64,000 nt of DNA from an uncultured Gammaproteobacteria bacterium (GCA_913064945.1 CAJYAN010000007.1:1-64000), one strand, 5' to 3'; positions 1 to 64,000 are shown, numbered from the stretch's first letter. The notes: generated by a model from the letters alone, not told the origin. Made by a program: numbers and translations.

Positions 1-529
1 TGTGCTGTAGCTGGAGTTGTCTCATTGCTTCAATAAACTCTGATTTCAAAAAATCATCCGCTCCTCGCTTAATGACCTCAAGGCCCAGAAAAAAAGTTGA
101 AAGCACCTTTTCAGTTTTCACGGTATTAGCCTGATAATGTCGATGCCACTGTTTTAACCCAGCGATCTTGCCAATCAGCCAGACAGCAAATGTCGCCAGA
201 TGCGCGACCAATAACAGGTTTTCATAGCGGTAGGTGGTGGTGCAACGAGCTTCGTTAAACGCAAATCCCCAACGACTGTTCTTGATGTCACGAAAGCCCT
301 CTTCAATCTGCATACGTGTTTTGTATAAATGAAAAATCTGTGAAGTATTGGCATATTGTTTATCAAGTGAGGTGACAAGCAGCCAGGGTGTGCGTTCACG
401 ATGCGCGTTCTTCTCACTGTGTTTCATTGCGCAACGTTCACCAAAAACCGTTTTCTTGATGCGGCCTTGTTTATTCATGTAGGTCGGGGTCGGACCCGAG
501 TAAGTCACTGTTCTTACAAACCTTTCATA
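1..529 (-). pseudogene. IS4-family transposase, C-terminal remnant running off the left edge
   Basis: The minus strand is open from about 529 to position 1 and encodes the C-terminal part of an IS4-type DDE transposase. The family signature Y-x2-R-x3-E-x6-K is intact (YKTRMQIEEGFRDIK, around 288-332) and carries the catalytic Glu, followed by a hydrophobic C-terminal segment. The N-terminal half with the first two Asp residues is missing: an in-frame stop lies just upstream of 529 and the upstream DNA is unrelated. No terminal inverted repeat is visible here, so this is most likely a truncated, immobile copy. The first internal Met codon is at 478. Confidence 0.8.
487..497. repeat. GGGTC-N-GACCC palindrome (inside the transposase remnant)
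   Basis: This perfect 5-1-5 palindrome has the same outer bases as the one at 844-854 and shares its GGTC-N-GACC core with 4043-4055. It lies within the transposase reading frame, so coincidence is possible here. Confidence 0.4.
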
Positions 530-551
530 TAAATATCAGGTCAATATATTG

Positions 552-591
552 CTTAGAGGTGCCTTTTTGCCCCTTAAATACTACCTCTAAG
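552..591. repeat. 9-bp perfect inverted repeat beside the transposase remnant
   Basis: CTTAGAGGT at 552-560 is exactly complementary to ACCTCTAAG at 583-591, with a 22-base loop. It sits just outside the truncated end of the transposase frame. It could be a hairpin or a leftover element end. There is no U-run of terminator type. Confidence 0.5.
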
Positions 592-610
592 AAATTGCTA
601 AACGGTACTC

Positions 611-634
611 AAGCCCATCACAGCGGGTTTTTTT
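611..634 (+). terminator. Weak Rho-independent terminator-like hairpin
   Basis: AAGCCC at 611-616 can pair with GGGTTT at 625-630 (one G-T wobble) and is followed by a run of seven T. No plus-strand gene is visible to its left, so the transcript it would end has been lost or the match is fortuitous. Confidence 0.35.
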
Positions 635-651
635 GGTTTTGAAGTTATACG

Positions 652-864
652 TCATTGACGTATATTTGGTGTGATAAGGAAATCATCGAAACCTCTGTGC
701 TTACGAGGCAAATCAGGGAATTGGTTTGAGATGAGGGATATGGCGATCTCGAGTTCGCTCTCATCCAGCGGCCTGATCTTGGCGATATCATTCCAAATAG
801 CGGTGGGATCCGCAAAGTCCGTTGGGCCGGATGCAAGTTGCGCGGGTCAGACCCCGGAGTTCAC
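652..864 (-). pseudogene. C-terminal fragment of an unrecognised gene
   Basis: The minus strand from about 846 down to a TGA at 652-654 reads as a plausible protein end (SELEIAISLISNQFPDLP, then RKHRGFDDFLITPNIRQ). In-frame TGA lies just upstream, at the GGGTC-A-GACCC palindrome (844-854), and no start codon or ribosome site precedes it. I do not recognise the family. The abrupt join to the palindrome suggests a gene end stranded by a mobile-element insertion or deletion. The plus-strand open frame over the same stretch looks like a shadow. Confidence 0.35.
844..854. repeat. GGGTC-A-GACCC palindrome (REP-like)
   Basis: This perfect 11-bp palindrome lies at the broken end of the gene fragment at 652-864. 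Related palindromes occur at 487-497 and 4043-4055, the latter upstream of a REP-associated transposase remnant. Confidence 0.5.
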
Positions 865-1020
865 AGAGTTCAGAGCTCAAATCATTATCGACCATAGAAA
901 AAGGCACTACGATTTTTTGTAACTTTAGTTCATCAATTTAGTAAAAATTTATGAAACGACCGGTCCAGGCCTCTTTATACTCACTTCCATCGATAAAACA
1001 AAAACAGCAAAAAGGAGAAA

Positions 1021-2067
1021 ATGATGGGAGCAACTGCTATTTCACCTGATACTACAACGACACTTCCCCCCACACCAGATCAGATTATGCAAATTGGGAT
1101 GGGCTTTTGGGCCTCAAAAACGCTGTTAAGCGCCATTGAGATAGGGATATTTACCGAACTGGCGAAACATCCTGCAGATATCAATACGTTGCGCGATCGC
1201 TTTAACCTGCATGAACGTTCGGCGCTGGATTTTTTGGATGCCCTGGTAGCTATGGGAATGCTGCAACGGCGTGACAATAAATACCATAACACGCCCCAAA
1301 CTGATGTGTTTCTCGACAAAAATAAGCCCTCGTATATTGGCGGCATATTGGAGATGGCAAATAATCGCCTATATGGTTTCTGGGGGAATCTGACGGAGGC
1401 TCTACGTACTGGGGAACAGCAAAATGAAGCGAAAGAGGGTGAGGACCTGTTTGCAGCTATTTATGCCAATCCGGCCATACTGAAGGAATTTCTGGCGGCG
1501 ATGACTGGCGTCAGCCATGGAGCCAATCTCAATATCGCTGCAAAATTCCCCTGGACAAATTACAAAACCTTTGTCGATGTCGGTACCGCGCAGGGAGACC
1601 TGGCCGTGCAAATCGCCTCGGCGCACGAGCATCTGCAAGGTATCGGTTTTGACTTGCCTGTTGTTGAAGCCATTTACGAAGAGTATGCACAAAGTAATGG
1701 CCTCGCTTCGCGTCTCTCATTCGAGGGCGGTAATTTTTTCGAAGATCCCTTACCAAGGGCCGATGTGGTGTTGATGGGGCATATTCTGCATGACTGGAAT
1801 CTTGCCGAGAAAAAATCACTGATCAAAAAGGCATACGATGCATTGCCTGAGGGCGGCGCACTGATTGTGTACGAGACGCTCATTGACGATGACCGTTCGC
1901 AAAATTTGTTTGGTTTATTAATGAGTTTGAATATGTTGATCGAAACTAGCGGCGGCTTTGACTTTACCGGTGCCGATTGTTGCGGCTGGATGAAGGAAGC
2001 CGGTTTTAAAGAGATGCGTGTCGAGCATCTTGTTGGGCCAGACTCAATGGTGATTGGCATCAAATAA
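1021..2067 (+). CDS. SAM-dependent O-methyltransferase (acetylserotonin/caffeate OMT-like)
   Basis: Predicted class I methyltransferase of the dimeric O-methyltransferase type, which usually methylates a hydroxyl on a small aromatic or polyketide-like substrate; the substrate here is unknown. Residues about 25-100 form the winged-helix dimerisation region. The SAM-binding motif I is [11 protein letters not shown] at about 184-194, an acidic loop (GFDLP) lies near 209-213, and HILHDW near 254-259 matches the conserved H-x2-HDW catalytic region of the family. Length (348 aa) is typical. GGAG at 1014-1017 precedes two consecutive ATGs; the second (1024) has the better spacing. The gene stands alone between mobile-element debris and a minus-strand pair, so context gives no clue to the product. 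Confidence 0.85.
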
Positions 2068-2160
2068 TCAAGCGTAGCCTGTGCGTCTCCTCGTTATCAT
2101 AATCACCAGTGATTACGATGACCAACCAACACGAGTGACTTTGTTATTTGCCGTCGAAGC

Positions 2161-3522
2161 CTATTCGGCGGCAATACAGAGTAATTTAAGAGGCTGATTG
2201 ACCAACAATCCAAAACGACCACGCCCTCTTTTCTCCATACTGATCAGGTCAGAGCGATCATCAAGGCGCTTGCGTAATAAAATGAGGCGTGCTTCAAGAT
2301 TATCGCCTATTTCTGGTAGATTGATATCGGAATCACGACGTAACTCCATATTGGTAAACTCACTTTTTCCGGACGCTTGCCACTGAGACAGCATCTTCCA
2401 CAAGATACAACCTGCCACACCCTTAATCAGATAGTCTGAACCAATAAACACACTGTGATCTGCCTGATAATATTTAATCAAAACCTCAACGCCTTTTGGG
2501 GGGGCTGTCTTTACCAGTTCTACAGCCGGCACTTGGTTGAGATGTTCCGATTGATAAAAGGCAAGCGCCATGGATAGATTCTGGGCGATGGAGGTGAGGG
2601 CATCCACGTCGGCATCAAAATAAGCCATGATCTGTTCGCTCTCAATGCAGAGCACTCCAAAGAGATGGCCGCGCGCCTGCAAGGGTACGGCCACCACACT
2701 TTGCACATATTCCAGACCCGGCAACGGAATATTGAGTTCGTGAAGAAGTTCATTACCCTCGGAGCTATCTACCTCTTTTTGAATCGCCTGACTCATGGTC
2801 AAGTCACGTAGCATATTGGTAAAACGAACCGGCCTATTTTTTGCGGCAGCGGTGCCAGCAACACCTTCGCCGATATTCAGTTCGGAACCGGCACCGGAAA
2901 TACCGTAACCGCGACTGGCAACGGTATAGAGTCTCGGCGTCTGATGGTCTGTAAGAAAAATAATCGTGTGCTCATAACCAAGCTGTTCTTGCATCATTTT
3001 CATGGTGTGATCAAACAGGCTTTCCATATCCTGACTTTGATTGATTATTTGTAAAACGCTCGATACCTGCTGCAGGGTTGGCATTCTTGCGGTAGGCTTT
3101 ATAATTGTCTCGGGCTTGATCGGGGTGCACGATAATACCCGATAAACGTCTGCCCCTCGTAATTTGAAAATCGCCTGCATCCCTGTTACTTCTGCGATAT
3201 TTTCCAGTTTTTCTTTCATGCGAGTGAACGTCTTGCCTTCGGTCTCGGTGTGCAAATACTCTACCTCAAGGATAAACTGTGAGACGTCCGCTGGATCCAT
3301 CACCATCACAGTGGCAAAAGGATTTTCGTGAAGGTTTTTGCTGGTTTTGTTAAAAAACTGTGCCGACAGAGCAACATGTGATGAGTCAATATAGTAAACG
3401 TGGCTCAGTGGTGTAATATTGACAATTCCATCATTGGAACAGGTAGCAATACTTGCCGGTATGGCACCTTCAAAACAGGGCCGGATGTCCTCAAGCCGTA
3501 TTTGTTGAATGACCATACTCAC
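2161..3522 (-). CDS. Split-barrel flavin domain plus GAF domain sensor-like protein
   Basis: A 453-aa protein with three parts. Residues about 10-135 resemble the pyridoxamine 5'-phosphate oxidase-like FMN split barrel (GAIPASIATCSNDGIVNITPLS, typical strand 1-2). Residues about 150-320 form a GAF domain. The C-terminal 100 residues are charged, with a possible winged-helix character, and are not identified. It overlaps its upstream neighbour, another split-barrel protein, by four bases (3519-3522), so the two are translationally coupled. The pairing of a flavin-binding fold with a GAF ligand domain suggests a redox or small-molecule sensor rather than a metabolic oxidase. That role is inference; no kinase or cyclase output domain is visible. 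Confidence 0.75.
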   Translation of the reverse strand: MSMVIQQIRLEDIRPCFEGAIPASIATCSNDGIVNITPLSHVYYIDSSHVALSAQFFNKTSKNLHENPFATVMVMDPADVSQFILEVEYLHTETEGKTFTRMKEKLENIAEVTGMQAIFKLRGADVYRVLSCTPIKPETIIKPTARMPTLQQVSSVLQIINQSQDMESLFDHTMKMMQEQLGYEHTIIFLTDHQTPRLYTVASRGYGISGAGSELNIGEGVAGTAAAKNRPVRFTNMLRDLTMSQAIQKEVDSSEGNELLHELNIPLPGLEYVQSVVAVPLQARGHLFGVLCIESEQIMAYFDADVDALTSIAQNLSMALAFYQSEHLNQVPAVELVKTAPPKGVEVLIKYYQADHSVFIGSDYLIKGVAGCILWKMLSQWQASGKSEFTNMELRRDSDINLPEIGDNLEARLILLRKRLDDRSDLISMEKRGRGRFGLLVNQPLKLLCIAAE

Positions 3523-3998
3523 AGCCGATCCCCCGCTCCTGGTCCCGGTGTTTGCTTAAAGCATTCCTCCACGGGGCAATACACAGGCACGTAATCTTCT
3601 ATAGAACTACCTGCCATTGAATTTGCGGCCGTGCGAGGCAAACCCAAATTTTCAATCATTGAATATTGTGCCTCATAAAATGCCTCCAGCACTGACCGAT
3701 AAGGTGCAAGGTCATTAAGTATCTTTGCATGTGTGCCTTTTAGCTGATACGTCTCATAAGTGAAGACATTAATAAAAAAAGCCGCATAAATGCCATTATC
3801 ACGAATATTTTTTAGAGCCTGAGGCATGTAGCTGCGATACAGGAAGAGTATTACCGATTGGCAATCATCATTCACTTTGCAGCCCCAGGAGCGGGTAAAA
3901 GCGGTTTTATTAAAAGAATCACGAGTCCCTATCTGGATGGGTATACCCGATTCAAGGAACTGAACGAGATGGTCATTCAAAATAATAGTCTCTGGCAT
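3519..3998 (-). CDS. PPOX-class FMN split-barrel protein
   Basis: A 159-aa protein whose N-terminal part (SGIPIQIGTRDSFNKTAFTR, then SWGCKV) fits the start of pyridoxamine-oxidase-like FMN barrels: a beta strand, a polar turn and an Arg for flavin phosphate. It is the first gene of a two-gene minus-strand operon and overlaps the PPOX-GAF gene in an ATGA arrangement. A role as flavin or heme binding partner of the GAF protein is plausible but not shown. The C-terminus contains a short Cys-rich stretch (PVYCPVEECF) that is unusual for the fold. Confidence 0.65.
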   Translation of the reverse strand: MPETIILNDHLVQFLESGIPIQIGTRDSFNKTAFTRSWGCKVNDDCQSVILFLYRSYMPQALKNIRDNGIYAAFFINVFTYETYQLKGTHAKILNDLAPYRSVLEAFYEAQYSMIENLGLPRTAANSMAGSSIEDYVPVYCPVEECFKQTPGPGAGDRL

Positions 3999-4042
3999 GA
4001 TGATTTTAAAGCTCCCTTTAGCAGGACGATTAAATGTGAGTC

Positions 4043-4055
4043 AAGGTCAGACCTT
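4043..4055. repeat. AAGGTC-A-GACCTT palindrome (REP-like)
   Basis: This perfect 6-1-6 palindrome shares the GGTC-A-GACC core of 844-854. It lies about 200 bases upstream of the REP-associated transposase remnant. A second perfect palindrome, GTCAAG-G-CTTGAC, follows at 4215-4227. Confidence 0.55.
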
Positions 4056-4214
4056 ACAATTTACACTCTGAAATGTAAAACCTGTCTGCTAGAGAAAAGT
4101 AGACAAGTTGGTTCTGAGAATAATTGCTTGTAATATTATCCGTAGCTAATTTAGCAAGTGACGGCATATTCCATGCGCGCCGCATAAGGTGTCCGAATGC
4201 CAAGTAGATAAGAG

Positions 4215-4227
4215 GTCAAGGCTTGAC
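4215..4227. repeat. GTCAAG-G-CTTGAC palindrome immediately upstream of the RAYT remnant
   Basis: This perfect 6-1-6 palindrome ends 31 bases before the start codon of the transposase remnant. Palindromic REP sequences next to RAYT genes are their known recognition sites; here the link rests on position only. Confidence 0.5.
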
Positions 4228-4257
4228 GTTACATACGAAACAGCGAGATTATAACGT

Positions 4258-4441
4258 ATGAGACGACCATTAGGCCATGAACATGAAGTGGCCTGTTATC
4301 ACGTCGTGAATCGTGGCCGACGCTGGATATTTCCCGAAGTGGTATATGACCAGGGCTATCTACAGGCTTCCTGCTCCGAGGCTGTTATAAGGCCATCGTT
4401 TTTGAAGCCAATCTTTCTTTATTACCACTAAGTCGATAGTG
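4258..4441 (+). pseudogene. REP-associated tyrosine transposase (RAYT, Y1 type), internally deleted
   Basis: The first 38 codons (MRRPLGHEHE.., then CYHVVNRGRRWIF) match the N-terminus of the REP-associated Y1 transposases, which begin M-x-RPL and carry the YHV-x-NRG strand. A second stretch in another frame, 4376-4441 (RGCYKAIVFEANLSLLPLSR), matches the later family motif RG-x-YKAI-x3-A-x-S-x-LL. The region between them, which normally holds the HUH metal-binding motif and catalytic Tyr helix, is gone. An internal deletion with frameshift has therefore inactivated the gene. Flanking palindromes are probably its REP sites. Confidence 0.7.
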
Positions 4442-5149
4442 TGACCACAATCCGATTGAATTGAAAACACTTTCGTTAAAGGATTAAGGCACTACCGGTA
4501 GTCAAGTTATGCGCTTAGCATAATCATACAGAAGCCCCGGAGTGATGACAGCGTCTATGCGGCGCTCGACAGCCGGCAATGGTAACGCGCCCACTGCCGC
4601 TATTTCGAAGATGGTAGCGATGTAGAAAGCCTCGAATTTTATCCACACCGCAATATGCCTTTGATATGGGGCGGTGTGGCATTCAAAGAAAACCCAGACC
4701 GACGGCAGACGTGTCGACTGGGACGTGTGCACACACGGTTCCCAGGACATGATTCCAATGGCGTTGGTGGTCATCACCGCTGAAAATGACTACCGGCTGA
4801 TTTCTCAGGCGCTACTCAAGGCCAATGGGGTGAATGAAACAGACACTGCAATAGAGAGCGATGAGGCGTTGCCAGAAAACGTAGTGCCGCCATGTATGAT
4901 ATCACCCGATTATTTACCGTCGTTTATTCCACCGTCCCGCAGAAGGTGAGGCGGTTGAAGCCGTTGTTAGCGAACGTAAATACAAGGGGCAATTGTAATA
5001 AGTCAAGTTAAGTCAGGTCCTGCCCCTGAGACTCCCTGTGATGCATTGAGTCAGAGACGTTAAAACTTCGTCTTTACAGCTTGTGATGATGGTCAGTTTA
5101 CGGGCATAGTAGAGCGTATGTTACGTCTGTCTCATATGAGTATTTGAAC
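4442..5149. other. Degraded intergenic DNA, no intact gene
   Basis: Short open frames occur on both strands but none has a ribosome site or a family I recognise. One plus-frame stretch near 4640-4780 and another near 4905-4999, ending SERKYKGQL and a stop, read like protein fragments broken by stops, so this is probably decayed coding DNA. A diffuse GTCAGGTCC-type sequence near 5003-5015 recalls the REP-like palindromes further left. Confidence 0.5.
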
Positions 5150-6700
5150 ATGATCACGGCAACCATCTGGCTTAGTTTTGCTTTTGGGCTGGGCCTATTA
5201 ATGCGCCTGATTGGCCTGCCGCCACTGGTGGGCTATCTCGCCGCAGGCTTTACCTTGAGCATTTTTGGCTACGGGAGCAATGAGATTCTGAGCCATGTTG
5301 CTCATGCAGGCGTGTTATTGCTGCTATTCAGTATCGGGCTTAAATTACGCCTGCGTTCCCTTATTAGTAAGGAAGTCCTGCTGGGATCCTTACTGCACAT
5401 GGCATTGATGGTCATGCTTGTCTATGTTGTTAACCTTAGTATTTTTGGCCTGAGCAAGCAAGTGGCACTGGCGATTGCCGTAGCACTGTCATTCTCGAGT
5501 ACGGTGGTTGCCGCCAAGGTGCTGGAAAGCAAAAAAGAATTACGCGCGTTTCATGGACGGATCGCGATTGGCATCCTGATTATGCAGGATCTGGTGGCGG
5601 TTGCGGTGCTGAGTGTGGGCAATGGTGTCGCACCATCACCGTTTGCCTTCCTGCTATTAGGGCTGCTATTCGTTCGACCGATAATCCATCGTTTGCTGGA
5701 TGTGAGTGGCCATGGCGAACTGGTGATCCTTTATGGTTTGTTGCTTTCGATTGTTATCGGCGGTCATGGTTTCGAATATTTTGGTTTAAGCTCTGAACTG
5801 GGGGCTTTACTGCTGGGGGTTTTAGTCTCCAATCATAAACGGGCAATGGAGCTGTCGAATTCCATCTGGGGGTTAAAGGAAATTTTACTGGTGGGCTTTT
5901 TTTTGCAAATTGGCCTGATGGGACATCCAACGCTTGAAATGCTGGAAACAGCATTGCTGATCAATCTGGTATTAATCATCAAAGCGATCTTGTTCTTTTT
6001 TATCATGATTATGTTTCGCTTACGCGCGCGTACTGCGTTTCTGACCAGTCTATCGCTGGCAACCTTTAGTGAGTTCGGGTTAATTGTCGCCAATATGGCG
6101 GTACGCAATGCCTGGTTAAGTCAGGAAACAATGGTATTATTAGCACTGACGGTCGCCATTTCTTTTGCTATTGCGGCACCATTGAACCGCTATTCCCACG
6201 CAATTTATAGCTGGCTGGAATTCTGGTTGCAAAAGTTTGAATCAAGCAAACACCACCCTGATGATGAACCGATCAATATTGGTAATTCGCATGTCCTGGT
6301 GATTGGCATGGGGCGTGTTGGTAGCGGGGCTTATGACCTGTTAATGCAGCGGCAGGAACGTGTCATTGGTCTCGATTCGGATCCGCTCAAGGTAGAGAAA
6401 CATCGCCAGGCAGGTCGACGTGTCTTATACGCCGATGCAGAAGATCCCGGCTTGTGGAGCAATATACATTTAGAGGGCGTCCATACCATTATGCTTGCGA
6501 TGCCGGAGACGGCCGCCAAATTGCTGGCAGCGAAAGAGTTACGCCGGATTGGTTTTAGCGGGATTATTTCAGCGACGGTGGTTTTTGAAGAAGAGATTGA
6601 AACACTTGAGAACGCAGGTGTTAACTATATCTATAATTACTATAATGGGATTGGAGAGAGTTTTGCGATACACTCGCTGGCAACCAAAACTGAAAAATAA
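5150..6700 (+). CDS. CPA2-family monovalent cation:proton antiporter with TrkA-N domain (Kef/YbaL type)
   Basis: Residues 1 to about 365 form the roughly twelve-helix Na+/H+ exchanger domain of the inner membrane. A linker rich in charged residues follows, then a cytosolic Rossmann RCK/TrkA-N domain starting HVLVIGMGRVGSG (GxGxxG near residue 386), which in this family binds NAD(H) or nucleotides and gates transport. It probably exports K+ or Na+ in exchange for protons. Length (516 aa) fits YbaL/RosB-like antiporters. ATG 5150 is preferred over the in-frame TTG at 5144 because the only purine-rich stretch (TGAG, 5137-5140) sits nine bases before it. The gene has no operon partner. Confidence 0.85.
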   Translation: MITATIWLSFAFGLGLLMRLIGLPPLVGYLAAGFTLSIFGYGSNEILSHVAHAGVLLLLFSIGLKLRLRSLISKEVLLGSLLHMALMVMLVYVVNLSIFGLSKQVALAIAVALSFSSTVVAAKVLESKKELRAFHGRIAIGILIMQDLVAVAVLSVGNGVAPSPFAFLLLGLLFVRPIIHRLLDVSGHGELVILYGLLLSIVIGGHGFEYFGLSSELGALLLGVLVSNHKRAMELSNSIWGLKEILLVGFFLQIGLMGHPTLEMLETALLINLVLIIKAILFFFIMIMFRLRARTAFLTSLSLATFSEFGLIVANMAVRNAWLSQETMVLLALTVAISFAIAAPLNRYSHAIYSWLEFWLQKFESSKHHPDDEPINIGNSHVLVIGMGRVGSGAYDLLMQRQERVIGLDSDPLKVEKHRQAGRRVLYADAEDPGLWSNIHLEGVHTIMLAMPETAAKLLAAKELRRIGFSGIISATVVFEEEIETLENAGVNYIYNYYNGIGESFAIHSLATKTEK

Positions 6701-6794
6701 TAAAAGGTAGCAGTGGGAGATAATCCTATCCAGATAGGTTGTTGTCCCAGTCCCAAGATTAATATGGTCAGATTCTGAGTGATCCTCTTAAAGT

Positions 6795-7015
6795 GTTAGT
6801 AACTGGTCATGGCGAGGAAACACTGAGAAATGATTATATTCCAGTGTTAACATGGCAATCTTGAGAATAAACCGTGCGTTACCAGATTGCGTCAGTTGGC
6901 GGAGGGCTTCCTTTAGGGCGTTACACTCCTTCGCAATGACAGGCTTTTTTCATTGTGTTTAAGTTGACATTTAAGTAAATCACTGTTTTTGATCGCAATG
7001 TTGTGGGGATACCTC
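6795..7015. repeat. MITE-like repeat, copy 1 (full length)
   Basis: The left part (6801-6950) is an imperfect inverted repeat: it opens with TGGTCATGGCGAGGAAACAC and closes with TTCGCAATGACAGGC, the form CATTGCGAGGA..TCGCAATGAC common to many proteobacterial miniature elements. The right part (6951-7015), containing TCACTGTTTTTGATCGCAAT, is shared with copies at 11148-11210 and, reversed, 20690-20752. It encodes no protein. Confidence 0.7.
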
Positions 7016-7048
7016 AGGGTCAGAGTCTATTATTTGAAGGTGAAACGA

Positions 7049-7375
7049 ATGCATACAAATCTCTATCTCCTCGTCACAATTAGCCTGCTTACTGGTTTTT
7101 TCATGCGCCCGTTCAATATGTTTGTCTTCGGCAAAGCGGTTTCGTTGACAAAATATACGGACAGTAAACCCCTCATTTTCCTGCTGCTGTTTGGCTCGAT
7201 GCTGACCACCATGGTCGTATCGATTACGACGATATATTTATCTCTGAAAATCACAGGCTTCATCCCCATGGGAGACCATTTGCCAGTCTTCCTGGTGTCC
7301 TTTTTTATTGGAGGTACGCTCTGGGTCCTCTATGCCAGGAAGTATAACGTTAGTTGCAATATCGATCTGGACTAG
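7049..7375 (+). CDS. Small membrane protein, unknown function
   Basis: A 108-aa protein with three likely membrane segments (about 5-25, 45-70 and 80-103), ending in a short polar tail with one Cys. The start at 7049 is chosen because AAGGTG (7037-7042) lies six bases upstream and the hydrophobic N-terminus begins there; the open frame extends 20 codons further into the MITE-like repeat. I do not recognise the family. It lies between two repeat copies and has no close neighbour in the same operon. Confidence 0.6.
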   Translation: MHTNLYLLVTISLLTGFFMRPFNMFVFGKAVSLTKYTDSKPLIFLLLFGSMLTTMVVSITTIYLSLKITGFIPMGDHLPVFLVSFFIGGTLWVLYARKYNVSCNIDLD

Positions 7376-7418
7376 GATGATGTTTAAATATTGACGGCAT
7401 CAGATGCTGGGCGGCCCT

Positions 7419-7570
7419 CCACAAAATATAAGCGTTGGTCATTGCGAGGAAATACTGAAAAGCGGCTGTTTTTCTGTATTGTCGTGGCGATCTGGAGACT
7501 ATTGGTGTCACTCCAGAACGCATCAGTTACCGGAGGGTATCGATTAGGGCGCTACACGTCTTTGCTATGA
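7419..7570. repeat. MITE-like repeat, copy 2 (left part only)
   Basis: CCACAAAATATAAGCGTTGG then TCATTGCGAGGAAATACTGA matches copies 1 and 3 at their left ends, and CAGTTACCGGAGGGTATC (7523-7540) matches copy 3. The right-hand module is absent. The surrounding gap 7376-7749 contains nothing else I can identify. Confidence 0.65.
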
Positions 7571-7749
7571 TGAGTTTACGGCATGATGATTGAGTCCATA
7601 TGACGGTGACGACTTGTTTTTTTGATGACGATTTTCTGGAGACAACACGGCGTGATATGTTGTGGTGATTTATACTACAAGCTATGGTTGATATGGCATT
7701 ATTTTCTCTCTTATTCCCTGCGTAACTATTTCTACAGTAAATTTCATTT

Positions 7750-8109
7750 ATGGCTATTTTAATTTTTAAGCTTAGACACGTACCCGATGACGAAGCGTTT
7801 GAGATTCGTGAATTACTCGACGCTAACAACATTGATTTCTATGAAACTTCGGCGGGCGTTTTTAATATTTCAATGCCGGGCCTGTGGCTCAAGAACAAAG
7901 ACCAGTTGCAAATCGCCAGGCAATTGATTGATGACTATCAACAATCCCGCCAGACTAGCGCACAGGAAGATTATGCAGAAGCACAGAGACAGGGTATGGC
8001 GAGGACTTTTTGGGATATTTTTAAGGAAGCCCCTGTCCGCTATATCATTTTTATCCTGACGATTATCCTAATATGTTTCATAATGATCTTTGCATTTTTT
8101 AAATTTTAA
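7750..8109 (+). CDS. DUF6164-like single-pass membrane protein
   Basis: A 119-aa protein. The N-terminal 65 residues resemble the small alpha/beta DUF2007/DUF6164 fold (LRHVPDDEAFEIRELLDANN, then IDFYETSAGVFNISMPGLWL). A basic/acidic linker leads to one C-terminal membrane helix (about 95-117). In this family the cytosolic domain is assumed to bind a small ligand or protein, but no function is established. The gene is solitary. I am fairly sure of the family by its N-terminal pattern and not at all of its role. Confidence 0.65.
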   Translation: MAILIFKLRHVPDDEAFEIRELLDANNIDFYETSAGVFNISMPGLWLKNKDQLQIARQLIDDYQQSRQTSAQEDYAEAQRQGMARTFWDIFKEAPVRYIIFILTIILICFIMIFAFFKF

Positions 8110-8448
8110 AAAATACTGGAATATTGGTGTTATTTGAAATAATAATATTACTCAGAGTAGTGACAGTGTATGGGTAATTAAGTTCCCAAACTTTAATCTC
8201 ATCTATGCTGACGATTATGTCAAATGCGGGCAGTTCGATAGCAGGTATTCTACTTTTATATGGTAAGTATAATACGGTACTAGAGCGATAAGAATAATTT
8301 ATATTTAACCATGATGTTAATTAGAACACTGTAATTTACAATGGCTAGAGGCTATCAATTCCACGCCAAGTGAAAGAGTCCTATAATAGATATCGGATAA
8401 GCGAAGCCTATTGCAGACTTGCATTATGCAGGCTACACTCACTAATGT
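8110..8448. other. Intergenic, no feature found
   Basis: AT-rich DNA without an open frame of useful length, ribosome site, clear hairpin or repeat copy. It may hold the promoter of the gene at 8449, but no -35/-10 pair stands out. Confidence 0.5.
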
Positions 8449-8829
8449 ATGGAACTTCTGCGACAAAAATATTTCATCAGTTTTCTGCTGACTAGTCTTT
8501 TTTTTGTTTCGCTACAAAATTCTATTGTGTTGGCGGCGGTTACTGCAGGCCAACCTTGCGAGCACTTGATCGAGCATAATGTAAGTGACGGAAGCGTTCT
8601 GCTGGATCAGAATTCCTCATGTCAGTATCAGGCAGGGGTGATTTGCGACCTTAGTTGCTCTGTATGTCAACATCATACGACCTGTACACACTGTGCCGGT
8701 GGTATTGCATTATTATTCTCGATTTCGATGAAGCTGATACATTACTTACCCGAGTATACCATTTCATACTCGTTACCGTTTCTAAGTCACGTGATCCCAC
8801 CTCTGTATCGACCGCCTCAAGACGTCTAA
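8449..8829 (+). CDS. Secreted Cys/His-rich protein, CopL/DUF2946-like
   Basis: A 126-aa protein with an N-terminal signal peptide or anchor (about 8-30, ending VLAA). A Cys/His cluster around residues 70-82 (CSVCQHHTTCTHC, two C-x2-C units) could bind metal. The C-terminus PLYRPPQDV resembles the RPP ending of DUF2946/CopL-like proteins, which are often encoded upstream of copper oxidases. Its position ahead of the CueO-type oxidase at 9284 supports a copper link. There is no obvious ribosome site before the ATG. The family assignment is tentative. Confidence 0.5.
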   Translation: MELLRQKYFISFLLTSLFFVSLQNSIVLAAVTAGQPCEHLIEHNVSDGSVLLDQNSSCQYQAGVICDLSCSVCQHHTTCTHCAGGIALLFSISMKLIHYLPEYTISYSLPFLSHVIPPLYRPPQDV

Positions 8830-9283
8830 CATACAAATCTATCCGGTTAGTTAACAAATTTTGCCTTAATGTTGGCAAGATGCGGCCTGCATAATGGTTT
8901 GATATTTATGCATGAGTAGTATCTATGATGTGGCACAGACGACTGCTGGTGGGATTGGCGTACGAAGATAAGAAGTAACATCATAAACTGTTTTGAAAGG
9001 TCGCGTAGTAGGCTTTTAATTTTTTTGTTATCTGTGGCTTGCATAGACTGTACGCAGCGGTGTGTGAGAAACGAAGCCTAGTTGTTGCCTGTCAATCTGG
9101 TTGGTAGTCCTAGTATCACTGGGAGATACGCTATCATCGCAGTAAACAGTGTAACCTTAAAATGCTTACACCCGACGTATCGCGTGTGGAGTCTTACTTT
9201 ATGAAACACATCATTTGTAAGACACGTTGGTAGCAACTCCGCGGCATCTGGCCAAAGACCGATACAACAGAAAGGAATTAGTA
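8830..9283. other. Intergenic between the CopL-like gene and the multicopper oxidase
   Basis: No convincing gene. An AAAGGAATT ribosome site (9271-9279) belongs to the oxidase. I looked for a CueR-type dyad and found none that is convincing, so metal control of the oxidase is not supported by a visible operator. Confidence 0.5.
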
Positions 9284-10876
9284 ATGAGTGAAATGAAAAG
9301 ACGTGATTTTATGAAAGCAAGTGGGGCGTTAGCCCTTGCCAGTATCATTCCGGGATCGTTGCGTGCTGCGATTTCATCCGAATCTAACATTCTTCCTGAG
9401 CTGGAGATTGAGCTTCGCGCAGTAAAGGGTCGAATTGCATTGCTTAAAGGCAGACAGACGGAGGTGCTACGTTATCAAGGGCGTGTGATTACAGGTGATA
9501 CGAAGTCATTGATTGCCATGCCGAATTCATATCTGGGGCCAACGTTAAGATTTCGGCGTGGTCAACGCGTACGAATACACTTCATCAATGAATTGGATGT
9601 GCCGAGTATTATTCATTGGCATGGTCTGCATGTCCCTGCCGACATGGATGGCCATCCTCGCTATGCGGTACAACCGGGTGAGCGTTATCACTATGACTTT
9701 GAAGTGCGTAACCGTGCAGGTACCTACTGGTATCATCCCCACCCTGCGGGATTAACCGCTGCGCAGATCTATCAAGGGTTGGCCGGAGTATTGTTGATTG
9801 AGGACGAGGACGAGCAGGCATTATTGTTACCTAGGGGAGAATACGATCTTCCTCTAGTAATTCAGGATAGGCGGATTGATAGCAATAATCAGTTTCAATA
9901 TATTGGCAGTGGAATGGCATCTATGATGGATCGCATGCGAGGATTTCTCGGTGATCGTGTGCTGGTCAATGGACACCTCAACTATATCACGAAGGTGGCG
10001 GCGAGACCCTATCGCTTGCGTTTAATTAATGCCTCTAACGCACGTATTTATAAGCTGGCATTAAAAAATGGACAGCCGCTGACAGTAATTGGCACTGATG
10101 GTGGTTTACTCGCAAAACCGGCTTCCGTGCCTTACGTGACCCTGGCTCCAGCACAACGTACTGAGGTATGGCTCGATTTCTCACACTATCTCGTGGGAGA
10201 AAACATCGAGTTATATAGCGAGCCTTTTGGTGGTGAGATGGAAATGATGGGCGGCGGAATGAAATGTGGCGGGAAAATGGGCAGCGGAAAAAGCAATGGT
10301 GGCATGATGGCAGGGCCATCCAATGGTGATGCGCTACCGGTGATGCGGTTTCAAGTTGCCGAGAAGCAGGCTATGACAAGCTCATCAACGGCTATTAACT
10401 TGCCGGAGACATTGTCTCGCATACGCAAGCCTGAAATCACAAACGCAGTCAATGCTAACAGTCCACGTCGTTTTGCTTTAACGATGCAGCGGATGCGCTG
10501 GGGTATTAATGGACGAGAGTTTTCAATGATGGCAGTCGCCAACGATGAAAAAGTTCGACAGGATACCACCGAAGTATGGGAGTTTGATAATACAGTTAGT
10601 GGCGGGATGATGGGAGCCATGGCGCATCCTATGCATATTCACGATGTTCAATTTCAAGTTCTATCACGTCACCATGATGATAAATACGCAAATGGGAACA
10701 AAGAACTGGCAGCGGGTTTTCTTGATCAAGGTTGGCGTGACACGGTACTGGTAATGCCGGGAGAGCGTGTTCGAATTCTTGTGAAGTTTGAAGACTATAC
10801 CGGCCTCTATTTATATCACTGTCACAATCTTGAACATGCCGCAATGGGGATGATGCGTAATTACCGAATTAGTTGA
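9284..10876 (+). CDS. cueO: Multicopper oxidase, CueO type, Tat-exported
   Basis: Periplasmic cuprous oxidase of the copper-tolerance type. The start at 9284 follows AAAGGA and gives an N-terminus with a twin-arginine signal (KRRDFMKASGALALASI). All four copper-ligand blocks are present: HWHGLH (from residue 111), WYHPHP (149-154), HPMHIH (448-453) and HCHNLEHAAMGMM (512-524, with type 1 Cys513, His518 and Met523). A Met-rich insert with many GGM/GGE repeats at about 315-350 corresponds to the substrate-Cu(I) gate of CueO. Length (530 aa) is normal. The upstream CopL-like gene is likely functionally related. The gene is separate from any visible copper pump. Confidence 0.88.
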   Translation: MSEMKRRDFMKASGALALASIIPGSLRAAISSESNILPELEIELRAVKGRIALLKGRQTEVLRYQGRVITGDTKSLIAMPNSYLGPTLRFRRGQRVRIHFINELDVPSIIHWHGLHVPADMDGHPRYAVQPGERYHYDFEVRNRAGTYWYHPHPAGLTAAQIYQGLAGVLLIEDEDEQALLLPRGEYDLPLVIQDRRIDSNNQFQYIGSGMASMMDRMRGFLGDRVLVNGHLNYITKVAARPYRLRLINASNARIYKLALKNGQPLTVIGTDGGLLAKPASVPYVTLAPAQRTEVWLDFSHYLVGENIELYSEPFGGEMEMMGGGMKCGGKMGSGKSNGGMMAGPSNGDALPVMRFQVAEKQAMTSSSTAINLPETLSRIRKPEITNAVNANSPRRFALTMQRMRWGINGREFSMMAVANDEKVRQDTTEVWEFDNTVSGGMMGAMAHPMHIHDVQFQVLSRHHDDKYANGNKELAAGFLDQGWRDTVLVMPGERVRILVKFEDYTGLYLYHCHNLEHAAMGMMRNYRIS

Positions 10877-10982
10877 TGAATCTTGTACGTTATGAACGCC
10901 GAACACAGGAGAATGAATGCATGTATCTAAACTATTATTATGCGTTGCTAATCTAACAATGAGGTCGAAACCTGGGGGATAC

Positions 10983-11210
10983 CCACAAAATTTTTAGCCA
11001 CTGGTCGTTGCAAGGAAACACTGAATAATGACCATTTCCAGTATTGAGGTGGCAATCTCGAGAATATGCTGTGCATTAGGAGATAGAGTTAGTTACCGGA
11101 GGGTATCCTTTAGGGTGCATGACTTCTTCGCAATGACAGGCTTTTTTTATTGTGTATGCAGTAATATTTAAGTAAGCCATTGTTTTTGATTGAAATTTTG
11201 CGGGGATAAG
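10983..11210. repeat. MITE-like repeat, copy 3 (full length)
   Basis: It carries the same two modules as copy 1: TGGTCGTTGCAAGGAAACAC at the left, TTCGCAATGACAGGC near 11126-11142, and the right module ATTGTGTATGC..TTTTTGATTG..GGGGATAA ending near 11210. Substitutions relative to copy 1 are scattered throughout, so the copies are not recent. It occupies most of the gap 10877-11462; the rest shows no gene. Confidence 0.7.
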
Positions 11211-11462
11211 TAAGGCTCGGAACACAGATTCGGATGACCTGAACGAATCGTTGAAATGTATATTAGTATGGTGTGGTTGATTGAATTCGTGTTATTACTG
11301 GCCAATACGATTGGCGTATAGCTGAGTGTTGTGGTTACCGACGCCTCGATTTTTGTATCGGGTAATGATAATGCCCTGATGAATTGAGTGGTAGATAATC
11401 TCAATGATGGAACTATAGTCTATTTGGGTATACAAAACTGATACACAGCAACGGAGGCTACC

Positions 11463-11657
11463 ATGTTAAAGAACATTCAAGAAAACGACCCTGATTATAT
11501 CGTCGCCTGGCGCAGCAAACTCAAACACAAAGCAGGTAAAAATCGCAAAAAAGTAATGACCTGGGGTGAAGCACACCGCGAGGCGGAAAAGCTGGAGAAG
11601 GAACATCCGGAAAACACCTACTGGGCTGAGCATCTGCCGCAAGATTATAGTCATTAG
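11463..11657 (+). CDS. Small basic/acidic hypothetical protein (64 aa)
   Basis: Preceded by a strong ACGGAGG ribosome site. The protein is highly charged, without signal or membrane segment, and is predicted mainly helical, with a KLKHKAGKNRKK basic patch and a later EAHREAEKLEKEHPE helix. I do not recognise a family. The good ribosome site and protein-like composition make it likely real. No operon partner. Confidence 0.55.
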   Translation: MLKNIQENDPDYIVAWRSKLKHKAGKNRKKVMTWGEAHREAEKLEKEHPENTYWAEHLPQDYSH

Positions 11658-11792
11658 GCGGCACAAGCTTTATTGAGGCGGAGGGGATGCGTGTGAGACC
11701 CGGTCAGAGACAGTTGCTGCTATATTTATGTGACTACAGACGTTAGTGTTATTTCTGCACTGTCTTAGTAGAGGCAGGAGATATAATCTGGT

Positions 11793-12470
11793 TTAGCGAC
11801 ATTCCTTGCGTAGAAAGTCCTGTAATGTTCTACCTGACACCAGTTCGAAGTTCTGGTCGAGATGTTCTATGGCGCGGATACGATCTAAACGGAAGTGGCG
11901 AAAGCTATCGCGTAGTTCACACCAGCCGACCAGGGTCCAGACTTTTCCCCAGTAAAACACTGCCAGTGGCTGAACGATGCGGTTGGAGGCCTGACCATCG
12001 TCGCGGGTGTAGTCGATCTGAATTTTATGCTGATGTTTGATGGCCATGCGTACCACCAGCAATTGCTCACCGGCCATGCCTTCCATGGGAAAGTCAGGGA
12101 CGTTAATTTCCTGTTTGTCGAATTCGGGACTGAGCTTATCCGGCAGTATGCCTTCAATTTTTTGTAGTGCAGAGTGTGCTGCACGTGCCAGCTCCCGGTC
12201 TGTCCAGGCGCGCACCATACGTGTGCCGAGTAACAATGCTTCGACTTCTTCTGCAGTAAACATGAGCGGCGGCAAGTGAAAGCCCTGTAGCAGGCGATAG
12301 CCACGGCCCGCTTCGCCGGTAATGGGTACACCGGATAGACTGAGGTCCTGGATATCACGATAAATTGTACGTTCTGAGACCTCAAGTAGTTCCGCCAGGT
12401 CGCGCGCGGTGGTGATCCGCTTGTGATGCAGGTTCAGAACGATTTGAAAAAGACGGTCGGCACGACGCAT
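11793..12470 (-). CDS. YafY-like transcriptional regulator (HTH plus WYL domain)
   Basis: DNA-binding regulator of the DeoR-like HTH/WYL class. The N-terminal winged helix reads MRRADRLFQIVLNL.., with recognition helix SERTIYRDIQDLSLSG. The WYL domain (about 140-225), thought to bind nucleic acid or a nucleotide ligand, contains the IQIDYTRDDG and FYWGKVWTLVGWC strands. The start at 12470 is chosen over the longer frame because MRRADRL.. is the canonical N-terminus and begins one base after the stop of the DUF2461 gene. It is the last gene of a VOC-DUF2461-regulator operon and probably regulates that operon. Confidence 0.85.
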   Translation of the reverse strand: MRRADRLFQIVLNLHHKRITTARDLAELLEVSERTIYRDIQDLSLSGVPITGEAGRGYRLLQGFHLPPLMFTAEEVEALLLGTRMVRAWTDRELARAAHSALQKIEGILPDKLSPEFDKQEINVPDFPMEGMAGEQLLVVRMAIKHQHKIQIDYTRDDGQASNRIVQPLAVFYWGKVWTLVGWCELRDSFRHFRLDRIRAIEHLDQNFELVSGRTLQDFLRKECR

Positions 12471-12471
12471 G

Positions 12472-13158
12472 TCAGTAATATAAAAGCAGGGCTTTGCAGA
12501 GAAAGCGCATATAGTCATCCGCCGCATGAAAACGATCTAGTACCAGTTTTCTAAAACGTGGGTTTAATATCTGTTCATTATCCAGCGGGGTGATGGCAAT
12601 AAAATCCTTTCGCTTGAGGTCTTTGATCATAGGGTGATCCTTGGCATAGCCTCGTGGTGGCCGCTTCAGTGACTCACCACCAAGTTCAAAATGCTGCTTA
12701 AAATGTTTGCCGCGAATCGCGTCTTGCCATTTGCCAGGATATTCGGCAATGACATCCCGAATCTTACCCAGTGCCGTGGCGTCTGGTCGCCAGATACCTG
12801 CGCCGACAAAACAATTGTCCGGCTCAATGTGAACGTAAAAACCGGGTGCATGCACGTCCTTGCCGAGTGCATGGCGAAACTGGATACCAATGTTGGTCTT
12901 ATACGGGCGCTTGTCTTTAGCGAAGCGCACATCCCGATAGAACCGCATGAGTGAGCCACCACTCTTTTTGGCCTGGGCGAGAAAATGGGGGGAGATGGCG
13001 GCAAGGTCGTCCGCTAAGTCAGTAATCAATTGCAGGGCAGGAGTGCGAACCGTTACTTCATAGTCTGTTTTGTGTATTGCAAACCAGTCGCGATTATTAT
13101 GCTGCGACAACTGACGCAGGAATTTTAGACTGTCTGCCGTGAAGTAACGGTTCTTCAT
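12472..13158 (-). CDS. DUF2461 (TIGR02453) family protein
   Basis: A 228-aa cytosolic protein of a widespread family of unknown biochemistry. The diagnostic FLRQLSQHNNRDWFAIHK N-terminal motif and the RFYRDVRFAKDKRPYKTNIG block are both present. It is the middle gene of the operon: the upstream VOC gene ends 6 bases before, and the WYL regulator starts 1 base after. ATG 13158 is preferred to the upstream in-frame TTG (13161). Confidence 0.85.
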   Translation of the reverse strand: MKNRYFTADSLKFLRQLSQHNNRDWFAIHKTDYEVTVRTPALQLITDLADDLAAISPHFLAQAKKSGGSLMRFYRDVRFAKDKRPYKTNIGIQFRHALGKDVHAPGFYVHIEPDNCFVGAGIWRPDATALGKIRDVIAEYPGKWQDAIRGKHFKQHFELGGESLKRPPRGYAKDHPMIKDLKRKDFIAITPLDNEQILNPRFRKLVLDRFHAADDYMRFLCKALLLYY

Positions 13159-13164
13159 CAATTT

Positions 13165-13557
13165 CTATCCCTGACTGGTGTAGGTAATGATAGATAGCAT
13201 AGCACCCTGTGGGTCGCTGATCACAGCAAAGCGGCCGACATTGGGGATATCCTCTGGAGGCCGTATGATTCGGCCCCCCAGTGAGCTGGCGCGTGTCGTC
13301 TGCTGATCAACATCATCCACGGTGACATATGCCCCCCATGATGGTGGTACACCTGCAGCATCTGCCGGTATCGCCATGATACCGCCAAGTTTATGTTCAC
13401 CAGCGATGAGTAGCGTATAGGTCCCCTTCGGTATGGGCTCGTCATGCATATCCCAGCCGAAGAGTGCGTGGTAAAATGCCTTGGCACTGGTGACGTCGGT
13501 GGTCATGAGTTCATTCCAGCTAAAGGCACCCGGTAACTTCATTGCTTCCTGATTCAT
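13165..13557 (-). CDS. VOC/glyoxalase-superfamily protein
   Basis: A 130-aa vicinal-oxygen-chelate fold protein (FSWNELMTTDVTSAKAFYHA, then LFGW), similar to the half-size domains found in CFP30B-like proteins. The family includes metal-dependent lyases and antibiotic-binding proteins; substrate and metal ligands cannot be fixed here. AAGGAG lies six bases before the ATG. It is the promoter-proximal gene of the three-gene operon with DUF2461 and a WYL regulator. Confidence 0.82.
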   Translation of the reverse strand: MNQEAMKLPGAFSWNELMTTDVTSAKAFYHALFGWDMHDEPIPKGTYTLLIAGEHKLGGIMAIPADAAGVPPSWGAYVTVDDVDQQTTRASSLGGRIIRPPEDIPNVGRFAVISDPQGAMLSIITYTSQG

Positions 13558-13836
13558 TGTGTTCTCCTTGTATGTTGCTGTATAGGTTTGTAGAGTCGTT
13601 AGACTAGCAATGTACTACTGACAGCGTTATGTCAGGAGGTCTGTGGCGCGGGATAATATTAAGGCGAGAGAATAATGGGACGTATCAGGTGGTGCGGTTG
13701 ACTTGGCTGATTCGAAGTGAAATTACCGTAGAACAGGGAGGTAGCCTTATTTAACAAAAAGAATTAAAAGAAAAATCTTGTACCGCAAATACGATTAATA
13801 CGAAAACGATTACTAAAATAAGGGAGGGTATTATTC

Positions 13837-14241
13837 ATGAGGCTATTAATACTATTATCAGTCCTGGGGGGTGTTTTGTATTATGCTCAAGGTCATGCCT
13901 ATTTTGGCCTGCTGCAAGACGACAAAGTGAGTGCAAATGGCTTTGTTGAACTGCCGAAGATGACAAATCCTAAAACCGATAGCGTGATTATATTTGCGCC
14001 GGAAAATTGCCCAAAAGAAGGCGCGCAGCGGGCTGAGAGACTGGCTGCTCAATTAGATCGAATTAATATTCCAGTCTTGCGTTCGAGTCGCGCGAGATTT
14101 GGCACGGTCAAGCCATCAATGAAAAAGCAGCTGGATCGAGTGATGCTCGGGACGCTCCCCATTGTGATTGTCGGTGGCTGGGGCAAGGCAAACCCGACAT
14201 ATAAAGAAGTAGCTGCCGAATATAATCTGGCTTATGAATAA
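13837..14241 (+). CDS. Exported thioredoxin-fold-like protein with a single cysteine
   Basis: The 134-aa protein begins with a signal sequence or anchor (MRLLILLSVLGGVLYYA) and has the outline of a small redoxin: VIIFAPENCPKEGAQRAERL (beta strand, Cys, helix) and a later TLPIVIVGGWGKANP segment. Only one Cys is present where glutaredoxins have C-x2-C, so thiol exchange, if any, would be monothiol. A strong GGGAGGG ribosome site lies upstream. Followed by the YheU gene 54 bases on. Family not named with certainty. Confidence 0.55.
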   Translation: MRLLILLSVLGGVLYYAQGHAYFGLLQDDKVSANGFVELPKMTNPKTDSVIIFAPENCPKEGAQRAERLAAQLDRINIPVLRSSRARFGTVKPSMKKQLDRVMLGTLPIVIVGGWGKANPTYKEVAAEYNLAYE

Positions 14242-14295
14242 ACAAACAACGGACCTGAGTATCGACACGGTGATCGATATCCTGGAGGTGAGGCG

Positions 14296-14529
14296 ATGAT
14301 TATTCCTTTTCAGGAATTATCGACAGAGGCATTGCAGGCTCTGATGGAAGACTTTGTTACACGCGATGGTACAGATTATGGCCAGATCGAAATGAGTATG
14401 CAGGAGAAATCGGAGTATTTATTAACGCGGTTAAAAAGGGGCGATTTATTGATAAGTTACAACGCTGAACTACAAAGCTGTGGGCTTGTGACGAAGGAAG
14501 CACTGAGAAAGTCATCCTGTGATGAATGA
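14296..14529 (+). CDS. yheU: UPF0270 family protein YheU
   Basis: A 77-aa protein matching YheU: IPFQELSTEALQALMEDFVT and RDGTDYG are conserved with the enterobacterial protein. The usual C-terminal strand is present but its last residues differ. Function is unknown; in enterobacteria it is encoded near yheS/yheT, whereas here YheS lies 40 kb away. Preceded by GGAGGTGAGG. Confidence 0.82.
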   Translation: MIIPFQELSTEALQALMEDFVTRDGTDYGQIEMSMQEKSEYLLTRLKRGDLLISYNAELQSCGLVTKEALRKSSCDE

Positions 14530-14775
14530 AGACAGTTTTGGCCAATGCATTACAATTTATATGCTGGTAAATCCAGTCTGGTAGTAGGTCTGCCTTATAA
14601 ATAAATTTAATAGTCATTCCTGTATTAGTTTTCAACCTAACTGTTGGTGACAATTCTACTATAATAGGTATATTGGTCGCTGATTCCAATTTTTTATGTT
14701 TTTCCTCATGGGCGTAGGTCAAATATCAGAACTGGCTTTCCGTCCTTACTTAATATACGTACATGGAGGTGTGGT

Positions 14776-15531
14776 ATGAAAACACTGGATACATTTGAGA
14801 ATGATGCATCGCGTTATGCAGCTTGTCACAAGCTCTCGCTTATTGCGCCTTTTGTGTGGCTAAAAAAAGGCTGGCAGGATTACCGGCGTGCGCCCTGGCA
14901 TAGTCTGGCATATGGAGCGATTTTTTTTGCGGTAGGCTGGTTGCTTGTGTACTCATCATGGACGAATGAAAGTTACTTTCTGCTTGGTCTCTTTATTAGC
15001 GTATTATTTGTCGGTCCCGGCCTCTTTTTTGGCCTGTACGATACCAGTCAGCAGCTTGAGCTTAACCACAAGCCCAGTTTTCGTCATGAGCGCCGTAAGG
15101 CGTTCCATGAAATGGGGCATGAGCTCATGTTGTCGCTAATCCTGAGTCTGATATTCATGGTGATGCTGATACTCACCTCAACGGTGATCGACATGGTAGT
15201 GAGACCGGGACAGACGCTCGTCACAGCAGCAGTCCCCATGTCCGATGTGACATTTTATTACCTTGCGGCAATATTTGCCGGGGTACTCTACTGCGCCAAC
15301 ACATTTGCCTTGCCGATGATTATGGACAAAGATGCTGATGCCGCGACGGCGATCACCACAAGTCTGCATGCAGTATGGCGTAACAAATCGGTGATGGCGC
15401 TATGGGGATTGCTGCTCCTGACGTTAACGGCGATTGGCTTTGCCACGGCGCTGGTGGGTCTGGTGATTATTGTTCCCGTACTCGGATATGCTACCTGGCA
15501 TGCCTACCGTGAGACCATTATTTCCTCGTAG
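14776..15531 (+). CDS. DUF2189 integral membrane protein
   Basis: A 251-aa inner-membrane protein with about six helices. The N-terminal APFVWLKKGWQDYRRAPWHS motif is characteristic of DUF2189. Members are often found near cytochrome oxidase genes, but here the gene stands alone. A GGAGGTG ribosome site precedes the ATG. Function unknown. Confidence 0.8.
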   Translation: MKTLDTFENDASRYAACHKLSLIAPFVWLKKGWQDYRRAPWHSLAYGAIFFAVGWLLVYSSWTNESYFLLGLFISVLFVGPGLFFGLYDTSQQLELNHKPSFRHERRKAFHEMGHELMLSLILSLIFMVMLILTSTVIDMVVRPGQTLVTAAVPMSDVTFYYLAAIFAGVLYCANTFALPMIMDKDADAATAITTSLHAVWRNKSVMALWGLLLLTLTAIGFATALVGLVIIVPVLGYATWHAYRETIISS

Positions 15532-16427
15532 TGTCGGCGGAAGCCCAAAGCGACAACGGCTGATGGATTTCCCCTAAGGACGATTACGCCTGAGAGGCGA
15601 GACTGAAAAGCAATTTTGTTCAGTCCCGCCTAAGGGCCTTGTTTTACAATTTTCTATTATAAAATGATTGGCACGGCTATTGTGTTTCGATTGTGCGGGA
15701 CGTCCTGTCACGTGATAATATCAGGTGCGAATCAGCAGCGTTCCAGGTCTGGAATTTGTAGGAATAGCTTCATTTTCTGTCTCTCATGATACATCCTGAA
15801 AATGCTTGATGAGTTAGTATTAAATTACCCCCTTGCAGTAAGCTTAAATACATCGTCACCGGCAGAAGGTCTAGCGATAAAGTTATTGTTAGCGTGTCTC
15901 ACCAAGTCGACTAAAGGTCATCGACACTGGGAGATGACCTCGTTGTGTGGCGGCGAGTAACAATATGAGCTGGCATCCGTAGGCTTGATGAAGCGTGCCT
16001 GACTGAAAAAAGACACGAACTTGCAGGAGGCTCGTTAATTGATAGTTAGCGCGTCAGACTAAATTGTGAAGATCGATGAGGTTGGCTTGCAGATAAAGAC
16101 CGTAAATTTCCCGCAAAGCGTTTTCAGCGAGCGAGCGAGCGTAATGACTTGTAAACGGATGCTATGTGCAGAATTTCTGACGGCAATTCAAGCAGTGACC
16201 AAGTTACGGCGGTAGTGAGGTCTTAGTTAGCACGGTCTCAGCGTTGTCAACCGATAGGCTCTGCTTGTTACCAAGGGGGGGTTAAGGTAACGTCGATGAT
16301 AAATATGGCAGATAGCGTTCGCGTGTAATAATATGGTTGAGGGATGGCGGTCGCAGTCTCTAAAGGTGTAGGTATTGCCGATACAACGGTTGGCGGGCCT
16401 TCAGAAGAGTGCTGATTATCAGCAGTA
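15532..16427. other. Long intergenic region without a recognisable gene
   Basis: Nearly 900 bases with stops in all frames and no ribosome site with a credible frame. It begins with a hairpin (15596-15630). A short GAGCGAGCGAGCG run occurs near 16130. No terminal repeats or tRNA-like element found. It may be degenerate coding DNA. Confidence 0.5.
15596..15630. terminator. Stem-loop after the DUF2189 gene
   Basis: GGCGA-GACTGAA (15596-15607) pairs with TTCAGTC-CCGCC (15619-15630) with one mismatch. It lies 65 bases after the DUF2189 stop. A T-rich tract follows only after CTAAGGGCC, so it may act as a processing or weak termination signal. Confidence 0.45.
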
Positions 16428-16784
16428 GTGAGGGTGGGTAGATTGACTGAATCAAAATGGCTAAGCGTACTCGTGAATCAGCAAACTGTATTTGAGTACG
16501 ATCGCTCGACATCGATCGAGGCCGCTCAATCGACTTATCTTGATACAATGGATGTCGCGATGAGGCGTGGTTTAAAAATTCATGGCGAATTGATAATAAA
16601 TCCAGATAAAATGCAACGCGCCAGGTTCGTCGCGCTGAATCTAATCAAGGCACTACAGCAGGATAATGAGGCTGTAATATCGGTCGCCTGTGCCTATCTG
16701 GTGAGTCGATGTCCGGCATTACGTGAAGTGCAGGCAAATGATGAAGGCACATCAGTCGAGATTACTCTGGTGGAAAAGCCATAA
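16428..16784 (+). CDS. Hypothetical protein, alpha/beta (up to 118 aa)
   Basis: The open frame begins with GTG at 16428; a TTG start at 16443 (LTESKW..) is an alternative because no good ribosome site precedes either. The sequence is protein-like, with no signal or membrane helix: a beta-rich N-terminus, then a helix-strand arrangement (ARFVALNLIKALQQDNEAVI). I do not recognise a family. No same-strand neighbour is close. Confidence 0.45.
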   Translation: MRVGRLTESKWLSVLVNQQTVFEYDRSTSIEAAQSTYLDTMDVAMRRGLKIHGELIINPDKMQRARFVALNLIKALQQDNEAVISVACAYLVSRCPALREVQANDEGTSVEITLVEKP

Positions 16785-16959
16785 ATCATCTTACGTCATG
16801 AAGAAATCAATAGAAGCACATTGAAATTCATTTGCTATGCCAACATCAAAGTGTGATTTCGAACGACAATATCAAGCGCTGGTTGGGCATCAAGACACAT
16901 GTCATTGCGTTATGAAGTCCGTGTTTTATATAAATTTTTGACGTCAGGAAATCCTGCCT

Positions 16960-17613
16960 ATGAATAATAAGCTGCCTGTTTTTTACAGCTTCCGTCGTTG
17001 TCCTTATGCGATACGCGCAAGGCTTGCAATTAAAGTGAGCCAGGTTCAGGTGGCGCTACGTGAGGTATCCCTGGCAGACAAGCCTGAGGCAATGTTGACT
17101 GCGTCACCGAAAGGGACTGTGCCGGTTCTTGTCTTGCAGGATGGGACCGTGATCGATGAAAGCATCGACATTATGGTCTGGGCCTTACAGCAGTATGACC
17201 CGGAGAGCTGGTTATGTCAGGACAATGAGCGTCTTAAAAAAATGAATAACCTTATTGCGTCGAATGACTATGAATTTAAAATTCATCTTGATCACTATAA
17301 ATATGCCAATCGATTTCCCGAGCAGTCGATAGCTCACTATCGCCAACAAGGAGAACATTTCCTACAACAACTTGAGAATTGCCTAAGTGAGCGGCGATTC
17401 CTCATCGGTGATGGCGTATCACTGGCTGATATGGCAATATTTCCATTTGTTCGACAATTTGCATTTGTCGACAGACCATGGTTTGATCAATCTCAATATC
17501 TACATGTACAACGTTGGCTGGAAGTATTTTTAAATGCAGACCTGTTTCAGAAAGTCATGAGTAAACAACTGCAATGGTTTGTGGGAAATGAGATTACAGT
17601 ATTTGGTGGTTAA
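16960..17613 (+). CDS. Glutathione S-transferase family protein
   Basis: A 217-aa GST. The N-terminal thioredoxin fold has the RRCPYAIRARLAI active-site strand-helix with Cys at the catalytic position, as in omega/beta-type or GrxB-like enzymes, and the GTVPVL cis-Pro with the DES glutathione-binding turn. The C-terminal all-helical domain includes LADMAIFPFVRQF. It probably catalyses glutathione-dependent thiol chemistry. AGGAAA lies upstream of the ATG. Convergent with the minus-strand secreted pair. Confidence 0.83.
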   Translation: MNNKLPVFYSFRRCPYAIRARLAIKVSQVQVALREVSLADKPEAMLTASPKGTVPVLVLQDGTVIDESIDIMVWALQQYDPESWLCQDNERLKKMNNLIASNDYEFKIHLDHYKYANRFPEQSIAHYRQQGEHFLQQLENCLSERRFLIGDGVSLADMAIFPFVRQFAFVDRPWFDQSQYLHVQRWLEVFLNADLFQKVMSKQLQWFVGNEITVFGG

Positions 17614-17648
17614 TTAACGTTGTTTTTCGTGTCTGCTGGACTGGCTTT

Positions 17649-18281
17649 CTAATAAGTAACTTTGTTTTGCATAAGCTTGCTTTCACAGTACACACTGTCG
17701 TGATAGTTTTTCCTCGTGAGTACAATAGCGGTGACAATGACATGACTGGCAACCTGATCCCAGTTGATATAACGGGTATAACCCGTGCCTTCATGTTGAA
17801 AATAAAGATGTATATTTGAATTATTTTTCTTGTCACGAGGATGTAAAAAAAGTTTTTTAATCTCTCGAATGATTTTTCTGCATTGTGCCCTGCTTGCTTT
17901 ATTTATGGGAACACTCACTTTAATATCGATACTGTCATTGTGCGAATTATAATTAGCGCCCATAGTGACACCCCGAAGTTCGGGTTGATGTTGTCTGCTA
18001 AGATATCCGTTAAGTCTAAGGATTCCCAGGTCCATCATTGTGACCGGTTCTCTGGCTATTAGTTTTAATACATTAGTTTTATCTGCATAGACAGGTAAAG
18101 AAAATAAACCTAACAGGACAAGCCAGTTAAAACGTGATTTTATATTTAATGCCAGGGTGAGAAGCAGATTGTCGCGATAATAGGCGAGAGTGCGAACATA
18201 GTTATTGCCCGAGGCTACTCTTTTGAAAGTTCCAATATGTAGGGCAGGCCGTTGAGTCCGTTCGAGTCCTATCTGTTTCAT
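17649..18281 (-). CDS. Hypothetical protein with internal membrane/signal segment
   Basis: The frame of 210 aa overlaps the stop of the upstream beta-barrel gene (ATGA at 18278-18281), implying co-translation. A hydrophobic segment ending VYADK lies at about 52-68, so the true secreted protein may start at an internal codon near it; the N-terminal 45 residues could be untranslated. The remainder looks like a soluble periplasmic domain with two Cys. No family recognised. Confidence 0.45.
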   Translation of the reverse strand: MKQIGLERTQRPALHIGTFKRVASGNNYVRTLAYYRDNLLLTLALNIKSRFNWLVLLGLFSLPVYADKTNVLKLIAREPVTMMDLGILRLNGYLSRQHQPELRGVTMGANYNSHNDSIDIKVSVPINKASRAQCRKIIREIKKLFLHPRDKKNNSNIHLYFQHEGTGYTRYINWDQVASHVIVTAIVLTRKNYHDSVYCESKLMQNKVTY

Positions 18282-18844
18282 AGAAGGGCAATAATCAATA
18301 AGCCAATACTATCGCCATTGACGTGCCTGCCCCCGGCGTGAGGTTTATAATCGATACTGGTGTAGCGCAGCCCCCAGAAAAATGATTTATTAATTTTATA
18401 GTCGAACTCTAATAATGCCCCAAGTGAATTTTGAAAACGTTGTGATATATTGCTGGCAACGCCTGTGCCTTTAACGTTTGGTGAAAAGTGGATAGTAACG
18501 CCTAGTCCAATACGATATGTATTGCCACGATAAAAGACCATACTATTCAGCGGGTAGCGCACCCAGGTAACGTCTGCATCTGTTGAATGAACATCATCGG
18601 ATTTCACCCCAAATGATAATTGTCCTTCAATATTGTTAGTATAGGATTTCATTCCACCAATTGATAATGAGAATAAATCTCCCGCTTTTATAGAGTCTTT
18701 TGCGCCATTGGCATAATTTTGGGTAATTAATTCACTTCCGCCCAGATGAATGCCTGCTTCAAGCAGCGTCTCGGAGTAGGACGTGGGTGCGTATGTAAGC
18801 AGAAGAAAAAAAAGCAATCTCATCGGGAAGTAGATATTTGTCAT
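18278..18844 (-). CDS. Outer-membrane beta-barrel-like protein (188 aa)
   Basis: A signal peptide (about 1-24, ending SYSE) is followed by alternating strands typical of a small eight-strand barrel: GIHLGGSELI, FSLSIGGMKSY, IEGQLSFGVK, YRIGLGVTIHF, ALLEFDYKI, FFWGLRYTSIDY. The last residues are not the usual terminal aromatic. First gene of a two-gene operon with an unknown exported protein. It resembles PagL/OmpW-size proteins, but no catalytic residues can be assigned. Confidence 0.6.
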   Translation of the reverse strand: MTNIYFPMRLLFFLLLTYAPTSYSETLLEAGIHLGGSELITQNYANGAKDSIKAGDLFSLSIGGMKSYTNNIEGQLSFGVKSDDVHSTDADVTWVRYPLNSMVFYRGNTYRIGLGVTIHFSPNVKGTGVASNISQRFQNSLGALLEFDYKINKSFFWGLRYTSIDYKPHAGGRHVNGDSIGLLIIALL

Positions 18845-19072
18845 GATGTGTCAATACGCCGCCATAGTGGTGACAAGTATAGGGGGTTTAAGGGGAGTGT
18901 GACAAATTATAATGTTCTGAGAATATCTCCCCGCATGTATGCTGGCTCATCTCTATTTGACGATTCGAGACTAAAACAGAAACACATATACAGTTACTGC
19001 CGTGTTATGCAGTGTGAATACGCTCGATTAGTATTTACCGCCAGAAGTTAAGACGAGTCTTAAGGCTGTTAG

Positions 19073-19765
19073 TTAATGGCCCTTTAAATATCGTTGGTCA
19101 TCAAAGGTGCTTACCCATTCCGGGCGGTAGGCGACAAAGACGGTCATTAGCATTCCATTGATAAAGGCTTCGGGCAGCATCAATATCAATCCATATGGCA
19201 AGTATGTGTCAGTTAGTCTTGTCACGCTTAAGCTACCGGATAGGTAATGAATCCCAGATGTGGTGATAATGGCTCCGGCCATGGACAGGGCGGCACCGAA
19301 AAAAGCGCAGATAAAGATGTATATAAAGAAGTGATTGGGCAGGCGGCGGTCGACGAGCCGAAACAGGCGGTAACTAATTAAAACTGGCACAACACTGGTG
19401 GCAAGGGCCTCCCAGGGTAACGTCAATAAGCTGGATATGTCGCCGTGTGATGTCATTAGTGTGACGGTTGTGAGGGCGACGCTCATCGCAAGTATAGCAA
19501 AGGCCCAGCCAAACATCAGGGTCATCAGGGTCGCGCCGAGGAGATGAAAATTCAGCTCGGTAAGTGATTGTCTTGCGGGTATATCGGCATTTAGTACCCA
19601 GAGGAAAAAAACTCCCAGTATCGCATAGAGCAGGACATTGAGGTCATCGGGGTTCTTTAAGCGCCACCAGGGTGCCGCCCGCAGGGCCAGCAGCAGCACC
19701 CCGGCATAGGCCAGGGCACCTGTGATTAGCCAGAAGTGACTAAAAAATAGGGGATTAATGTTCAT
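19073..19765 (-). CDS. Energy-coupling factor transporter permease, CbiM-like
   Basis: A 230-aa membrane protein with six or seven helices matching the CbiM-like substrate-specific component family: LNFHLLGATLMTLMFGWA near residues 72-89 and a conserved C-terminal helix (PEAFINGMLMTVFVAYRPEW). CbiM proteins bring Co2+ or Ni2+ across the inner membrane with CbiQ/CbiO partners, which are not encoded here. This short Pseudomonas-like branch lacks the N-terminal metal-binding Met-His motif of CbiM proper, so substrate is uncertain. I checked the upstream region for a cobalamin riboswitch and saw none. Confidence 0.65.
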   Translation of the reverse strand: MNINPLFFSHFWLITGALAYAGVLLLALRAAPWWRLKNPDDLNVLLYAILGVFFLWVLNADIPARQSLTELNFHLLGATLMTLMFGWAFAILAMSVALTTVTLMTSHGDISSLLTLPWEALATSVVPVLISYRLFRLVDRRLPNHFFIYIFICAFFGAALSMAGAIITTSGIHYLSGSLSVTRLTDTYLPYGLILMLPEAFINGMLMTVFVAYRPEWVSTFDDQRYLKGH

Positions 19766-20199
19766 CAGTATTTATACCTCGTACCAGAAGGCTATTAAAC
19801 TAAAACACTATTCAGGCCGCAAGCACCAAAAAGGGATAGTCTGGCGGTAGACAGTTTCATAAAACTGCAATCAAAATAAGCTGTTAGTAAATATGGCTAC
19901 TGTTGATGACAATATGCTTTGTCGCCGTGAAGTGTTTAAATCTGGCTCGAATCGGCTTAAACCGCCTGCTAAGGACGACCCTATAAATAGGTACCGCTTT
20001 TATGAAGCGCACAATGACCATGTTTGCTAAGGTTGTGCTGGCGCGCTTTATCCGTGATTGCTTTGCGCTACAATTATAACGTTGCGTAGTGACAGGCTTT
20101 GACGATTGGCTGGGGATGGTTTGTCGTGATCTTATAACGGCGTACTTTACCTGGCCTGTCGAGCAGGTTAGCGCTGACAGCAAGGATGGTTACCGCCGC
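19766..20199. other. Divergent intergenic region with possible degenerate repeat
   Basis: A stretch near 19856-19910 (CATAAAACTGCAATCAAAAT) resembles the right module of the MITE-like repeat as seen at 20697-20745, but it is too diverged to be certain. The open plus frame 20089-20199 would extend the DUF2244 gene upstream from a GTG, but this part does not look like the family. Confidence 0.35.
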
Positions 20200-20685
20200 A
20201 TGATAGAGTCAAAACTTAATCGCAGCAGTGGGCAGGGTCATATCGTGATGTGCCCGAATCGGTCTGCTGACTGGTGCATCATTAAGTTGTTGCTCTGGTT
20301 GATTTCCAGTATTGCGCTGCTGATTGGTACAGGCTTCGCGATGGCGGGATTGTGGCTCATATTACCCTTTAGTGGACTGGAAGTCCTCGGCCTCGTCAGT
20401 CTACTGTACTGGGTCTCGCATGAATGTTACCGTCAACAGGTTATCCACCTGGAGGGTAGCCGGGTGATTGTTGAAAAAGGTCATCGGACGCCTCAGTCTG
20501 CCTGGGAGTCAGAACTCTTCTGGACGCGCCTAATCGTTGAGCAGTCCCCCTTTCTTGGCCATCCTGAAAAATTGTTTTTACGCAGTAAACAACAGCAGCT
20601 TGAAATAGGTGAATTTCTGAATGAGGGAGATAAGAAAAAGCTGCTCAGCGAGTTGCGAGGTGTCATTACGGTGGTCAATGACTGA
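20200..20685 (+). CDS. DUF2244 membrane protein
   Basis: A 161-aa protein with two membrane helices (about 25-45 and 50-70) followed by a cytosolic domain with the family pattern CPNRSADW and SAWESELFWTRLIVEQ. Function is unknown; relatives are often encoded next to cytochrome oxidase subunits. ATG 20200 is preferred since the family begins near it; the frame is open from GTG 20089. AAGGA is 14 bases upstream, which is long. Confidence 0.7.
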   Translation: MIESKLNRSSGQGHIVMCPNRSADWCIIKLLLWLISSIALLIGTGFAMAGLWLILPFSGLEVLGLVSLLYWVSHECYRQQVIHLEGSRVIVEKGHRTPQSAWESELFWTRLIVEQSPFLGHPEKLFLRSKQQQLEIGEFLNEGDKKKLLSELRGVITVVND

Positions 20686-20689
20686 GGTA

Positions 20690-20752
20690 TGCTCATAAAA
20701 TTGCGATCAAAAACAGTGAGTTACTCAACTATCAACTTATACGCAATGACCC
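20690..20752 (-). repeat. MITE-like repeat, right module only, reversed
   Basis: Read on the minus strand, this stretch matches the right module of copy 1 (6951-7015) almost base for base: TCATTGCGTATAAGTTGA.., TCACTGTTTTTGATCGCAAT, ending ATACCTC. The left, inverted-repeat module is absent. It follows the DUF2244 stop directly. Confidence 0.65.
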
Positions 20753-20951
20753 GTAACTAAACTTTTATGGTAATCCATCAGGGGCAACTAGCATATAGCA
20801 TGACGGCGGGTATCGCTGTTTAGCCGCCCTGATTCAACTTCGGTGGTGCAATTGCCCAATTTTAATTGCACGACCTGAAAACACATAGTTAACTCATCGT
20901 AAGTCGTTGTGAGGCTTTACAACATAAGGCGGCCACGATTATAGTCAGCCT

Positions 20952-21863
20952 ATGAAACTACTCAGCCTCCTGATACTCCTGTGTTTTACCCCGATGGTTG
21001 TCGCTGTAGAGGCGTATATCTCGGCCAAAGATATCCGCGAACACGACCGGCACAGAAATCTTAAGCTACTTTCACACGTTGCGCTCGTCTACGACGAACG
21101 TGATAACGAGGTTATCCTGGCGCGCAATACCGACGAGGTAATGCCCATCGCCTCACTAACCAAATTGATGACGGCGATGGTGATTTTGCACGCTGGTCTG
21201 GACATGGATCAGGCAATTACCATTCGTAAGGCGGATAAAGATCGGATTCGTTACTCTCACTCGCGGCTAAAAAGGGGGATGACTTTCAGCCGCCGGGATT
21301 TACTCCACATAGCGCTGGCGGCCTCAGAAAATCGTGCCGCCCTGGCCCTGGCGCGCACCTATCCAGGCGGTCACGAGGAATTTGTTAAGGCCATGAATCA
21401 GATGGCGCAGGCGCTGGGCCTGACTAAAACGCACTTCGCCGGTCCAGCCGGTCTAGGCAATGCAAATGTCTCCACGGCGCAGGAGATGGTCAAAATTGTG
21501 CAAGCGGCGAGTAAATATCGTCAGATCCGACAGTTCACCACCGAAAAGAAAGATAGCATCACTGACTTGCGACATGGGCGTCGAATCGAATTCGGCAATA
21601 CCAATCGTCTGGTGCATCGACGCGCCTGGCCGATTACGCTGAGTAAGACAGGCTACACAGGCGATGCCGGGAACTGCCTGGTGATGCAGACAGAGATTAG
21701 TGAGAGACCAGTCATTATTGTGCTGCTCGATTCCTGGGGAAAATTGAGCAAATACGGGGACTCCAATCGCATCAGAGATTGGCTGACTAACACAGAACGG
21801 TCAATTAAAAGAAAGCAACGCCGGGCGCAGCGGAAAAATGCCACCTTACTTAGCGAAAACTAA
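20952..21863 (+). CDS. pbpG: D-alanyl-D-alanine endopeptidase, PBP7 type
   Basis: Periplasmic low-molecular-weight penicillin-binding protein (303 aa) that cleaves peptidoglycan cross-links. A signal peptide covers about 1-18. The three serine-peptidase motifs are present: SLTK (nucleophile Ser near residue 73), SEN in place of SxN (ASENRAA, as in PBP7) and KTG in LSKTGYTGDAG. There is no C-terminal amphipathic anchor; the tail is Arg/Lys-rich. No clear ribosome site. The glycosylase gene at 21956 follows on the same strand. Confidence 0.88.
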   Translation: MKLLSLLILLCFTPMVVAVEAYISAKDIREHDRHRNLKLLSHVALVYDERDNEVILARNTDEVMPIASLTKLMTAMVILHAGLDMDQAITIRKADKDRIRYSHSRLKRGMTFSRRDLLHIALAASENRAALALARTYPGGHEEFVKAMNQMAQALGLTKTHFAGPAGLGNANVSTAQEMVKIVQAASKYRQIRQFTTEKKDSITDLRHGRRIEFGNTNRLVHRRAWPITLSKTGYTGDAGNCLVMQTEISERPVIIVLLDSWGKLSKYGDSNRIRDWLTNTERSIKRKQRRAQRKNATLLSEN

Positions 21864-21955
21864 AATTGAGCATCGTAAATTAAGGTTTTGTCCGGCATGC
21901 TGGACTCTGGTCGTTAGCGGGGGTTGAACTTTTATATCAGAACGACGGCATAGAC

Positions 21956-22573
21956 ATGGATGATAAACAATTAAAACGTGCCGAATTACACCTCGGTCAG
22001 GCTGATAAAGTGATGCATAACATCATTAAGTCCAGCGGACCATTGTTGCTAAACAAAACGCGCCCGGCTTATTTTCACGCACTGGTACACGCTATCATTA
22101 ATCAACAACTTTCGGTAAAAGCCGCCGCCTCGATCATGAAACGTGTGCTGGAAATGCAAGGTGGTCGGGTATTTAGCGCAGACAAAATCAATAAATTATC
22201 TGACGCCAGCCTACGGCGATGCGGTCTGTCAGTGAATAAAATACACTATATAAAAACGCTTGCGAAAGCTGTGCTCCATAAGGAATTAAATTTTCGAATA
22301 CTGGTACGACAGGACGATGAGTCGATCCGCAAACAGCTTATCGGCTATCCAGGCATCGGTCCATGGAGTGCGGATATTTTCATGATGCGGGGCATGGGTC
22401 GAACAGATATTTTACCGATTGGCGATCTGATTATTCGCAAGTCGATGCAGTACCACTATTCGTTGCCAGATAATGCCCCGTACGAGGACTATTTTGCCAT
22501 TGCGGAGCGCTGGCAACCCTATCGGACGATTGCCAGTTACTATTTATGGAAGGCATTCCAGCAAAGGCCATGA
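21956..22573 (+). CDS. DNA-3-methyladenine glycosylase, AlkA-like (HhH-GPD)
   Basis: A 205-aa base-excision repair glycosylase that removes alkylated purines. The helix-hairpin-helix is YPGIGPWSADIFMM, followed by the catalytic Asp in LPIGDLIIRKSM. The N-terminal Ada/AlkA-type extra domain is absent, giving a compact yeast-Mag-like enzyme. QQLSVKAAASIMKR is the conserved interior helix. Function in alkylation repair is well supported by family. Confidence 0.87.
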   Translation: MDDKQLKRAELHLGQADKVMHNIIKSSGPLLLNKTRPAYFHALVHAIINQQLSVKAAASIMKRVLEMQGGRVFSADKINKLSDASLRRCGLSVNKIHYIKTLAKAVLHKELNFRILVRQDDESIRKQLIGYPGIGPWSADIFMMRGMGRTDILPIGDLIIRKSMQYHYSLPDNAPYEDYFAIAERWQPYRTIASYYLWKAFQQRP

Positions 22574-22892
22574 TTTTTCTCTAACGGGAGAAGGCTTGGA
22601 TCCTTTGTCTATCAAAACCCGTATTTTAACTTTGAGATGTCGTTGGAGCGAAACGGGCTAAATTTTTCTTACCCGAAGGGAAAAAGCCTGGAGTGAACAT
22701 GACAATAGCCAGGCGGCGGAGTAGAAGTTGATTGGTATTCCAGTCGTTGCGAGTCTCATACGAGAATCCTGCTGGTGGGGGTTAATTCAGAAATTCATCA
22801 GTGGACTGAGATGCTGTTCGCTGTTATTGGATGAATGGATATCAAGCTAGAGACGAGGATTGAAACTCCCGGCTGATTCAGTCCGAGCTGTT
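22574..22892. other. Intergenic, no gene
   Basis: A short weak hairpin (TTCTC..GAGAA, near 22577-22593) follows the glycosylase stop. No other feature is visible before the convergent diguanylate cyclase. Confidence 0.45.
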
Positions 22893-24098
22893 TCAGGATT
22901 CTTGTATAAGACTGTCCGTCGTTTGCGGATTTGGCTGGATGCTGTAGGCAAGTTTACAGCAATTGCGCCCACTGGCCTTCGCCCGATAGAGGGCTTCGTC
23001 TGCACGGCGTAGGAGAGTTGTAAAGTCTTCATGTTGCTGAAGCTCGGCAATGCCAATACTGACCGTGATGATAAATGGCCAGGGTTCGTCTGGTTTTTCT
23101 GATTTTGCGGTTTCGATAGCAAAGGCACAACGCAATCGTTCGGCGGCCACAAGTGCCTGCTCTGCGGGTGTATCCGGTAGTAGGGCAACGAATTCTTCGC
23201 CACCGAAGCGACAGAAAACGTCTTCACCACGGAGGATCTGCTCGGCGAGGGAAACAAAGCGGCATAACATTGCATCGCCGACATCATGACCAAGGCGATC
23301 ATTGATTTGTTTGAAGTTATCAAGGTCCATGAGCAAGACCGACATCGGCTTGTCGTTACGTCGACTCGTTGAGATAATTTTTTCGCGAAGTAAAGCAAAG
23401 GCACGTCGATTGAGCGCGCCGGTCAGCGGGTCGTGGTTGGCTTTACGGTCCAGGTCTGCCTGGAGTCGTTCGGCTGCCATCAATGCCATCCCCAGTGTGA
23501 CGGCGATAATCAGGCACAACAACCAGAGCAGCGTTGCGACGGCGACGCCATTGGGGTCTAAAGGATCAAATTGCTGGGGATGCTGGTTGGCGGCAGCGAC
23601 ACGTATGAGGAATGCAGCGGCATTGGCGACAAAGATCCAGCCAGTGACGCGCATGGCGGGCAGGTCTGGTGTGGCGGCGGTGAGTAACTCACGCGCAATC
23701 AGGGAAGACAGGATAATGATTAGCACAGCATTGCCAAGGGCCTGGATCTCCGTTGAGAGTTGTAAGCCCTCCGCAGTCCAGAGCAATACAGGGATTGCCA
23801 TCATCGTAGAGACCCAAAGCGTTAGCGGTGGTTTGCCAATGAAGCGACGAAAACCATCCCAGGCCAACATCAGGCCGGCGACTGTTGCAAGTTGTGCAAG
23901 CGCAAGTGCGGGCTGCCAATGGACAATCCCATAGGAGAGAACCAATACGAGCGTCAGCACATTAGCGCCCCCTGCCAATGCCCAGTGGCCTAGTCCCGGT
24001 ATGTCAGGGTGTATCCGCCAGAGCAGTAGTCTCGCCGCGGCGCAAAAGGCACTTGCCAGTGCTACAGCGACTAATAAGCTACGAATATCAAATGTCAT
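22893..24098 (-). CDS. Membrane-bound diguanylate cyclase
   Basis: Synthesises c-di-GMP. Residues about 1-215 hold six or seven membrane helices of an uncharacterised sensor region. A short helix then leads to a GGDEF domain (about 225-385) with the active form GGEEF at 299-303 and an inhibitory I-site RGED at 290-293, five residues before it. NHDPLTGALNRRAF and DLDNFKQINDRLGHDVGD are the canonical substrate and metal motifs, so it should be active and feedback inhibited. Length 401 aa. Convergent with the glycosylase; no partner gene. Confidence 0.9.
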   Translation of the reverse strand: MTFDIRSLLVAVALASAFCAAARLLLWRIHPDIPGLGHWALAGGANVLTLVLVLSYGIVHWQPALALAQLATVAGLMLAWDGFRRFIGKPPLTLWVSTMMAIPVLLWTAEGLQLSTEIQALGNAVLIIILSSLIARELLTAATPDLPAMRVTGWIFVANAAAFLIRVAAANQHPQQFDPLDPNGVAVATLLWLLCLIIAVTLGMALMAAERLQADLDRKANHDPLTGALNRRAFALLREKIISTSRRNDKPMSVLLMDLDNFKQINDRLGHDVGDAMLCRFVSLAEQILRGEDVFCRFGGEEFVALLPDTPAEQALVAAERLRCAFAIETAKSEKPDEPWPFIITVSIGIAELQQHEDFTTLLRRADEALYRAKASGRNCCKLAYSIQPNPQTTDSLIQES

Positions 24099-24855
24099 GC
24101 GCGGGAATGGCCTCGGTGCTGTTTCTGTACAGTCTTTATGCTGAATATACCAATAATAAACATAATTCGCGCCTAGTTATAGTTATATCAAAAAGTGAGG
24201 GTAAATTTTCCGGCCGTAGTAACTTAATCCATGATGCCGATGAGATCTCATAAGTAGGTTCACGGTGTTCAGCGGTCCCTTGTATAACACTGTGAAGGCG
24301 GGTAGCGGTGAAGTGATATACCAGAGATGAGTGCCATGCGGCGTACCACTGTAGCGGCGAGATGCCTTCAGCGATGCTTTATCACCGATTTGAATGACAG
24401 GTGCATCGTCGACGGACGATGTCGGGATAGCCGGATCAAACAAGATGGCTCGCTTGCCGCGTCAGTAGAGTTTCGATGATGTAGAACGGTGATAAACGAC
24501 TGTATTGAACATAAGTAGCAGCCTTGTCACGCTCGTCTGGATTGTCGGCGTAGCGGGAGTAGCGTTGTTGTTCAGTCAAATGCTAATACGATAGCAATCT
24601 GTGGTGGCGTAATGATTAATGCCAGACTGGACGGTTGTCCGTGTGAGTTTATTAACCTGCACAAAATAAATACTACCCCTCTGTAACATCAAACGTGGAT
24701 ATTCCAAAAGTTTGATGTCTGTACAACATTGAGTGTCTCCTCGGTAAAAATTTGGCATACATGTTGCTGCTCAGATGATTGTAATGAATGTCGAGAATAT
24801 AAATCTCGATCTGATGCCATGATTGAGCCAAATAACCACAGATAAGGATACACTG
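24099..24855. other. Intergenic with probable decayed gene
   Basis: On the minus strand two separate frames, about 24575-24440 (LTEQQRYSRYADNPDERDKA..) and 24380-24195 (..ISPLQWYAAWHSS..), read like protein but are separated by stops and a frame change, so an unidentified gene has probably decayed here. The last 80 bases precede the cyanate hydratase; no clear promoter is seen. Confidence 0.4.
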
Positions 24856-25299
24856 ATGACTCGCAATGAAACGACAGAACGGATTATTATCGCTAAATTA
24901 ACCAAGCAATTGTCCTGGAAACAACTGGCGGACGCGATTGGTATGAGTAAGGAGTGGACTACAGCGGCTCTGCTGGGACAGATGACATTAACTATGGAGC
25001 AGGCCGCCAAGATAGGTGCGCTGCTTGAATTACCAGAAGAGGCCGTTGCCCAGCTACAGGTCGTGCCCTATAAAGGTTCTGTAACGACGGCCATTCCAAC
25101 AGATCCGTTAATTTACCGGTTTTATGAACTCATCAATGTCTACGGTACGACCTTTAAGGCACTGATACATGAAGAGTTTGGTGATGGGATCATGAGCGCG
25201 ATTGACTTTAACATGGCGCTTGAGCGTGAGCCCGACCCCAAAGGTGACCGCGTGAAAATTGTTATGAGTGGTAAGTTTCTACCCTATAAGGCTTACTGA
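24856..25299 (+). CDS. cynS: Cyanate hydratase (cyanase)
   Basis: Converts cyanate and bicarbonate to ammonia (via carbamate) and CO2 in the cytosol, usually as a decamer. The catalytic triad is visible as Arg88, Glu91 and Ser114 (RFYELINVYG and GDGIMSAIDFN), matching the spacing of E. coli Arg96, Glu99 and Ser122. The N-terminal helical HTH-like dimerisation domain is normal. ATG 24856 is chosen for the AAGGA at 24844-24848; the frame is open eleven codons further. The following FNT channel gene suggests import of cyanate or export/import of a related anion. Length 147 aa. Confidence 0.92.
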   Translation: MTRNETTERIIIAKLTKQLSWKQLADAIGMSKEWTTAALLGQMTLTMEQAAKIGALLELPEEAVAQLQVVPYKGSVTTAIPTDPLIYRFYELINVYGTTFKALIHEEFGDGIMSAIDFNMALEREPDPKGDRVKIVMSGKFLPYKAY

Positions 25300-25573
25300 C
25301 GATGGCGCGCTGTATGACAGACGTCAATGCTCAGCAGATTGGCGCACCATAATAGATGATTGATGCACTGTGCGGGTGCAATATAAACGCCTCTACCCTG
25401 GGAACGACAGTCGTATGCAAAGAAAATACGAGTGAATACAGTTAGATAATTTCTAATTCATTATTGGGCATGGTAGTTGCAAATACCTGTATGCAACAAA
25501 CAAATAGAAGTAAAGCAACTATTGTTATTGGGCTGTAGTATTTACATTAAACAAGATTTACAGGGGACACGAT

Positions 25574-26383
25574 ATGTCTTATTTAGAGCCAACAGAGTTC
25601 GTTACAAAAATGGTGGATTCTGGAGAATCCAAGGTCTACATGTCGACAAAGGATACGTTAATTCGTGCCTTTATGGCCGGTGCCATTTTGGCCCTTGCGG
25701 CGATATTTGCGATTACCGTTGCCGTAAAAACAGGCTCGCCCTTAACGGGGGCAATCCTTTTTCCCGTTGGCTTCATTATGTTGTATTTAATGAAATTTGA
25801 CTTGCTAACAGGCGTATTTACCCTGGTGCCGCTGGCCCTTCTCGATAAAAGGCCAGGCGTAACGGTCGGCCAGGTACTGCGGAACTGGGGACTCGTGTTT
25901 CTCGGTAATTTTGCTGGGGCACTGACCGTCGCCTTCATGATGTCGTTTATTCTGACTTATGGATATAGTGTGGACGGAGGGGCGATTGCCCAGAAAGTAG
26001 GACATATTGGTGAGTCCCGAACCCTGGGTTATAAATCGCATGGTATTGATGGATGGATAACAATTTTTATCCGCGGTATGTTATGCAACTGGATGGTTTC
26101 GATGGGTGTGGTCGGCGCCATGATCTCCACCTCTGCCAGCGGCAAAATGATGGCTATGTGGATGCCGGTGATGCTGTTCTTCTTTATGGGTTTTGAGCAC
26201 TCCATCGTAAATATGTTTTTATTTCCTTTTTCCATGATTATGGGTGGCGGTTTTACTATCATGGATTATTTTATCTGGAATGAAATTCCGACGGTGTTAG
26301 GGAACCTGATTGGTGGATTTGTCCTGGTGGGACTTCCACTGTATTTTACCCATGTACGGACAAGCCCGAACCGTGCGCTATAA
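25574..26383 (+). CDS. Formate/nitrite transporter (FNT) family channel
   Basis: A 269-aa pentameric anion channel with six helices. The central gating His209 lies in FEHSIVNMF, the same position as in FocA, and the LCNWMVSMG broken-helix motif is present. The family carries formate, nitrite, hydrosulfide or other small monovalent anions. Next to cynS the substrate may be cyanate or nitrite; that is inference from context. A GGGGAC ribosome site lies just ahead. A strong terminator follows 30 bases after its stop. Confidence 0.87.
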   Translation: MSYLEPTEFVTKMVDSGESKVYMSTKDTLIRAFMAGAILALAAIFAITVAVKTGSPLTGAILFPVGFIMLYLMKFDLLTGVFTLVPLALLDKRPGVTVGQVLRNWGLVFLGNFAGALTVAFMMSFILTYGYSVDGGAIAQKVGHIGESRTLGYKSHGIDGWITIFIRGMLCNWMVSMGVVGAMISTSASGKMMAMWMPVMLFFFMGFEHSIVNMFLFPFSMIMGGGFTIMDYFIWNEIPTVLGNLIGGFVLVGLPLYFTHVRTSPNRAL

Positions 26384-26413
26384 TTTACAGTTCTGATTGC
26401 AATAGGGTCTATC

Positions 26414-26447
26414 AAGTCTCAACTCTTATCGGAGTTGAGACTTTTTT
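26414..26447 (+). terminator. Strong Rho-independent terminator after the FNT gene
   Basis: AAGTCTCAACTC (26414-26425) is perfectly complementary to GAGTTGAGACTT (26432-26443) across a six-base loop, with a run of six T (26442-26447). It ends only five bases before the annotated start of the PP2C/kinase gene, so it lies between cotranscribed-looking genes and could act as an attenuator. Confidence 0.9.
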
Positions 26448-26452
26448 AAATC

Positions 26453-28177
26453 ATGCCAGGTCATTTGAAAATATCCGTAGGTCAACATACCGATAAAGGC
26501 CGTAAGGCAGTTAATCAGGATTTTTATGGTGTCTATATACCGAAACAACCGCAGTTAAGTTCGAAAGGTATCGCCATAGCCTTAGCGGATGGCATCAGTA
26601 GCAGTGATGTCGGCCAGGTCGCCAGTCAGACAGCCGTCACCAGCTTCCTGGAAGATTACTTCTGTACGGCGGAGACATGGTCAGTAAAGAAATCGGCCTA
26701 TCGGGTCCTGACGGCAACGAACTCGTGGTTATATTCTCAGACACAGAAAAGTCAGTATCGTTTTAATAAAGACAGAGGTTATGTCTGTACCCTGAGTGCG
26801 CTGGTGCTCAAATCCACAACGGCACACCTTTTTCATCTGGGCGATACACGCGTCTATCGCCTGTATGGCCAGCGACTGGAACAATTGACCAATGACCACC
26901 GCCTCCGGGTCTCTCCTGAGAAGAGTTATCTCAGTCGTGCCCTCGGTGTGAATCCTCAGCTGGAAATCGACTATAAAGCACTATCCATTACGGAGGGCGA
27001 TATTTTTGTCTTTGTGACTGACGGTGTCTATGAATATGTTAGCGATGATTTTATTTGTCAGATGATCGCCGAGTATGATAACGACCTGGATTTGGCCGCC
27101 AAGGCAATCGTGGACCAGGCGTACGAACATGGTAGTACCGATAATCTGACGGCGCAGATTATCAGAGTCGATACGCTACCGCAGCAGGACGCGGAAGAGG
27201 CCTTGCAGAAAATTACCGAGTTGCCATTTCCCCCTGTGCTGGAAGCGCGGATGGTCTTTGATGGTTATAAAATTATTAGAGAAGTGCACGCGAGTCATCG
27301 TAGTCATGTCTATCTGGCCGTCGATATCGAGAGCAATACACAGGTTATTCTTAAGACACCATCGGTTGATATGCAGGCGGACGCGAGCTATCTGGAGCGA
27401 TTCATGCTTGAAGAGTGGATCGCCCGGCGCATCAATAGTCCGTATGTGTTAAAACCATGTACCCTGACGCGTAAACGGCACTACCTCTATATCGTCAGTG
27501 AATTTATCGAGGGCCAGACGCTAACACAATGGATGCACGACCACCCAAACGCGGAACTGGATATTGTACGTAGAATCATTGACCAGATTGCCAAGGGCCT
27601 GCGCGCGTTTCATCGACTGGAAATGTTGCATCAGGACCTGCGTCCGGCGAATATTATGATCGACAATACCGGCACTGTTAAAATTATCGATTTTGGCGCC
27701 ACAAGCATAGCGGGCGTGATGGAGATTACGAGTCCATTTCGGCAGTCCGCTATGCTGGGAACGGCACAGTATAGTGCGCCGGAGTATTTTCTGGGAGAAC
27801 GAGCAACGATGCGCGCGGATTTATTTTCGCTGGCGGTAATTATGTATCAAATGCTGACGGGCAAGTTGCCTTATGGGACGCAGGTAGCTAAATCGACGAC
27901 GTTGTCCGCACAGCGGAATCTAGTCTATGACAGTATACGAAATAACCGCCGCGAGATCCCCGCCTGGGTTGATGAAGCGATCAGAAAAGCACTACAGCCA
28001 AATCCTGCGAAACGATACGCTGAACTATCCGAGTTTATCTTCGATCTGCATCAGGCCAATAAGGCATTTATTAATAAGACCCGCCCACCACTCATGGAGC
28101 GAAATCCGTTAGCTTTCTGGCAAGCCCTGTCGCTAATTCTGGCCACAATTATTGTTGTATTACTTTTGTGGCAATAA
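26453..28177 (+). CDS. Fused PP2C-type phosphatase and Ser/Thr protein kinase, membrane anchored
   Basis: A single polypeptide with opposing activities. Residues about 5-240 are a PP2C phosphatase (NQDFYG, LADGISSSDVG, LGDTRVYRL, FVTDGVYEYV, GSTDNLTAQI metal-binding blocks). Residues about 270-535 are a Hanks-type kinase with Lys301, HQDLRPAN (393-400, a variant of HRDLKxxN with Gln for Arg) and DFG at 413-415. One C-terminal membrane helix (about 552-572) anchors it facing the cytosol. The start is uncertain: ATG 26453 has no ribosome site because the terminator lies there; TTG 26465, just before KISVGQ, has AGG five bases upstream and fits relatives. It follows cynS and the FNT channel, which recurs with such kinases in my recollection of related genomes. 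Confidence 0.88.
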   Translation: MPGHLKISVGQHTDKGRKAVNQDFYGVYIPKQPQLSSKGIAIALADGISSSDVGQVASQTAVTSFLEDYFCTAETWSVKKSAYRVLTATNSWLYSQTQKSQYRFNKDRGYVCTLSALVLKSTTAHLFHLGDTRVYRLYGQRLEQLTNDHRLRVSPEKSYLSRALGVNPQLEIDYKALSITEGDIFVFVTDGVYEYVSDDFICQMIAEYDNDLDLAAKAIVDQAYEHGSTDNLTAQIIRVDTLPQQDAEEALQKITELPFPPVLEARMVFDGYKIIREVHASHRSHVYLAVDIESNTQVILKTPSVDMQADASYLERFMLEEWIARRINSPYVLKPCTLTRKRHYLYIVSEFIEGQTLTQWMHDHPNAELDIVRRIIDQIAKGLRAFHRLEMLHQDLRPANIMIDNTGTVKIIDFGATSIAGVMEITSPFRQSAMLGTAQYSAPEYFLGERATMRADLFSLAVIMYQMLTGKLPYGTQVAKSTTLSAQRNLVYDSIRNNRREIPAWVDEAIRKALQPNPAKRYAELSEFIFDLHQANKAFINKTRPPLMERNPLAFWQALSLILATIIVVLLLWQ

Positions 28178-28364
28178 TGCCGTCGGATTTTTCCGAAGGC
28201 GGCCGTCGCTGTAACCGACAACGATGTCAGCCTATCATCAATATCGAGTGCTGGTGGCTGTATTGAGTTTGACAGAGATCGTCACTCATGCAGGGTCATT
28301 TGCTGACGGCTTTATGGCGTCATCTAATCACCTACAGTGCAGATAGTCAGTAATCAGTATATAA

Positions 28365-28458
28365 GGGATGGGGGACCTGAATCCCGCCGATGTGTGGCGC
28401 GACCTACCAAAGGGCAGGCTTTGGGGCTTGTCTGGCCCCCGCGTATAGTGTCGACGCG
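28365..28458. other. Cluster of five consecutive short hairpins (candidate structured RNA)
   Basis: Within 94 bases five perfect stems follow each other: GGGAT/ATCCC (28365-28385), CGCC/GGCG (28385-28399), CCAAAG/CTTTGG (28407-28424), GGGGC/GCCCC (28423-28439) and CGCGT/ACGCG (28440-28458); neighbouring stems share a few bases. No known riboswitch or RNA family fits by eye. It lies in the 378-base gap between the kinase gene and the coiled-coil gene at 28556, which otherwise holds no gene. GG-rich loops are present. Confidence 0.5.
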
Positions 28459-28555
28459 ACCAGGGAGCACTAAACACTTGACGGGGGAGGATAATTCCGC
28501 TTGTATGGACCTCTGGTAACCTACTGAATAGTATTGATAAAGTAAGGTGCACACT

Positions 28556-29236
28556 ATGATACATTTTAGCGAAAGTTTAATCGTCATCCTCATCCAGGCA
28601 ATTATCGTTTTATCACTGGCCTCGCTGGGGTTATTAGTAGCCCTGATCAAAAAACATGACAAGCTCAAGGCCTATGTTCGCTCTCAGGAGGCTGAACAGC
28701 ACAGCTCAAATTCGGTCAGCGTGGAGCATTATCTTGCCACCGAAGTTAAATTAACAGAAGGCCGATCAGAGCTTCTCTATAAGGACACCGACCTTTTATC
28801 GACGGAGTTTGGTGAAGCCGACTGGCTAGTCTTAAGAGTGAAATTTCTTGAAATCGAAAAGGGTTTTTCCAGCACGACAGATCGGGAAGACAATTTCTGG
28901 AAGCTGTTAGGCGTTAGTTTGAAAAATATGCTAAGCGAAATGAAGCTGGTTAAACGCGTACAGGCAAACGATGCTAAAGAAGAAGATGATGATGAAGTAA
29001 AAGAATTAAAAAATATGTTAAAAGAGCAGGCAGCCGATATAGAGAAATTGAATGATGAGCTGAGCGGGGCTGATACAGAGGAAAAAGTGGAAATTATGAA
29101 AGACAAATTACTGAAGCTTAGTAATAGCCACCGGGAACTGTCTCACTGTGTAATGGTGCTAGAAGATGAGAACCTGTTTTTGCGCGAACAAATTCGCTCT
29201 TTGTTAGCCGATGATGCGGCTGTCGAAACTAGCTGA
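28556..29236 (+). CDS. Membrane-anchored coiled-coil protein
   Basis: Residues 8-30 form one N-terminal membrane helix; the rest is cytosolic, acidic and largely coiled coil (about 125-215, with a KEEDDDEVKELKNMLKEQAA stretch). Start chosen at ATG 28556 for AAGG at 28544-28547; the frame is open three codons earlier from GTG. No family recognised. It could be a structural or scaffold protein. The hairpin cluster in its upstream region may be part of its leader. Confidence 0.6.
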   Translation: MIHFSESLIVILIQAIIVLSLASLGLLVALIKKHDKLKAYVRSQEAEQHSSNSVSVEHYLATEVKLTEGRSELLYKDTDLLSTEFGEADWLVLRVKFLEIEKGFSSTTDREDNFWKLLGVSLKNMLSEMKLVKRVQANDAKEEDDDEVKELKNMLKEQAADIEKLNDELSGADTEEKVEIMKDKLLKLSNSHRELSHCVMVLEDENLFLREQIRSLLADDAAVETS

Positions 29237-29435
29237 CGTATACTGCATGTCGACAAGTCGTTGCAGGGTCGTAGATTTTCGGCGGCTTATTTTGCAGGAG
29301 GGACTTAGACGCATTGGACTCTGCATGAAAAATCCCCTGTGGAGTAGTGTTAAAAGTATTTTTGTTTGAGGGCGTTGAGGTTATACTAAGTATATTATAA
29401 TATTCTTATTAAATTCACGGTTGCCGAGTATCCGC

Positions 29436-30746
29436 ATGGACGAAGCATTGCATCATATTATTATAGTCGGTGGTGGGGCTGGTGGACTCGAACTGGCAAC
29501 GCGCCTGGGTAAGACCCTGGGCAAGCCAAAAAAGGCACGCATTACGCTACTGGATTTTCATCGAACCCATATCTGGAAGCCGTTGCTACATGAAGTGGCC
29601 GCGGGGACGTTCGATGCCTATGAGAATCAAATCGAGTACATGGCACAGGCGGCCAAAAATCATTTTGAGTTTCGTCTCGGTCGTATGGATCATCTGGATC
29701 GAGCGACACGTACTGTTTATCTGGCACCGACTCATAATGACAAAGGTGAAGAAATAATTCCGCGCCGTCAATTTCACTATGATACGTTGATCATGGCCGT
29801 AGGTAGCGTTAGCAATGATTTTGAGATTGAGGGCGTAAGTGAGCACTGTCTATTCCTGGATACCGTTCGTCAGGCAGAGTCTTTTCAGAATAAGTTATTA
29901 GAGGCCTATATCCGTGCCAATACCCAGTCCGTCCCGCTGATGTCAGGACAACTGGATGTTGTTATTGCCGGCGGGGGCGCGACTGGGATAGAGTTGTCGG
30001 CACAGTTACACAAGGTCTCCCGACTGTTTAAGACTTATGGTCTGGACCAGATAAACCCGGGCGATATCCAGATTAATATTGTCGAGGCCGCCGATCGAAT
30101 TCTTCCTGGTTTACCGCCACGCCTGTCACAGGCCACTGAAGATGAACTGACCAAGTTAAACATTAAAGTTTTAAAAAATGAGCGCGTGGTTAAGGTAACT
30201 AAAACGGAACTGCACACCAATACCGGACGTGTTATCCCTGCCTGTATTAAGGTCTGGGCGGCGGGGATTAAGGCACCAGATTTTCTACAGGATATCGCTG
30301 GCCTGGAGACCAACCGCATCAATCAGCTGGTTGTTCGACCAACACTGCAAACCACGCGGGATGAAAATATTTTTGCGCTGGGTGATTGCGCCGAATGCCC
30401 CTGGCCGCAGGCCAATAGCATTGTCCCACCGCGGGCGCAGTCGGCACATCAGCAGGCATCGTTGTTAGCAAAAAGTATGAAACGTCGCCTTGCTGGTAAG
30501 CCGATTGCGGATTTTCGATATTATGATTATGGTTCGCTAGTATCCCTGGGGAAGTACAGTACCGTTGGTAACCTGATGGGCAACCTGACCGGGAGCGTGA
30601 TGATCGAGGGCTTTATGGCACGTATGGTGTACTTATCACTGTACAAACTCCACCAGTTTGCCCTGTTTGGCTTTTACCGCACCATGATGTTGAGTATTTC
30701 ACATCTGTTTCGTGCCAGCGTGCACCCGGAAATTAAACTCCATTAG
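29436..30746 (+). CDS. ndh: Type II NADH:quinone oxidoreductase (NDH-2)
   Basis: Non-proton-pumping NADH dehydrogenase on the inner face of the membrane. Two dinucleotide folds are seen: FAD-binding IIIVGGGAGGLELATRLG near the N-terminus and NADH-binding DVVIAGGGATGIELSAQL near residue 170. The second FAD motif is NIFALGDCAECPW. The C-terminal amphipathic/hydrophobic region (after about 385) fits membrane attachment. Length 436 aa. ATG 29436 is preferred to TTG 29421; a GAG lies eight bases upstream. It feeds quinol to terminal oxidases and may serve the reductase operon at 38431-41621 indirectly. Confidence 0.87.
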   Translation: MDEALHHIIIVGGGAGGLELATRLGKTLGKPKKARITLLDFHRTHIWKPLLHEVAAGTFDAYENQIEYMAQAAKNHFEFRLGRMDHLDRATRTVYLAPTHNDKGEEIIPRRQFHYDTLIMAVGSVSNDFEIEGVSEHCLFLDTVRQAESFQNKLLEAYIRANTQSVPLMSGQLDVVIAGGGATGIELSAQLHKVSRLFKTYGLDQINPGDIQINIVEAADRILPGLPPRLSQATEDELTKLNIKVLKNERVVKVTKTELHTNTGRVIPACIKVWAAGIKAPDFLQDIAGLETNRINQLVVRPTLQTTRDENIFALGDCAECPWPQANSIVPPRAQSAHQQASLLAKSMKRRLAGKPIADFRYYDYGSLVSLGKYSTVGNLMGNLTGSVMIEGFMARMVYLSLYKLHQFALFGFYRTMMLSISHLFRASVHPEIKLH

Positions 30747-30850
30747 GCGTAAACCAATCGCCGGATTTCGATGCAGAGAAATGCCTGCCGTACTGTTAAC
30801 GCAGCAGGGAAAGTCTGATAATAAAGCGGTCGAGATGGGAATTGTCCTGC

Positions 30851-31639
30851 CTAGGGTTCGAGTTTTGATAATTCAATGATTCGTTCATTGCATGAGACTA
30901 TGGTTCGCGCCATGTCATGGATAAGCTTTTGGACAGTATCGGGGCGCGCGGCCAGTAAGCTTCGAAAATTATCACTTTTAACCACGATGGTGTCACATGC
31001 GGTGGTCGCGATAATACTGGCGGAGCGTTTTGTATTCGTCAGGGCGGCGATGGCACCGAAGATTTCATCCCGATTAATCTCACCAACCTCTGTGTCGTTG
31101 TGCAAGACCTTGGCCGCCCCAGTCATGAGTGTAAAAACATCATCACCATCGGTGTTGGCCTCGATAATGGTCTCACCTTGCTCATAATGGCGAAACTCTG
31201 GAGAAAAATTCGACTCCTGTCGGCTAAAATGACACAGGAGTAACTGGTAGCTCTGGGTCAGGCAAGAGAGATACTGGTTCCAGAGCAGAAATTTAGTCTG
31301 GTCCGCGGCAATGGTGTCGAGAAATGTCTGCCCATCATATTCATCAAGTGTAACCGCGAAGTCGTTTTCGTAGGCGGTGAATTTTTCCTGTATAAGAGCT
31401 TCGCCACCGATCAGGTCGCCGCTTTCGTGTACAACAATTAACTGACCGGCGAAGGTCTCGTTAATAGTGCCGTCTTTCAGGAGATAGAGTGAGCCGGTAT
31501 TTGCGATAAGGGGCTTGTTGGCGACGACCTTTAGATTATGTGATTTAATGGGACAGTTATGTAAAAGCTCTGCAACAAGTGAATGACAGGTTTTCCATAG
31601 GGTCTCGACACTCGCGGGTACATCAAAGTTATGATACAT
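30851..31639 (-). CDS. Cyclic nucleotide-binding-domain protein, no output domain
   Basis: A 262-aa protein with a clear C-terminal CNB domain (about 145-255: GETIIEANTDGDDVFTLMTG, VGEINRDEIFGAIAALTN, RSASIIATTACDTIVV). The N-terminal half has the contour of a second, degenerate CNB fold. No HTH or catalytic domain follows, so it is not a Crp-type regulator. The PBC Arg expected for cAMP binding is not obvious. Role unknown; perhaps a binding protein that senses a nucleotide. Confidence 0.75.
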   Translation of the reverse strand: MYHNFDVPASVETLWKTCHSLVAELLHNCPIKSHNLKVVANKPLIANTGSLYLLKDGTINETFAGQLIVVHESGDLIGGEALIQEKFTAYENDFAVTLDEYDGQTFLDTIAADQTKFLLWNQYLSCLTQSYQLLLCHFSRQESNFSPEFRHYEQGETIIEANTDGDDVFTLMTGAAKVLHNDTEVGEINRDEIFGAIAALTNTKRSASIIATTACDTIVVKSDNFRSLLAARPDTVQKLIHDMARTIVSCNERIIELSKLEP

Positions 31640-31771
31640 AATATTATCGTCTGCCGGGAATAATCATTTTAATACTATAGTCAAGTGATGGCGTAAGTGA
31701 AAGGCGACAGCATGCTAACTATGTGATGCTGTTATCAGGGAAAATTGGACCTCGGAGTTAAAAAGCGAATA

Positions 31772-32590
31772 ATGCGTATTCTATTGTTGAGCCTGCTGAT
31801 ACTAATGTTTGCGGAAAACAGTGCCGCGGAACCAGCCCGTGATGATTCCCGTTGGGAGCTGGGCGTTGGCGTGGGCGCGCTGAGTATCCCGGACTATCGC
31901 GGCTCAGATCAGCGGCGGGACTATGTCGCACCTATTCCCTATGTCCGTTATAGCGGCAAGCGGTTAAAGGTGGATCGAGAGGGGGGACGATATTATTTTT
32001 ATGATGGCAAACGAGTTAAACTTGATTTAAGTGCGACATTTAATTTTCCAGTCGATAGCGAGAGGAATACCGCTCGACAAGGCATGCCTGGTCTGGGAGC
32101 TATCCTCGAAGCGGGGCCGAGATTACAGTGGCATTTATGGGAGAGCCAGGATCATCGGCTGAGATTGCGATTTGGGGCACCGCTGCGTTTTGCGATAAAC
32201 CTCTCTAAGGTAAGTAATGAAGGTCTATTTTTTGCACCGTATGTCCAGGTTCGTTATTTCACGACTCTGGAGATGGCCCTATCCATTGGTCCCATGTGGG
32301 CTTCTAAGAAATATCACGATTATTATTATCAGGTAGAACAGCAGTACGCAACTGCCGTTCGTCCCGCGTACGATGCGACGGCGGGTTATAGTGGTTTTCG
32401 GATTACCCTGACGGCCAGTCATCGTCTTAACAAACGCTACTGGTGGGGGGGATTTTTACGTTACGATAATTTGTCCGGTGCCGCCTTTGTAAATAGTCCT
32501 CTTGTCAAACAAACAGATGCATTCATGGCGGGCATTGTTATTGCCTACGTCTTTAAACCGGTAAAACAGTATTATGGCGGTCAGGAATAA
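31772..32590 (+). CDS. MipA/OmpV family outer-membrane protein
   Basis: A signal peptide (about 1-20, ending SAAEP) precedes a barrel with the family start WELGVGVGALSIPDYRGSDQ and repeated aromatic-ended strands; YVAPIPYVRYSG and ARQGMPGLGAILEAGPRLQW are conserved. MipA/OmpV proteins act as scaffolds for murein enzymes or as porin-like channels. ATG 31772 is chosen since it gives the signal peptide; GGAG lies 14 bases upstream. Followed by an AraC regulator on the same strand. Confidence 0.84.
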   Translation: MRILLLSLLILMFAENSAAEPARDDSRWELGVGVGALSIPDYRGSDQRRDYVAPIPYVRYSGKRLKVDREGGRYYFYDGKRVKLDLSATFNFPVDSERNTARQGMPGLGAILEAGPRLQWHLWESQDHRLRLRFGAPLRFAINLSKVSNEGLFFAPYVQVRYFTTLEMALSIGPMWASKKYHDYYYQVEQQYATAVRPAYDATAGYSGFRITLTASHRLNKRYWWGGFLRYDNLSGAAFVNSPLVKQTDAFMAGIVIAYVFKPVKQYYGGQE

Positions 32591-32630
32591 GTAATGCTTC
32601 AGGCAGATAGAATTTGGCACTTGAAAATGT

Positions 32631-33647
32631 ATGGCTCGCCAATATGGCGGGATGTCTGCTATTGTAGTCATGATGACTAAGCACAAGATTAAAACGCAGA
32701 CCTCGGATGAGTATATTCGACGCATCAATAAAGCACAGGAATTTATCGCGCAACATCTCGATCAAAACATACGATTAGAGGAAGTTGCCCGTAGCAGTTA
32801 TTTCTCGCCCTATCACTTTCATCGCATTTTTCATGCCCTGGTAGGGGAAACGGTGAATGATTATGTCGCACGCAAACGCATGGAAAAGGCAGCCAAACGC
32901 CTGGTTTACAAACCGGGTCTGAGTGTGACGCAGGTAGCCGAGATGGGTGGATTTTCTTCAAGTGCCAATTTTGCGCGGGCCTTTAAACTGTACTTTGGTG
33001 TTAGTGCCTCTGATTTGCGAGCAGGACGCTCACCAAATATTGATGATACGAATAGCAAGATTGGAAAACTTTTTCGCAAGCATGGAAAGGCATTTAATCC
33101 GCTGGATCTTTATTCTCAATTTGTTACCGCGACAGTGGTATTCGATAATGACAAATTAGAGGAAATGTTGATGAACGTGAAAGTAGAAGAAATGCAGGAA
33201 AAATCGGTTGCCTATCTAACGGCCCCCAATGGCTATGCCTTAGAGGCGATCTATTCAACCTGGGACAAGCTCATTCACTGGGCCAATAGTCAGGGCATTG
33301 CGGATGACAGGCAGGCGCGTTTTGCCATATGCCATGATAATCCTTTGATCACTCCCGAAGATAAATGCCGTTATGATGCGGCCATTGTTATTGACCCTGA
33401 AATGGCGGTGCTGCAGCCCTATACTAAAACGATTATTCCCGCTGGTAAGTATGCCATTGCTTATTACAAGGACACGGCGGATAAAATAAATGATTTTATG
33501 ACAGAACTATGTTCGCAGTGGTTATGTCATAGTGGCTACGAGCCGGACAATTATCCGCCTCTGTTTAACTACCAGAATGACTCCAGAAAAGACGGCTATG
33601 TAGAAATGAACGTCTACATCAAGGTCAAGGGATTGCAAGCGGCCTGA
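32631..33647 (+). CDS. AraC-family regulator with GyrI-like effector domain
   Basis: Residues about 28-130 hold two AraC HTH motifs (IRLEEVARSSYFSPYHFHRIF and LSVTQVAEMGGFSSSANFARAF). Residues about 175-335 form a GyrI-like/Rob-type ligand pocket domain (KVEEMQEKSVAYLTAPNGYA). This N-terminal HTH/C-terminal effector order is typical of Rob/SoxS-related multidrug-responsive activators. The start is uncertain; ATGs at 32670 and 32673 (MTKHKIKT..) are as likely as 32631, none with a good ribosome site. It may control the MipA gene just upstream. Confidence 0.86.
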   Translation: MARQYGGMSAIVVMMTKHKIKTQTSDEYIRRINKAQEFIAQHLDQNIRLEEVARSSYFSPYHFHRIFHALVGETVNDYVARKRMEKAAKRLVYKPGLSVTQVAEMGGFSSSANFARAFKLYFGVSASDLRAGRSPNIDDTNSKIGKLFRKHGKAFNPLDLYSQFVTATVVFDNDKLEEMLMNVKVEEMQEKSVAYLTAPNGYALEAIYSTWDKLIHWANSQGIADDRQARFAICHDNPLITPEDKCRYDAAIVIDPEMAVLQPYTKTIIPAGKYAIAYYKDTADKINDFMTELCSQWLCHSGYEPDNYPPLFNYQNDSRKDGYVEMNVYIKVKGLQAA

Positions 33648-33660
33648 TCAGCTGTAAAAT

Positions 33661-33725
33661 AATATTCGCGCCAGTTCGGTATGAGGCTACTTTTGTAGCC
33701 ACCTGCCGAACTGGCGGGAAATATT
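33661..33725. terminator. Large nested perfect hairpin after the AraC gene
   Basis: Three nested arms: AATATT (33661-33666/33720-33725), CGCCAGTTCGG with CCGAACTGGCG (33669-33679/33706-33716), and GGCTAC with GTAGCC around TTTT (33685-33690/33695-33700), separated by symmetric five-base bulges. No run of T follows, so classical termination is not certain. It ends 56 bases before the lipoprotein gene. Confidence 0.7.
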
Positions 33726-33780
33726 GCTTCTCTGGGTGGGTTACTTATAATGAACCAGGAATCATCAGAGGATTGAGATT

Positions 33781-34479
33781 GTGAAGAGATGGCATTTCAT
33801 TTTATTGTTACTGGCGTTGGCTGGTTTTACCGCCTGTTCAACAGTAAGTGGCCCGGTACAGGGTTATCCCGGTCCGCCGCGTCCCGCCAGTGAAACGGCC
33901 CACCTGCGTATCCCGGCGGCTATTACGGTGGAAAAAATCGATGGCCAGGAGGTGCAGGTCCCTTCAGTTTTAAAAGGTTTCAATGATATCTATTTGCTTC
34001 CAGGCGAGCATCGTATTGATTTTAAATATGAACTCTACTGGGGCAATAATGACAATGGTATGCTGGTCAAGTCGGATGTTGTGGGAGTCGTAACGACATT
34101 CAAAGCAGGCATGAATTATGACCTCCGCTATCCTGTACCTGATGGTGAAGAGGATGCCTACGAAAAAGCACGTAAGTTTAAGGCAACACTGCTTGAAAAA
34201 GAGACAGGTCGCCAGGTTGTATCGCAATCCGTCGCTGAATTAAACCAGCTCAGGATGTCTGCTAGCAGGGCGATACATCGTCAACGGCTTGCTGCGAAGG
34301 TGGCCGACACTCCCTCCAGTGCAGACACCTCCGATATTGCTGTACCGATGGGTATCACTGCCGAAACGGCCGCACACGAAGATGCCGTCAAACGACTTAA
34401 ATTCTGGTGGTTGACGGCAAGTCCGGAAGAACGTCAACAATTTAAGACCTGGATGGAATCAGTTCAGGGAATAAAATAA
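33781..34479 (+). CDS. Lipoprotein of the DUF2057 (YccT) kind
   Basis: A 232-aa protein starting at GTG 33781 with AGAGGA eight bases before. A signal with lipobox FTAC (Cys 19) predicts lipidation. The region LRIPAAITVEKIDGQEVQVP and YLLPGEHRIDFKYELYWG corresponds to the beta-rich DUF2057 fold; the last 30 residues (LKFWWLTASPEERQQFKTWM) match the end of that family. Probably periplasmic-facing; function unknown. A strong terminator follows. Confidence 0.72.
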   Translation: MKRWHFILLLLALAGFTACSTVSGPVQGYPGPPRPASETAHLRIPAAITVEKIDGQEVQVPSVLKGFNDIYLLPGEHRIDFKYELYWGNNDNGMLVKSDVVGVVTTFKAGMNYDLRYPVPDGEEDAYEKARKFKATLLEKETGRQVVSQSVAELNQLRMSASRAIHRQRLAAKVADTPSSADTSDIAVPMGITAETAAHEDAVKRLKFWWLTASPEERQQFKTWMESVQGIK

Positions 34480-34508
34480 GAGACGAGCACATGTATCGTT
34501 AAGATCAC

Positions 34509-34539
34509 AAAGGCCATATTGATATGGCCTTTTGTTTTT
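34509..34539 (+). terminator. Rho-independent terminator after the DUF2057 lipoprotein
   Basis: AAAGGCCATAT (34509-34519) pairs perfectly with ATATGGCCTTT (34522-34532) over a two-base turn, followed by TGTTTTT. It cleanly ends the lipoprotein gene. Confidence 0.88.
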
Positions 34540-34675
34540 CCCCGCCGCATTCCCCGCTGAAGTTATCGCTGTGATAATTTTGTGAATTATTCTGGTTACA
34601 CTGCACGGGTAGTGTCCAGTCATGCCTTAAATAGGTATTACAGAAATTATAAATCAACGCCAACCAGGAGGAATA

Positions 34676-34801
34676 ATGAAAATTAAAGTTGCTCTACTCT
34701 TTGCCGCGGTACTGTTATTGCAAGCCTGTGGGACGAATGGAAGTATGATGCATTCTGCCGTGTCCATGGACAAGGTTGCTGTAGCGATGAATACGTACTA
34801 A
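34676..34801 (+). CDS. 41-residue lipoprotein, entericidin-like in size
   Basis: A short gene with an excellent AGGAGG site six bases before the ATG. The protein begins MKIKVALLFAAVLLLQAC, with a signal peptide and lipobox LLQAC (Cys 18). The mature part is only 24 residues (GTNGSMMHSAVSMDKV.., Met-rich). It is between the terminator at 34509-34539 and the M48 protease, so it should have its own promoter. No known family can be named; size and topology recall entericidins. Confidence 0.7.
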   Translation: MKIKVALLFAAVLLLQACGTNGSMMHSAVSMDKVAVAMNTY

Positions 34802-35039
34802 CGAGAAAGCAGGGTTGGCGGGAAAAGGACATTCCCCCGACCATATCAGGTAGGAAATCATTGGCCTGCCGTTTAGACCTGATAACCCTTTTATAGTGAC
34901 ATGCAGGCGGCTGTTGTAGTTTAATCTCTGCCCAAATTGACACGATACCTGACTTGTAAAGCATGACTTTTCTGCCTAGGCTTTAACTAAGTTGTAACAG
35001 AAAAGTGGTAATCGACGGCTGGTTACCATCAGGGGGTAG

Positions 35040-35888
35040 ATGATGGTGAGATCCTGGATCGTGGTCATGATGTTGACGTGCTCAGACCTGGTGTTTGCCG
35101 GTGTGCCGGTAACCGATCGTGCTCAGGACCTGCTGTTTCCACGTGCGCCTGTACAGACGACGGCGGCAGAAAGCTATCACCGTGAACTGCAACGACTCGC
35201 CTCGCTGGGCAAACTGGATGTCGACAAGCCGCGTCTCCTTCAAATTCGACAGATTTGCAGTCGCCTGATTGCACAGGCCATCTTACTCAAACCGGCGGCG
35301 GCTCACTGGCCCTGGGAAGTACACCTCACCTCGGACCCCGGGGTGGCGGCCTATAGTATGTCGGGGGGCAAGCTACTGGTCGGCAGCGACTTTATCGACA
35401 AATATCATTTGAATGACAATGAGCTGGCAGTGGCGCTGGCGCACGAGATTGGACACGTTATCGCTGAGCACGTCCGTGAGCAAATATCGATGGCAGCGGG
35501 TTTTGAACCCAGGGTGCCAAACAGGACCGTTAACGTTGTTGATGTGATTAATTCGATGGAATCGGATATCTCGGTGTTTTTGAGATTGCAGCCGTTATCA
35601 CGCCTACAGGAAATGGAGGCGGATGATATCGGTATTGAACTGGCAGCCCGTGCCGGTGTCTATCCTGCGGCAATTATCAGTTTCTACACAAAGCTGGCTC
35701 GGCAGGATGGCGGCCGGTCAATCTTTGATACGCACGGACCTTCCTCCCAACGGGTAGAGTTTATTGAGAGTATGGCGGATTATGCCAGGCCGGTTTATGC
35801 CGCCAGTTACAAAAAAAACGTGCCGGCATATATATTTATGCCTAAATACCACGTCAACACAGCAAGTCGTGCAGCCAGTATAAGGTAA
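35040..35888 (+). CDS. M48-family zinc metalloprotease, periplasmic
   Basis: A signal peptide (1-20) is followed by an M48 peptidase domain with HEIGH at 135-139 (zinc ligands His135 and His139, catalytic Glu136) and the third-ligand Glu in LQEMEADDIGIELAARAG. Relatives (BepA, LoiP, YcaL) handle outer-membrane protein quality control. There is no TPR domain, so it resembles LoiP/YcaL more than BepA. A GGGGG stretch serves as ribosome site for two adjacent ATGs (35040 and 35043). Confidence 0.85.
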   Translation: MMVRSWIVVMMLTCSDLVFAGVPVTDRAQDLLFPRAPVQTTAAESYHRELQRLASLGKLDVDKPRLLQIRQICSRLIAQAILLKPAAAHWPWEVHLTSDPGVAAYSMSGGKLLVGSDFIDKYHLNDNELAVALAHEIGHVIAEHVREQISMAAGFEPRVPNRTVNVVDVINSMESDISVFLRLQPLSRLQEMEADDIGIELAARAGVYPAAIISFYTKLARQDGGRSIFDTHGPSSQRVEFIESMADYARPVYAASYKKNVPAYIFMPKYHVNTASRAASIR

Positions 35889-36033
35889 TGTCATAATCTG
35901 TGCAGGGCAGAGAGCGAGGCGGGAAGGCATAAGCGTGGCGCTGACGAATTATAATCTAATAATGACAGCCATCTTCCTGATTTTTTAGAATTGTATCAAT
36001 TTCATTTTTCACTTTTCGTGATCTGATCCCATA

Positions 36034-36906
36034 TTACATCCCATACTCTGCGGTAATGCTAGTGGATGTGTTCTCTTCTACAACTCTGTCACTGAGCATG
36101 GACATTGCCATGGGAAGTGACACCACATGATAATCTTCACGATGTAGCTGCTGTAATAATTCGGGTAATACCTGTAGCGTCATATCGGGTGACCTGTTCT
36201 TCGGCCAGTGGATTCCGTCGTGCAATAAAAGGATGTCGCCCGACCGGAGTTTCTTTAAGAGCCGGGCCAGTATCCGATTTGGATTCCGACTCACAGTATC
36301 AAATCCGCGCCGTGTCCAACTGACGTATACGATACCCTGATCGGCCAGTACGGCGTCAAGCATGGGACTGCGAAATCCCATTGGGGCGCGAAAAAATTGT
36401 GGTGCGGTTCCGGTGATGGCAGAGAGTATCTGTTGCGCGGCGTGTATTTCTTTTTTGCAGGCACGCCAGCCGAGGAAGGCGAAATAATTGGAATGTTGTA
36501 GACTATGATTCTCCACACTATGCCCGCGTCGGATAATGTCACGCACCACTTCCGGGTAAATGGCAGCACGCGATGCAACACAAAAGAAACTTGCTTTGGC
36601 ATTATATTGGTCGAGTATATCGAGAATTCGTGGCGTGATCTCGGGGTCAGGGCCGTCATCAAAAGTCAGGCCAATTTCACGGCGTGATATCGCGGTGCTG
36701 GGGAGGCGGGTCAGATTCTGTCCCAGGATCGCGGAGCGTGGATAGAGGACGGCGATGAAGAGTAAGACATGGTTTATGACGACGGCGCTGCCGAACCACC
36801 ACCAAAGTTCGGGCCATAGTGCCAGCCCGGTTAAAGCCCCACCATGCAGTACGGCACTCAAACGAAGGCTCAGAGGACTGATGCTCCAGTAGGTTGTGAT
36901 GGGCAA
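36034..36906 (-). CDS. Membrane-anchored polysaccharide deacetylase (NodB domain)
   Basis: Two or three N-terminal membrane helices (about 12-56) lead to a carbohydrate esterase 4 domain. Catalytic motifs: TFDDGPDPEIT (Asp83 base, Asp84 metal), metal His134 and His138 (NHSLQH), RAPMGFRSP and the final LLHDG His. It probably removes acetyl groups from a cell-envelope glycan. No glycosyltransferase is adjacent. Length 290 aa. Confidence 0.85.
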   Translation of the reverse strand: MPITTYWSISPLSLRLSAVLHGGALTGLALWPELWWWFGSAVVINHVLLFIAVLYPRSAILGQNLTRLPSTAISRREIGLTFDDGPDPEITPRILDILDQYNAKASFFCVASRAAIYPEVVRDIIRRGHSVENHSLQHSNYFAFLGWRACKKEIHAAQQILSAITGTAPQFFRAPMGFRSPMLDAVLADQGIVYVSWTRRGFDTVSRNPNRILARLLKKLRSGDILLLHDGIHWPKNRSPDMTLQVLPELLQQLHREDYHVVSLPMAMSMLSDRVVEENTSTSITAEYGM

Positions 36907-37077
36907 TAGAAGGTACCTCAGAGGATAGATAGTCTAATACTAGTCCAGATACTGTGTAGCGAAAAGTCAAAACATGCCGCCCTGGCATGTTATCTGCCGA
37001 TATGCCGGTGCGCCTAAAATGTGAAGTTGCTGCAGCGTATCCCTGTCTCAGTGACGGCGGGTGTCGTCGTGTCACTA

Positions 37078-37935
37078 TTAGACTACGGCTTCCCGTTCAC
37101 AAAGCGCCAGTTCGCGTAGTCCGGCGACGGCCTGTTCGAGGACTGGATTGTCGCTGCTTCGCGGATAGACCATGTAGGCGGGGTTTATATATTGTGGTGA
37201 GTTTGGCACACGGTATAGTCGTCCCTCGGCAATAAATGAAGCGGCCATGCGCGCAGGCAGGAAACAGCTGCCACCATTGGTAAGGATCAATTGGATGCCA
37301 AGCCAGCCAATATTCGCGAGTTGTGGTGGGCGTTCAAGGTCGGGGAAGCTTTGCGCGTGCTGTGCATAAAATGCGGGTCCCCAGTCGACATAGACATAAT
37401 CCTCTCCCGGGTGGGTATCATCTGGACGGCTACTGACCAGCACCAGCGTCTCGTCGAAGAGCTGTTCGACAATCAGGCCAGGGCTGTGGCTGGGGGTATA
37501 CATCAGGCCGATGTCCATACTGCCATCGATCAGGCGATGCATGAGGTCTTCTTCAAAGCCGATTTCACTACGAATAACGACATCCTGTGAGTGTTGCCGC
37601 ATCCAGCCGACCCACTGTGGCAGGAATCCTTCCCACAGAGCAATACGTCCACCGATGCGCAGGCTGGCGCGATAACGTTCTGGCAGGCCGACTTCATCGC
37701 GTGCCTGCGCCGCGGTAAGGACCAGGCGTTTGGCAAAATCGAGAAAGCGTTGTCCTGCCAGTGTAATGCTGGCACCGGAACGATTGCGGACAAACAAACG
37801 AGTCCCAAGCTCTTCTTCTAAACGCTGGATGCGAGCACTCACCGTTGACTGAGTTAAATGGAGTTGTCGGCTGGCTTCCAGGAAGCTGCCGTGTGCCGTA
37901 ATGGCAAGAAAAGTGCGAGCCTGTTCGATGTCCAT
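37078..37935 (-). CDS. LysR-family transcriptional regulator
   Basis: N-terminal winged HTH (MDIEQARTFLAITAHGSFLE, SRQLHLTQSTVSARIQRLEE) and a periplasmic-binding-type effector domain (about 90-280). Length 285 aa is normal. It diverges from the DsrC/TusE-like gene across 130 bases that hold a perfect dyad with a T-N11-A core (37965-37987), so it probably controls both itself and that gene. The effector is unknown; a sulfur-linked signal is a guess from the neighbour. Confidence 0.87.
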   Translation of the reverse strand: MDIEQARTFLAITAHGSFLEASRQLHLTQSTVSARIQRLEEELGTRLFVRNRSGASITLAGQRFLDFAKRLVLTAAQARDEVGLPERYRASLRIGGRIALWEGFLPQWVGWMRQHSQDVVIRSEIGFEEDLMHRLIDGSMDIGLMYTPSHSPGLIVEQLFDETLVLVSSRPDDTHPGEDYVYVDWGPAFYAQHAQSFPDLERPPQLANIGWLGIQLILTNGGSCFLPARMAASFIAEGRLYRVPNSPQYINPAYMVYPRSSDNPVLEQAVAGLRELALCEREAVV

Positions 37936-37964
37936 GTTAAGACTCCTCTACTGGACTATATTTA

Positions 37965-37987
37965 TAATATCGGACATAACGATATTA
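37965..37987. promoter_or_regulatory. LysR operator candidate between lysR-type gene and DsrC-like gene
   Basis: TAATATCG-N7-CGATATTA is a perfect 8-bp dyad. T37970 and A37982 are separated by 11 bases, the LysR-box pattern T-N11-A. A further half-like sequence ATATATCG occurs at 37997-38004, as expected for an activation subsite on the DsrC-like side. Confidence 0.7.
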
Positions 37988-38065
37988 GATAGTGAAATAT
38001 ATCGTTTTACTACATTTTAAAGTGGACGCTATAGTAACATATGCTTATATACAGGAGACATTGAT

Positions 38066-38398
38066 ATGCAGGACCTCACAGAATATAACCGCGACGTGGA
38101 AGGGTACCTGGTTGATCCAGAAGACTGGAACGAGCCGTTGGCACAGGAACTGGCGACCGAAGAAGGCCTTGAACTCGGTGACGAGTACTGGCCGATTCTG
38201 GGCTTTATGCGCGATTACTGGCAGGAACACAAAACGGCACCGGATGTGCGCCACGTCATGAAGTTTATGGCCGAAAAAGTCGGTGTTGATAAAAAACAGG
38301 CCAAACAGCACCTGTTCAAACTGTTCCCGTATGGTTATGTGAAACAGGCCTGTAAGATTGCCGGCATGCAGCGCCCGCGTGGCTGGAGTACAGGCTAA
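38066..38398 (+). CDS. DsrC/TusE-family sulfur-relay protein with one C-terminal cysteine
   Basis: A 110-aa protein of the DsrC/TusE/RspA family (EDWNEPLAQELATEEGLELG, PDVRHVMKFMAEKVG, LFPYGYVKQACKIAGM). The family carries sulfur on one or two Cys of a flexible C-terminal arm. Here the inner Cys (Cys96, equivalent to CysB of DsrC) is kept, while the position of the outer, near-terminal Cys is Trp107, the tail being RGWSTG. It is therefore neither TusE (outer Cys only) nor canonical DsrC (both). An AGGAGA ribosome site is present. Divergent from a LysR gene, it may be a sulfur-dependent signalling or carrier variant. Confidence 0.85.
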   Translation: MQDLTEYNRDVEGYLVDPEDWNEPLAQELATEEGLELGDEYWPILGFMRDYWQEHKTAPDVRHVMKFMAEKVGVDKKQAKQHLFKLFPYGYVKQACKIAGMQRPRGWSTG

Positions 38399-38430
38399 TC
38401 GGTATCGCCTGTTAAGTTGAACCGACATTA

Positions 38431-38988
38431 TTAATTTGCCCTTCTTCCGCCCAGCAGAACGCTGCTGGCGAGGAAGAGGCCATAGACGGCGGCATAGCCG
38501 AGTAAGACATGTCCCAGTTGTTGCTGGTCATTGATACCATAGCTGACGCAGTAGCGTTGTGGCGCAATAAGATACAACCATCCGAGGCGTAACAACGTCG
38601 CCAGTAGTTCAAGGTGCAGAATACCACGTAATACAAAGGGCAGATGTCGCCAGCACAATACCAGTGATATCCCCGCCAGTGGCAACGATAGCCATTTTAG
38701 GAAGGCAATGCTGGACTGATACAGTGCAGCATCCAGTAGGCGCGGCAACATCCACAAACTAATCGTAAAGAGAGAGTACAGTAGCAGACTGATGCGATAC
38801 CGCTGACCAAACACTACCAGGCGAGGAGAGTACGTCTGTAGCAGGCCGGCAAACAGGGCACCGACAAACACGAGCAGGGGAAGTTGAACCGCCATGTGTG
38901 ACGTCATACTGGTTTCAAGCCAATGGTGGCTAATGATTATCACCGGGACTAGCATGACGAACATCGCTTGCCGAAAGTTATCCGTCAT
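38431..38988 (-). CDS. Multi-pass membrane protein of the reductase operon (orf1-like)
   Basis: A 185-aa protein with five or six helices. The first part has conserved-looking His residues (ISHHWLETSMTSHMAVQLPLL), reminiscent of CtaG/DUF1404-type assembly factors. It is the last gene of the operon and its start overlaps the SCO gene by 11 bases. In the norSY-senC-orf1 clusters described in ammonia-oxidising bacteria the fourth gene is likewise a membrane protein of unknown role. Probably needed for cofactor insertion. Confidence 0.65.
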   Translation of the reverse strand: MTDNFRQAMFVMLVPVIIISHHWLETSMTSHMAVQLPLLVFVGALFAGLLQTYSPRLVVFGQRYRISLLLYSLFTISLWMLPRLLDAALYQSSIAFLKWLSLPLAGISLVLCWRHLPFVLRGILHLELLATLLRLGWLYLIAPQRYCVSYGINDQQQLGHVLLGYAAVYGLFLASSVLLGGRRAN

Positions 38989-39625
38989 GATTGATACCAG
39001 TCTTGGCGGCTAACAACATACGCGCAATGATATCGATTGTCAGCTTGAGATTGTCTTCATCAATTATTCGTACCAGATATCCCTTTTGATCGACGAGATG
39101 GGTGGCCGCGTTGTGGGTGAAGCCTCCGATGCCGTCCGGGATACTCACGACGCCGAGTTGATGTTGCATTTCCTGTCCCTGCAGCGGTTTGACCGGGCGG
39201 ACAGCCTGCCAGGAAGTCTTCAGTTGATTGCTGAAGCGTAGCATATAGGCCTTCAACTTTTGTGGCGTATCGAAGTGCGGATCCAGTGAGATACTTAACA
39301 GACGTACGCGATCCTGAAAGCTGCGCTGTAACAGCATACGTTGCAGGCGCGAAAGGTTCAGACCGGTATAGCCACATATTGTCGGACAACGTGTGTAAAT
39401 AAAATTAATAACCAGCACCTTGCCACGCAAGGAATTAAGGTCAAGTAAATGACCAAACTGATCCTGCAAAAGTACATTTGGGACTGCTAACGGGTGTGAG
39501 GCTATTTTTAACCGGCGATAACTTTCCCAGGTAAACGCCCTGAAGCCCTGTGTTGTTTGCCACCAGGCCAGAAGACCCAGGCTGACAGCCACCACAGTCA
39601 TCAGGTGCGGCAGGCGTTGCGTCAC
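38978..39625 (-). CDS. senC: SCO1/SenC-family copper chaperone
   Basis: A 215-aa protein with an N-terminal signal anchor (about 8-25) and a thioredoxin-fold domain. Copper ligands: Cys80 and Cys84 in RCPTICGYTG and His171 in FTHNAATHLVD. It delivers copper to, or reduces, the CuA site of subunit II. It starts 6 bases after the subunit I stop and overlaps the next gene, so it is clearly in the operon. Confidence 0.88.
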   Translation of the reverse strand: MTQRLPHLMTVVAVSLGLLAWWQTTQGFRAFTWESYRRLKIASHPLAVPNVLLQDQFGHLLDLNSLRGKVLVINFIYTRCPTICGYTGLNLSRLQRMLLQRSFQDRVRLLSISLDPHFDTPQKLKAYMLRFSNQLKTSWQAVRPVKPLQGQEMQHQLGVVSIPDGIGGFTHNAATHLVDQKGYLVRIIDEDNLKLTIDIIARMLLAAKTGINHDG

Positions 39626-39631
39626 GATTTG

Positions 39632-41086
39632 TTATGCTTCCAGCCGGATGTGTGTAAGTCGAGCCAGCAGTTTTACTGTAAAAAATAGCATACTCAGCAG
39701 AACTACCAGGCCAAACAAGGCTGCCCACTGGTCATAGGGAATCCAGGCTGCAAGATGCTCTGCCCAACGACGCGGGACGCTCATCACGCCACTGTATAAA
39801 AACATAAAAATAAAAAGCAGGGCGCTGACCATAAAAATCCAGAAACCCATACCGACGCTTCTATCTTTTGTGGTTTCATTTTCATGGCGGCTGATATGGA
39901 AGAGGAAGCCAAGCACCATCGGTAACATCCCGAGTAGCAGGTAGAAGTGAAAATGACCTGGCACCCATAAAGTATTATGCATAACCTGATTGACAACAAT
40001 GGTGCCGTCTATAATCGCTGGCACAACACCTGCTGCCCAGCCAAAGACGGCCAGAATCAGGAACTTTGCCGGTGTGTCCCACCTTACTTTGGCATGGTGG
40101 ATCTGTACCAGGGCACCATAAGTTGTCACGAGAAGTACCGGTATCCCGCTAAGATAGGAGATGACCTGGCCAAGCACGAGCATCCAGTCTGGCATGACCA
40201 TGTCCATCAACAGGTGATGCGGATAGACGATAATGACCATTAATGTACTCGCTGACCAGGCAGCAAGAAAAGGTCGCGTTACCTTCCAGGGCCGACCGGT
40301 ATACTTGGGTAATAATTCATAGACAGCAATGACGGCCATGTAAATCGTGGCATTGATGAAGACATGTCCAAAAAAATAAATCAGGTTTTTGGCCCATAGG
40401 GCATCAATTTGCATTGTCGGGTAATACAGATTGACCAGCGTCAACACCAGAATAACAGCACCGGCAAGCGTTCCGATGGTGTTCACAATCAATACCATGG
40501 TACTGGCAACGACGGTAGGAGGATGGTCTGTATCTATCCTGCCAGAGATAAGTTGATTCACGCCGAGTGCTCTACCAAGACTGCCGTATTTTGCCAACAG
40601 GGCACGAGCCACATCGAGATAAAACAGTAAAAAGCCAATACCAATAACTAACAGTCCACCAACATAAGCGGCTGCCGCATTATGACTCCAGAGCCCCATT
40701 GATTTTGCGGGCAGGGGGTAAAGGAAAGTCCAGCCACCGCCAAATTTTCCCAGTAAGATGGCACCCAGGATCATGACGACGCCAATAATAAATAGAATCA
40801 GGTTAGCTAGAAATAATCCGGGTGTCAGTGAGACATAACGACGCAGGAAATACCACATGATGGATACTCCTGCGAGGCCGGCGATGCCCACCATACCAGC
40901 ACCGTGTAGCGTCATGATTTGATAAAACCAGTCTGGTGACATATGAATATACGTGCCCTGAACAGCACGCATTACGACACCGGCAAGCATCATGAGTACA
41001 AAGATGGCAAGTGTAGTAGCAATATATAATTGTAAATACAGCCTTTCACGTGGTTGCGCTGTAACCGATTGTGTACGAGTAGTCAT
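39632..41086 (-). CDS. norS: Heme-copper oxidoreductase subunit I, probable nitric oxide reductase (NorS/sNOR type)
   Basis: A 484-aa membrane protein with 12 or more helices. Heme and metal ligands are present: His61 and His380 for the low-spin heme, His378 for the high-spin heme, His241 with His290-His291 for the active-site metal. The usual cross-linked Tyr four residues after the first metal His is replaced by Asn245 (GHVFINATIY), so it is not an ordinary A- or B-type oxygen reductase. Gene order and NsrR linkage match norSY-senC-orf1. Predicted reaction: 2 NO to N2O with electrons from cytochrome c through CuA. Oxygen reduction cannot be excluded from sequence alone. Confidence 0.75.
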   Translation of the reverse strand: MTTRTQSVTAQPRERLYLQLYIATTLAIFVLMMLAGVVMRAVQGTYIHMSPDWFYQIMTLHGAGMVGIAGLAGVSIMWYFLRRYVSLTPGLFLANLILFIIGVVMILGAILLGKFGGGWTFLYPLPAKSMGLWSHNAAAAYVGGLLVIGIGFLLFYLDVARALLAKYGSLGRALGVNQLISGRIDTDHPPTVVASTMVLIVNTIGTLAGAVILVLTLVNLYYPTMQIDALWAKNLIYFFGHVFINATIYMAVIAVYELLPKYTGRPWKVTRPFLAAWSASTLMVIIVYPHHLLMDMVMPDWMLVLGQVISYLSGIPVLLVTTYGALVQIHHAKVRWDTPAKFLILAVFGWAAGVVPAIIDGTIVVNQVMHNTLWVPGHFHFYLLLGMLPMVLGFLFHISRHENETTKDRSVGMGFWIFMVSALLFIFMFLYSGVMSVPRRWAEHLAAWIPYDQWAALFGLVVLLSMLFFTVKLLARLTHIRLEA

Positions 41087-41099
41087 TATGATCCCCTTG

Positions 41100-41621
41100 T
41101 TATCTGGCAGACAAAACGGTAAGTGTGGTCGTCATGTTGTGGTGCGCGAGGCCGCAGTATTCCAGGCAGAGTACTTTGTACTCACCTGGTTTGGTAAATG
41201 TGTAATGTAGCGTATTGGTATATCCCGGCATGGCCTGGACCTGAGCCTGCATCTTCATGTTTGCATCATAAATTCCAAAGCCATGATTCACATCTTTACT
41301 AGTGACCTCAAATTTAACGGCATCGCCGCTATGAAATTGCTGTTGGCTTAATTCCCAGTGCCACTGCGATGCGACGACCTGTACAACCTTTTCATTGGCA
41401 GGGTTAGTGGTGGCAGAATGAGGCCAGGGAAGTAATGTGGTGACACTGATTATGACTCCAGCAACAATAACCAGCCAGAATAGTTTTTGACGATGGCGGT
41501 AATCTCGCCGGGCAACCTCCTCATAAGATTCACCGCTTTTGGAACTAAATATAAAGCTAACAAAGATAACGATTAACAAACCGATAAATATCAGCGTTAG
41601 ATACCAGGCAAGATGCTGCAT
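41100..41621 (-). CDS. norY: CuA-containing subunit II of the heme-copper reductase (NorY type)
   Basis: A 173-aa protein with two membrane helices (about 7-26 and 47-65) and a periplasmic cupredoxin domain. The dinuclear CuA ligands are complete: His113, Cys152, Glu154 (carbonyl), Cys156, His160 and Met163 (CLEYCGLAHHNM). It accepts electrons from a c-type cytochrome and hands them to subunit I. It is the first gene of the operon. A sigma70-like promoter (TTGACA 41721-41716, TATATT 41697-41692, 18-base spacer) precedes it, and an NsrR-type palindrome lies at the predicted transcription start. Confidence 0.85.
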   Translation of the reverse strand: MQHLAWYLTLIFIGLLIVIFVSFIFSSKSGESYEEVARRDYRHRQKLFWLVIVAGVIISVTTLLPWPHSATTNPANEKVVQVVASQWHWELSQQQFHSGDAVKFEVTSKDVNHGFGIYDANMKMQAQVQAMPGYTNTLHYTFTKPGEYKVLCLEYCGLAHHNMTTTLTVLSAR

Positions 41622-41663
41622 AGTTATTACCCCATTATAGGAAATTGAATTCGACCGGATTTA

Positions 41664-41683
41664 AAGTAGTATTTTATATACTT
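41664..41683. promoter_or_regulatory. NsrR-type operator in front of the reductase operon
   Basis: AAGTAGTATTTTATATACTT is an inverted repeat with AAGTA/TACTT ends and an AAG..GTATTT half close to the gammaproteobacterial NsrR consensus. It lies immediately downstream of the -10 box TATATT (41692-41697), covering about +1 to +20, where a repressor would block transcription. It resembles the site at 41826-41845. Confidence 0.65.
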
Positions 41684-41825
41684 GTTTTGAGAATATATAG
41701 AAAAATTGCCAGGGCTGTCAAGAAAAGTGTTTGGCAAAGTTCAGGAGGGTGAGGCTGGGGGCAAGTCTGAACCTGTGGTGTGGGCAAACTTATCCCTTAT
41801 TGGGTATTCATTTATGTCAACATAG

Positions 41826-41845
41826 ACGTATTGTAGATACTACAT
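41826..41845. promoter_or_regulatory. Second NsrR-type palindrome, in front of nsrR
   Basis: Read on the minus strand (ATGTAGTATCTACAATACGT), 14 of 20 positions match the site at 41664-41683, including the GTAGTAT core. It contains the perfect GTAG-ATA-CTAC dyad and lies 25 bases before the nsrR start codon, suggesting autoregulation. Confidence 0.55.
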
Positions 41846-41870
41846 TGACAGGTAAGTGGAATAATTAAGC

Positions 41871-42296
41871 ATGCAATTAAAACGTTATACGGATTATTCA
41901 CTACGGCTGCTGATATATCTGGGGATCAACCCGGAACGGGTCGTCAGTATTAGTGAAATTGCAGAGGCCTATGATATTTCACGTAATCATTTGCTCAAGG
42001 TGGTGAACGGATTAATGGAACAAGGTCTGATTCAAACCTTTCGCGGTAAAAGTGGCGGTCTACAATTAGCCAAACAGCCGCAGAAAATTAATGTCGGTGA
42101 AGTGATAAAGTATATGGAAGGTAATGTAGCTTTGATTGATTGTCAGGAGCCCTATTGTTCGATATTACCGGCCTGTACACTGAACCGTGTCCTGCACGAA
42201 GCTCACCTGGCATTTTTTAAAACGTTACAGGCTTATACCCTGGCAGACCTGATCAAAGCTAAAGAGAATAAACTTTTGCAATTACTGACGGGCTGA
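41871..42296 (+). CDS. nsrR: Nitric oxide-sensing repressor NsrR
   Basis: An Rrf2-family [Fe-S] regulator of 141 aa. The N-terminal winged HTH includes ISEIAEAYDISRNHLLKVVN and the RGKSGGLQLAK wing. Three Cys, at 91, 96 and 102 (CQEPYCSILPAC), occupy the same positions as in E. coli NsrR and ligate the cluster destroyed by NO. That, with the divergent reductase operon and the two palindromes, makes NsrR the best call over IscR or RirA. It should repress the operon until NO accumulates. Confidence 0.9.
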   Translation: MQLKRYTDYSLRLLIYLGINPERVVSISEIAEAYDISRNHLLKVVNGLMEQGLIQTFRGKSGGLQLAKQPQKINVGEVIKYMEGNVALIDCQEPYCSILPACTLNRVLHEAHLAFFKTLQAYTLADLIKAKENKLLQLLTG

Positions 42297-42312
42297 AGAA
42301 ATTTTAGAAACT

Positions 42313-42489
42313 GGCGTTATAGCGCTGACGACGATAGTCGCCGGAGTACAGGTCCATGCCCTGGCGGTACCTGTATTCTTACTCCCGTTCATAAATATCG
42401 CGCTAATCCTAACGGTAGTGAGTATTTTTCATTATTTGGTTCCCTGGCGAGGCTACTCGGCGACCCTGATACAGTACAGGCATACTTGA
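42313..42489 (+). pseudogene. Remnant of an HPP-family membrane protein
   Basis: One frame reads TGVIALTTIVAGVQVHALAV, then PVFLLPFINIALILTVVSIF and VPWRGYSA before a TGA. This matches the C-terminal end of HPP transporters (GGATAL.., VHALG, a hydrophobic helix, then RRYP). The first two-thirds and any start codon are missing. HPP proteins often carry or neighbour CBS domains, and an intact CBS gene follows at 42921. The rest of the gap to 42920 shows no intact gene. Confidence 0.55.
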
Positions 42490-42920
42490 TTTTACTCTAT
42501 TGCTGCCTGATGAACCTTTGGACACCGATGAGCTTGAGTTTGCTTTGTAACATATGGTTCTGTACATCGTGAGAAGAAATGACGACTTGGACAGGATCTA
42601 TGAGGTGGCGGATAGCCAGAAGGTAATAAGACAATTAAGAACAGGTCAGGACCCGCTAATACAATACTGGTGAAGCAGTAGTGCCTGGTCGGTGCACAGG
42701 TAATGGATGAGGCAGGTGACCCAGGATCAGAGTATGATATGATTATTGACAAAGTGGTGGCGGGCAATAACCGACGCAGAAGTGGTACGGCGATCCGAGA
42801 TGATTCCGCTGGCTGGACAAAATATGAAATATTTGAATAAAAACTCCTGGCAGCGCATTAACTCTCCACCTAAGTTTACAGTATTCCAGTGTTGCATGAG
42901 CCAAATTGAGGAGTATTAAA

Positions 42921-43517
42921 ATGAAACAGCCTACGCCAGTGAAATTACGTGCCGAGGATTTTGAAAATGCATTGAAAGATTTTAATTCTTATATCGATGT
43001 CACACTGGAGGATCTTATGCAGATTAATGAATTAGCTCAAAAACATGCCGAATTCCGGCATACAGAGCAACTCTTCGTACGTGATATTATGACCACTGAT
43101 ATCACCACAGTGACCGCAGAGACTTCGCTTCGAGATGCAGCTCGTATTTTGTTGGAATTAAGGATCAGCGGTTTACCGGTGGTTGATGAGTCGAACAAGC
43201 TAATTGGTATTGTGACTGAGGCAGATTTTCTGTCCGCCATGGGCATCCCATGTCACCACCCTGCACATAGTGTATGGCACACACTCGAGACGATGTTTAG
43301 TCATCAACCAAAAACAATGGACTCACCTTCCCGCGTGGCAGATATTATGTCATCACAAATTATTACGATCCATGGCGATAATAACCTGCATGATGTTATT
43401 GCTACGATGAAACATCATCATATCAAGCGTGTGGTTGTCACCGATGAAGATCAAAAAATTATGGGTATCATTACTCGGTCCAACCTGGTGAAAATACTTC
43501 TGGAACAGATGTTCTAG
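42921..43517 (+). CDS. Tandem CBS-domain protein
   Basis: A 198-aa protein with a helical N-terminus (about 1-55) and two CBS repeats: VRDIMTTDITTVTAETSLRD..IVTEADFL, and VADIMSSQIITIHGDNNLHD..IITRSNLV. CBS pairs bind adenosine nucleotides and regulate attached or partner proteins. ATG 42921 follows GAGGAG. In related genomes such proteins can be the regulatory half of HPP transporters, whose remnant lies directly upstream, so this may be an orphaned partner. Confidence 0.82.
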   Translation: MKQPTPVKLRAEDFENALKDFNSYIDVTLEDLMQINELAQKHAEFRHTEQLFVRDIMTTDITTVTAETSLRDAARILLELRISGLPVVDESNKLIGIVTEADFLSAMGIPCHHPAHSVWHTLETMFSHQPKTMDSPSRVADIMSSQIITIHGDNNLHDVIATMKHHHIKRVVVTDEDQKIMGIITRSNLVKILLEQMF

Positions 43518-43696
43518 CAAAAAGCCGTTCTCTATTCTGCGTAGCCATGAGGTTGTATTGTTTAATCGACCTGGGTCTTGGCGTGTTTGTGTAGCGTTGA
43601 CAGCCAGAGCTGCAGTAGACAAAGCTATCGCCGCCTGGAATATCTGGTTCAATATGGAACCGACATTGTGTGTATCAGAAAATGCTGGCAGAAGTA

Positions 43697-45073
43697 TTAT
43701 AGATTAAATTGCGGTAAGCGTTTAATCAGCGCTTCAAGAACTGTTTCATCAATGGCGGTATGTACCTCACCCTGCATGATCTGAATGGCTTTATCCACGG
43801 GGATGGCGCTACGGTAGGGCCTGGCGGCAGTGATAGCGTCGAAGATATCGGCAACTGTTATAATTCGTGTCTCAAGACAGATATCGTTGGCAGTGAGACC
43901 ATAAGGATAACCACCACCATCCAACCGTTCATGATGTGCGCCAGCGACTCTGGCAAGCTCGGCAAAAGGCTTGAGGTGGGAGAGGATTGATTCGGTAAAA
44001 CTGGCATGCTTTCGCACGGCCTGCCATTCTTCTTCATTGAGTCGGTCAGGCTTGTCCAGGATATCGTTACTCACCCCGAGTTTACCGATGTCGTGTAAAA
44101 AAGCACTACGGCGCAGGAAGTGTCTACGTGATTCAGGGACAGCCAATTCATCGGCAATGGCCATGGTGTACTGTTCAACCCGGGTGCTATGGTTATAGGT
44201 GTAGGGGCTCTTGCTATCGACAATCATGCCAAAGGCGGCGGTGATATTATCCAGCCGATCATCGGTCACTATGACGGGTTGACTCTTTGGTTCAAGGTTT
44301 TGGATGATGCACTGCAGATCATCGCTGGCGAGTTGTGTCCAGAAGAGCTTGTTGTCGGAGAGTGATAGCAGCGCCTCTACCAGATCCGGGTCAAACCAGG
44401 AGCCATTTCGTCTCCTTATTTCGCCTTCGCTTGCTGCTTGACCGCCAACCTGGAAAAATACATCGACAACCTGAGCCAGCAGAGCAATGCGTGAATGTAT
44501 CGGTATTTTTGAGCCGCTTATGTGGTAGGGACGGCCGCCTCCATTCCAGTGTTCATCAAGATAACGTATCCCGTCGGCAATGGTATCGTTAAAGCCGAGA
44601 CGCCTGGCGATATCGGCACCCCGTTCACAACGAGTTTCAATGACTTCATTGGCATACTGCTCTCCGTGTCGAGCGAGATTTGAAATGCGTTTCAGTTTGT
44701 TGAGCAGGCCCTGGCTGGCCCCCACATGTTGAAATAAAAAGCGGGCAACCTCAGTAAAATTTTCGCCGTTGACAGTTTTGAAGTCATGTTTGAGTTGACG
44801 CTCGTCACTACCATAGAGTTCGTACAGGCGAGCAGCATTACTGCTGCAGCCAGCATCTTTTAATAATATGGTGTAATAAAGATTCCATAAGTCATCCTCA
44901 CCGAGATTCATGACTTTACCGATGTGAATACCAATCCAGCAACAGCGTATGCAATGACCCGCAGGTTGGCCCTCGGTTAAATCCAGGGCATAGCTGAGAG
45001 CGCTGATGACTTCAGACAGGTGGAGTGTGTCAGTAGATTTGGTTGATGCTTCGTTATAAATTGAATTTTGCAT
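43697..45073 (-). CDS. HD-GYP-type phosphodiesterase/HD-domain protein
   Basis: A 458-aa cytosolic protein of two HD-related halves. The C-terminal domain (about 270-450) is an HD-GYP phosphodiesterase predicted to hydrolyse c-di-GMP: HSTRVEQYTMAIAD, LHDIGKLGVSNDIL, HHERLDGGGYPYGL (GYP motif retained) and ADIFDAITAARPYR. The N-terminal half is a degenerate HD domain (GHCIRCCWIGIHIG.. with YLDEHWNGGGRPYHI). It may oppose the cyclase encoded at 22893-24098. No receiver or membrane part. Confidence 0.85.
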   Translation of the reverse strand: MQNSIYNEASTKSTDTLHLSEVISALSYALDLTEGQPAGHCIRCCWIGIHIGKVMNLGEDDLWNLYYTILLKDAGCSSNAARLYELYGSDERQLKHDFKTVNGENFTEVARFLFQHVGASQGLLNKLKRISNLARHGEQYANEVIETRCERGADIARRLGFNDTIADGIRYLDEHWNGGGRPYHISGSKIPIHSRIALLAQVVDVFFQVGGQAASEGEIRRRNGSWFDPDLVEALLSLSDNKLFWTQLASDDLQCIIQNLEPKSQPVIVTDDRLDNITAAFGMIVDSKSPYTYNHSTRVEQYTMAIADELAVPESRRHFLRRSAFLHDIGKLGVSNDILDKPDRLNEEEWQAVRKHASFTESILSHLKPFAELARVAGAHHERLDGGGYPYGLTANDICLETRIITVADIFDAITAARPYRSAIPVDKAIQIMQGEVHTAIDETVLEALIKRLPQFNL

Positions 45074-45141
45074 TAAACCTGTATCGGCAAACCTGAGAGT
45101 AACTGTAGTTCACATAGACACAGTGTCTGGAAGGATATTTG

Positions 45142-45198
45142 CCGTACACTGGTACATGATATGGGTACAGGTTGTACAAACAGGGGGAGATGGTACAC
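45142..45198. promoter_or_regulatory. GTAC-rich dyads, including a MerR-like CCGTAC-N4-GTAC
   Basis: Five GTAC tetramers occur in about 55 bases (45144, 45152, 45165, 45174, 45193). The first pair forms CCGTACactgGTAC, close to the mer operator CCGTAC-N4-GTACGG. The right arm ends AT rather than GG, and no good promoter flanks it. It lies upstream of the MerB-like gene. Confidence 0.4.
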
Positions 45199-45261
45199 GA
45201 CCCTTGGAAGACTTCCTGACTCTGTATATGCTTGTCCAGTGTGAGCATGACAGGAGTACAC

Positions 45262-45909
45262 ATGGATATTCAAGCAGCAGTTGACCGGCTTAATGCCTTG
45301 TTGCCTCTTACAGCACGCCAGGACCAGCTACCTGCAGAATTAAAAGTGATGCACCTGTATATTCTTTCTGCCCTCGTAGGGCAAGGCAGTGTACCCGATG
45401 AGACCGAGCTGATTGAGGTAAGTGGTGAAGAAAATATTGTAGCTGCGTTACAGCGACTCGCAGAACAGGATCTGGTTGTACTAGATAATCAAGGTCGACG
45501 GCCAGTGGGGGCATACCCGGTAACACTCGAGATGACGCCCCACAGGCTTAGCGTTAATGGTCAACGTATTTTTGCGATGTGTGCAATAGAGGCATTAGCG
45601 GTGGCACCGATGTTTGACAGGGAAGTACGCATAGAATCTGTCTGTCACGCAAGCAGGACATCAATTTATATACATATGCGTGGGGGCCGTTTACTGGATG
45701 TCCAGCCAACGCCCAAAATAACGGTGGGAGTACGCTGGCAAACACCCACATCTGTGGCCGCGCATAGCCTGTGTATGGAAATGGTGTTTTTTAAAGATAA
45801 GGCGTGTGCCGTAGAGTGGCAGGCGGGCGACTGTGAAAATGTCTCATTGTTTACGCTACCAGAGGCAGTAGAATTTGCGAAAGGATTCTTTCTCCCTCTG
45901 GTCGTTTAG
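45262..45909 (+). CDS. Alkylmercury lyase-like (MerB-fold) protein
   Basis: A 215-aa protein. The N-terminal winged-helix part (about 25-80) and the MerB core follow the family: TPHRLSVNGQRIFAMCAIEAL, ESVCHASR and HSLCMEMVFF. Catalytic Cys107 and Cys171 and structural Cys128 correspond to MerB Cys96, Cys159 and Cys117. The catalytic Asp99 is replaced by Glu110, which keeps the carboxylate. It may protonolyse carbon-mercury or other carbon-metal bonds. No merA, merT or merR is in the window. ATG 45262 is chosen for the AGGAG six bases upstream; the frame extends ten codons further. Confidence 0.78.
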   Translation: MDIQAAVDRLNALLPLTARQDQLPAELKVMHLYILSALVGQGSVPDETELIEVSGEENIVAALQRLAEQDLVVLDNQGRRPVGAYPVTLEMTPHRLSVNGQRIFAMCAIEALAVAPMFDREVRIESVCHASRTSIYIHMRGGRLLDVQPTPKITVGVRWQTPTSVAAHSLCMEMVFFKDKACAVEWQAGDCENVSLFTLPEAVEFAKGFFLPLVV

Positions 45910-46181
45910 AACCGATATAGAAGAGCAGATATTATGTGCCTGAACCTATGTCAACACTATATTACGAAAGGGCAAGGTTGCAACAATAACCCTGGCTAGG
46001 GCTTACTATTTAGCGTCTGAGGTAATGTCCTCGACGAGGAGAAAATTGCAGCGTGAATGATTGGTGTATCAAAGGTTTAGTTGTAATCAAGTTGTCATCT
46101 GTAAAGATTAATATCACCTTGCTATTCAGCAAGCTGGCTGGTTCTCGCCAGACAGATCAGAAAATAACAAGGAGATTATTC

Positions 46182-47309
46182 ATGCTTAAGGCCACTTTGC
46201 TTGCCGTAGGAATGACGGCAGCCGCGATATCCCCCCCGGCATTTGCACAACGTCACGAGACGCATCGCATGATACCAAAATTAGATCATGTCTTTATGAT
46301 TATGATGGAAAATCACTCCTATGGTGAAATCATCGGGAACAGTAACACACCGTTTATCAATCAATTGGCGCAAAATGCTAATCTGGCAACAAATTATTTT
46401 GCTGTTGGCCATCCGAGTCTGACGAATTATCTGGAAGTCGTTGGTGGATCGAATTTTGGAATTGTCAATGATAATTATCCTGATTGGCATAATGCGACGT
46501 CCAGCGCCAATCTCAATAAATCGATTGCAGGAACTGGAACCGACGTCGCGACAGCGGCGGCAATAGCACCATTTGGCGTGGCGATACCCGCGGCAACTTT
46601 TAAGGGCGTTACGATCGCTGATCAACTGGTACAGGCGCATATGACCTGGAAGACGTATCAGGAAAGCCTGCCTATGAACGGCATGATTGATGGCGTGAAT
46701 TATAGTGACGGGATTTACTCAAATCTGAGTGATGCTACGATTACCACGACAGGTTATATTCAGAAATTGTATGCGGTTAAACACAATCCATTCGCTTATT
46801 TTGCCAATATCCAGAAAAACACCAGTCCCTGGAATGGTTATAACAATATGGCAGACTTTAGCGGGCTGAAGGGTTTGTACGCCGACCTGCGTTCGGACAA
46901 GGTGGCGAACTTCTCCTTTATCGCACCCAACCAGTGTCACGATATGCACGGTATTGGTAATGGCAGTCCGCTGTGCAATGACGACGACACTAAACTACAA
47001 ATGGGCGATACGGCGGTAAAGCAAATCATTGTTAATATCAAAGCGTCGAAGGCATGGAAACATGGGCATAATGCGATTGTTTTGTTATGGGATGAAAACG
47101 ATTTTAGTAATAGTCCCAACCAGGTCGTTACTATTGTTGATACAAACTATGGTGTGCATGGGCTGCAAAGTAGTCATCCCTATAGTCATTTTTCAATGCT
47201 CAAGACACTGGAGACCGGTTTTGGTCTGCCGTGTCTAAATCATGCCTGTGATGGTAACGTTAAATTAATGAAGGATATGTTTGCGATAAGTAAACACCAG
47301 GAAGATTAG
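46182..47309 (+). CDS. Secreted phosphoesterase (acid phosphatase/phospholipase C-like)
   Basis: Signal peptide of about 22 residues ending AFAQR. The core starts DHVFMIMMENHSYGEIIG (metal-binding Glu-Asn-His, as in AcpA/PLC phosphoesterases), with GHPSLTNYLEVVGG carrying the Ser/Thr nucleophile region, SFIAPNQCHDMHG and IVLLWDENDF. Likely periplasmic, releasing phosphate from organic esters. ATG 46182 follows AAGGAG; the longer frame from 46053 is probably not translated. Length 375 aa. Confidence 0.82.
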   Translation: MLKATLLAVGMTAAAISPPAFAQRHETHRMIPKLDHVFMIMMENHSYGEIIGNSNTPFINQLAQNANLATNYFAVGHPSLTNYLEVVGGSNFGIVNDNYPDWHNATSSANLNKSIAGTGTDVATAAAIAPFGVAIPAATFKGVTIADQLVQAHMTWKTYQESLPMNGMIDGVNYSDGIYSNLSDATITTTGYIQKLYAVKHNPFAYFANIQKNTSPWNGYNNMADFSGLKGLYADLRSDKVANFSFIAPNQCHDMHGIGNGSPLCNDDDTKLQMGDTAVKQIIVNIKASKAWKHGHNAIVLLWDENDFSNSPNQVVTIVDTNYGVHGLQSSHPYSHFSMLKTLETGFGLPCLNHACDGNVKLMKDMFAISKHQED

Positions 47310-47329
47310 TTGTCTTTTTCTGGATTATA

Positions 47330-47358
47330 GACCACTCCTGCGGCAGGCAGGAGTGGTC
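47330..47358. terminator. Perfect 11-bp stem-loop after the phosphoesterase
   Basis: GACCACTCCTG (47330-47340) pairs with CAGGAGTGGTC (47348-47358) around a seven-base loop. It begins 21 bases after the stop codon. No T-run follows on the plus strand, but position suggests mRNA end formation or protection. Confidence 0.6.
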
Positions 47359-47446
47359 ACTTGTGGGCAATTCGCCGGAGTCAGGTAGACGTAAGAAATA
47401 TTAAGAATTACAGACGCTGAACGACGGTAATACACTATAAAATAAG

Positions 47447-47857
47447 CTATAAGGCGCGTCTGGCATCTTGTAGATCCTTTTTCGAAAGGTCGGCTGCGTT
47501 TCTAGCGATTTGAATATTATTGCTGATCAGTCCATATTTGGCATCCTGTAATGCGCGAGTAAGTAATAATTTGTTGAATTCACCTCCCGTGTAATCATTA
47601 ATAGCCCCCTGACCTGCTCCTATGCAGGGGTCTCCGGCATTTGCATCAAAGTCAGCACTGCGGGTGCCTACCAGGCAGTTGACGACGTGGTGTAGATACA
47701 GATGGACTTGTTTGACATACTTTGTTTTCTTTGCATTGTTCGCGTTAGTGATCGCGGTAGTGATTTCCTGCTGAATATCCTTGCTGGCAGGTGCGGTGTT
47801 TATATATAGGACAGCTAACGGCAACGCGGCCAATATGAACAACATTATTTTTCTCAT
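47447..47857 (-). CDS. Secreted hypothetical protein, helical
   Basis: A 136-aa protein with a signal peptide (MRKIMLFILAALPLAVLYI..) and a helical mature part; two Cys (in VNCLVG and GDPCIG) could form a disulfide. A charged C-terminus. AGGAG seven bases before ATG 47857 fixes the start; the frame extends 27 codons further. The pattern NNAKKTKYVKQVHLYLHHVV is not a family I can name. Convergent with the phosphoesterase. Confidence 0.6.
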   Translation of the reverse strand: MRKIMLFILAALPLAVLYINTAPASKDIQQEITTAITNANNAKKTKYVKQVHLYLHHVVNCLVGTRSADFDANAGDPCIGAGQGAINDYTGGEFNKLLLTRALQDAKYGLISNNIQIARNAADLSKKDLQDARRAL

Positions 47858-48315
47858 GTTTATTCTCCTGGCATGATGAAGGCACATCAAGGGCCACGAA
47901 ATCATGGCAAAGTGTTTGCTGGTATTTTGCGCCCTCAAAACCTTGTGCGAGCAAGATTGACAGCTATTGTGTCAGCATTAGGTCTTGTGATGCTGAGTAG
48001 TTAATCTGGTATTGACATGATGCACAAAAAAATATCCACATAATTCAATGTGGCTACAATACTAGACTACTGATTTCATAGATAGTTCAACGGGCCCTGG
48101 CATGCGCCGCACTTACAATGTCTTTAACAAGCAACATAACAAAAATTATATTAATTATCGTTATCTGTGGTTTGCAAAAATCAGTCCATAATTTGTTTGT
48201 GGGCGTGTGATGCCCGCTCGAAAAGAATAATGCATTAAAACTGAAAACTATTGTCGACTTGGCTGGTCACATATTTTGATACTATCTGTTTATCAATGAC
48301 AAGGAGGTAACGACG
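47858..48315. other. Intergenic upstream of sodB
   Basis: AT-rich, no open frame of interest. An AAGGAGG site (48301-48307) belongs to sodB. I searched for a Fur-type dyad in front of sodB and did not find a convincing one. Confidence 0.5.
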
Positions 48316-48915
48316 ATGACACATAAACTTCCCCAGCTTCCGTATGCACAGAATGCACTGGAGCCATATATTTCCAGGGAGACACTGGATTATCATCATG
48401 GTAAGCACCACGCTGCTTATATTAATAAACTCAATGACGCAATTAAAGGCACGGAGTATGAGAACAAATCACTGCAAGAAATTATAACCAGTGCAACCGG
48501 CCCTGTGTTGAACAATGCGGCGCAGGCATGGAACCATGCCTTTTACTGGCAATGCCTGAGCCCTGCCGGAGGCAAGCTTAAAGGTGATCTTATGGAAGCG
48601 ATCACACGAAAATTTCATTCTCTGGAACGCTTTGAAAGAGAATTTTCAACGACAGCAAATGGACATTTTGGCTCTGGTTGGACGTGGCTGGTGCTGGATA
48701 AGGTCGGCAAGTTGGCCATTGTCAGTATGCACGATGCGGATTCGCCATTCCGTCACGGACAGATCCCATTGTTAACCTGTGATGTATGGGAACATGCCTA
48801 TTACATCGATTATCGAAATTCACGTCAGAGCTATGTAAATGCATTCTGGCAAATCGTTAATTGGGAATTTGTTACAGAGCAATTTAAGCAGGCGAGCCAC
48901 CGGCAAGCGGCATAG
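48316..48915 (+). CDS. sodB: Iron superoxide dismutase
   Basis: Cytosolic Fe-SOD of 199 aa. The metal ligands are His27, His74 (NHAFYW), Asp156 and His160 (DVWEHAYY). Gln70 in NAAQAWNH is the second-sphere residue typical of Fe rather than Mn enzymes. The strong AAGGAGG ribosome site implies efficient translation. It detoxifies superoxide and would protect Fe-S proteins such as NsrR. Confidence 0.92.
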   Translation: MTHKLPQLPYAQNALEPYISRETLDYHHGKHHAAYINKLNDAIKGTEYENKSLQEIITSATGPVLNNAAQAWNHAFYWQCLSPAGGKLKGDLMEAITRKFHSLERFEREFSTTANGHFGSGWTWLVLDKVGKLAIVSMHDADSPFRHGQIPLLTCDVWEHAYYIDYRNSRQSYVNAFWQIVNWEFVTEQFKQASHRQAA

Positions 48916-49148
48916 TCAGTTAGCCTTTCAAGATGAAATCGGTGCGGTATAGTGTTTATGCTATATCTCACCCTGGCGTGCGCGGAAATTTTATCGATAG
49001 CCGTCATCCACGGGCTTAACTGACTGGTGTTGATCGTTTCTGGTGTTGATAGTTTATTTTTTATTCAGGAGAGGATGATAATAAACTGGGCCGGCATGCT
49101 GCCATCGACAACACGCCGGCCCGATTTAAGATCACTAATAGCGGTGGC

Positions 49149-49733
49149 CTATTTCACATGTTTAAATAGTTCAGCAAGCCGGGCCTTGGGCGGTGAACCC
49201 TGTACCAGCATCGCCGCACCAGTATCCGTGTGATATAGCATGAGCGGTACCGCGCCTAACTGGGTACGGGCCAGTAACTGCTCATTGGCGTGAAGTTTTT
49301 TCTCAATTTCTGGTGTAGCAATATCTTCTTCAATACCACCGCCACGGCTGTAGTGTTCTTCATTCTGATAAAATGCCTTTAGTGGATCCTTGGCCCCGAG
49401 TATCGCGGCAGCCTTACCGTGACTGGTTGCCACTAAAATGCCGACGGGTATCCAGCGCAGCTGCAGCTTGCCCTGTTTAACCCAGGGGCGGGCGTCTTCA
49501 AAGAGTTTATGACAATATGGGCAATTGGGGTCAAAGAAGACGTAAACGACATGCGGCCCTTTGCCCTCAGCGACCCAGGTTGCCTGTCCAATATCCGCCA
49601 GGATGGTCCCGGCCAGCTGCTGCATTGGACTGGCGCTACGTCCGCTGTCCGCTGCGCTGGCGCTGGTCCCCCACATACCGAATGTAAGTATCGTCAGGGC
49701 AATCGTCAGCCCGAATAGTGATTTTCGCATCAT
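49149..49733 (-). CDS. Periplasmic thiol:disulfide interchange protein, DsbG/DsbC-like
   Basis: A signal peptide (about 1-28, ending ASAAD) precedes a single thioredoxin-fold domain with CPYC (Cys71 and Cys74 in FFDPNCPYCHKLFED) and a cis-Pro loop GAVPLMLY. The N-terminal DsbC/DsbG dimerisation domain is missing, so the 194-aa protein is monodomain; relatives are often annotated DsbG. It could reduce or isomerise periplasmic cysteines. ATG 49733 is chosen over the longer frame for its signal peptide; AAGAGA lies upstream. Confidence 0.8.
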   Translation of the reverse strand: MMRKSLFGLTIALTILTFGMWGTSASAADSGRSASPMQQLAGTILADIGQATWVAEGKGPHVVYVFFDPNCPYCHKLFEDARPWVKQGKLQLRWIPVGILVATSHGKAAAILGAKDPLKAFYQNEEHYSRGGGIEEDIATPEIEKKLHANEQLLARTQLGAVPLMLYHTDTGAAMLVQGSPPKARLAELFKHVK

Positions 49734-50616
49734 GTCTCTTCGCTCTATGTTATGTTTAATAGTGATTGACTTGATTTGACCTGTGGCCCATGACAAAGGT
49801 TCAACTTTCCCTTCAGGCCTGTCGAACGTGCCGGGCAAGCCATACCGCGTGCTTGGTCAAGGGATAAGGTAGCATAATTGGCGCGTTAAAGGGCGTATTT
49901 GGCGGCATAGGCATGGCGTCAGGGCAAGAATACGGGCCCCGCTGGGGCGTCACAACGCGGGTGAGATCCGGTCGCAGCGTCGAGCCAGATAACGGCCTGT
50001 GTGGAGGAGAGCTCTGGAGTGGGGCGGTTAGCCATGACCCTCTGGACGGTGGATATGACTTCCGTCGCCACCAACCCCGTGGTTGCACATGACCGTTCGT
50101 ATTCCAGTAATACCTATTGGTACTGAAATCTACGGCACGATGGCGTGCCGTGACAGATAGCAGGATGATCGTTTAATTCATATGTATCGAACTGGCCAAC
50201 CGTCCCTGGGCTGTCAACTAGCAAATATGTCCCGATAAAATACGTGCATACGCAATATCTGATTGTCTACCAGGCCGTGCCGAGGGATGAAATCCGATTT
50301 TTACTGTATGTCAGATAGCCAATAGCCTAATCCCAGCGCTGAAAATATGAGACCTCCATTGCCGGATGCTGGTACGTCGAAGAATTGTTCGGTATAAGAA
50401 AGTGCTATTATCTATGCTCAGCACATACATGGTGGTGGTGAAGCTGTGTCATAACCAGGTGACAGCGTGGGAGATGGAATGTAGTCACTGATGACAAGGA
50501 TATTCTCAATTAATCCTGTCGCAAATGGAAACTTTGATGTCGACGTAGGGTCATACACTATTTATATGCATGACGGTGTCACAAAATGGTGTGATACTGA
50601 TTTTCGGGAGAGAAAT
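49734..50616. other. Long gap without a supported gene
   Basis: A GC-rich segment around 49813-50088 is open on both strands, which indicates composition rather than coding; neither product looks like a known family. A perfect 8-bp hairpin, ACGGCACG with CGTGCCGT around ATGG, lies at 50132-50151. The remainder is AT-rich and frame-poor. Confidence 0.45.
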
Positions 50617-50964
50617 ATGATCTTATACATCATCCTGTTGTTTGGCGTAGCCGTTGGTTTTGGATTATTTCTAACGGTGATGGGTGTTCGTTATCAACGA
50701 GGATCCATGGCCCTGGGCCTGACCCATGCCGGCATTGCGATTGTGGCGCTGGCGATGCTGACCGTACAGATATTTCGCGAAGCAACCATACACATGTTTT
50801 ACAACGATGCAGCAATTCTCTTCGTCATGGCAATGGCCGGCGGCCTGGTCTTACTCGCCCTGCGTAAGGGGACCGAGGCACCCCCAATGGTTGTGGTCGG
50901 TATACATGCGGTGATGGCACTGGTCGCATTATTATTGTTGATTGTCGGTTATACACATCACTGA
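50617..50964 (+). CDS. Small four-helix membrane protein, unknown function
   Basis: A 115-aa protein with four hydrophobic helices and almost no soluble part (MILYIILLFGVAVGFGLFLT.., ..VVGIHAVMALVALLLLIVGY). GGGAGAG lies upstream of ATG 50617; the frame is open 42 codons earlier but that stretch is not protein-like. I do not recognise the family. Possibly a small transporter subunit or stress-induced membrane protein. Confidence 0.6.
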   Translation: MILYIILLFGVAVGFGLFLTVMGVRYQRGSMALGLTHAGIAIVALAMLTVQIFREATIHMFYNDAAILFVMAMAGGLVLLALRKGTEAPPMVVVGIHAVMALVALLLLIVGYTHH

Positions 50965-51141
50965 GGATTGGTGAAAAGCTGCGCAGGTTTCATCTCGTTG
51001 TACAATGCTGCGGCATACTTGAGTTATCAGCAAAGACATTACAAACTATTGTAAGTCCCTTTCAGGGACACAGGCGTGTTGGACAGACAGAAAATACTAT
51101 AGATTAATATCAGGGGTATTCCCCTCTCGGGAGATGAAATC

Positions 51142-51681
51142 GTGGCAAATGCGTTTCAGGATCAATTGCTCAAGGCGGGGCTGGTATCGAAAGATAAACT
51201 GAATAAGACGAACAAAAGTAAACACAAACAGCTAAAGCAGCAAGCGAAGAATACATTGACCGAGGCGGATGAGATTAAGCAACGGGCTAAAGAGACGGCG
51301 CAGGCAAAAGCGGAGCATGACCGGAAACTAAATCGACAGCGCCTTGAGGCCGAAAATAAAAAGGCGCTTATCGCACAAATCAGACAGTTAGTCGCGATGA
51401 ATCTTGTTGATGATGATAAAGGCGATGTGGCCTATAATTTTGAAGATAGTCATCTTGTTAAACATATTTATGTCTCGGAAGAACTACGCCGGTCTATTGT
51501 CAATGGACGCCTGGCCATTGTTCGCCATGACGAAGGTTATGCGCTGGTGCCAAGACCAGTCGCGGAAAAGATAATACAACGCGACCGCGGTTTTGTAGTA
51601 TTGCTAAATGATGCTACTCAATCGAGTGCAGAAGATGATGAATATGCGGATTTCATTGTCCCTGACGACTTAATGTGGTGA
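51142..51681 (+). CDS. yaiL: DUF2058 family protein YaiL
   Basis: A 179-aa protein starting at GTG with GGGAG upstream. A basic, highly charged N-terminal helix region (about 1-80: SKDKLNKTNKSKHKQLKQQA) precedes the DUF2058 core (NFEDSHLVKHIYVSEELRRS, LVPRPVAEKI). Called a nucleoprotein/polynucleotide-associated enzyme, with function not established. Located 104 bases before the DUF815 ATPase gene on the same strand. Confidence 0.82.
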   Translation: MANAFQDQLLKAGLVSKDKLNKTNKSKHKQLKQQAKNTLTEADEIKQRAKETAQAKAEHDRKLNRQRLEAENKKALIAQIRQLVAMNLVDDDKGDVAYNFEDSHLVKHIYVSEELRRSIVNGRLAIVRHDEGYALVPRPVAEKIIQRDRGFVVLLNDATQSSAEDDEYADFIVPDDLMW

Positions 51682-51784
51682 AACTGGCCAGATTGTATCT
51701 GGCTGATAGTAAGAGAAAAATTGGTGCCTGATAATATTGATCTGAACCGCATGATAATCTGAAATCCATCAAAGAGTAATATGA

Positions 51785-52555
51785 ATGGCAATCAACTGGG
51801 GTAGAATCTACGCTGCCGTCTGGCGTCAGCATCAACAACAATTACATCCCGTCAGTAATATAGATACAGTGACGCTCGACGCGCTGGTCGGCATCGAGAG
51901 ACAAAAGCAGGCGTTGCTGAAGAATACCCGAAGATTTCTCGATGGCCAACCAGCTAACCATGCCCTGTTATGGGGGGCTCGGGGAACGGGCAAGTCCTCT
52001 CTGGTGAAGGCGGTTCTCAATGCACACACTGGTCAAGGTCTGCGCCTGATCGAAGTTTTTAAAAATGATCTCTCTCACCTGCCAGAGATCGTCGACAGTA
52101 TCAGAGCGCTACCGTACAAATTTATCATATATAGTGATGACTTCTCGTTCGAGGTAAACGACAGCTCATATGTTGGATTGAAGACTCTTCTGGAAGGCTC
52201 CATTGAGCAGCCGCCTGAGAATGTTAAACTCTATACGACGTCCAATCGACGGCACCTGGTTCCCGAGTATATGCAGGACAACCTGGATTCGAAAATGGTT
52301 GATGGTGAATTACATTATGCCGATGCCATTGAGGAAAAGATTTCCCTATCAGACCGATTCGGCCTCTGGCTATCCTTTTATCAGCCGGATAAGGCCGGTT
52401 ATCTGGAGATCGTGGATAGCTACTTTGCGGATTATCCTGGCGACCGAAACGAATTGCACCGTGCCGCCTGGGACTTCGCTACGCTGAGGGCTTCAAAGAG
52501 TGGCCGTACCGCCAGGCAGTTTTATAATAGCCACTCGGTGACTGAAAAAACGTAG
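51785..52555 (+). CDS. DUF815 AAA-type ATPase
   Basis: A 256-aa P-loop ATPase with Walker A GARGTGKSSLV (about 64-74) and Walker B FIIYSDDFSFE, followed by the DUF815-specific TTSNRRHLVPEYM sensor region. Role unknown; the family resembles helicase or chaperone-loading ATPases. Cotranscription with yaiL is plausible. Confidence 0.83.
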   Translation: MAINWGRIYAAVWRQHQQQLHPVSNIDTVTLDALVGIERQKQALLKNTRRFLDGQPANHALLWGARGTGKSSLVKAVLNAHTGQGLRLIEVFKNDLSHLPEIVDSIRALPYKFIIYSDDFSFEVNDSSYVGLKTLLEGSIEQPPENVKLYTTSNRRHLVPEYMQDNLDSKMVDGELHYADAIEEKISLSDRFGLWLSFYQPDKAGYLEIVDSYFADYPGDRNELHRAAWDFATLRASKSGRTARQFYNSHSVTEKT

Positions 52556-52664
52556 GACAAGAACGGTAATATACGCGCGGCAGTGCCGGTTAGATTGCGT
52601 AGGGCTATCTCAGAGCAATCCGTCTGTAAGTCGCTGTCATGGCACTTAATATGATCTCATTGAA

Positions 52665-53924
52665 TTAACTTTGCGAATCGATTTTTGCAAGCCAGTTGAC
52701 GACACCAACACCAGCGGCATAGCCGCTCGCAAAGCAGGCCGTCAACAGGTAACCGCCCGTGGGCGCCTCCCAGTCCAGCATCTCACCCGCACAAAAAACA
52801 CTCGGTAGTGAACGCAACATCTGCTGACTGTCTATTGCCTCAAAGCGGACCCCCCCGGCGGTACTGATGGCTTCCTCCATTGGCCGCGTTGCGAATAGTC
52901 TCAATGGCAGGGCCTTAATCGCCGTGGCTAAGCGTATGTTATCGATTAAGGCATCCGCTGCCAGCTCTCTGAGCAAGACTGCCTTGACGCCTTTAATGCC
53001 AGCACGGTCACGCAGGTGTTTCGCCATGCTACGAGAACCTCGAGGTCGGGAAAGCCCCGCAATCAACTGTGCCAGGTCTCGATCCGGTGCCAGGTCGAGG
53101 TAAATCAGGGCGTGACCGGTACTGAGCAGCTCATCGCGCAAGGATGCTGCAAAGGCGTATATTAAACTGCCACCTACGCCGGTTTCGGTGATTACAAACT
53201 CTCCCTGTTTGCGGTGGGTGATGCCACTATGACTGGTAAAGGTCAGGGTCACCGATTTTATCGGGTGGCCGGCATACTCGCGGCGAAAGTAATCACTCCA
53301 GCCTGTATCAAAACCACAATTGGCGGGTTTCAGCGCGGCTATCTCGATAGCCTGTCTTTCTAAGAGTGAAACCCATTGGGCGTCGGAACCCAGCTGTGGC
53401 CAGCTCCCACCGCCTAACGCCAGGACGGTGGCATCTGGTTTTATGCTGAGTATTTGCTGTGGTGTTTGCAGACACACGGCCCCCGAGTCATCCCAGCCAA
53501 TCCAGCGGTGACGCATATGAAAGCAGACGCCGGACTGACGTAAGCGATGTAACCAGGCACGCAATAGCGGTGCGGCTTTCATTTCTCTCGGGAACACCAT
53601 ACCGGAACTGCCCGTAAAGGTTTCGATCCCGAGTCCGTGGACCCAGGCACGTAAGTCCTCAGGGGGAAATCTGGTCAAGAGGGGTTCGATCTGTATCTGG
53701 CGTTCGCCATAGTGTCTTATAAATGTGGTGAAGTCATCGTCGTGCGTGATGTTGAGACCACTCTTGCCGGCCATGAGGAACTTGCGCCCCGCAGAAGGCA
53801 TGGCGTCGTAGACGTTGACCGTCATGCCCGCCTGGCTCAATACCTCAGCGGCCATCAAGCCTGCCGGGCCGGCACCGATGACGGCGATGGATTTCTTAAC
53901 AGGGTTTTTCATGGTTTTGATCAT
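52665..53924 (-). CDS. TIGR03862/HI0933-like flavoprotein
   Basis: A 419-aa FAD-binding protein. IAVIGAGPAGLMAAEVLSQAG is the Rossmann motif; AGKSGLNITHDD and the later LALGGGSWPQLGSDAQW are characteristic of the HI0933 family (TIGR03862 branch, sometimes called aminoacetone oxidase-like). A C-terminal GEMLDWEAPTGGYLL motif contacts FAD. Biochemical role not established. Solitary, minus strand. Confidence 0.84.
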   Translation of the reverse strand: MIKTMKNPVKKSIAVIGAGPAGLMAAEVLSQAGMTVNVYDAMPSAGRKFLMAGKSGLNITHDDDFTTFIRHYGERQIQIEPLLTRFPPEDLRAWVHGLGIETFTGSSGMVFPREMKAAPLLRAWLHRLRQSGVCFHMRHRWIGWDDSGAVCLQTPQQILSIKPDATVLALGGGSWPQLGSDAQWVSLLERQAIEIAALKPANCGFDTGWSDYFRREYAGHPIKSVTLTFTSHSGITHRKQGEFVITETGVGGSLIYAFAASLRDELLSTGHALIYLDLAPDRDLAQLIAGLSRPRGSRSMAKHLRDRAGIKGVKAVLLRELAADALIDNIRLATAIKALPLRLFATRPMEEAISTAGGVRFEAIDSQQMLRSLPSVFCAGEMLDWEAPTGGYLLTACFASGYAAGVGVVNWLAKIDSQS

Positions 53925-54517
53925 TATCTGCCAAGGCCGCTATCAGCCGATGCGACACGTCAGGGCGTAGTGAGTCGGTTTTGATTGTGTGCGTTGTTAT
54001 TGTCTGGAACCCGCCAGCGTTTGCCGTAAATAAAGAAGTATATGCCAGAGCGTGAGACCAGTGTACAGGTTATCGAGAGGGACAGAGCCATAGTGAACCA
54101 GAATCAGGGCCCGGTATCGGCTGCGGATGACATAAAGTACTAATCCGTATAGCAGAGGATGGATACTTCAACTGTCATGCGGCAAAGCTGAGAGTCACAA
54201 ATATGTAACCATCTGTGCTTATTATGTCGTCAGGCTCACTTGCCTTTCTGCGAGTATTTATGACAGGGGTCAGTCGCCAGTGCCGTCGCCTCGGGTCCAG
54301 TACGATTGCCCCTGCCTCAAAAATATTGCGTTTGAGTACCCTGCTTGCACAATGGATTGACGTCACTGGATAAACGGCGGGTTGTTTGGTCGTGGCCTCA
54401 CTTTTGCGCTAATTGTAAGGAACTTAGCGCGAATCCATCGGTCCCAAGTTCATTATTTTTAAGTGCCAGCATCAGGCTGGACCCCAGCATTAGCAAGCGG
54501 AGTCATCACCAGATACC
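53925..54517. other. Intergenic without a supported gene
   Basis: Only very short frames occur; a 33-codon frame at 54042-54143 lacks a ribosome site. No repeat or strong hairpin was seen. Confidence 0.45.
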
Positions 54518-54835
54518 ATGTTAAATGAAGACGGTCATTATATTTTAGGAATTTCCCTTGGCGGTAACAAATTTCGGCCGTCAGACTGGATAGAGCGCCT
54601 CGCCACCGATTTTGCCTGCTTCGATGCCAGCCGTCGTCTTCGCTACAATCCCAGGGTAATGCCCGTAAAACAGGATGGCCAGCGCTGTTTGTTTGTTGCC
54701 AGCAGTCTGGCGGAACAGGAACCAGCGGCCTATGCATTTATTATGAACTTTGCCAATAGTAATCGTTTACAGATCAAAAAAAAGGGCCAGATAGATGAAG
54801 ACGGGCAGGTACATGAAATACAAAGTGCGGCCTGA
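54518..54835 (+). CDS. DUF3579 family protein
   Basis: A 105-aa protein matching DUF3579: ILGISLGGNKFRPSDWIERL and RRLRYNPRVMPV, ending in an AYAFIMNFANSNRLQI helix. Function unknown, widespread in beta- and gammaproteobacteria. No clear ribosome site before the ATG. Convergent with yheS. Confidence 0.8.
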   Translation: MLNEDGHYILGISLGGNKFRPSDWIERLATDFACFDASRRLRYNPRVMPVKQDGQRCLFVASSLAEQEPAAYAFIMNFANSNRLQIKKKGQIDEDGQVHEIQSAA

Positions 54836-54867
54836 ACAATCGGGCCTGCGTGTACTGTCAGGAGAGG

Positions 54868-56763
54868 CTACGTTTCCTGAAGCAGTGCTTCCATGTGTTC
54901 GCTAACTTCCAGCCAGTCTTCTTCTGCTTTAGCCAGTCGCGGGGCGAGCGTGGCCTGTTGCGCCAGCAGTGCGGTCAATTGTGATTTGTTGTTCTCATCG
55001 TAAATATGACTGTCTGCCAGCTGGTTCTGAATATCGTTGAGTTCCAGGCTAAGTTTATCGATCTGCCTTTCCAGGGTAGTTAGTTTGTTGCGAAGGGGTT
55101 GCAATATCTTACGCTGCTCAGCAGCCTCCTGACGCTGTTGTTTTTTATTTTCAGGCGTATTGGCAGGTGAGGCGGTGGCATGGCTCTGTTCCTTTGATGA
55201 TTCTTTGACCCATTGCCGATAATCTTCCAGGTCGCCATCGAAGGGGGTTACCTGGCCGCCATCGACCAGGAGCAGGGTATCGGTGACCGAACGCAATAAA
55301 TGCCGATCATGCGAGACGATGACCATGGCCCCGGCATAATCCTGCAGGGCAACACTTAAGGCATGGCGCATTTCAAGGTCGAGGTGGTTAGTGGGTTCGT
55401 CGAGCAATAACAGGTTGGGTCGTTGATATACCAGCAGGGCCAGGACCAGACGGGCCTTTTCACCGCCGGACATCGGCGCCACAGCGGAAGTGGCGAAGTC
55501 TCCGCCAAAGGCGAAGCCACCGAGAAACTTTCGCAATTCTTGCTCGGTGGCACGCGGGTTAAGTCGTTGCAGGTGTAGTAATGGACTGGCCTGACTATCC
55601 AGCTGTTCCAGTTGATGCTGGGCAAAATAACCGATTTTCAGGTCTTTGGCATCCGTTCGTTCACCGGACTGAAGGGATAGCTCGCCGGCCAGCAATTTGA
55701 TTAGTGTGGACTTGCCAGCACCGTTATGCCCTAACAGGCCAATACGCTCACCGGCGGTGATGACAATGTCGAGATTCTCCAGCAGGCGTTTATCATTGTA
55801 TCCGGCGGCAGCTTTCTCCAGTTTCAATAATAAATCCGGCATTTTTTCCGGGGCCTTGAAGGCAAAATCAAAAGGCGAATCGACATGGGCCTGAGCAATC
55901 AATTCCATACGCTCCAGTGCCTTGACACGACTCTGTGCCTGGCGGGCCTTACTGGCCTTGGCCTTAAAGCGGGTGATGAAGGTCTGCATGTGAGCGACTT
56001 CACGTTGTTGCTTTTCATAGGCGGATTGCTGATGGGCGAGTTTCTCGGCACGTCGCACCTCGAAGGCAGAATAGTTACCGGTGTAAAGGGTCAACTCATT
56101 CTGTTCGATATGTGCGATGTGCGTGGTTATTTTGTCGAGAAAGTCACGGTCATGGGAGATCAACAACAGCGTGCCGGGATAACTACGTAACCAGTCTTCG
56201 AGCCAGATGACGGCTTCAAGATCGAGGTGATTGGTGGGCTCATCCAGGAGCAACAGATCGGAGCGACACATCAGGGCCTGTGCCAGATTTAGTCGCATGC
56301 GCCAGCCACCGGAAAAGCTGCGCACTGAATTTGTCTCCTGCGCCGTTGTAAATCCCAGCCCATGCATCAGGACAGCCGCGCGACTGCGTGCACGATAACC
56401 ATCAATGGCCTCCATATGCGCATAAAGGGTGGCCAGGCGTTCGCCGTCATTGGCCTGTTCGGCATTCGTAATTTGTTGCTCCAGGTGACGCATTTCGATG
56501 TCACCATCCATGACATAGTCGATGGCCGGTGCGTCGACGGCCGATACTTCCTGAGCGACGTGGGCCATGATCGTGCGTGGCGGTAATGTGCAATCGCCGG
56601 CATCGGCCTGTAATTCTCCCCGGATGAGGGCAAAGAGGCTGGATTTACCAGAGCCATTGGCGCCGGTGACCCCAACCTTTTGTCCCTGGTGAATAGTGCC
56701 ATTGACATTATGCAAGAGTTCACGAGTCGAACGGCGTAGCGAGAGATTTTTAAAATTTAGCAT
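54868..56763 (-). CDS. yheS: ABC-F family ATPase YheS
   Basis: A 631-aa soluble protein with two ABC cassettes: Walker A GANGSGKSS (near residue 34) and GHNGAGKST (near 340), signatures SFSGGWRMR and MSGGEKAR, and the linker rich in basic helices between them (about 225-290). The C-terminal coiled coil (after 540) is typical. The translation-linked ABC-F family acts on ribosomes; YheS relieves specific stalls. Length and N-terminus match E. coli YheS. Confidence 0.87.
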   Translation of the reverse strand: MLNFKNLSLRRSTRELLHNVNGTIHQGQKVGVTGANGSGKSSLFALIRGELQADAGDCTLPPRTIMAHVAQEVSAVDAPAIDYVMDGDIEMRHLEQQITNAEQANDGERLATLYAHMEAIDGYRARSRAAVLMHGLGFTTAQETNSVRSFSGGWRMRLNLAQALMCRSDLLLLDEPTNHLDLEAVIWLEDWLRSYPGTLLLISHDRDFLDKITTHIAHIEQNELTLYTGNYSAFEVRRAEKLAHQQSAYEKQQREVAHMQTFITRFKAKASKARQAQSRVKALERMELIAQAHVDSPFDFAFKAPEKMPDLLLKLEKAAAGYNDKRLLENLDIVITAGERIGLLGHNGAGKSTLIKLLAGELSLQSGERTDAKDLKIGYFAQHQLEQLDSQASPLLHLQRLNPRATEQELRKFLGGFAFGGDFATSAVAPMSGGEKARLVLALLVYQRPNLLLLDEPTNHLDLEMRHALSVALQDYAGAMVIVSHDRHLLRSVTDTLLLVDGGQVTPFDGDLEDYRQWVKESSKEQSHATASPANTPENKKQQRQEAAEQRKILQPLRNKLTTLERQIDKLSLELNDIQNQLADSHIYDENNKSQLTALLAQQATLAPRLAKAEEDWLEVSEHMEALLQET

Positions 56764-57017
56764 TAATCTATTGTATCAGCATTTATATTATTAATGAGAA
56801 GTTGCGAACAGCGGTCTATATTTATAGAAACCCCTGTCTTGGTTTAAAGAGTTATTTCGACGAGTGAGTCTGCGAATTTTGCAGAGAGTTTTGACGTAAG
56901 CCAAACCTGACGTATGAACCAGGGCATAGGGATTCCCCGGAGACAAGCCCGGTTACGGCTGCATTAGGCTAACCGCCTTAAAGACAATGTCATTCTACCA
57001 TCATGGAGGTCACAGGG

Positions 57018-58091
57018 ATGAGGCATGTACTGAAACCTGATGAACATACGCAGACTAAGACGACCTCTACTGCGGATCTGCCGGAACATAGTGCCGGGAT
57101 TCGAGCAGGTCACGAACTTTTTGAAGCCACTGAGGCCTTTGCAATAGAGTCGGTCGCCAGGAGCTGGTGGTACGTGGGCTCGACATTTATCCTGATGCTC
57201 GCCACCTTGTTGGCAGCAGGCATGGCACCCTGGTGGCCGCTACAACTCGGCCTGTCTATTCTGGCCGCATTTTTAATGGTGCGGGCGTTCATAACCTATC
57301 ATGATTATATGCACGGTTCGATTTTGCACGATTCGCGCCTGGCCTGGTTGCTGTTTCATCTATACGCCGCTTTTGCGCTGACGCCACCACGGTCCTGGCG
57401 TAAGAGCCACAATTATCATCATGGTCATGTGGGTAAAATTAGCGCGGCCAGTATTGGGGCCTTCCCCATTATGACGACAGCCATGTGGCAGCAGGCAACT
57501 CCTATGGAGCGGTCGAATTATCGAATTCAGCGGCACCCTCTGATAGTCCTGTTTAGTTATATCACTATTTTCGCTTACAGCATCTGCCTGGGGCCACTGC
57601 TACGTGAGCCAACCCGGTATTGGGACTCTGGCCTGGCTTTGCTGGCTCATGCCGGTTTGATTGCGCTTCTATGGGTATGGGGTGGTTTTAACGTTGCATT
57701 TTATGTTGTTATCCTGCCTATGACGATCGCCTCATCACTTGGTAGTTATCTCTTTTTTGCGCAACACAGTTATAAACGTATGCATATAATATCGCCAGAT
57801 GCCTGGACGTTTTACCGTGCCGCGCTTGAGTCTTCAAGTTACATGCGTCTCAACAGAATTATGCAATGGTTTACTGGTAACATAGGCTTTCATCACATTC
57901 ACCATCTCAACCTGCGTATCCCGTTCTATCGCCTCCCCGAGACAATGGCCGCCATCCCGGAACTACAGACGCCGGTGATCACGTCACTGGCACCGCGCGA
58001 TATTATTGACTGTTTTAAGTCAAGTCTGTGGGACGAAAGCGTGCAACGCATGGTTACTTTTGGTGAGGCAAATACTAAAAAATGTGATTGA
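57018..58091 (+). CDS. Membrane fatty acid desaturase
   Basis: A 357-aa integral membrane di-iron enzyme with four to six helices and all three histidine boxes: HDYMH (95-99), HNYHH (131-135) and HHIHH near 288. The spacing matches acyl-lipid/omega-type desaturases. It introduces a double bond using O2 and reduced ferredoxin or cytochrome b5; the ferredoxin reductase gene lies 2.4 kb away. ATG 57018 has GGAGG eight bases upstream; the frame begins at 57003. Confidence 0.84.
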   Translation: MRHVLKPDEHTQTKTTSTADLPEHSAGIRAGHELFEATEAFAIESVARSWWYVGSTFILMLATLLAAGMAPWWPLQLGLSILAAFLMVRAFITYHDYMHGSILHDSRLAWLLFHLYAAFALTPPRSWRKSHNYHHGHVGKISAASIGAFPIMTTAMWQQATPMERSNYRIQRHPLIVLFSYITIFAYSICLGPLLREPTRYWDSGLALLAHAGLIALLWVWGGFNVAFYVVILPMTIASSLGSYLFFAQHSYKRMHIISPDAWTFYRAALESSSYMRLNRIMQWFTGNIGFHHIHHLNLRIPFYRLPETMAAIPELQTPVITSLAPRDIIDCFKSSLWDESVQRMVTFGEANTKKCD

Positions 58092-58198
58092 GAAAATTAA
58101 ATGAAGTGGGGATAGTTTTGTCGTCTTTATTAGAGCGGGCAGTAATCTAGTATAGTCTGAGCAAGTATGTTTCCGGAGTTACAGCTTAATATGTAACC

Positions 58199-58459
58199 CT
58201 ACTTAAGGAGTTCATGGTCCTTGGGCAGCTGTTTTGAATACCATAAGGCAAGTTTGTGGCGCATGGACTTCTGTGAGACCTGATCTTCTGGCAATGGCTG
58301 GATAATCCTGTCATGGATTAATAGTCGGTAGATATAAAGAATTTTCTCGCTCTGGGCATCTGTCGGCTCAAAAATAGCGGCACCTCTGTCCTCGGCATAT
58401 TTGACACCGGCAATAATTGCCGCCTTTACCAGTTCCGACTCATGTTTAATTTTTTTCAT
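58199..58459 (-). CDS. DUF5062 family protein
   Basis: An 86-aa soluble helical protein with the DUF5062 pattern: MKKIKHESELVKAAIIAGVK, ILYIYRLLIHDRIIQPLP and SMRHKLALWYSKQLP. Function unknown. ATG 58459 is preferred to 58474 because the family starts with MKK; neither has a strong ribosome site. Confidence 0.72.
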   Translation of the reverse strand: MKKIKHESELVKAAIIAGVKYAEDRGAAIFEPTDAQSEKILYIYRLLIHDRIIQPLPEDQVSQKSMRHKLALWYSKQLPKDHELLK

Positions 58460-58737
58460 ATTGCTATATTCCATTGAGTATCAAATGTTGGGCCGTAATC
58501 CTGACCCGTTTCGCGAATATATGATAGTAATAATACTAGTCATTAATATGGCTGAAATATGTCCTGGCAGCTTCAGGATATATCGATGTCAATATTTATA
58601 AAATGCCATTACTGTTAAGTATAGATTAAAATTAATGCCATTGATTGTGAGTAAGGACATTAACGTTTATGATTAATGATATGACGAGTAGGGAATAAGT
58701 TCTTATCCAGTCCACATTTTTACTGGAGGTAAAAATC

Positions 58738-58977
58738 ATGCTAGGCGAAAAACACGATTTGATTCATGAATTTCCTGAATACAAGGACAGGATTCATCAG
58801 CTCAAAACCAGTAACACGCACTTTGCTAAATTGTTTGACGAATATCATGAAGTCGATCATGAAATTCATCGTATGGAGGAGGAGATCGAGACACCTTCTG
58901 ATGATTGCCTGGAAGATCGCAAGAAATTGCGTTTGAGTTTGAAAGACCAGCTGTTTGAGATGCTGAAAAATGCCTAG
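58738..58977 (+). CDS. DUF465 (YdcH-like) protein
   Basis: A 79-aa helical protein of the YdcH family: LIHEFPEYKDRIHQLKTSNT and FAKLFDEYHEVDHEIHRMEE, then KLRLSLKDQLFEML. Likely a short coiled coil. TGGAGG precedes the ATG. Function unknown. Confidence 0.85.
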   Translation: MLGEKHDLIHEFPEYKDRIHQLKTSNTHFAKLFDEYHEVDHEIHRMEEEIETPSDDCLEDRKKLRLSLKDQLFEMLKNA

Positions 58978-59401
58978 TCTTTCGATAGTGATTCAGCTAA
59001 AACACCTGGTGTGCTATGACGCTATCACACAAGTCTTTGATGATTTTTTGTGAGATATTTTTCCTGTTATTTTTATTTTACCCATTATCGGCTTTTCCAG
59101 ACAGGATGGTGTTTTCCTGAAAGGTATACCAGGTTTTATGTATAACTACACTCTATAGTTCGTGGTTTCTGGGAGGTTTTTCTCCAGCTTGTTTAGAGCA
59201 ACTGTACCGGATTTTTTTTGCTCATGAATCTGAAAATGTAAGCTGATTTTTTAAAAGCATCAGATCAGACAATGTAGAATCAGTGGAATCTGATTATCTA
59301 TTATTGCTCCTCTACAACATCATTGGGTGCAAATTAATATTATTGTGTTAGCTTTTAATCTGAGCCGGTATGTTTTTTCTGTGAAATAAAATGAGAGTCA
59401 C
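58978..59401. other. AT-rich gap, no gene
   Basis: Stops in all frames, several T-rich runs, no clear stem with a U-tract or regulatory dyad. It separates the YdcH-like gene from the lipoprotein hydrolase. Confidence 0.5.
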
Positions 59402-60403
59402 ATGTATCTTCTATTTTCTGTACTTGTCGTGCTTTTTGCTTTATTAAGCGGTTGCACTACCAACATCCGGAATGATCCGAGTCTATGGACAATCGATCGT
59501 AGCCACCTGCCCCCCGCGAATATGACAGCCAGAATTGATGGTCTGGGGCCATGTACCGATAACCCGGATCGGCGTTTGCATCTCAACACGAATAAACCGA
59601 CGATTATCATGGTTCATGGTTGCTATGCCTCAGCAGGACGGTTTCGCGCCTTGTCAGAGGTATTTGCTTTTCATGGACAACAAACAGCATGTTTTACCTA
59701 TAATGATCGGGATAGCTTGATGACTAGTTCAGCGCAGCTAATGAGTGCGATACATCAGCTTGCCAGGCGGATGAAGAATCGACGATTTACGCTTATTGGT
59801 CATAGCCAGGGTGGCCTCATTAGTCGTAAGGCTGTTGTCGAGGAGAGAAAACAGTCGCTTGCAAAAGATAATATTGATCTGCATCTGGTAACAATATCGA
59901 CGCCGTTTAGTGGTATTGCAGCGGCAGCCCATTGTGGCTCGACGCTGGCAAGAATTCTGTCATTCGGTTTAATTGTGCCGGTGTGTTATGCCATTAGTGG
60001 CGACAAATGGTACGAAATTACCAATGCCTCTGAGTTTATCCGTCGTCCCGGCGAGTTGATTCCTCAGGTGGATAATTTTCTGAAAATTGACACCGATGAA
60101 AATAATACCTGCCGCCGTTTTGATGACGATGGCCAATGTCTCGAGTCTGATGATATTTTCAGTCTAGCGGAGCAGTATTATCCTGCTGTGGATAACGATC
60201 AGCGCGTGACCAATGTACAGGTTCGTGCAGGCCATGCCGAGATCGTTGGGAGTCGACACGTGGCACCCGTCAAGTTAATTAAAATTTTACAAGCATACGG
60301 TGTCATGAATCCCACCGCGGCACAGGAGCAAACCAGACTCCATACACTACTGAGTCATTTATATGATTTACCGGCGGTATTCCCTCTGTCGTCAGCGCAG
60401 TAG
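59402..60403 (+). CDS. Lipoprotein alpha/beta hydrolase
   Basis: A 333-aa protein with a lipobox LLSGC (Cys 18). The hydrolase core has the oxyanion segment IIMVHGCYASAGRF and the nucleophile elbow GHSQGGLIS (Ser near residue 138), with later Asp and His candidates (DNDQRVTNVQVRAGHAEIVG). Lipase/esterase-like. Anchored in the envelope, substrate unknown. GAG upstream of ATG. Confidence 0.78.
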   Translation: MYLLFSVLVVLFALLSGCTTNIRNDPSLWTIDRSHLPPANMTARIDGLGPCTDNPDRRLHLNTNKPTIIMVHGCYASAGRFRALSEVFAFHGQQTACFTYNDRDSLMTSSAQLMSAIHQLARRMKNRRFTLIGHSQGGLISRKAVVEERKQSLAKDNIDLHLVTISTPFSGIAAAAHCGSTLARILSFGLIVPVCYAISGDKWYEITNASEFIRRPGELIPQVDNFLKIDTDENNTCRRFDDDGQCLESDDIFSLAEQYYPAVDNDQRVTNVQVRAGHAEIVGSRHVAPVKLIKILQAYGVMNPTAAQEQTRLHTLLSHLYDLPAVFPLSSAQ

Positions 60404-60493
60404 GTCAGTTCGCGGGAGAGCCAAGGCCCGCGCCAGCTAAGATTACGATATCTTGATCACTCGACTGACACGTTCATCGAGTGTGGAGTCTGT

Positions 60494-61240
60494 TTACTCA
60501 CTTCGAATTGCAAATGCCTTCTCTGTGGTAAAGTTTCCGAGTCCACGATGGCTGGTTTCGGTCCAGCCCGTTTCTTTTAGATAGAGGGCCATTTCCTTGT
60601 TCATCTCCGGATTACCACAAATCATGACCCGGTCATGTTGGGGCTCGGCCTGTGGTAAACCGACGTGTCCAAAGAGTTCGCCTGAACGGAACAGGTCGGC
60701 ACCACGTTGAGTGTTGGTAAAAGTCTCACGCGTTACCGTTGGCACATACGACAGCTGATCACTACACAAACTCTCAATCTCCTCTTTATAGGCAAGTTCT
60801 TCACGTGTGCGAACGCTGTGTACCAGCACCACGTGTTCGAAGTGTTCATACAAATTCGTATCTCGAATCAGGGACATAAACGGTGCAATGCCGGTACCGG
60901 TTGAGAGCAAAAACAGGTGGCGACCAGGCTGGATGTGTTTGAGGGTGAGGGTGCCGGTTGATTTGCTATTGATCCAGACGCTATCGCCAGAGTGAACCTC
61001 GGCCAGCCGACTGGTGAGTGGCCCCTCTGGAATGTGGATACTGAGGAACTCGAGGTAGTCCTTGTCGTTACTCGAGACAATGGAATAGGCGCGGGCGATG
61101 AGCTTACCTTCCGGGCGGAGTCCAATGCTAACAAACTCACCATTGGCGAAGTTGAAATCCTCCGGCCGGGTGGTGGTCAGGCTAAAGGTCTTGTCTGACC
61201 AACGTCGTACGGAGGTCACGGTTTGTTCTGAATAAGGCAT
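60494..61240 (-). CDS. fpr: Ferredoxin-NADP+ reductase
   Basis: A 248-aa flavoprotein moving electrons between NADPH and ferredoxin or flavodoxin. FAD is bound by RAYSIVSSN and NADP by STGTGIAPFMSLIRD and VMICGNPEMNKE. The C-terminal end is not an aromatic residue (FAIRSE) as in many bacterial-type Fprs, which end beyond the aromatic. AAGGA precedes the ATG. It diverges from the Fur-controlled iron operon. Confidence 0.87.
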   Translation of the reverse strand: MPYSEQTVTSVRRWSDKTFSLTTTRPEDFNFANGEFVSIGLRPEGKLIARAYSIVSSNDKDYLEFLSIHIPEGPLTSRLAEVHSGDSVWINSKSTGTLTLKHIQPGRHLFLLSTGTGIAPFMSLIRDTNLYEHFEHVVLVHSVRTREELAYKEEIESLCSDQLSYVPTVTRETFTNTQRGADLFRSGELFGHVGLPQAEPQHDRVMICGNPEMNKEMALYLKETGWTETSHRGLGNFTTEKAFAIRSE

Positions 61241-61418
61241 GCTGCAGGATTCCTTTGCTCGTCATTGAAATGGTGAATGGCTGTTTCGCTTCACTAAACA
61301 TAAGAACCTGGGGGCAAGGATTCAAGCGATAAAACAGTGTGGGTATTGACCGAGCCGTCGCCTCGACCCGGAGGTGATGTTTTCAGACGGGCAACGACTG
61401 TCGAGGACAAGATTCTTA

Positions 61419-61447
61419 TTGCAAATGATAATGATTATCACTAAGAT
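61419..61447 (+). promoter_or_regulatory. Fur-box promoter of the cupredoxin-FTR1 operon
   Basis: TGATAAT-G-ATTATCA (61426-61440) is a perfect 7-1-7 inverted repeat, the core of the Fur box. It occupies the spacer between TTGCAA (61419-61424, -35) and TAAGAT (61442-61447, -10), 17 bases apart, so Fur with Fe2+ should block RNA polymerase directly. Confidence 0.82.
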
Positions 61448-61484
61448 ATAGATCTGTTGAATCGATAGTGACCAGAGGCTCGTT

Positions 61485-61826
61485 ATGCAAATTAAATCCA
61501 AGTCATTGATTATTAATGGTATTATTTTTGGCGCGTTGCTCTGCACCTTACCGGCTGCAGCGGTAGAGGTGATTCAGATGAAGATTAAGGGGCATGTATT
61601 TGAGCCTGCAGAAATCAGCATCCCCGCCAATACCAAGGTCAAATTACATATTCATAACCAGGATGCCTCGCCGGAGGAATTTGAGAGTCATTCTATGCAC
61701 CGGGAAAAATTGATCCCTGGCGGCTCCAAAAGAATCATTTATATCGGTCCCCTGGACGCTGGCAGTTACGAGTTCTTTGGCGAGTTCAACCCCAAAACGG
61801 CTCAGGGCCGTGTCATTGTGAAGTGA
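61485..61826 (+). CDS. Periplasmic cupredoxin-fold protein linked to iron uptake
   Basis: A 113-aa protein with a signal peptide (ending PAAAVE) and a cupredoxin-like barrel (MKIKGHVFEPAEISIPANTK, FESHSMHREKLIPGGSK, YEFFGEFNP). There is no Cys, so not a type 1 blue-copper site; His and Met/Glu in HSMHREK may bind metal. Relatives accompany FTR1 permeases and may deliver or oxidise iron. It ends 7 bases before the permease gene. Confidence 0.8.
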   Translation: MQIKSKSLIINGIIFGALLCTLPAAAVEVIQMKIKGHVFEPAEISIPANTKVKLHIHNQDASPEEFESHSMHREKLIPGGSKRIIYIGPLDAGSYEFFGEFNPKTAQGRVIVK

Positions 61827-61833
61827 GATCGCT

Positions 61834-63396
61834 ATGTTAGGATCTGCTGTCATCATTTTTCGTGAAGTGCTGGAGGCCGCGTTAATCATTGGGCTGATTC
61901 TCGCCGTGACACGTGGTGTGCCCGGTCGTCGACGCTATGTCTTCATGGGGCTGGCGGGCGGCCTGAGTGGTGCGGTATTACTGGCCCTGTTCGGCGACTG
62001 GATTGCGCCTCTGGCTGAGGGCATGGGGTCCGAGCTGCTCAATGCCAGCATTCTGTCGGCGGCTGTGGTCATGTTGAGCTGGCACCTGGTCTGGATGAAA
62101 AAGCATTCTTACGCCATCAACCAGCACATCAGGCAACTGGGCTCGAAAATCGAGAGTGGCGAGCAATCGATCTCAGTGATCGCCTTTATTATTGGTTTGG
62201 CGATTCTGCGGGAAGGTAGCGAGGCCGTCCTGTTTCTCTACGGCCTGTCGGCAGGTGGTGCCAGTAGCATGAGTCTCTTTACAGGGGCGCTGCTAGGCCT
62301 GCTTGCGGGCGTTCTGGCGGGTGTGGTCGTTTACCTTGGGTTGGCGCGGGTGCCGCTGGGAAGTCTGTTTCGTGTCTCTGGCTGGCTGATTATGTTATTG
62401 ACCGCCGGCCTTGCCGCGCAGGCCAGCAACTTTCTGGTACAGGCCGACCTGCTCCCCGCACTGGGCAATCGTCTCTGGGATACCTCGTCAATCCTGTCGG
62501 AGCAGAGTCTCCTGGGACAGTTCCTGCATATCCTGATTGGGTATGTGGCGCAGCCCATGGGAATCCAGGTACTGACGTATGTCGGCACGATTGTGCTGAT
62601 TTCACTCCTGATGTACTTCGTCGCCAATCCACCTTCGCCACGTGCCGTTGGCGGTGCTGTCGCGAGTCTTCTGCTGGGGGTTATTTTTATGAGTGCGAGT
62701 GACCCCGCTCACGCCAGCCATAAAATCTATTCTCCCTATGTGGATAAGGGGGAGGTTGAGCTGGAAATGCGTAGCCACACCACGTTTGATCGTGACGCCA
62801 GCAAGAATAGTAATGAAAAAATGAAATTCGAAGCAGGTTATGGCGTCACGGATAGGTGGTTTACCTCGGTGGGTGGCGAAGTGGCGGATAACGCCAATCA
62901 CCAGCACGCGTATCAGGCCACTTATTGGGAAAACATTTTTCAGTTGACCGAGCAGGGGCAGTACTGGCTTGATGTTGGTGCCTATCTTGAGTATGAAGTC
63001 GGACACGGAGCAGGTAGTAGTGACCAGATAGAGGGCAAACTACTGCTGGAAAAGGCGACGGGTAAATACGTCAATACCGCCAATCTGGTGATGGTTCGTG
63101 AGGTGGGCGGTAATGCCGCCACTGCCACTAACTTTGAATATGCCTGGCGTAGCAAATATCTCTTCAGTAAAGCTATCGAGTTGGGTGTCGAGGTTTATGG
63201 CGAGATGGGCGAGCTGGGTGCCTTTCTTCCCTCGGCGCAACAGGATCACCGTATTGGGCCTGTACTAAGCGGCGTCTTGCCGCTGAGTAGCGGCAAGGGC
63301 AAGTGGTCATACGAAGTGGGTTACCTGTTTGGTGTCAGCGACGCAGCACCTGATGGTACGCTGAAGTTTAATATCGAGTATGAGTTTCGTCTTTAA
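61834..63396 (+). CDS. FTR1-family iron permease fused to a predicted beta-barrel domain
   Basis: A 520-aa protein. Residues 1-265 are an FTR1/EfeU permease with seven helices and two metal motifs, FREVLE (9-14, variant of REGLE) and LREGSE (125-130). Residues about 270-296 (AVASLLLGVIFMSASDPAHA) look like a signal peptide, followed directly by an outer-membrane-type beta sheet domain (HKIYSPYVDKGEVELEMRSH..) that ends EYEFRL. Related barrel proteins occur as separate genes beside FTR1; here one frame joins them with no stop. Whether the junction is cleaved by signal peptidase is a question. Fur-regulated with the cupredoxin. Confidence 0.83.
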   Translation: MLGSAVIIFREVLEAALIIGLILAVTRGVPGRRRYVFMGLAGGLSGAVLLALFGDWIAPLAEGMGSELLNASILSAAVVMLSWHLVWMKKHSYAINQHIRQLGSKIESGEQSISVIAFIIGLAILREGSEAVLFLYGLSAGGASSMSLFTGALLGLLAGVLAGVVVYLGLARVPLGSLFRVSGWLIMLLTAGLAAQASNFLVQADLLPALGNRLWDTSSILSEQSLLGQFLHILIGYVAQPMGIQVLTYVGTIVLISLLMYFVANPPSPRAVGGAVASLLLGVIFMSASDPAHASHKIYSPYVDKGEVELEMRSHTTFDRDASKNSNEKMKFEAGYGVTDRWFTSVGGEVADNANHQHAYQATYWENIFQLTEQGQYWLDVGAYLEYEVGHGAGSSDQIEGKLLLEKATGKYVNTANLVMVREVGGNAATATNFEYAWRSKYLFSKAIELGVEVYGEMGELGAFLPSAQQDHRIGPVLSGVLPLSSGKGKWSYEVGYLFGVSDAAPDGTLKFNIEYEFRL

Positions 63397-63912
63397 TCAT
63401 ATCGTCTGAGTGTCATTGACGGACAGGGAAGTTCGTCACCATTCCCAACGAATCCGTTTATTTTTCTGCCGTAGCTTATCAGTCAGGACATGAGCGTATC
63501 GTCATTTTCAATTAATCTTTACCGATGCCTCTTATCGTAGCCAGGGTATGGCAGATGACGGGGAGTGTAATTGAAACTCGAGGTAATGATTGAGACCCGA
63601 TACGGCGAGTATTTTATCGGCGACAGGCATTTTCAGTAAAAGTATGGTTTACAGGTGATGGTAATACTACCATAATAATTTTGCGCCCATATCGACGGAA
63701 CGATGATCACCAATTTCAATCTGAAATGACCTCATCGTTTTTGAAAGGCATCTCAATATGGTTGTAGCCACTCAGTGGGGAGTATTATCATGCTGACAAT
63801 ACGTGTTACGGCTGTTACAACAGGTATTGGCTGAGTGATGGACGGCTATCTAACACAGAATGGTCAGGCTATGATAATGACAACTTTAATGATGTTTTGA
63901 CACTGAGATGCT
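63397..63912. other. Intergenic, no gene
   Basis: No supported gene. Short frames on both strands lack ribosome sites. It ends immediately before the start of the GNAT gene. Confidence 0.5.
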
Positions 63913-64000
63913 ATGAGCAAAAAGACTGATTTACCAAAGCTACAGATTCGTAATGCCCGTGTTGCCGATGTCGGCGCAATTCGTGACCTGGTGACACGAG
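63913..64000 (+). CDS. GNAT N-acetyltransferase family protein, truncated by the window edge
   Basis: Only the first 29 codons are visible: MSKKTDLPKLQIRNARVADV and AIRDLVTR. The beta-strand IRNARVADVGAIRDLV is the typical start of GNAT acetyltransferases, including the bifunctional GNAT/carbon-nitrogen hydrolases. There is no strong ribosome site (GAGATGCT upstream). The rest lies beyond 64000. Confidence 0.65.
   Translation, partial: MSKKTDLPKLQIRNARVADVGAIRDLVTR

Follow-up and report, generated by a model that had tools for sequence, protein, structure and literature searches.

A gene cluster from an uncultured Gammaproteobacteria bacterium (GCA_913064945.1, CAJYAN010000007.1:1-64000) raises the question of whether its two-subunit heme-copper enzyme reduces oxygen or nitric oxide (NO), and whether NO controls its expression. 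The whole stretch of 64,000 nucleotides that was analyzed is called the window. The function of the enzyme branch concerned, sNOR, is disputed in print: it is regarded either as an NO reductase or as a high-affinity oxidase.

Gene content and order of the locus

An earlier note, made from the DNA sequence, had described a minus-strand order of CuA subunit II, heme-copper subunit I, SCO/SenC and a membrane protein, divergent from an Rrf2 regulator. Five open reading frames were recovered at this place and on these strands (Table 1). The norS, norY, SCO and orf1 genes run on the minus strand from 41621 to 38431, with an overlap of 11 nt between the orf1 and SCO frames, and the Rrf2 gene is divergent. 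The COX2, COX1, SCO1-SenC and Rrf2 matches are all above the curated cut-offs of Pfam; orf1 has no Pfam match. Among NCBIfam families the enzyme matched only CoxB and CtaD, far under cut-off, so that automatic annotation can only call it a generic oxidase. The note had expected the label cytochrome c oxidase, and the relative from Ruegeria pomeroyi is indeed labelled 'cbb3-type cytochrome c oxidase subunit I'.

Table 1. Genes and candidate control sites of the locus, in window positions
Feature	Position	Strand	Remark
norS-like CuA subunit II	41100-41621	-	COX2 Pfam
norY-like heme-copper subunit I, 484 aa	39632-41086	-	COX1 Pfam
SCO/SenC copper chaperone, GTG start	38978-39625	-	SCO1-SenC Pfam
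orf1, helical membrane protein	38431-38988	-	kept in all near sNOR operons
NsrR-like Rrf2 repressor gene	41871-42296	+	Rrf2 Pfam; best NCBIfam and PDB match NsrR
Candidate NsrR box before norS, AAGTAGTATTTTATATACTTGTT	41664-41686		17/22 to consensus
Second candidate NsrR box, before the Rrf2 gene, TAGACGTATTGTAGATACTACAT	41823-41845		15/22 to consensus
norS sigma-70-type promoter, TTGACA-18-TATATT	41692-41721	-	11/12

The order norS-norY-SCO-orf1 is the same in 16 of 16 loci (the window and 15 close relatives from alpha-, beta- and gammaproteobacteria) and in all eight loci of ammonia oxidizers, far more often than chance would give. Of the 16 close loci, ten have a divergent Rrf2 gene and one more has it nearby. 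The ammonia-oxidizer set was obtained by finding an amo-positive family first and then searching it with NorY, which occurs in 19 of its 81 genomes. Eight carriers were checked to be amo-positive; all of them have the four genes in order and the same active-site Asn, and their subunit I is 53-57% identical to that of the window. The four genes also have the same order as norSY-senC-orf1 described from N. europaea (NE0683-86), N. multiformis and N. communis. The megaplasmid of R. pomeroyi DSS-3 (SPO_RS20745-20765) resembles the window further in that an Rrf2 gene is divergent from norS-norY-SCO-orf1, with a perfect palindrome upstream; its subunit I is 50% identical. Unlike the window, it has a formate/nitrite transporter (FNT) gene directly after orf1 and cbb3 genes adjacent.

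The CuA site of NorS is intact (H113, C152, E154, C156, H160, M163) and identical in 33 of 33 aligned NorS rows. The SCO protein keeps its CxxxC motif (C80, C84) and H171, which are identical in 24 of 24 SCO rows. The orf1 product, found in each of the near sNOR operons read but unstudied so far, has 21 invariant columns among eight relatives. Its predicted structure is a confident helical model (pLDDT 85) for which no fold match was found in the PDB, and four of eight members show weak similarity to DUF1404 (best 4.4e-6).

A cyanase gene followed by an FNT gene lies at 24823-26383 (+) of the window, about 12 kb from the sNOR operon; FNT genes are located in or beside the operon in Ruegeria, Parasedimentitalea, Thermomicrobium and seven of the eight ammonia oxidizers read. 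A DsrC-like gene (PF04358) occupies 38066-38398 (+), 3' of the operon. DsrC-like proteins are also encoded on L008 (9139-9456), L009 (9147-9419) and L044 (6156-6545); a copy on a Gallionellales contig, about 0.5 kb downstream of orf1, is 57% identical, and G124 has a weaker one near the operon. The copies in the window and L008 end with ACKIAGM..PR.WSTG; the second Cys that is usual at the C-terminus is missing from both.

Residues and phylogeny of subunit I

The heme and CuB ligands of subunit I (H61, H241, H290, H291, H378 and H380) are invariant in an alignment with A-, B- and C-type enzymes, cNOR and relatives. Helix VI reads GHVFIN, compared with HPEVY in the A/B oxygen reductases, and the cross-linked Tyr is replaced by Asn245. 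This Asn is present in 23 of 23 aligned sNOR rows; at this position the organism's own aa3 oxidase and the B-type row have Tyr, cNOR has Glu and the eNOR-like row has Gln. Helix VIII carries Asp360, which all 23 sNOR rows share and no other aligned row has. Proton channels should be lacking in sNOR; the comparison covered the D- and K-channels of A-type enzymes, whose motifs subunit I does not have. The score against TIGR02891 is 52.7 bits, with a cut-off of 670.75. An A-type cytochrome c oxidase was ruled out by helix VI, the missing channels, the separate clade (see below) and this low score. The predicted enzyme shares with cNOR (NorCB) the heme-copper superfamily, six conserved His and, presumably, NO as substrate, but a cNOR or qNOR was rejected because of Asn245 in place of Glu and because the partner is a CuA subunit rather than the heme-c subunit NorC or a fused domain; cNOR also forms a separate branch.

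Published active-site letters are Y for oxygen reductases, E for cNOR/qNOR, Q for eNOR, D for gNOR and N for sNOR (PMC8756737 Table A4). CuANOR/bNOR is given N as well (same table), so the family cannot be told from the active-site letter alone. Maximum-likelihood analysis placed subunit I in a clade of 31 rows with 100/100 support, which includes NorY of ammonia oxidizers and the protein from R. pomeroyi, formerly Silicibacter, the genus that this table names as a carrier of sNOR. Two maximum-likelihood trees separate the sNOR clade from the A, C and cNOR rows as well as from the B-type and the eNOR-like enzymes, which are represented by one row each; bNOR, gNOR, nNOR and qNOR are not included, and L031 (wrong subunit) and L029 (subunit I frame broken) were left out. 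The earlier note had suggested testing subunit I against the A/B oxygen reductases, and no nesting inside the A- or B-type rows tested was seen. Its assignment to sNOR is upheld by the clade with the norSY-senC-orf1 enzymes of ammonia oxidizers, by Asn245 and by the shared gene set.

The enzyme might instead belong to another CuA-bearing NOR family (CuANOR/bNOR, gNOR, eNOR or nNOR), given that CuANOR is also listed with Asn and that the tree is without bNOR, gNOR and nNOR sequences. This is very improbable: subunit I forms a clade directly with the Ruegeria/Silicibacter protein and the norSY-senC-orf1 proteins of amo-positive genomes, its active-site residue differs from the Gln of eNOR and the Asp of gNOR, and the SCO and orf1 match the norSY-senC-orf1 set. 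Judged from sequence, the four genes are a well-supported new example of the sNOR branch already described.

Membership in this branch leads to the disputed function. The enzyme could be a high-affinity, NO-tolerant oxygen reductase, induced by NO, that keeps respiration going while other oxidases are poisoned. A main role as high-affinity oxidase was proposed from transcriptomics of N. europaea, in which sNOR is up 2.7- to 10.8-fold under O2 limitation (PMC6967387), and the CuA site, the SCO protein and the heme/CuB center are all oxidase-like. In a PDB fold search the predicted NorY model returned the heme-copper oxidase fold only, and its best matches were aa3-type oxidases; however, a sequence search found no sNOR entry in the PDB, so this ranking does not decide. 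Against an oxidase speak the Tyr that is essential to the O2-reducing A/B enzymes, which is Asn in every member of the sNOR clade, and the missing A-type D- and K-channel residues. We consider the oxidase explanation unlikely, and favor NO reduction.

The Rrf2 regulator and candidate operators

The best NCBIfam family of the Rrf2 protein is NsrR (NF008240) with 141.4 bits; because this is under the curated cut-off of 182, we call the protein NsrR-like. Its best PDB match is also NsrR, and it is 42% identical to NsrR from E. coli. Cysteines at positions 91, 96 and 102, as the earlier note had given them, were confirmed and align with those of NsrR from E. coli and S. coelicolor; D8 is also present. 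These similarities, the conserved cysteines and an NsrR-type candidate operator at the norS promoter agree with the note's call of an NsrR-type regulator.

We scanned the loci with the published NsrR consensus gATGyAT-N5-ATrCATc (PMC1274295), scoring out of 22. Of 16 loci from non-nitrifiers, the window included, 11 have an NsrR-type palindrome upstream of norS. In ten of them it is the top-ranked site of the locus, and no background window has its score; the palindrome of the window ranks second, and 1 of 394 background windows reaches its score. A palindrome with a score of 18 at 17267 is inside coding sequence and was taken as chance. In the other five close loci the scan revealed no operator beyond chance, and in seven far relatives no NsrR-type box.

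The norS box of the window is a variant, GTAGTAT-N5-ATACTTG. The norS promoter is the best of eight sigma-70-type sites in 4.4 kb. Its -10 element ends 5 nt before the box, which overlaps the predicted start; a bound repressor would therefore cover the predicted start of norS. The distance from the end of the -10 element to the box is at most 5 nt in five loci, i.e. the window and four others. The second box, before the Rrf2 gene, points to possible autoregulation. With up to one mismatch, the form GTAGTAT-N5-ATACTNC occurs at only three places in the 3.2-Mb genome, two of them at the sNOR locus; since the form was drawn from the window locus and its nearest relative, this count shows rarity and is not an independent test. 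The third place (C1:6016) is by an EF-P-like gene and was taken as chance.

A different cluster sensor of the RirA or IscR type, responding to iron or oxidative stress, would leave the operon without NO regulation. The NsrR score below cut-off leaves room for this, and RirA comes second among the specific NCBIfam families (119 bits vs 141 for NsrR). We find it rather improbable nonetheless: NsrR is best in both NCBIfam and PDB, the three cysteines align and D8 is present, the candidate operators fit the published NsrR consensus in the 11 loci, and in Nitrosococcus oceani an annotated NsrR gene (Noc2967) adjoins senC-norY-norS (Noc2969-2971). Hence the operon is probably under NsrR control, as far as similarity and operator pattern indicate. 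Such control of norS is also an argument, if not a decisive one, against the oxidase function discussed above.

The linkage of NsrR and sNOR is not new, because it has been published for N. oceani (PMC3772326), a gammaproteobacterium that, unlike the organism of the window, is a nitrifier; we compared it from the published table. No description of an operator upstream of norS was found in the literature searched, and the NsrR-type operator pattern in non-nitrifiers is a new and useful addition. Neither a box of this type nor an Rrf2 gene was found in the eight ammonia-oxidizer loci read, in contrast to the window. The nsrR gene of N. europaea is located at nirK, whereas the Rrf2 gene of the window is divergent from norS.

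Distribution and proposed role

The norY gene is patchy, with 8 carriers among 274 genomes across the class and 2 among 37 in the family. Horizontal transfer is suggested by this scattered occurrence and by the mixed tree. A far sNOR group (L012, L014-L017, L030) has a CtaG-like assembly gene, similar to a cytochrome c oxidase assembly protein of Thermomicrobium, and no SCO or orf1 was detected after norY; copper delivery may thus differ between the two sNOR groups. In L016, L017 and L018, sNOR-like operons lie on contigs that binning assigned to methanogens (Methanoculleus, Methanomicrobiales); either the binning is wrong or the host is a surprising one. On the Chloroflexi MAG contig L012, an eNOR-like subunit I with Gln and an sNOR-like operon are arranged back to back (2123-3820, -, and 5471-7063, +). 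On a plasmid of Parasedimentitalea marina (L029, 6995-8448), subunit I is broken into two overlapping frames with no annotated gene, possibly a pseudogene or a sequencing error.

The genome of the window organism is rated 100% complete and encodes four COX1 proteins: NorY, one aa3 and two cbb3 oxidases. An organism already equipped with these three oxidases is a further argument against an oxidase function of sNOR. No cNOR or qNOR is among the four COX1 proteins. No NirK scored over cut-off in the genome, and no NirS or NosZ was recognized. An NnrS gene is present on the same contig as the sNOR operon; a scan for an NsrR box before it gave nothing above background (14/22). The presence of NnrS without recognizable NirK, NirS or NosZ fits, by inference, a role in detoxifying NO that comes from outside or arises in side reactions, and not denitrification.

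We propose, with a probability of about 0.83, that the operon encodes an NO-inducible, cytochrome-c-fed two-subunit sNOR for detoxification that is repressed by NsrR. Electrons from cytochrome c or another periplasmic donor would enter at the CuA site of NorS and pass via the low-spin heme to the heme/CuB center of NorY, where two NO would be reduced to N2O. The SCO protein would load copper, and orf1 would probably help in assembly. When NO is absent, NsrR with its [Fe-S] cluster would be bound at the palindrome on the norS promoter start and at the palindrome before its own gene; NO would destroy the cluster and release repression.

We see about an even chance that sNOR serves organisms other than nitrifiers as a dedicated NO reductase for detoxification, inducible by NO as a member of the NsrR regulon, and that the disputed versions of the nitrifiers are derived copies that have lost this control. 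In the trees, NorY of ammonia oxidizers falls inside the sNOR clade at two places. The sNOR set would add a step that produces N2O and that annotation takes for a cytochrome oxidase. If sNOR does belong to the NsrR regulon of non-nitrifiers, the question of oxidase or reductase would become testable in them; a non-nitrifier that is without cNOR or qNOR and has a divergent NsrR-like gene and operator-like palindromes is a cleaner test case than the nitrifiers, which carry other NO-handling enzymes.
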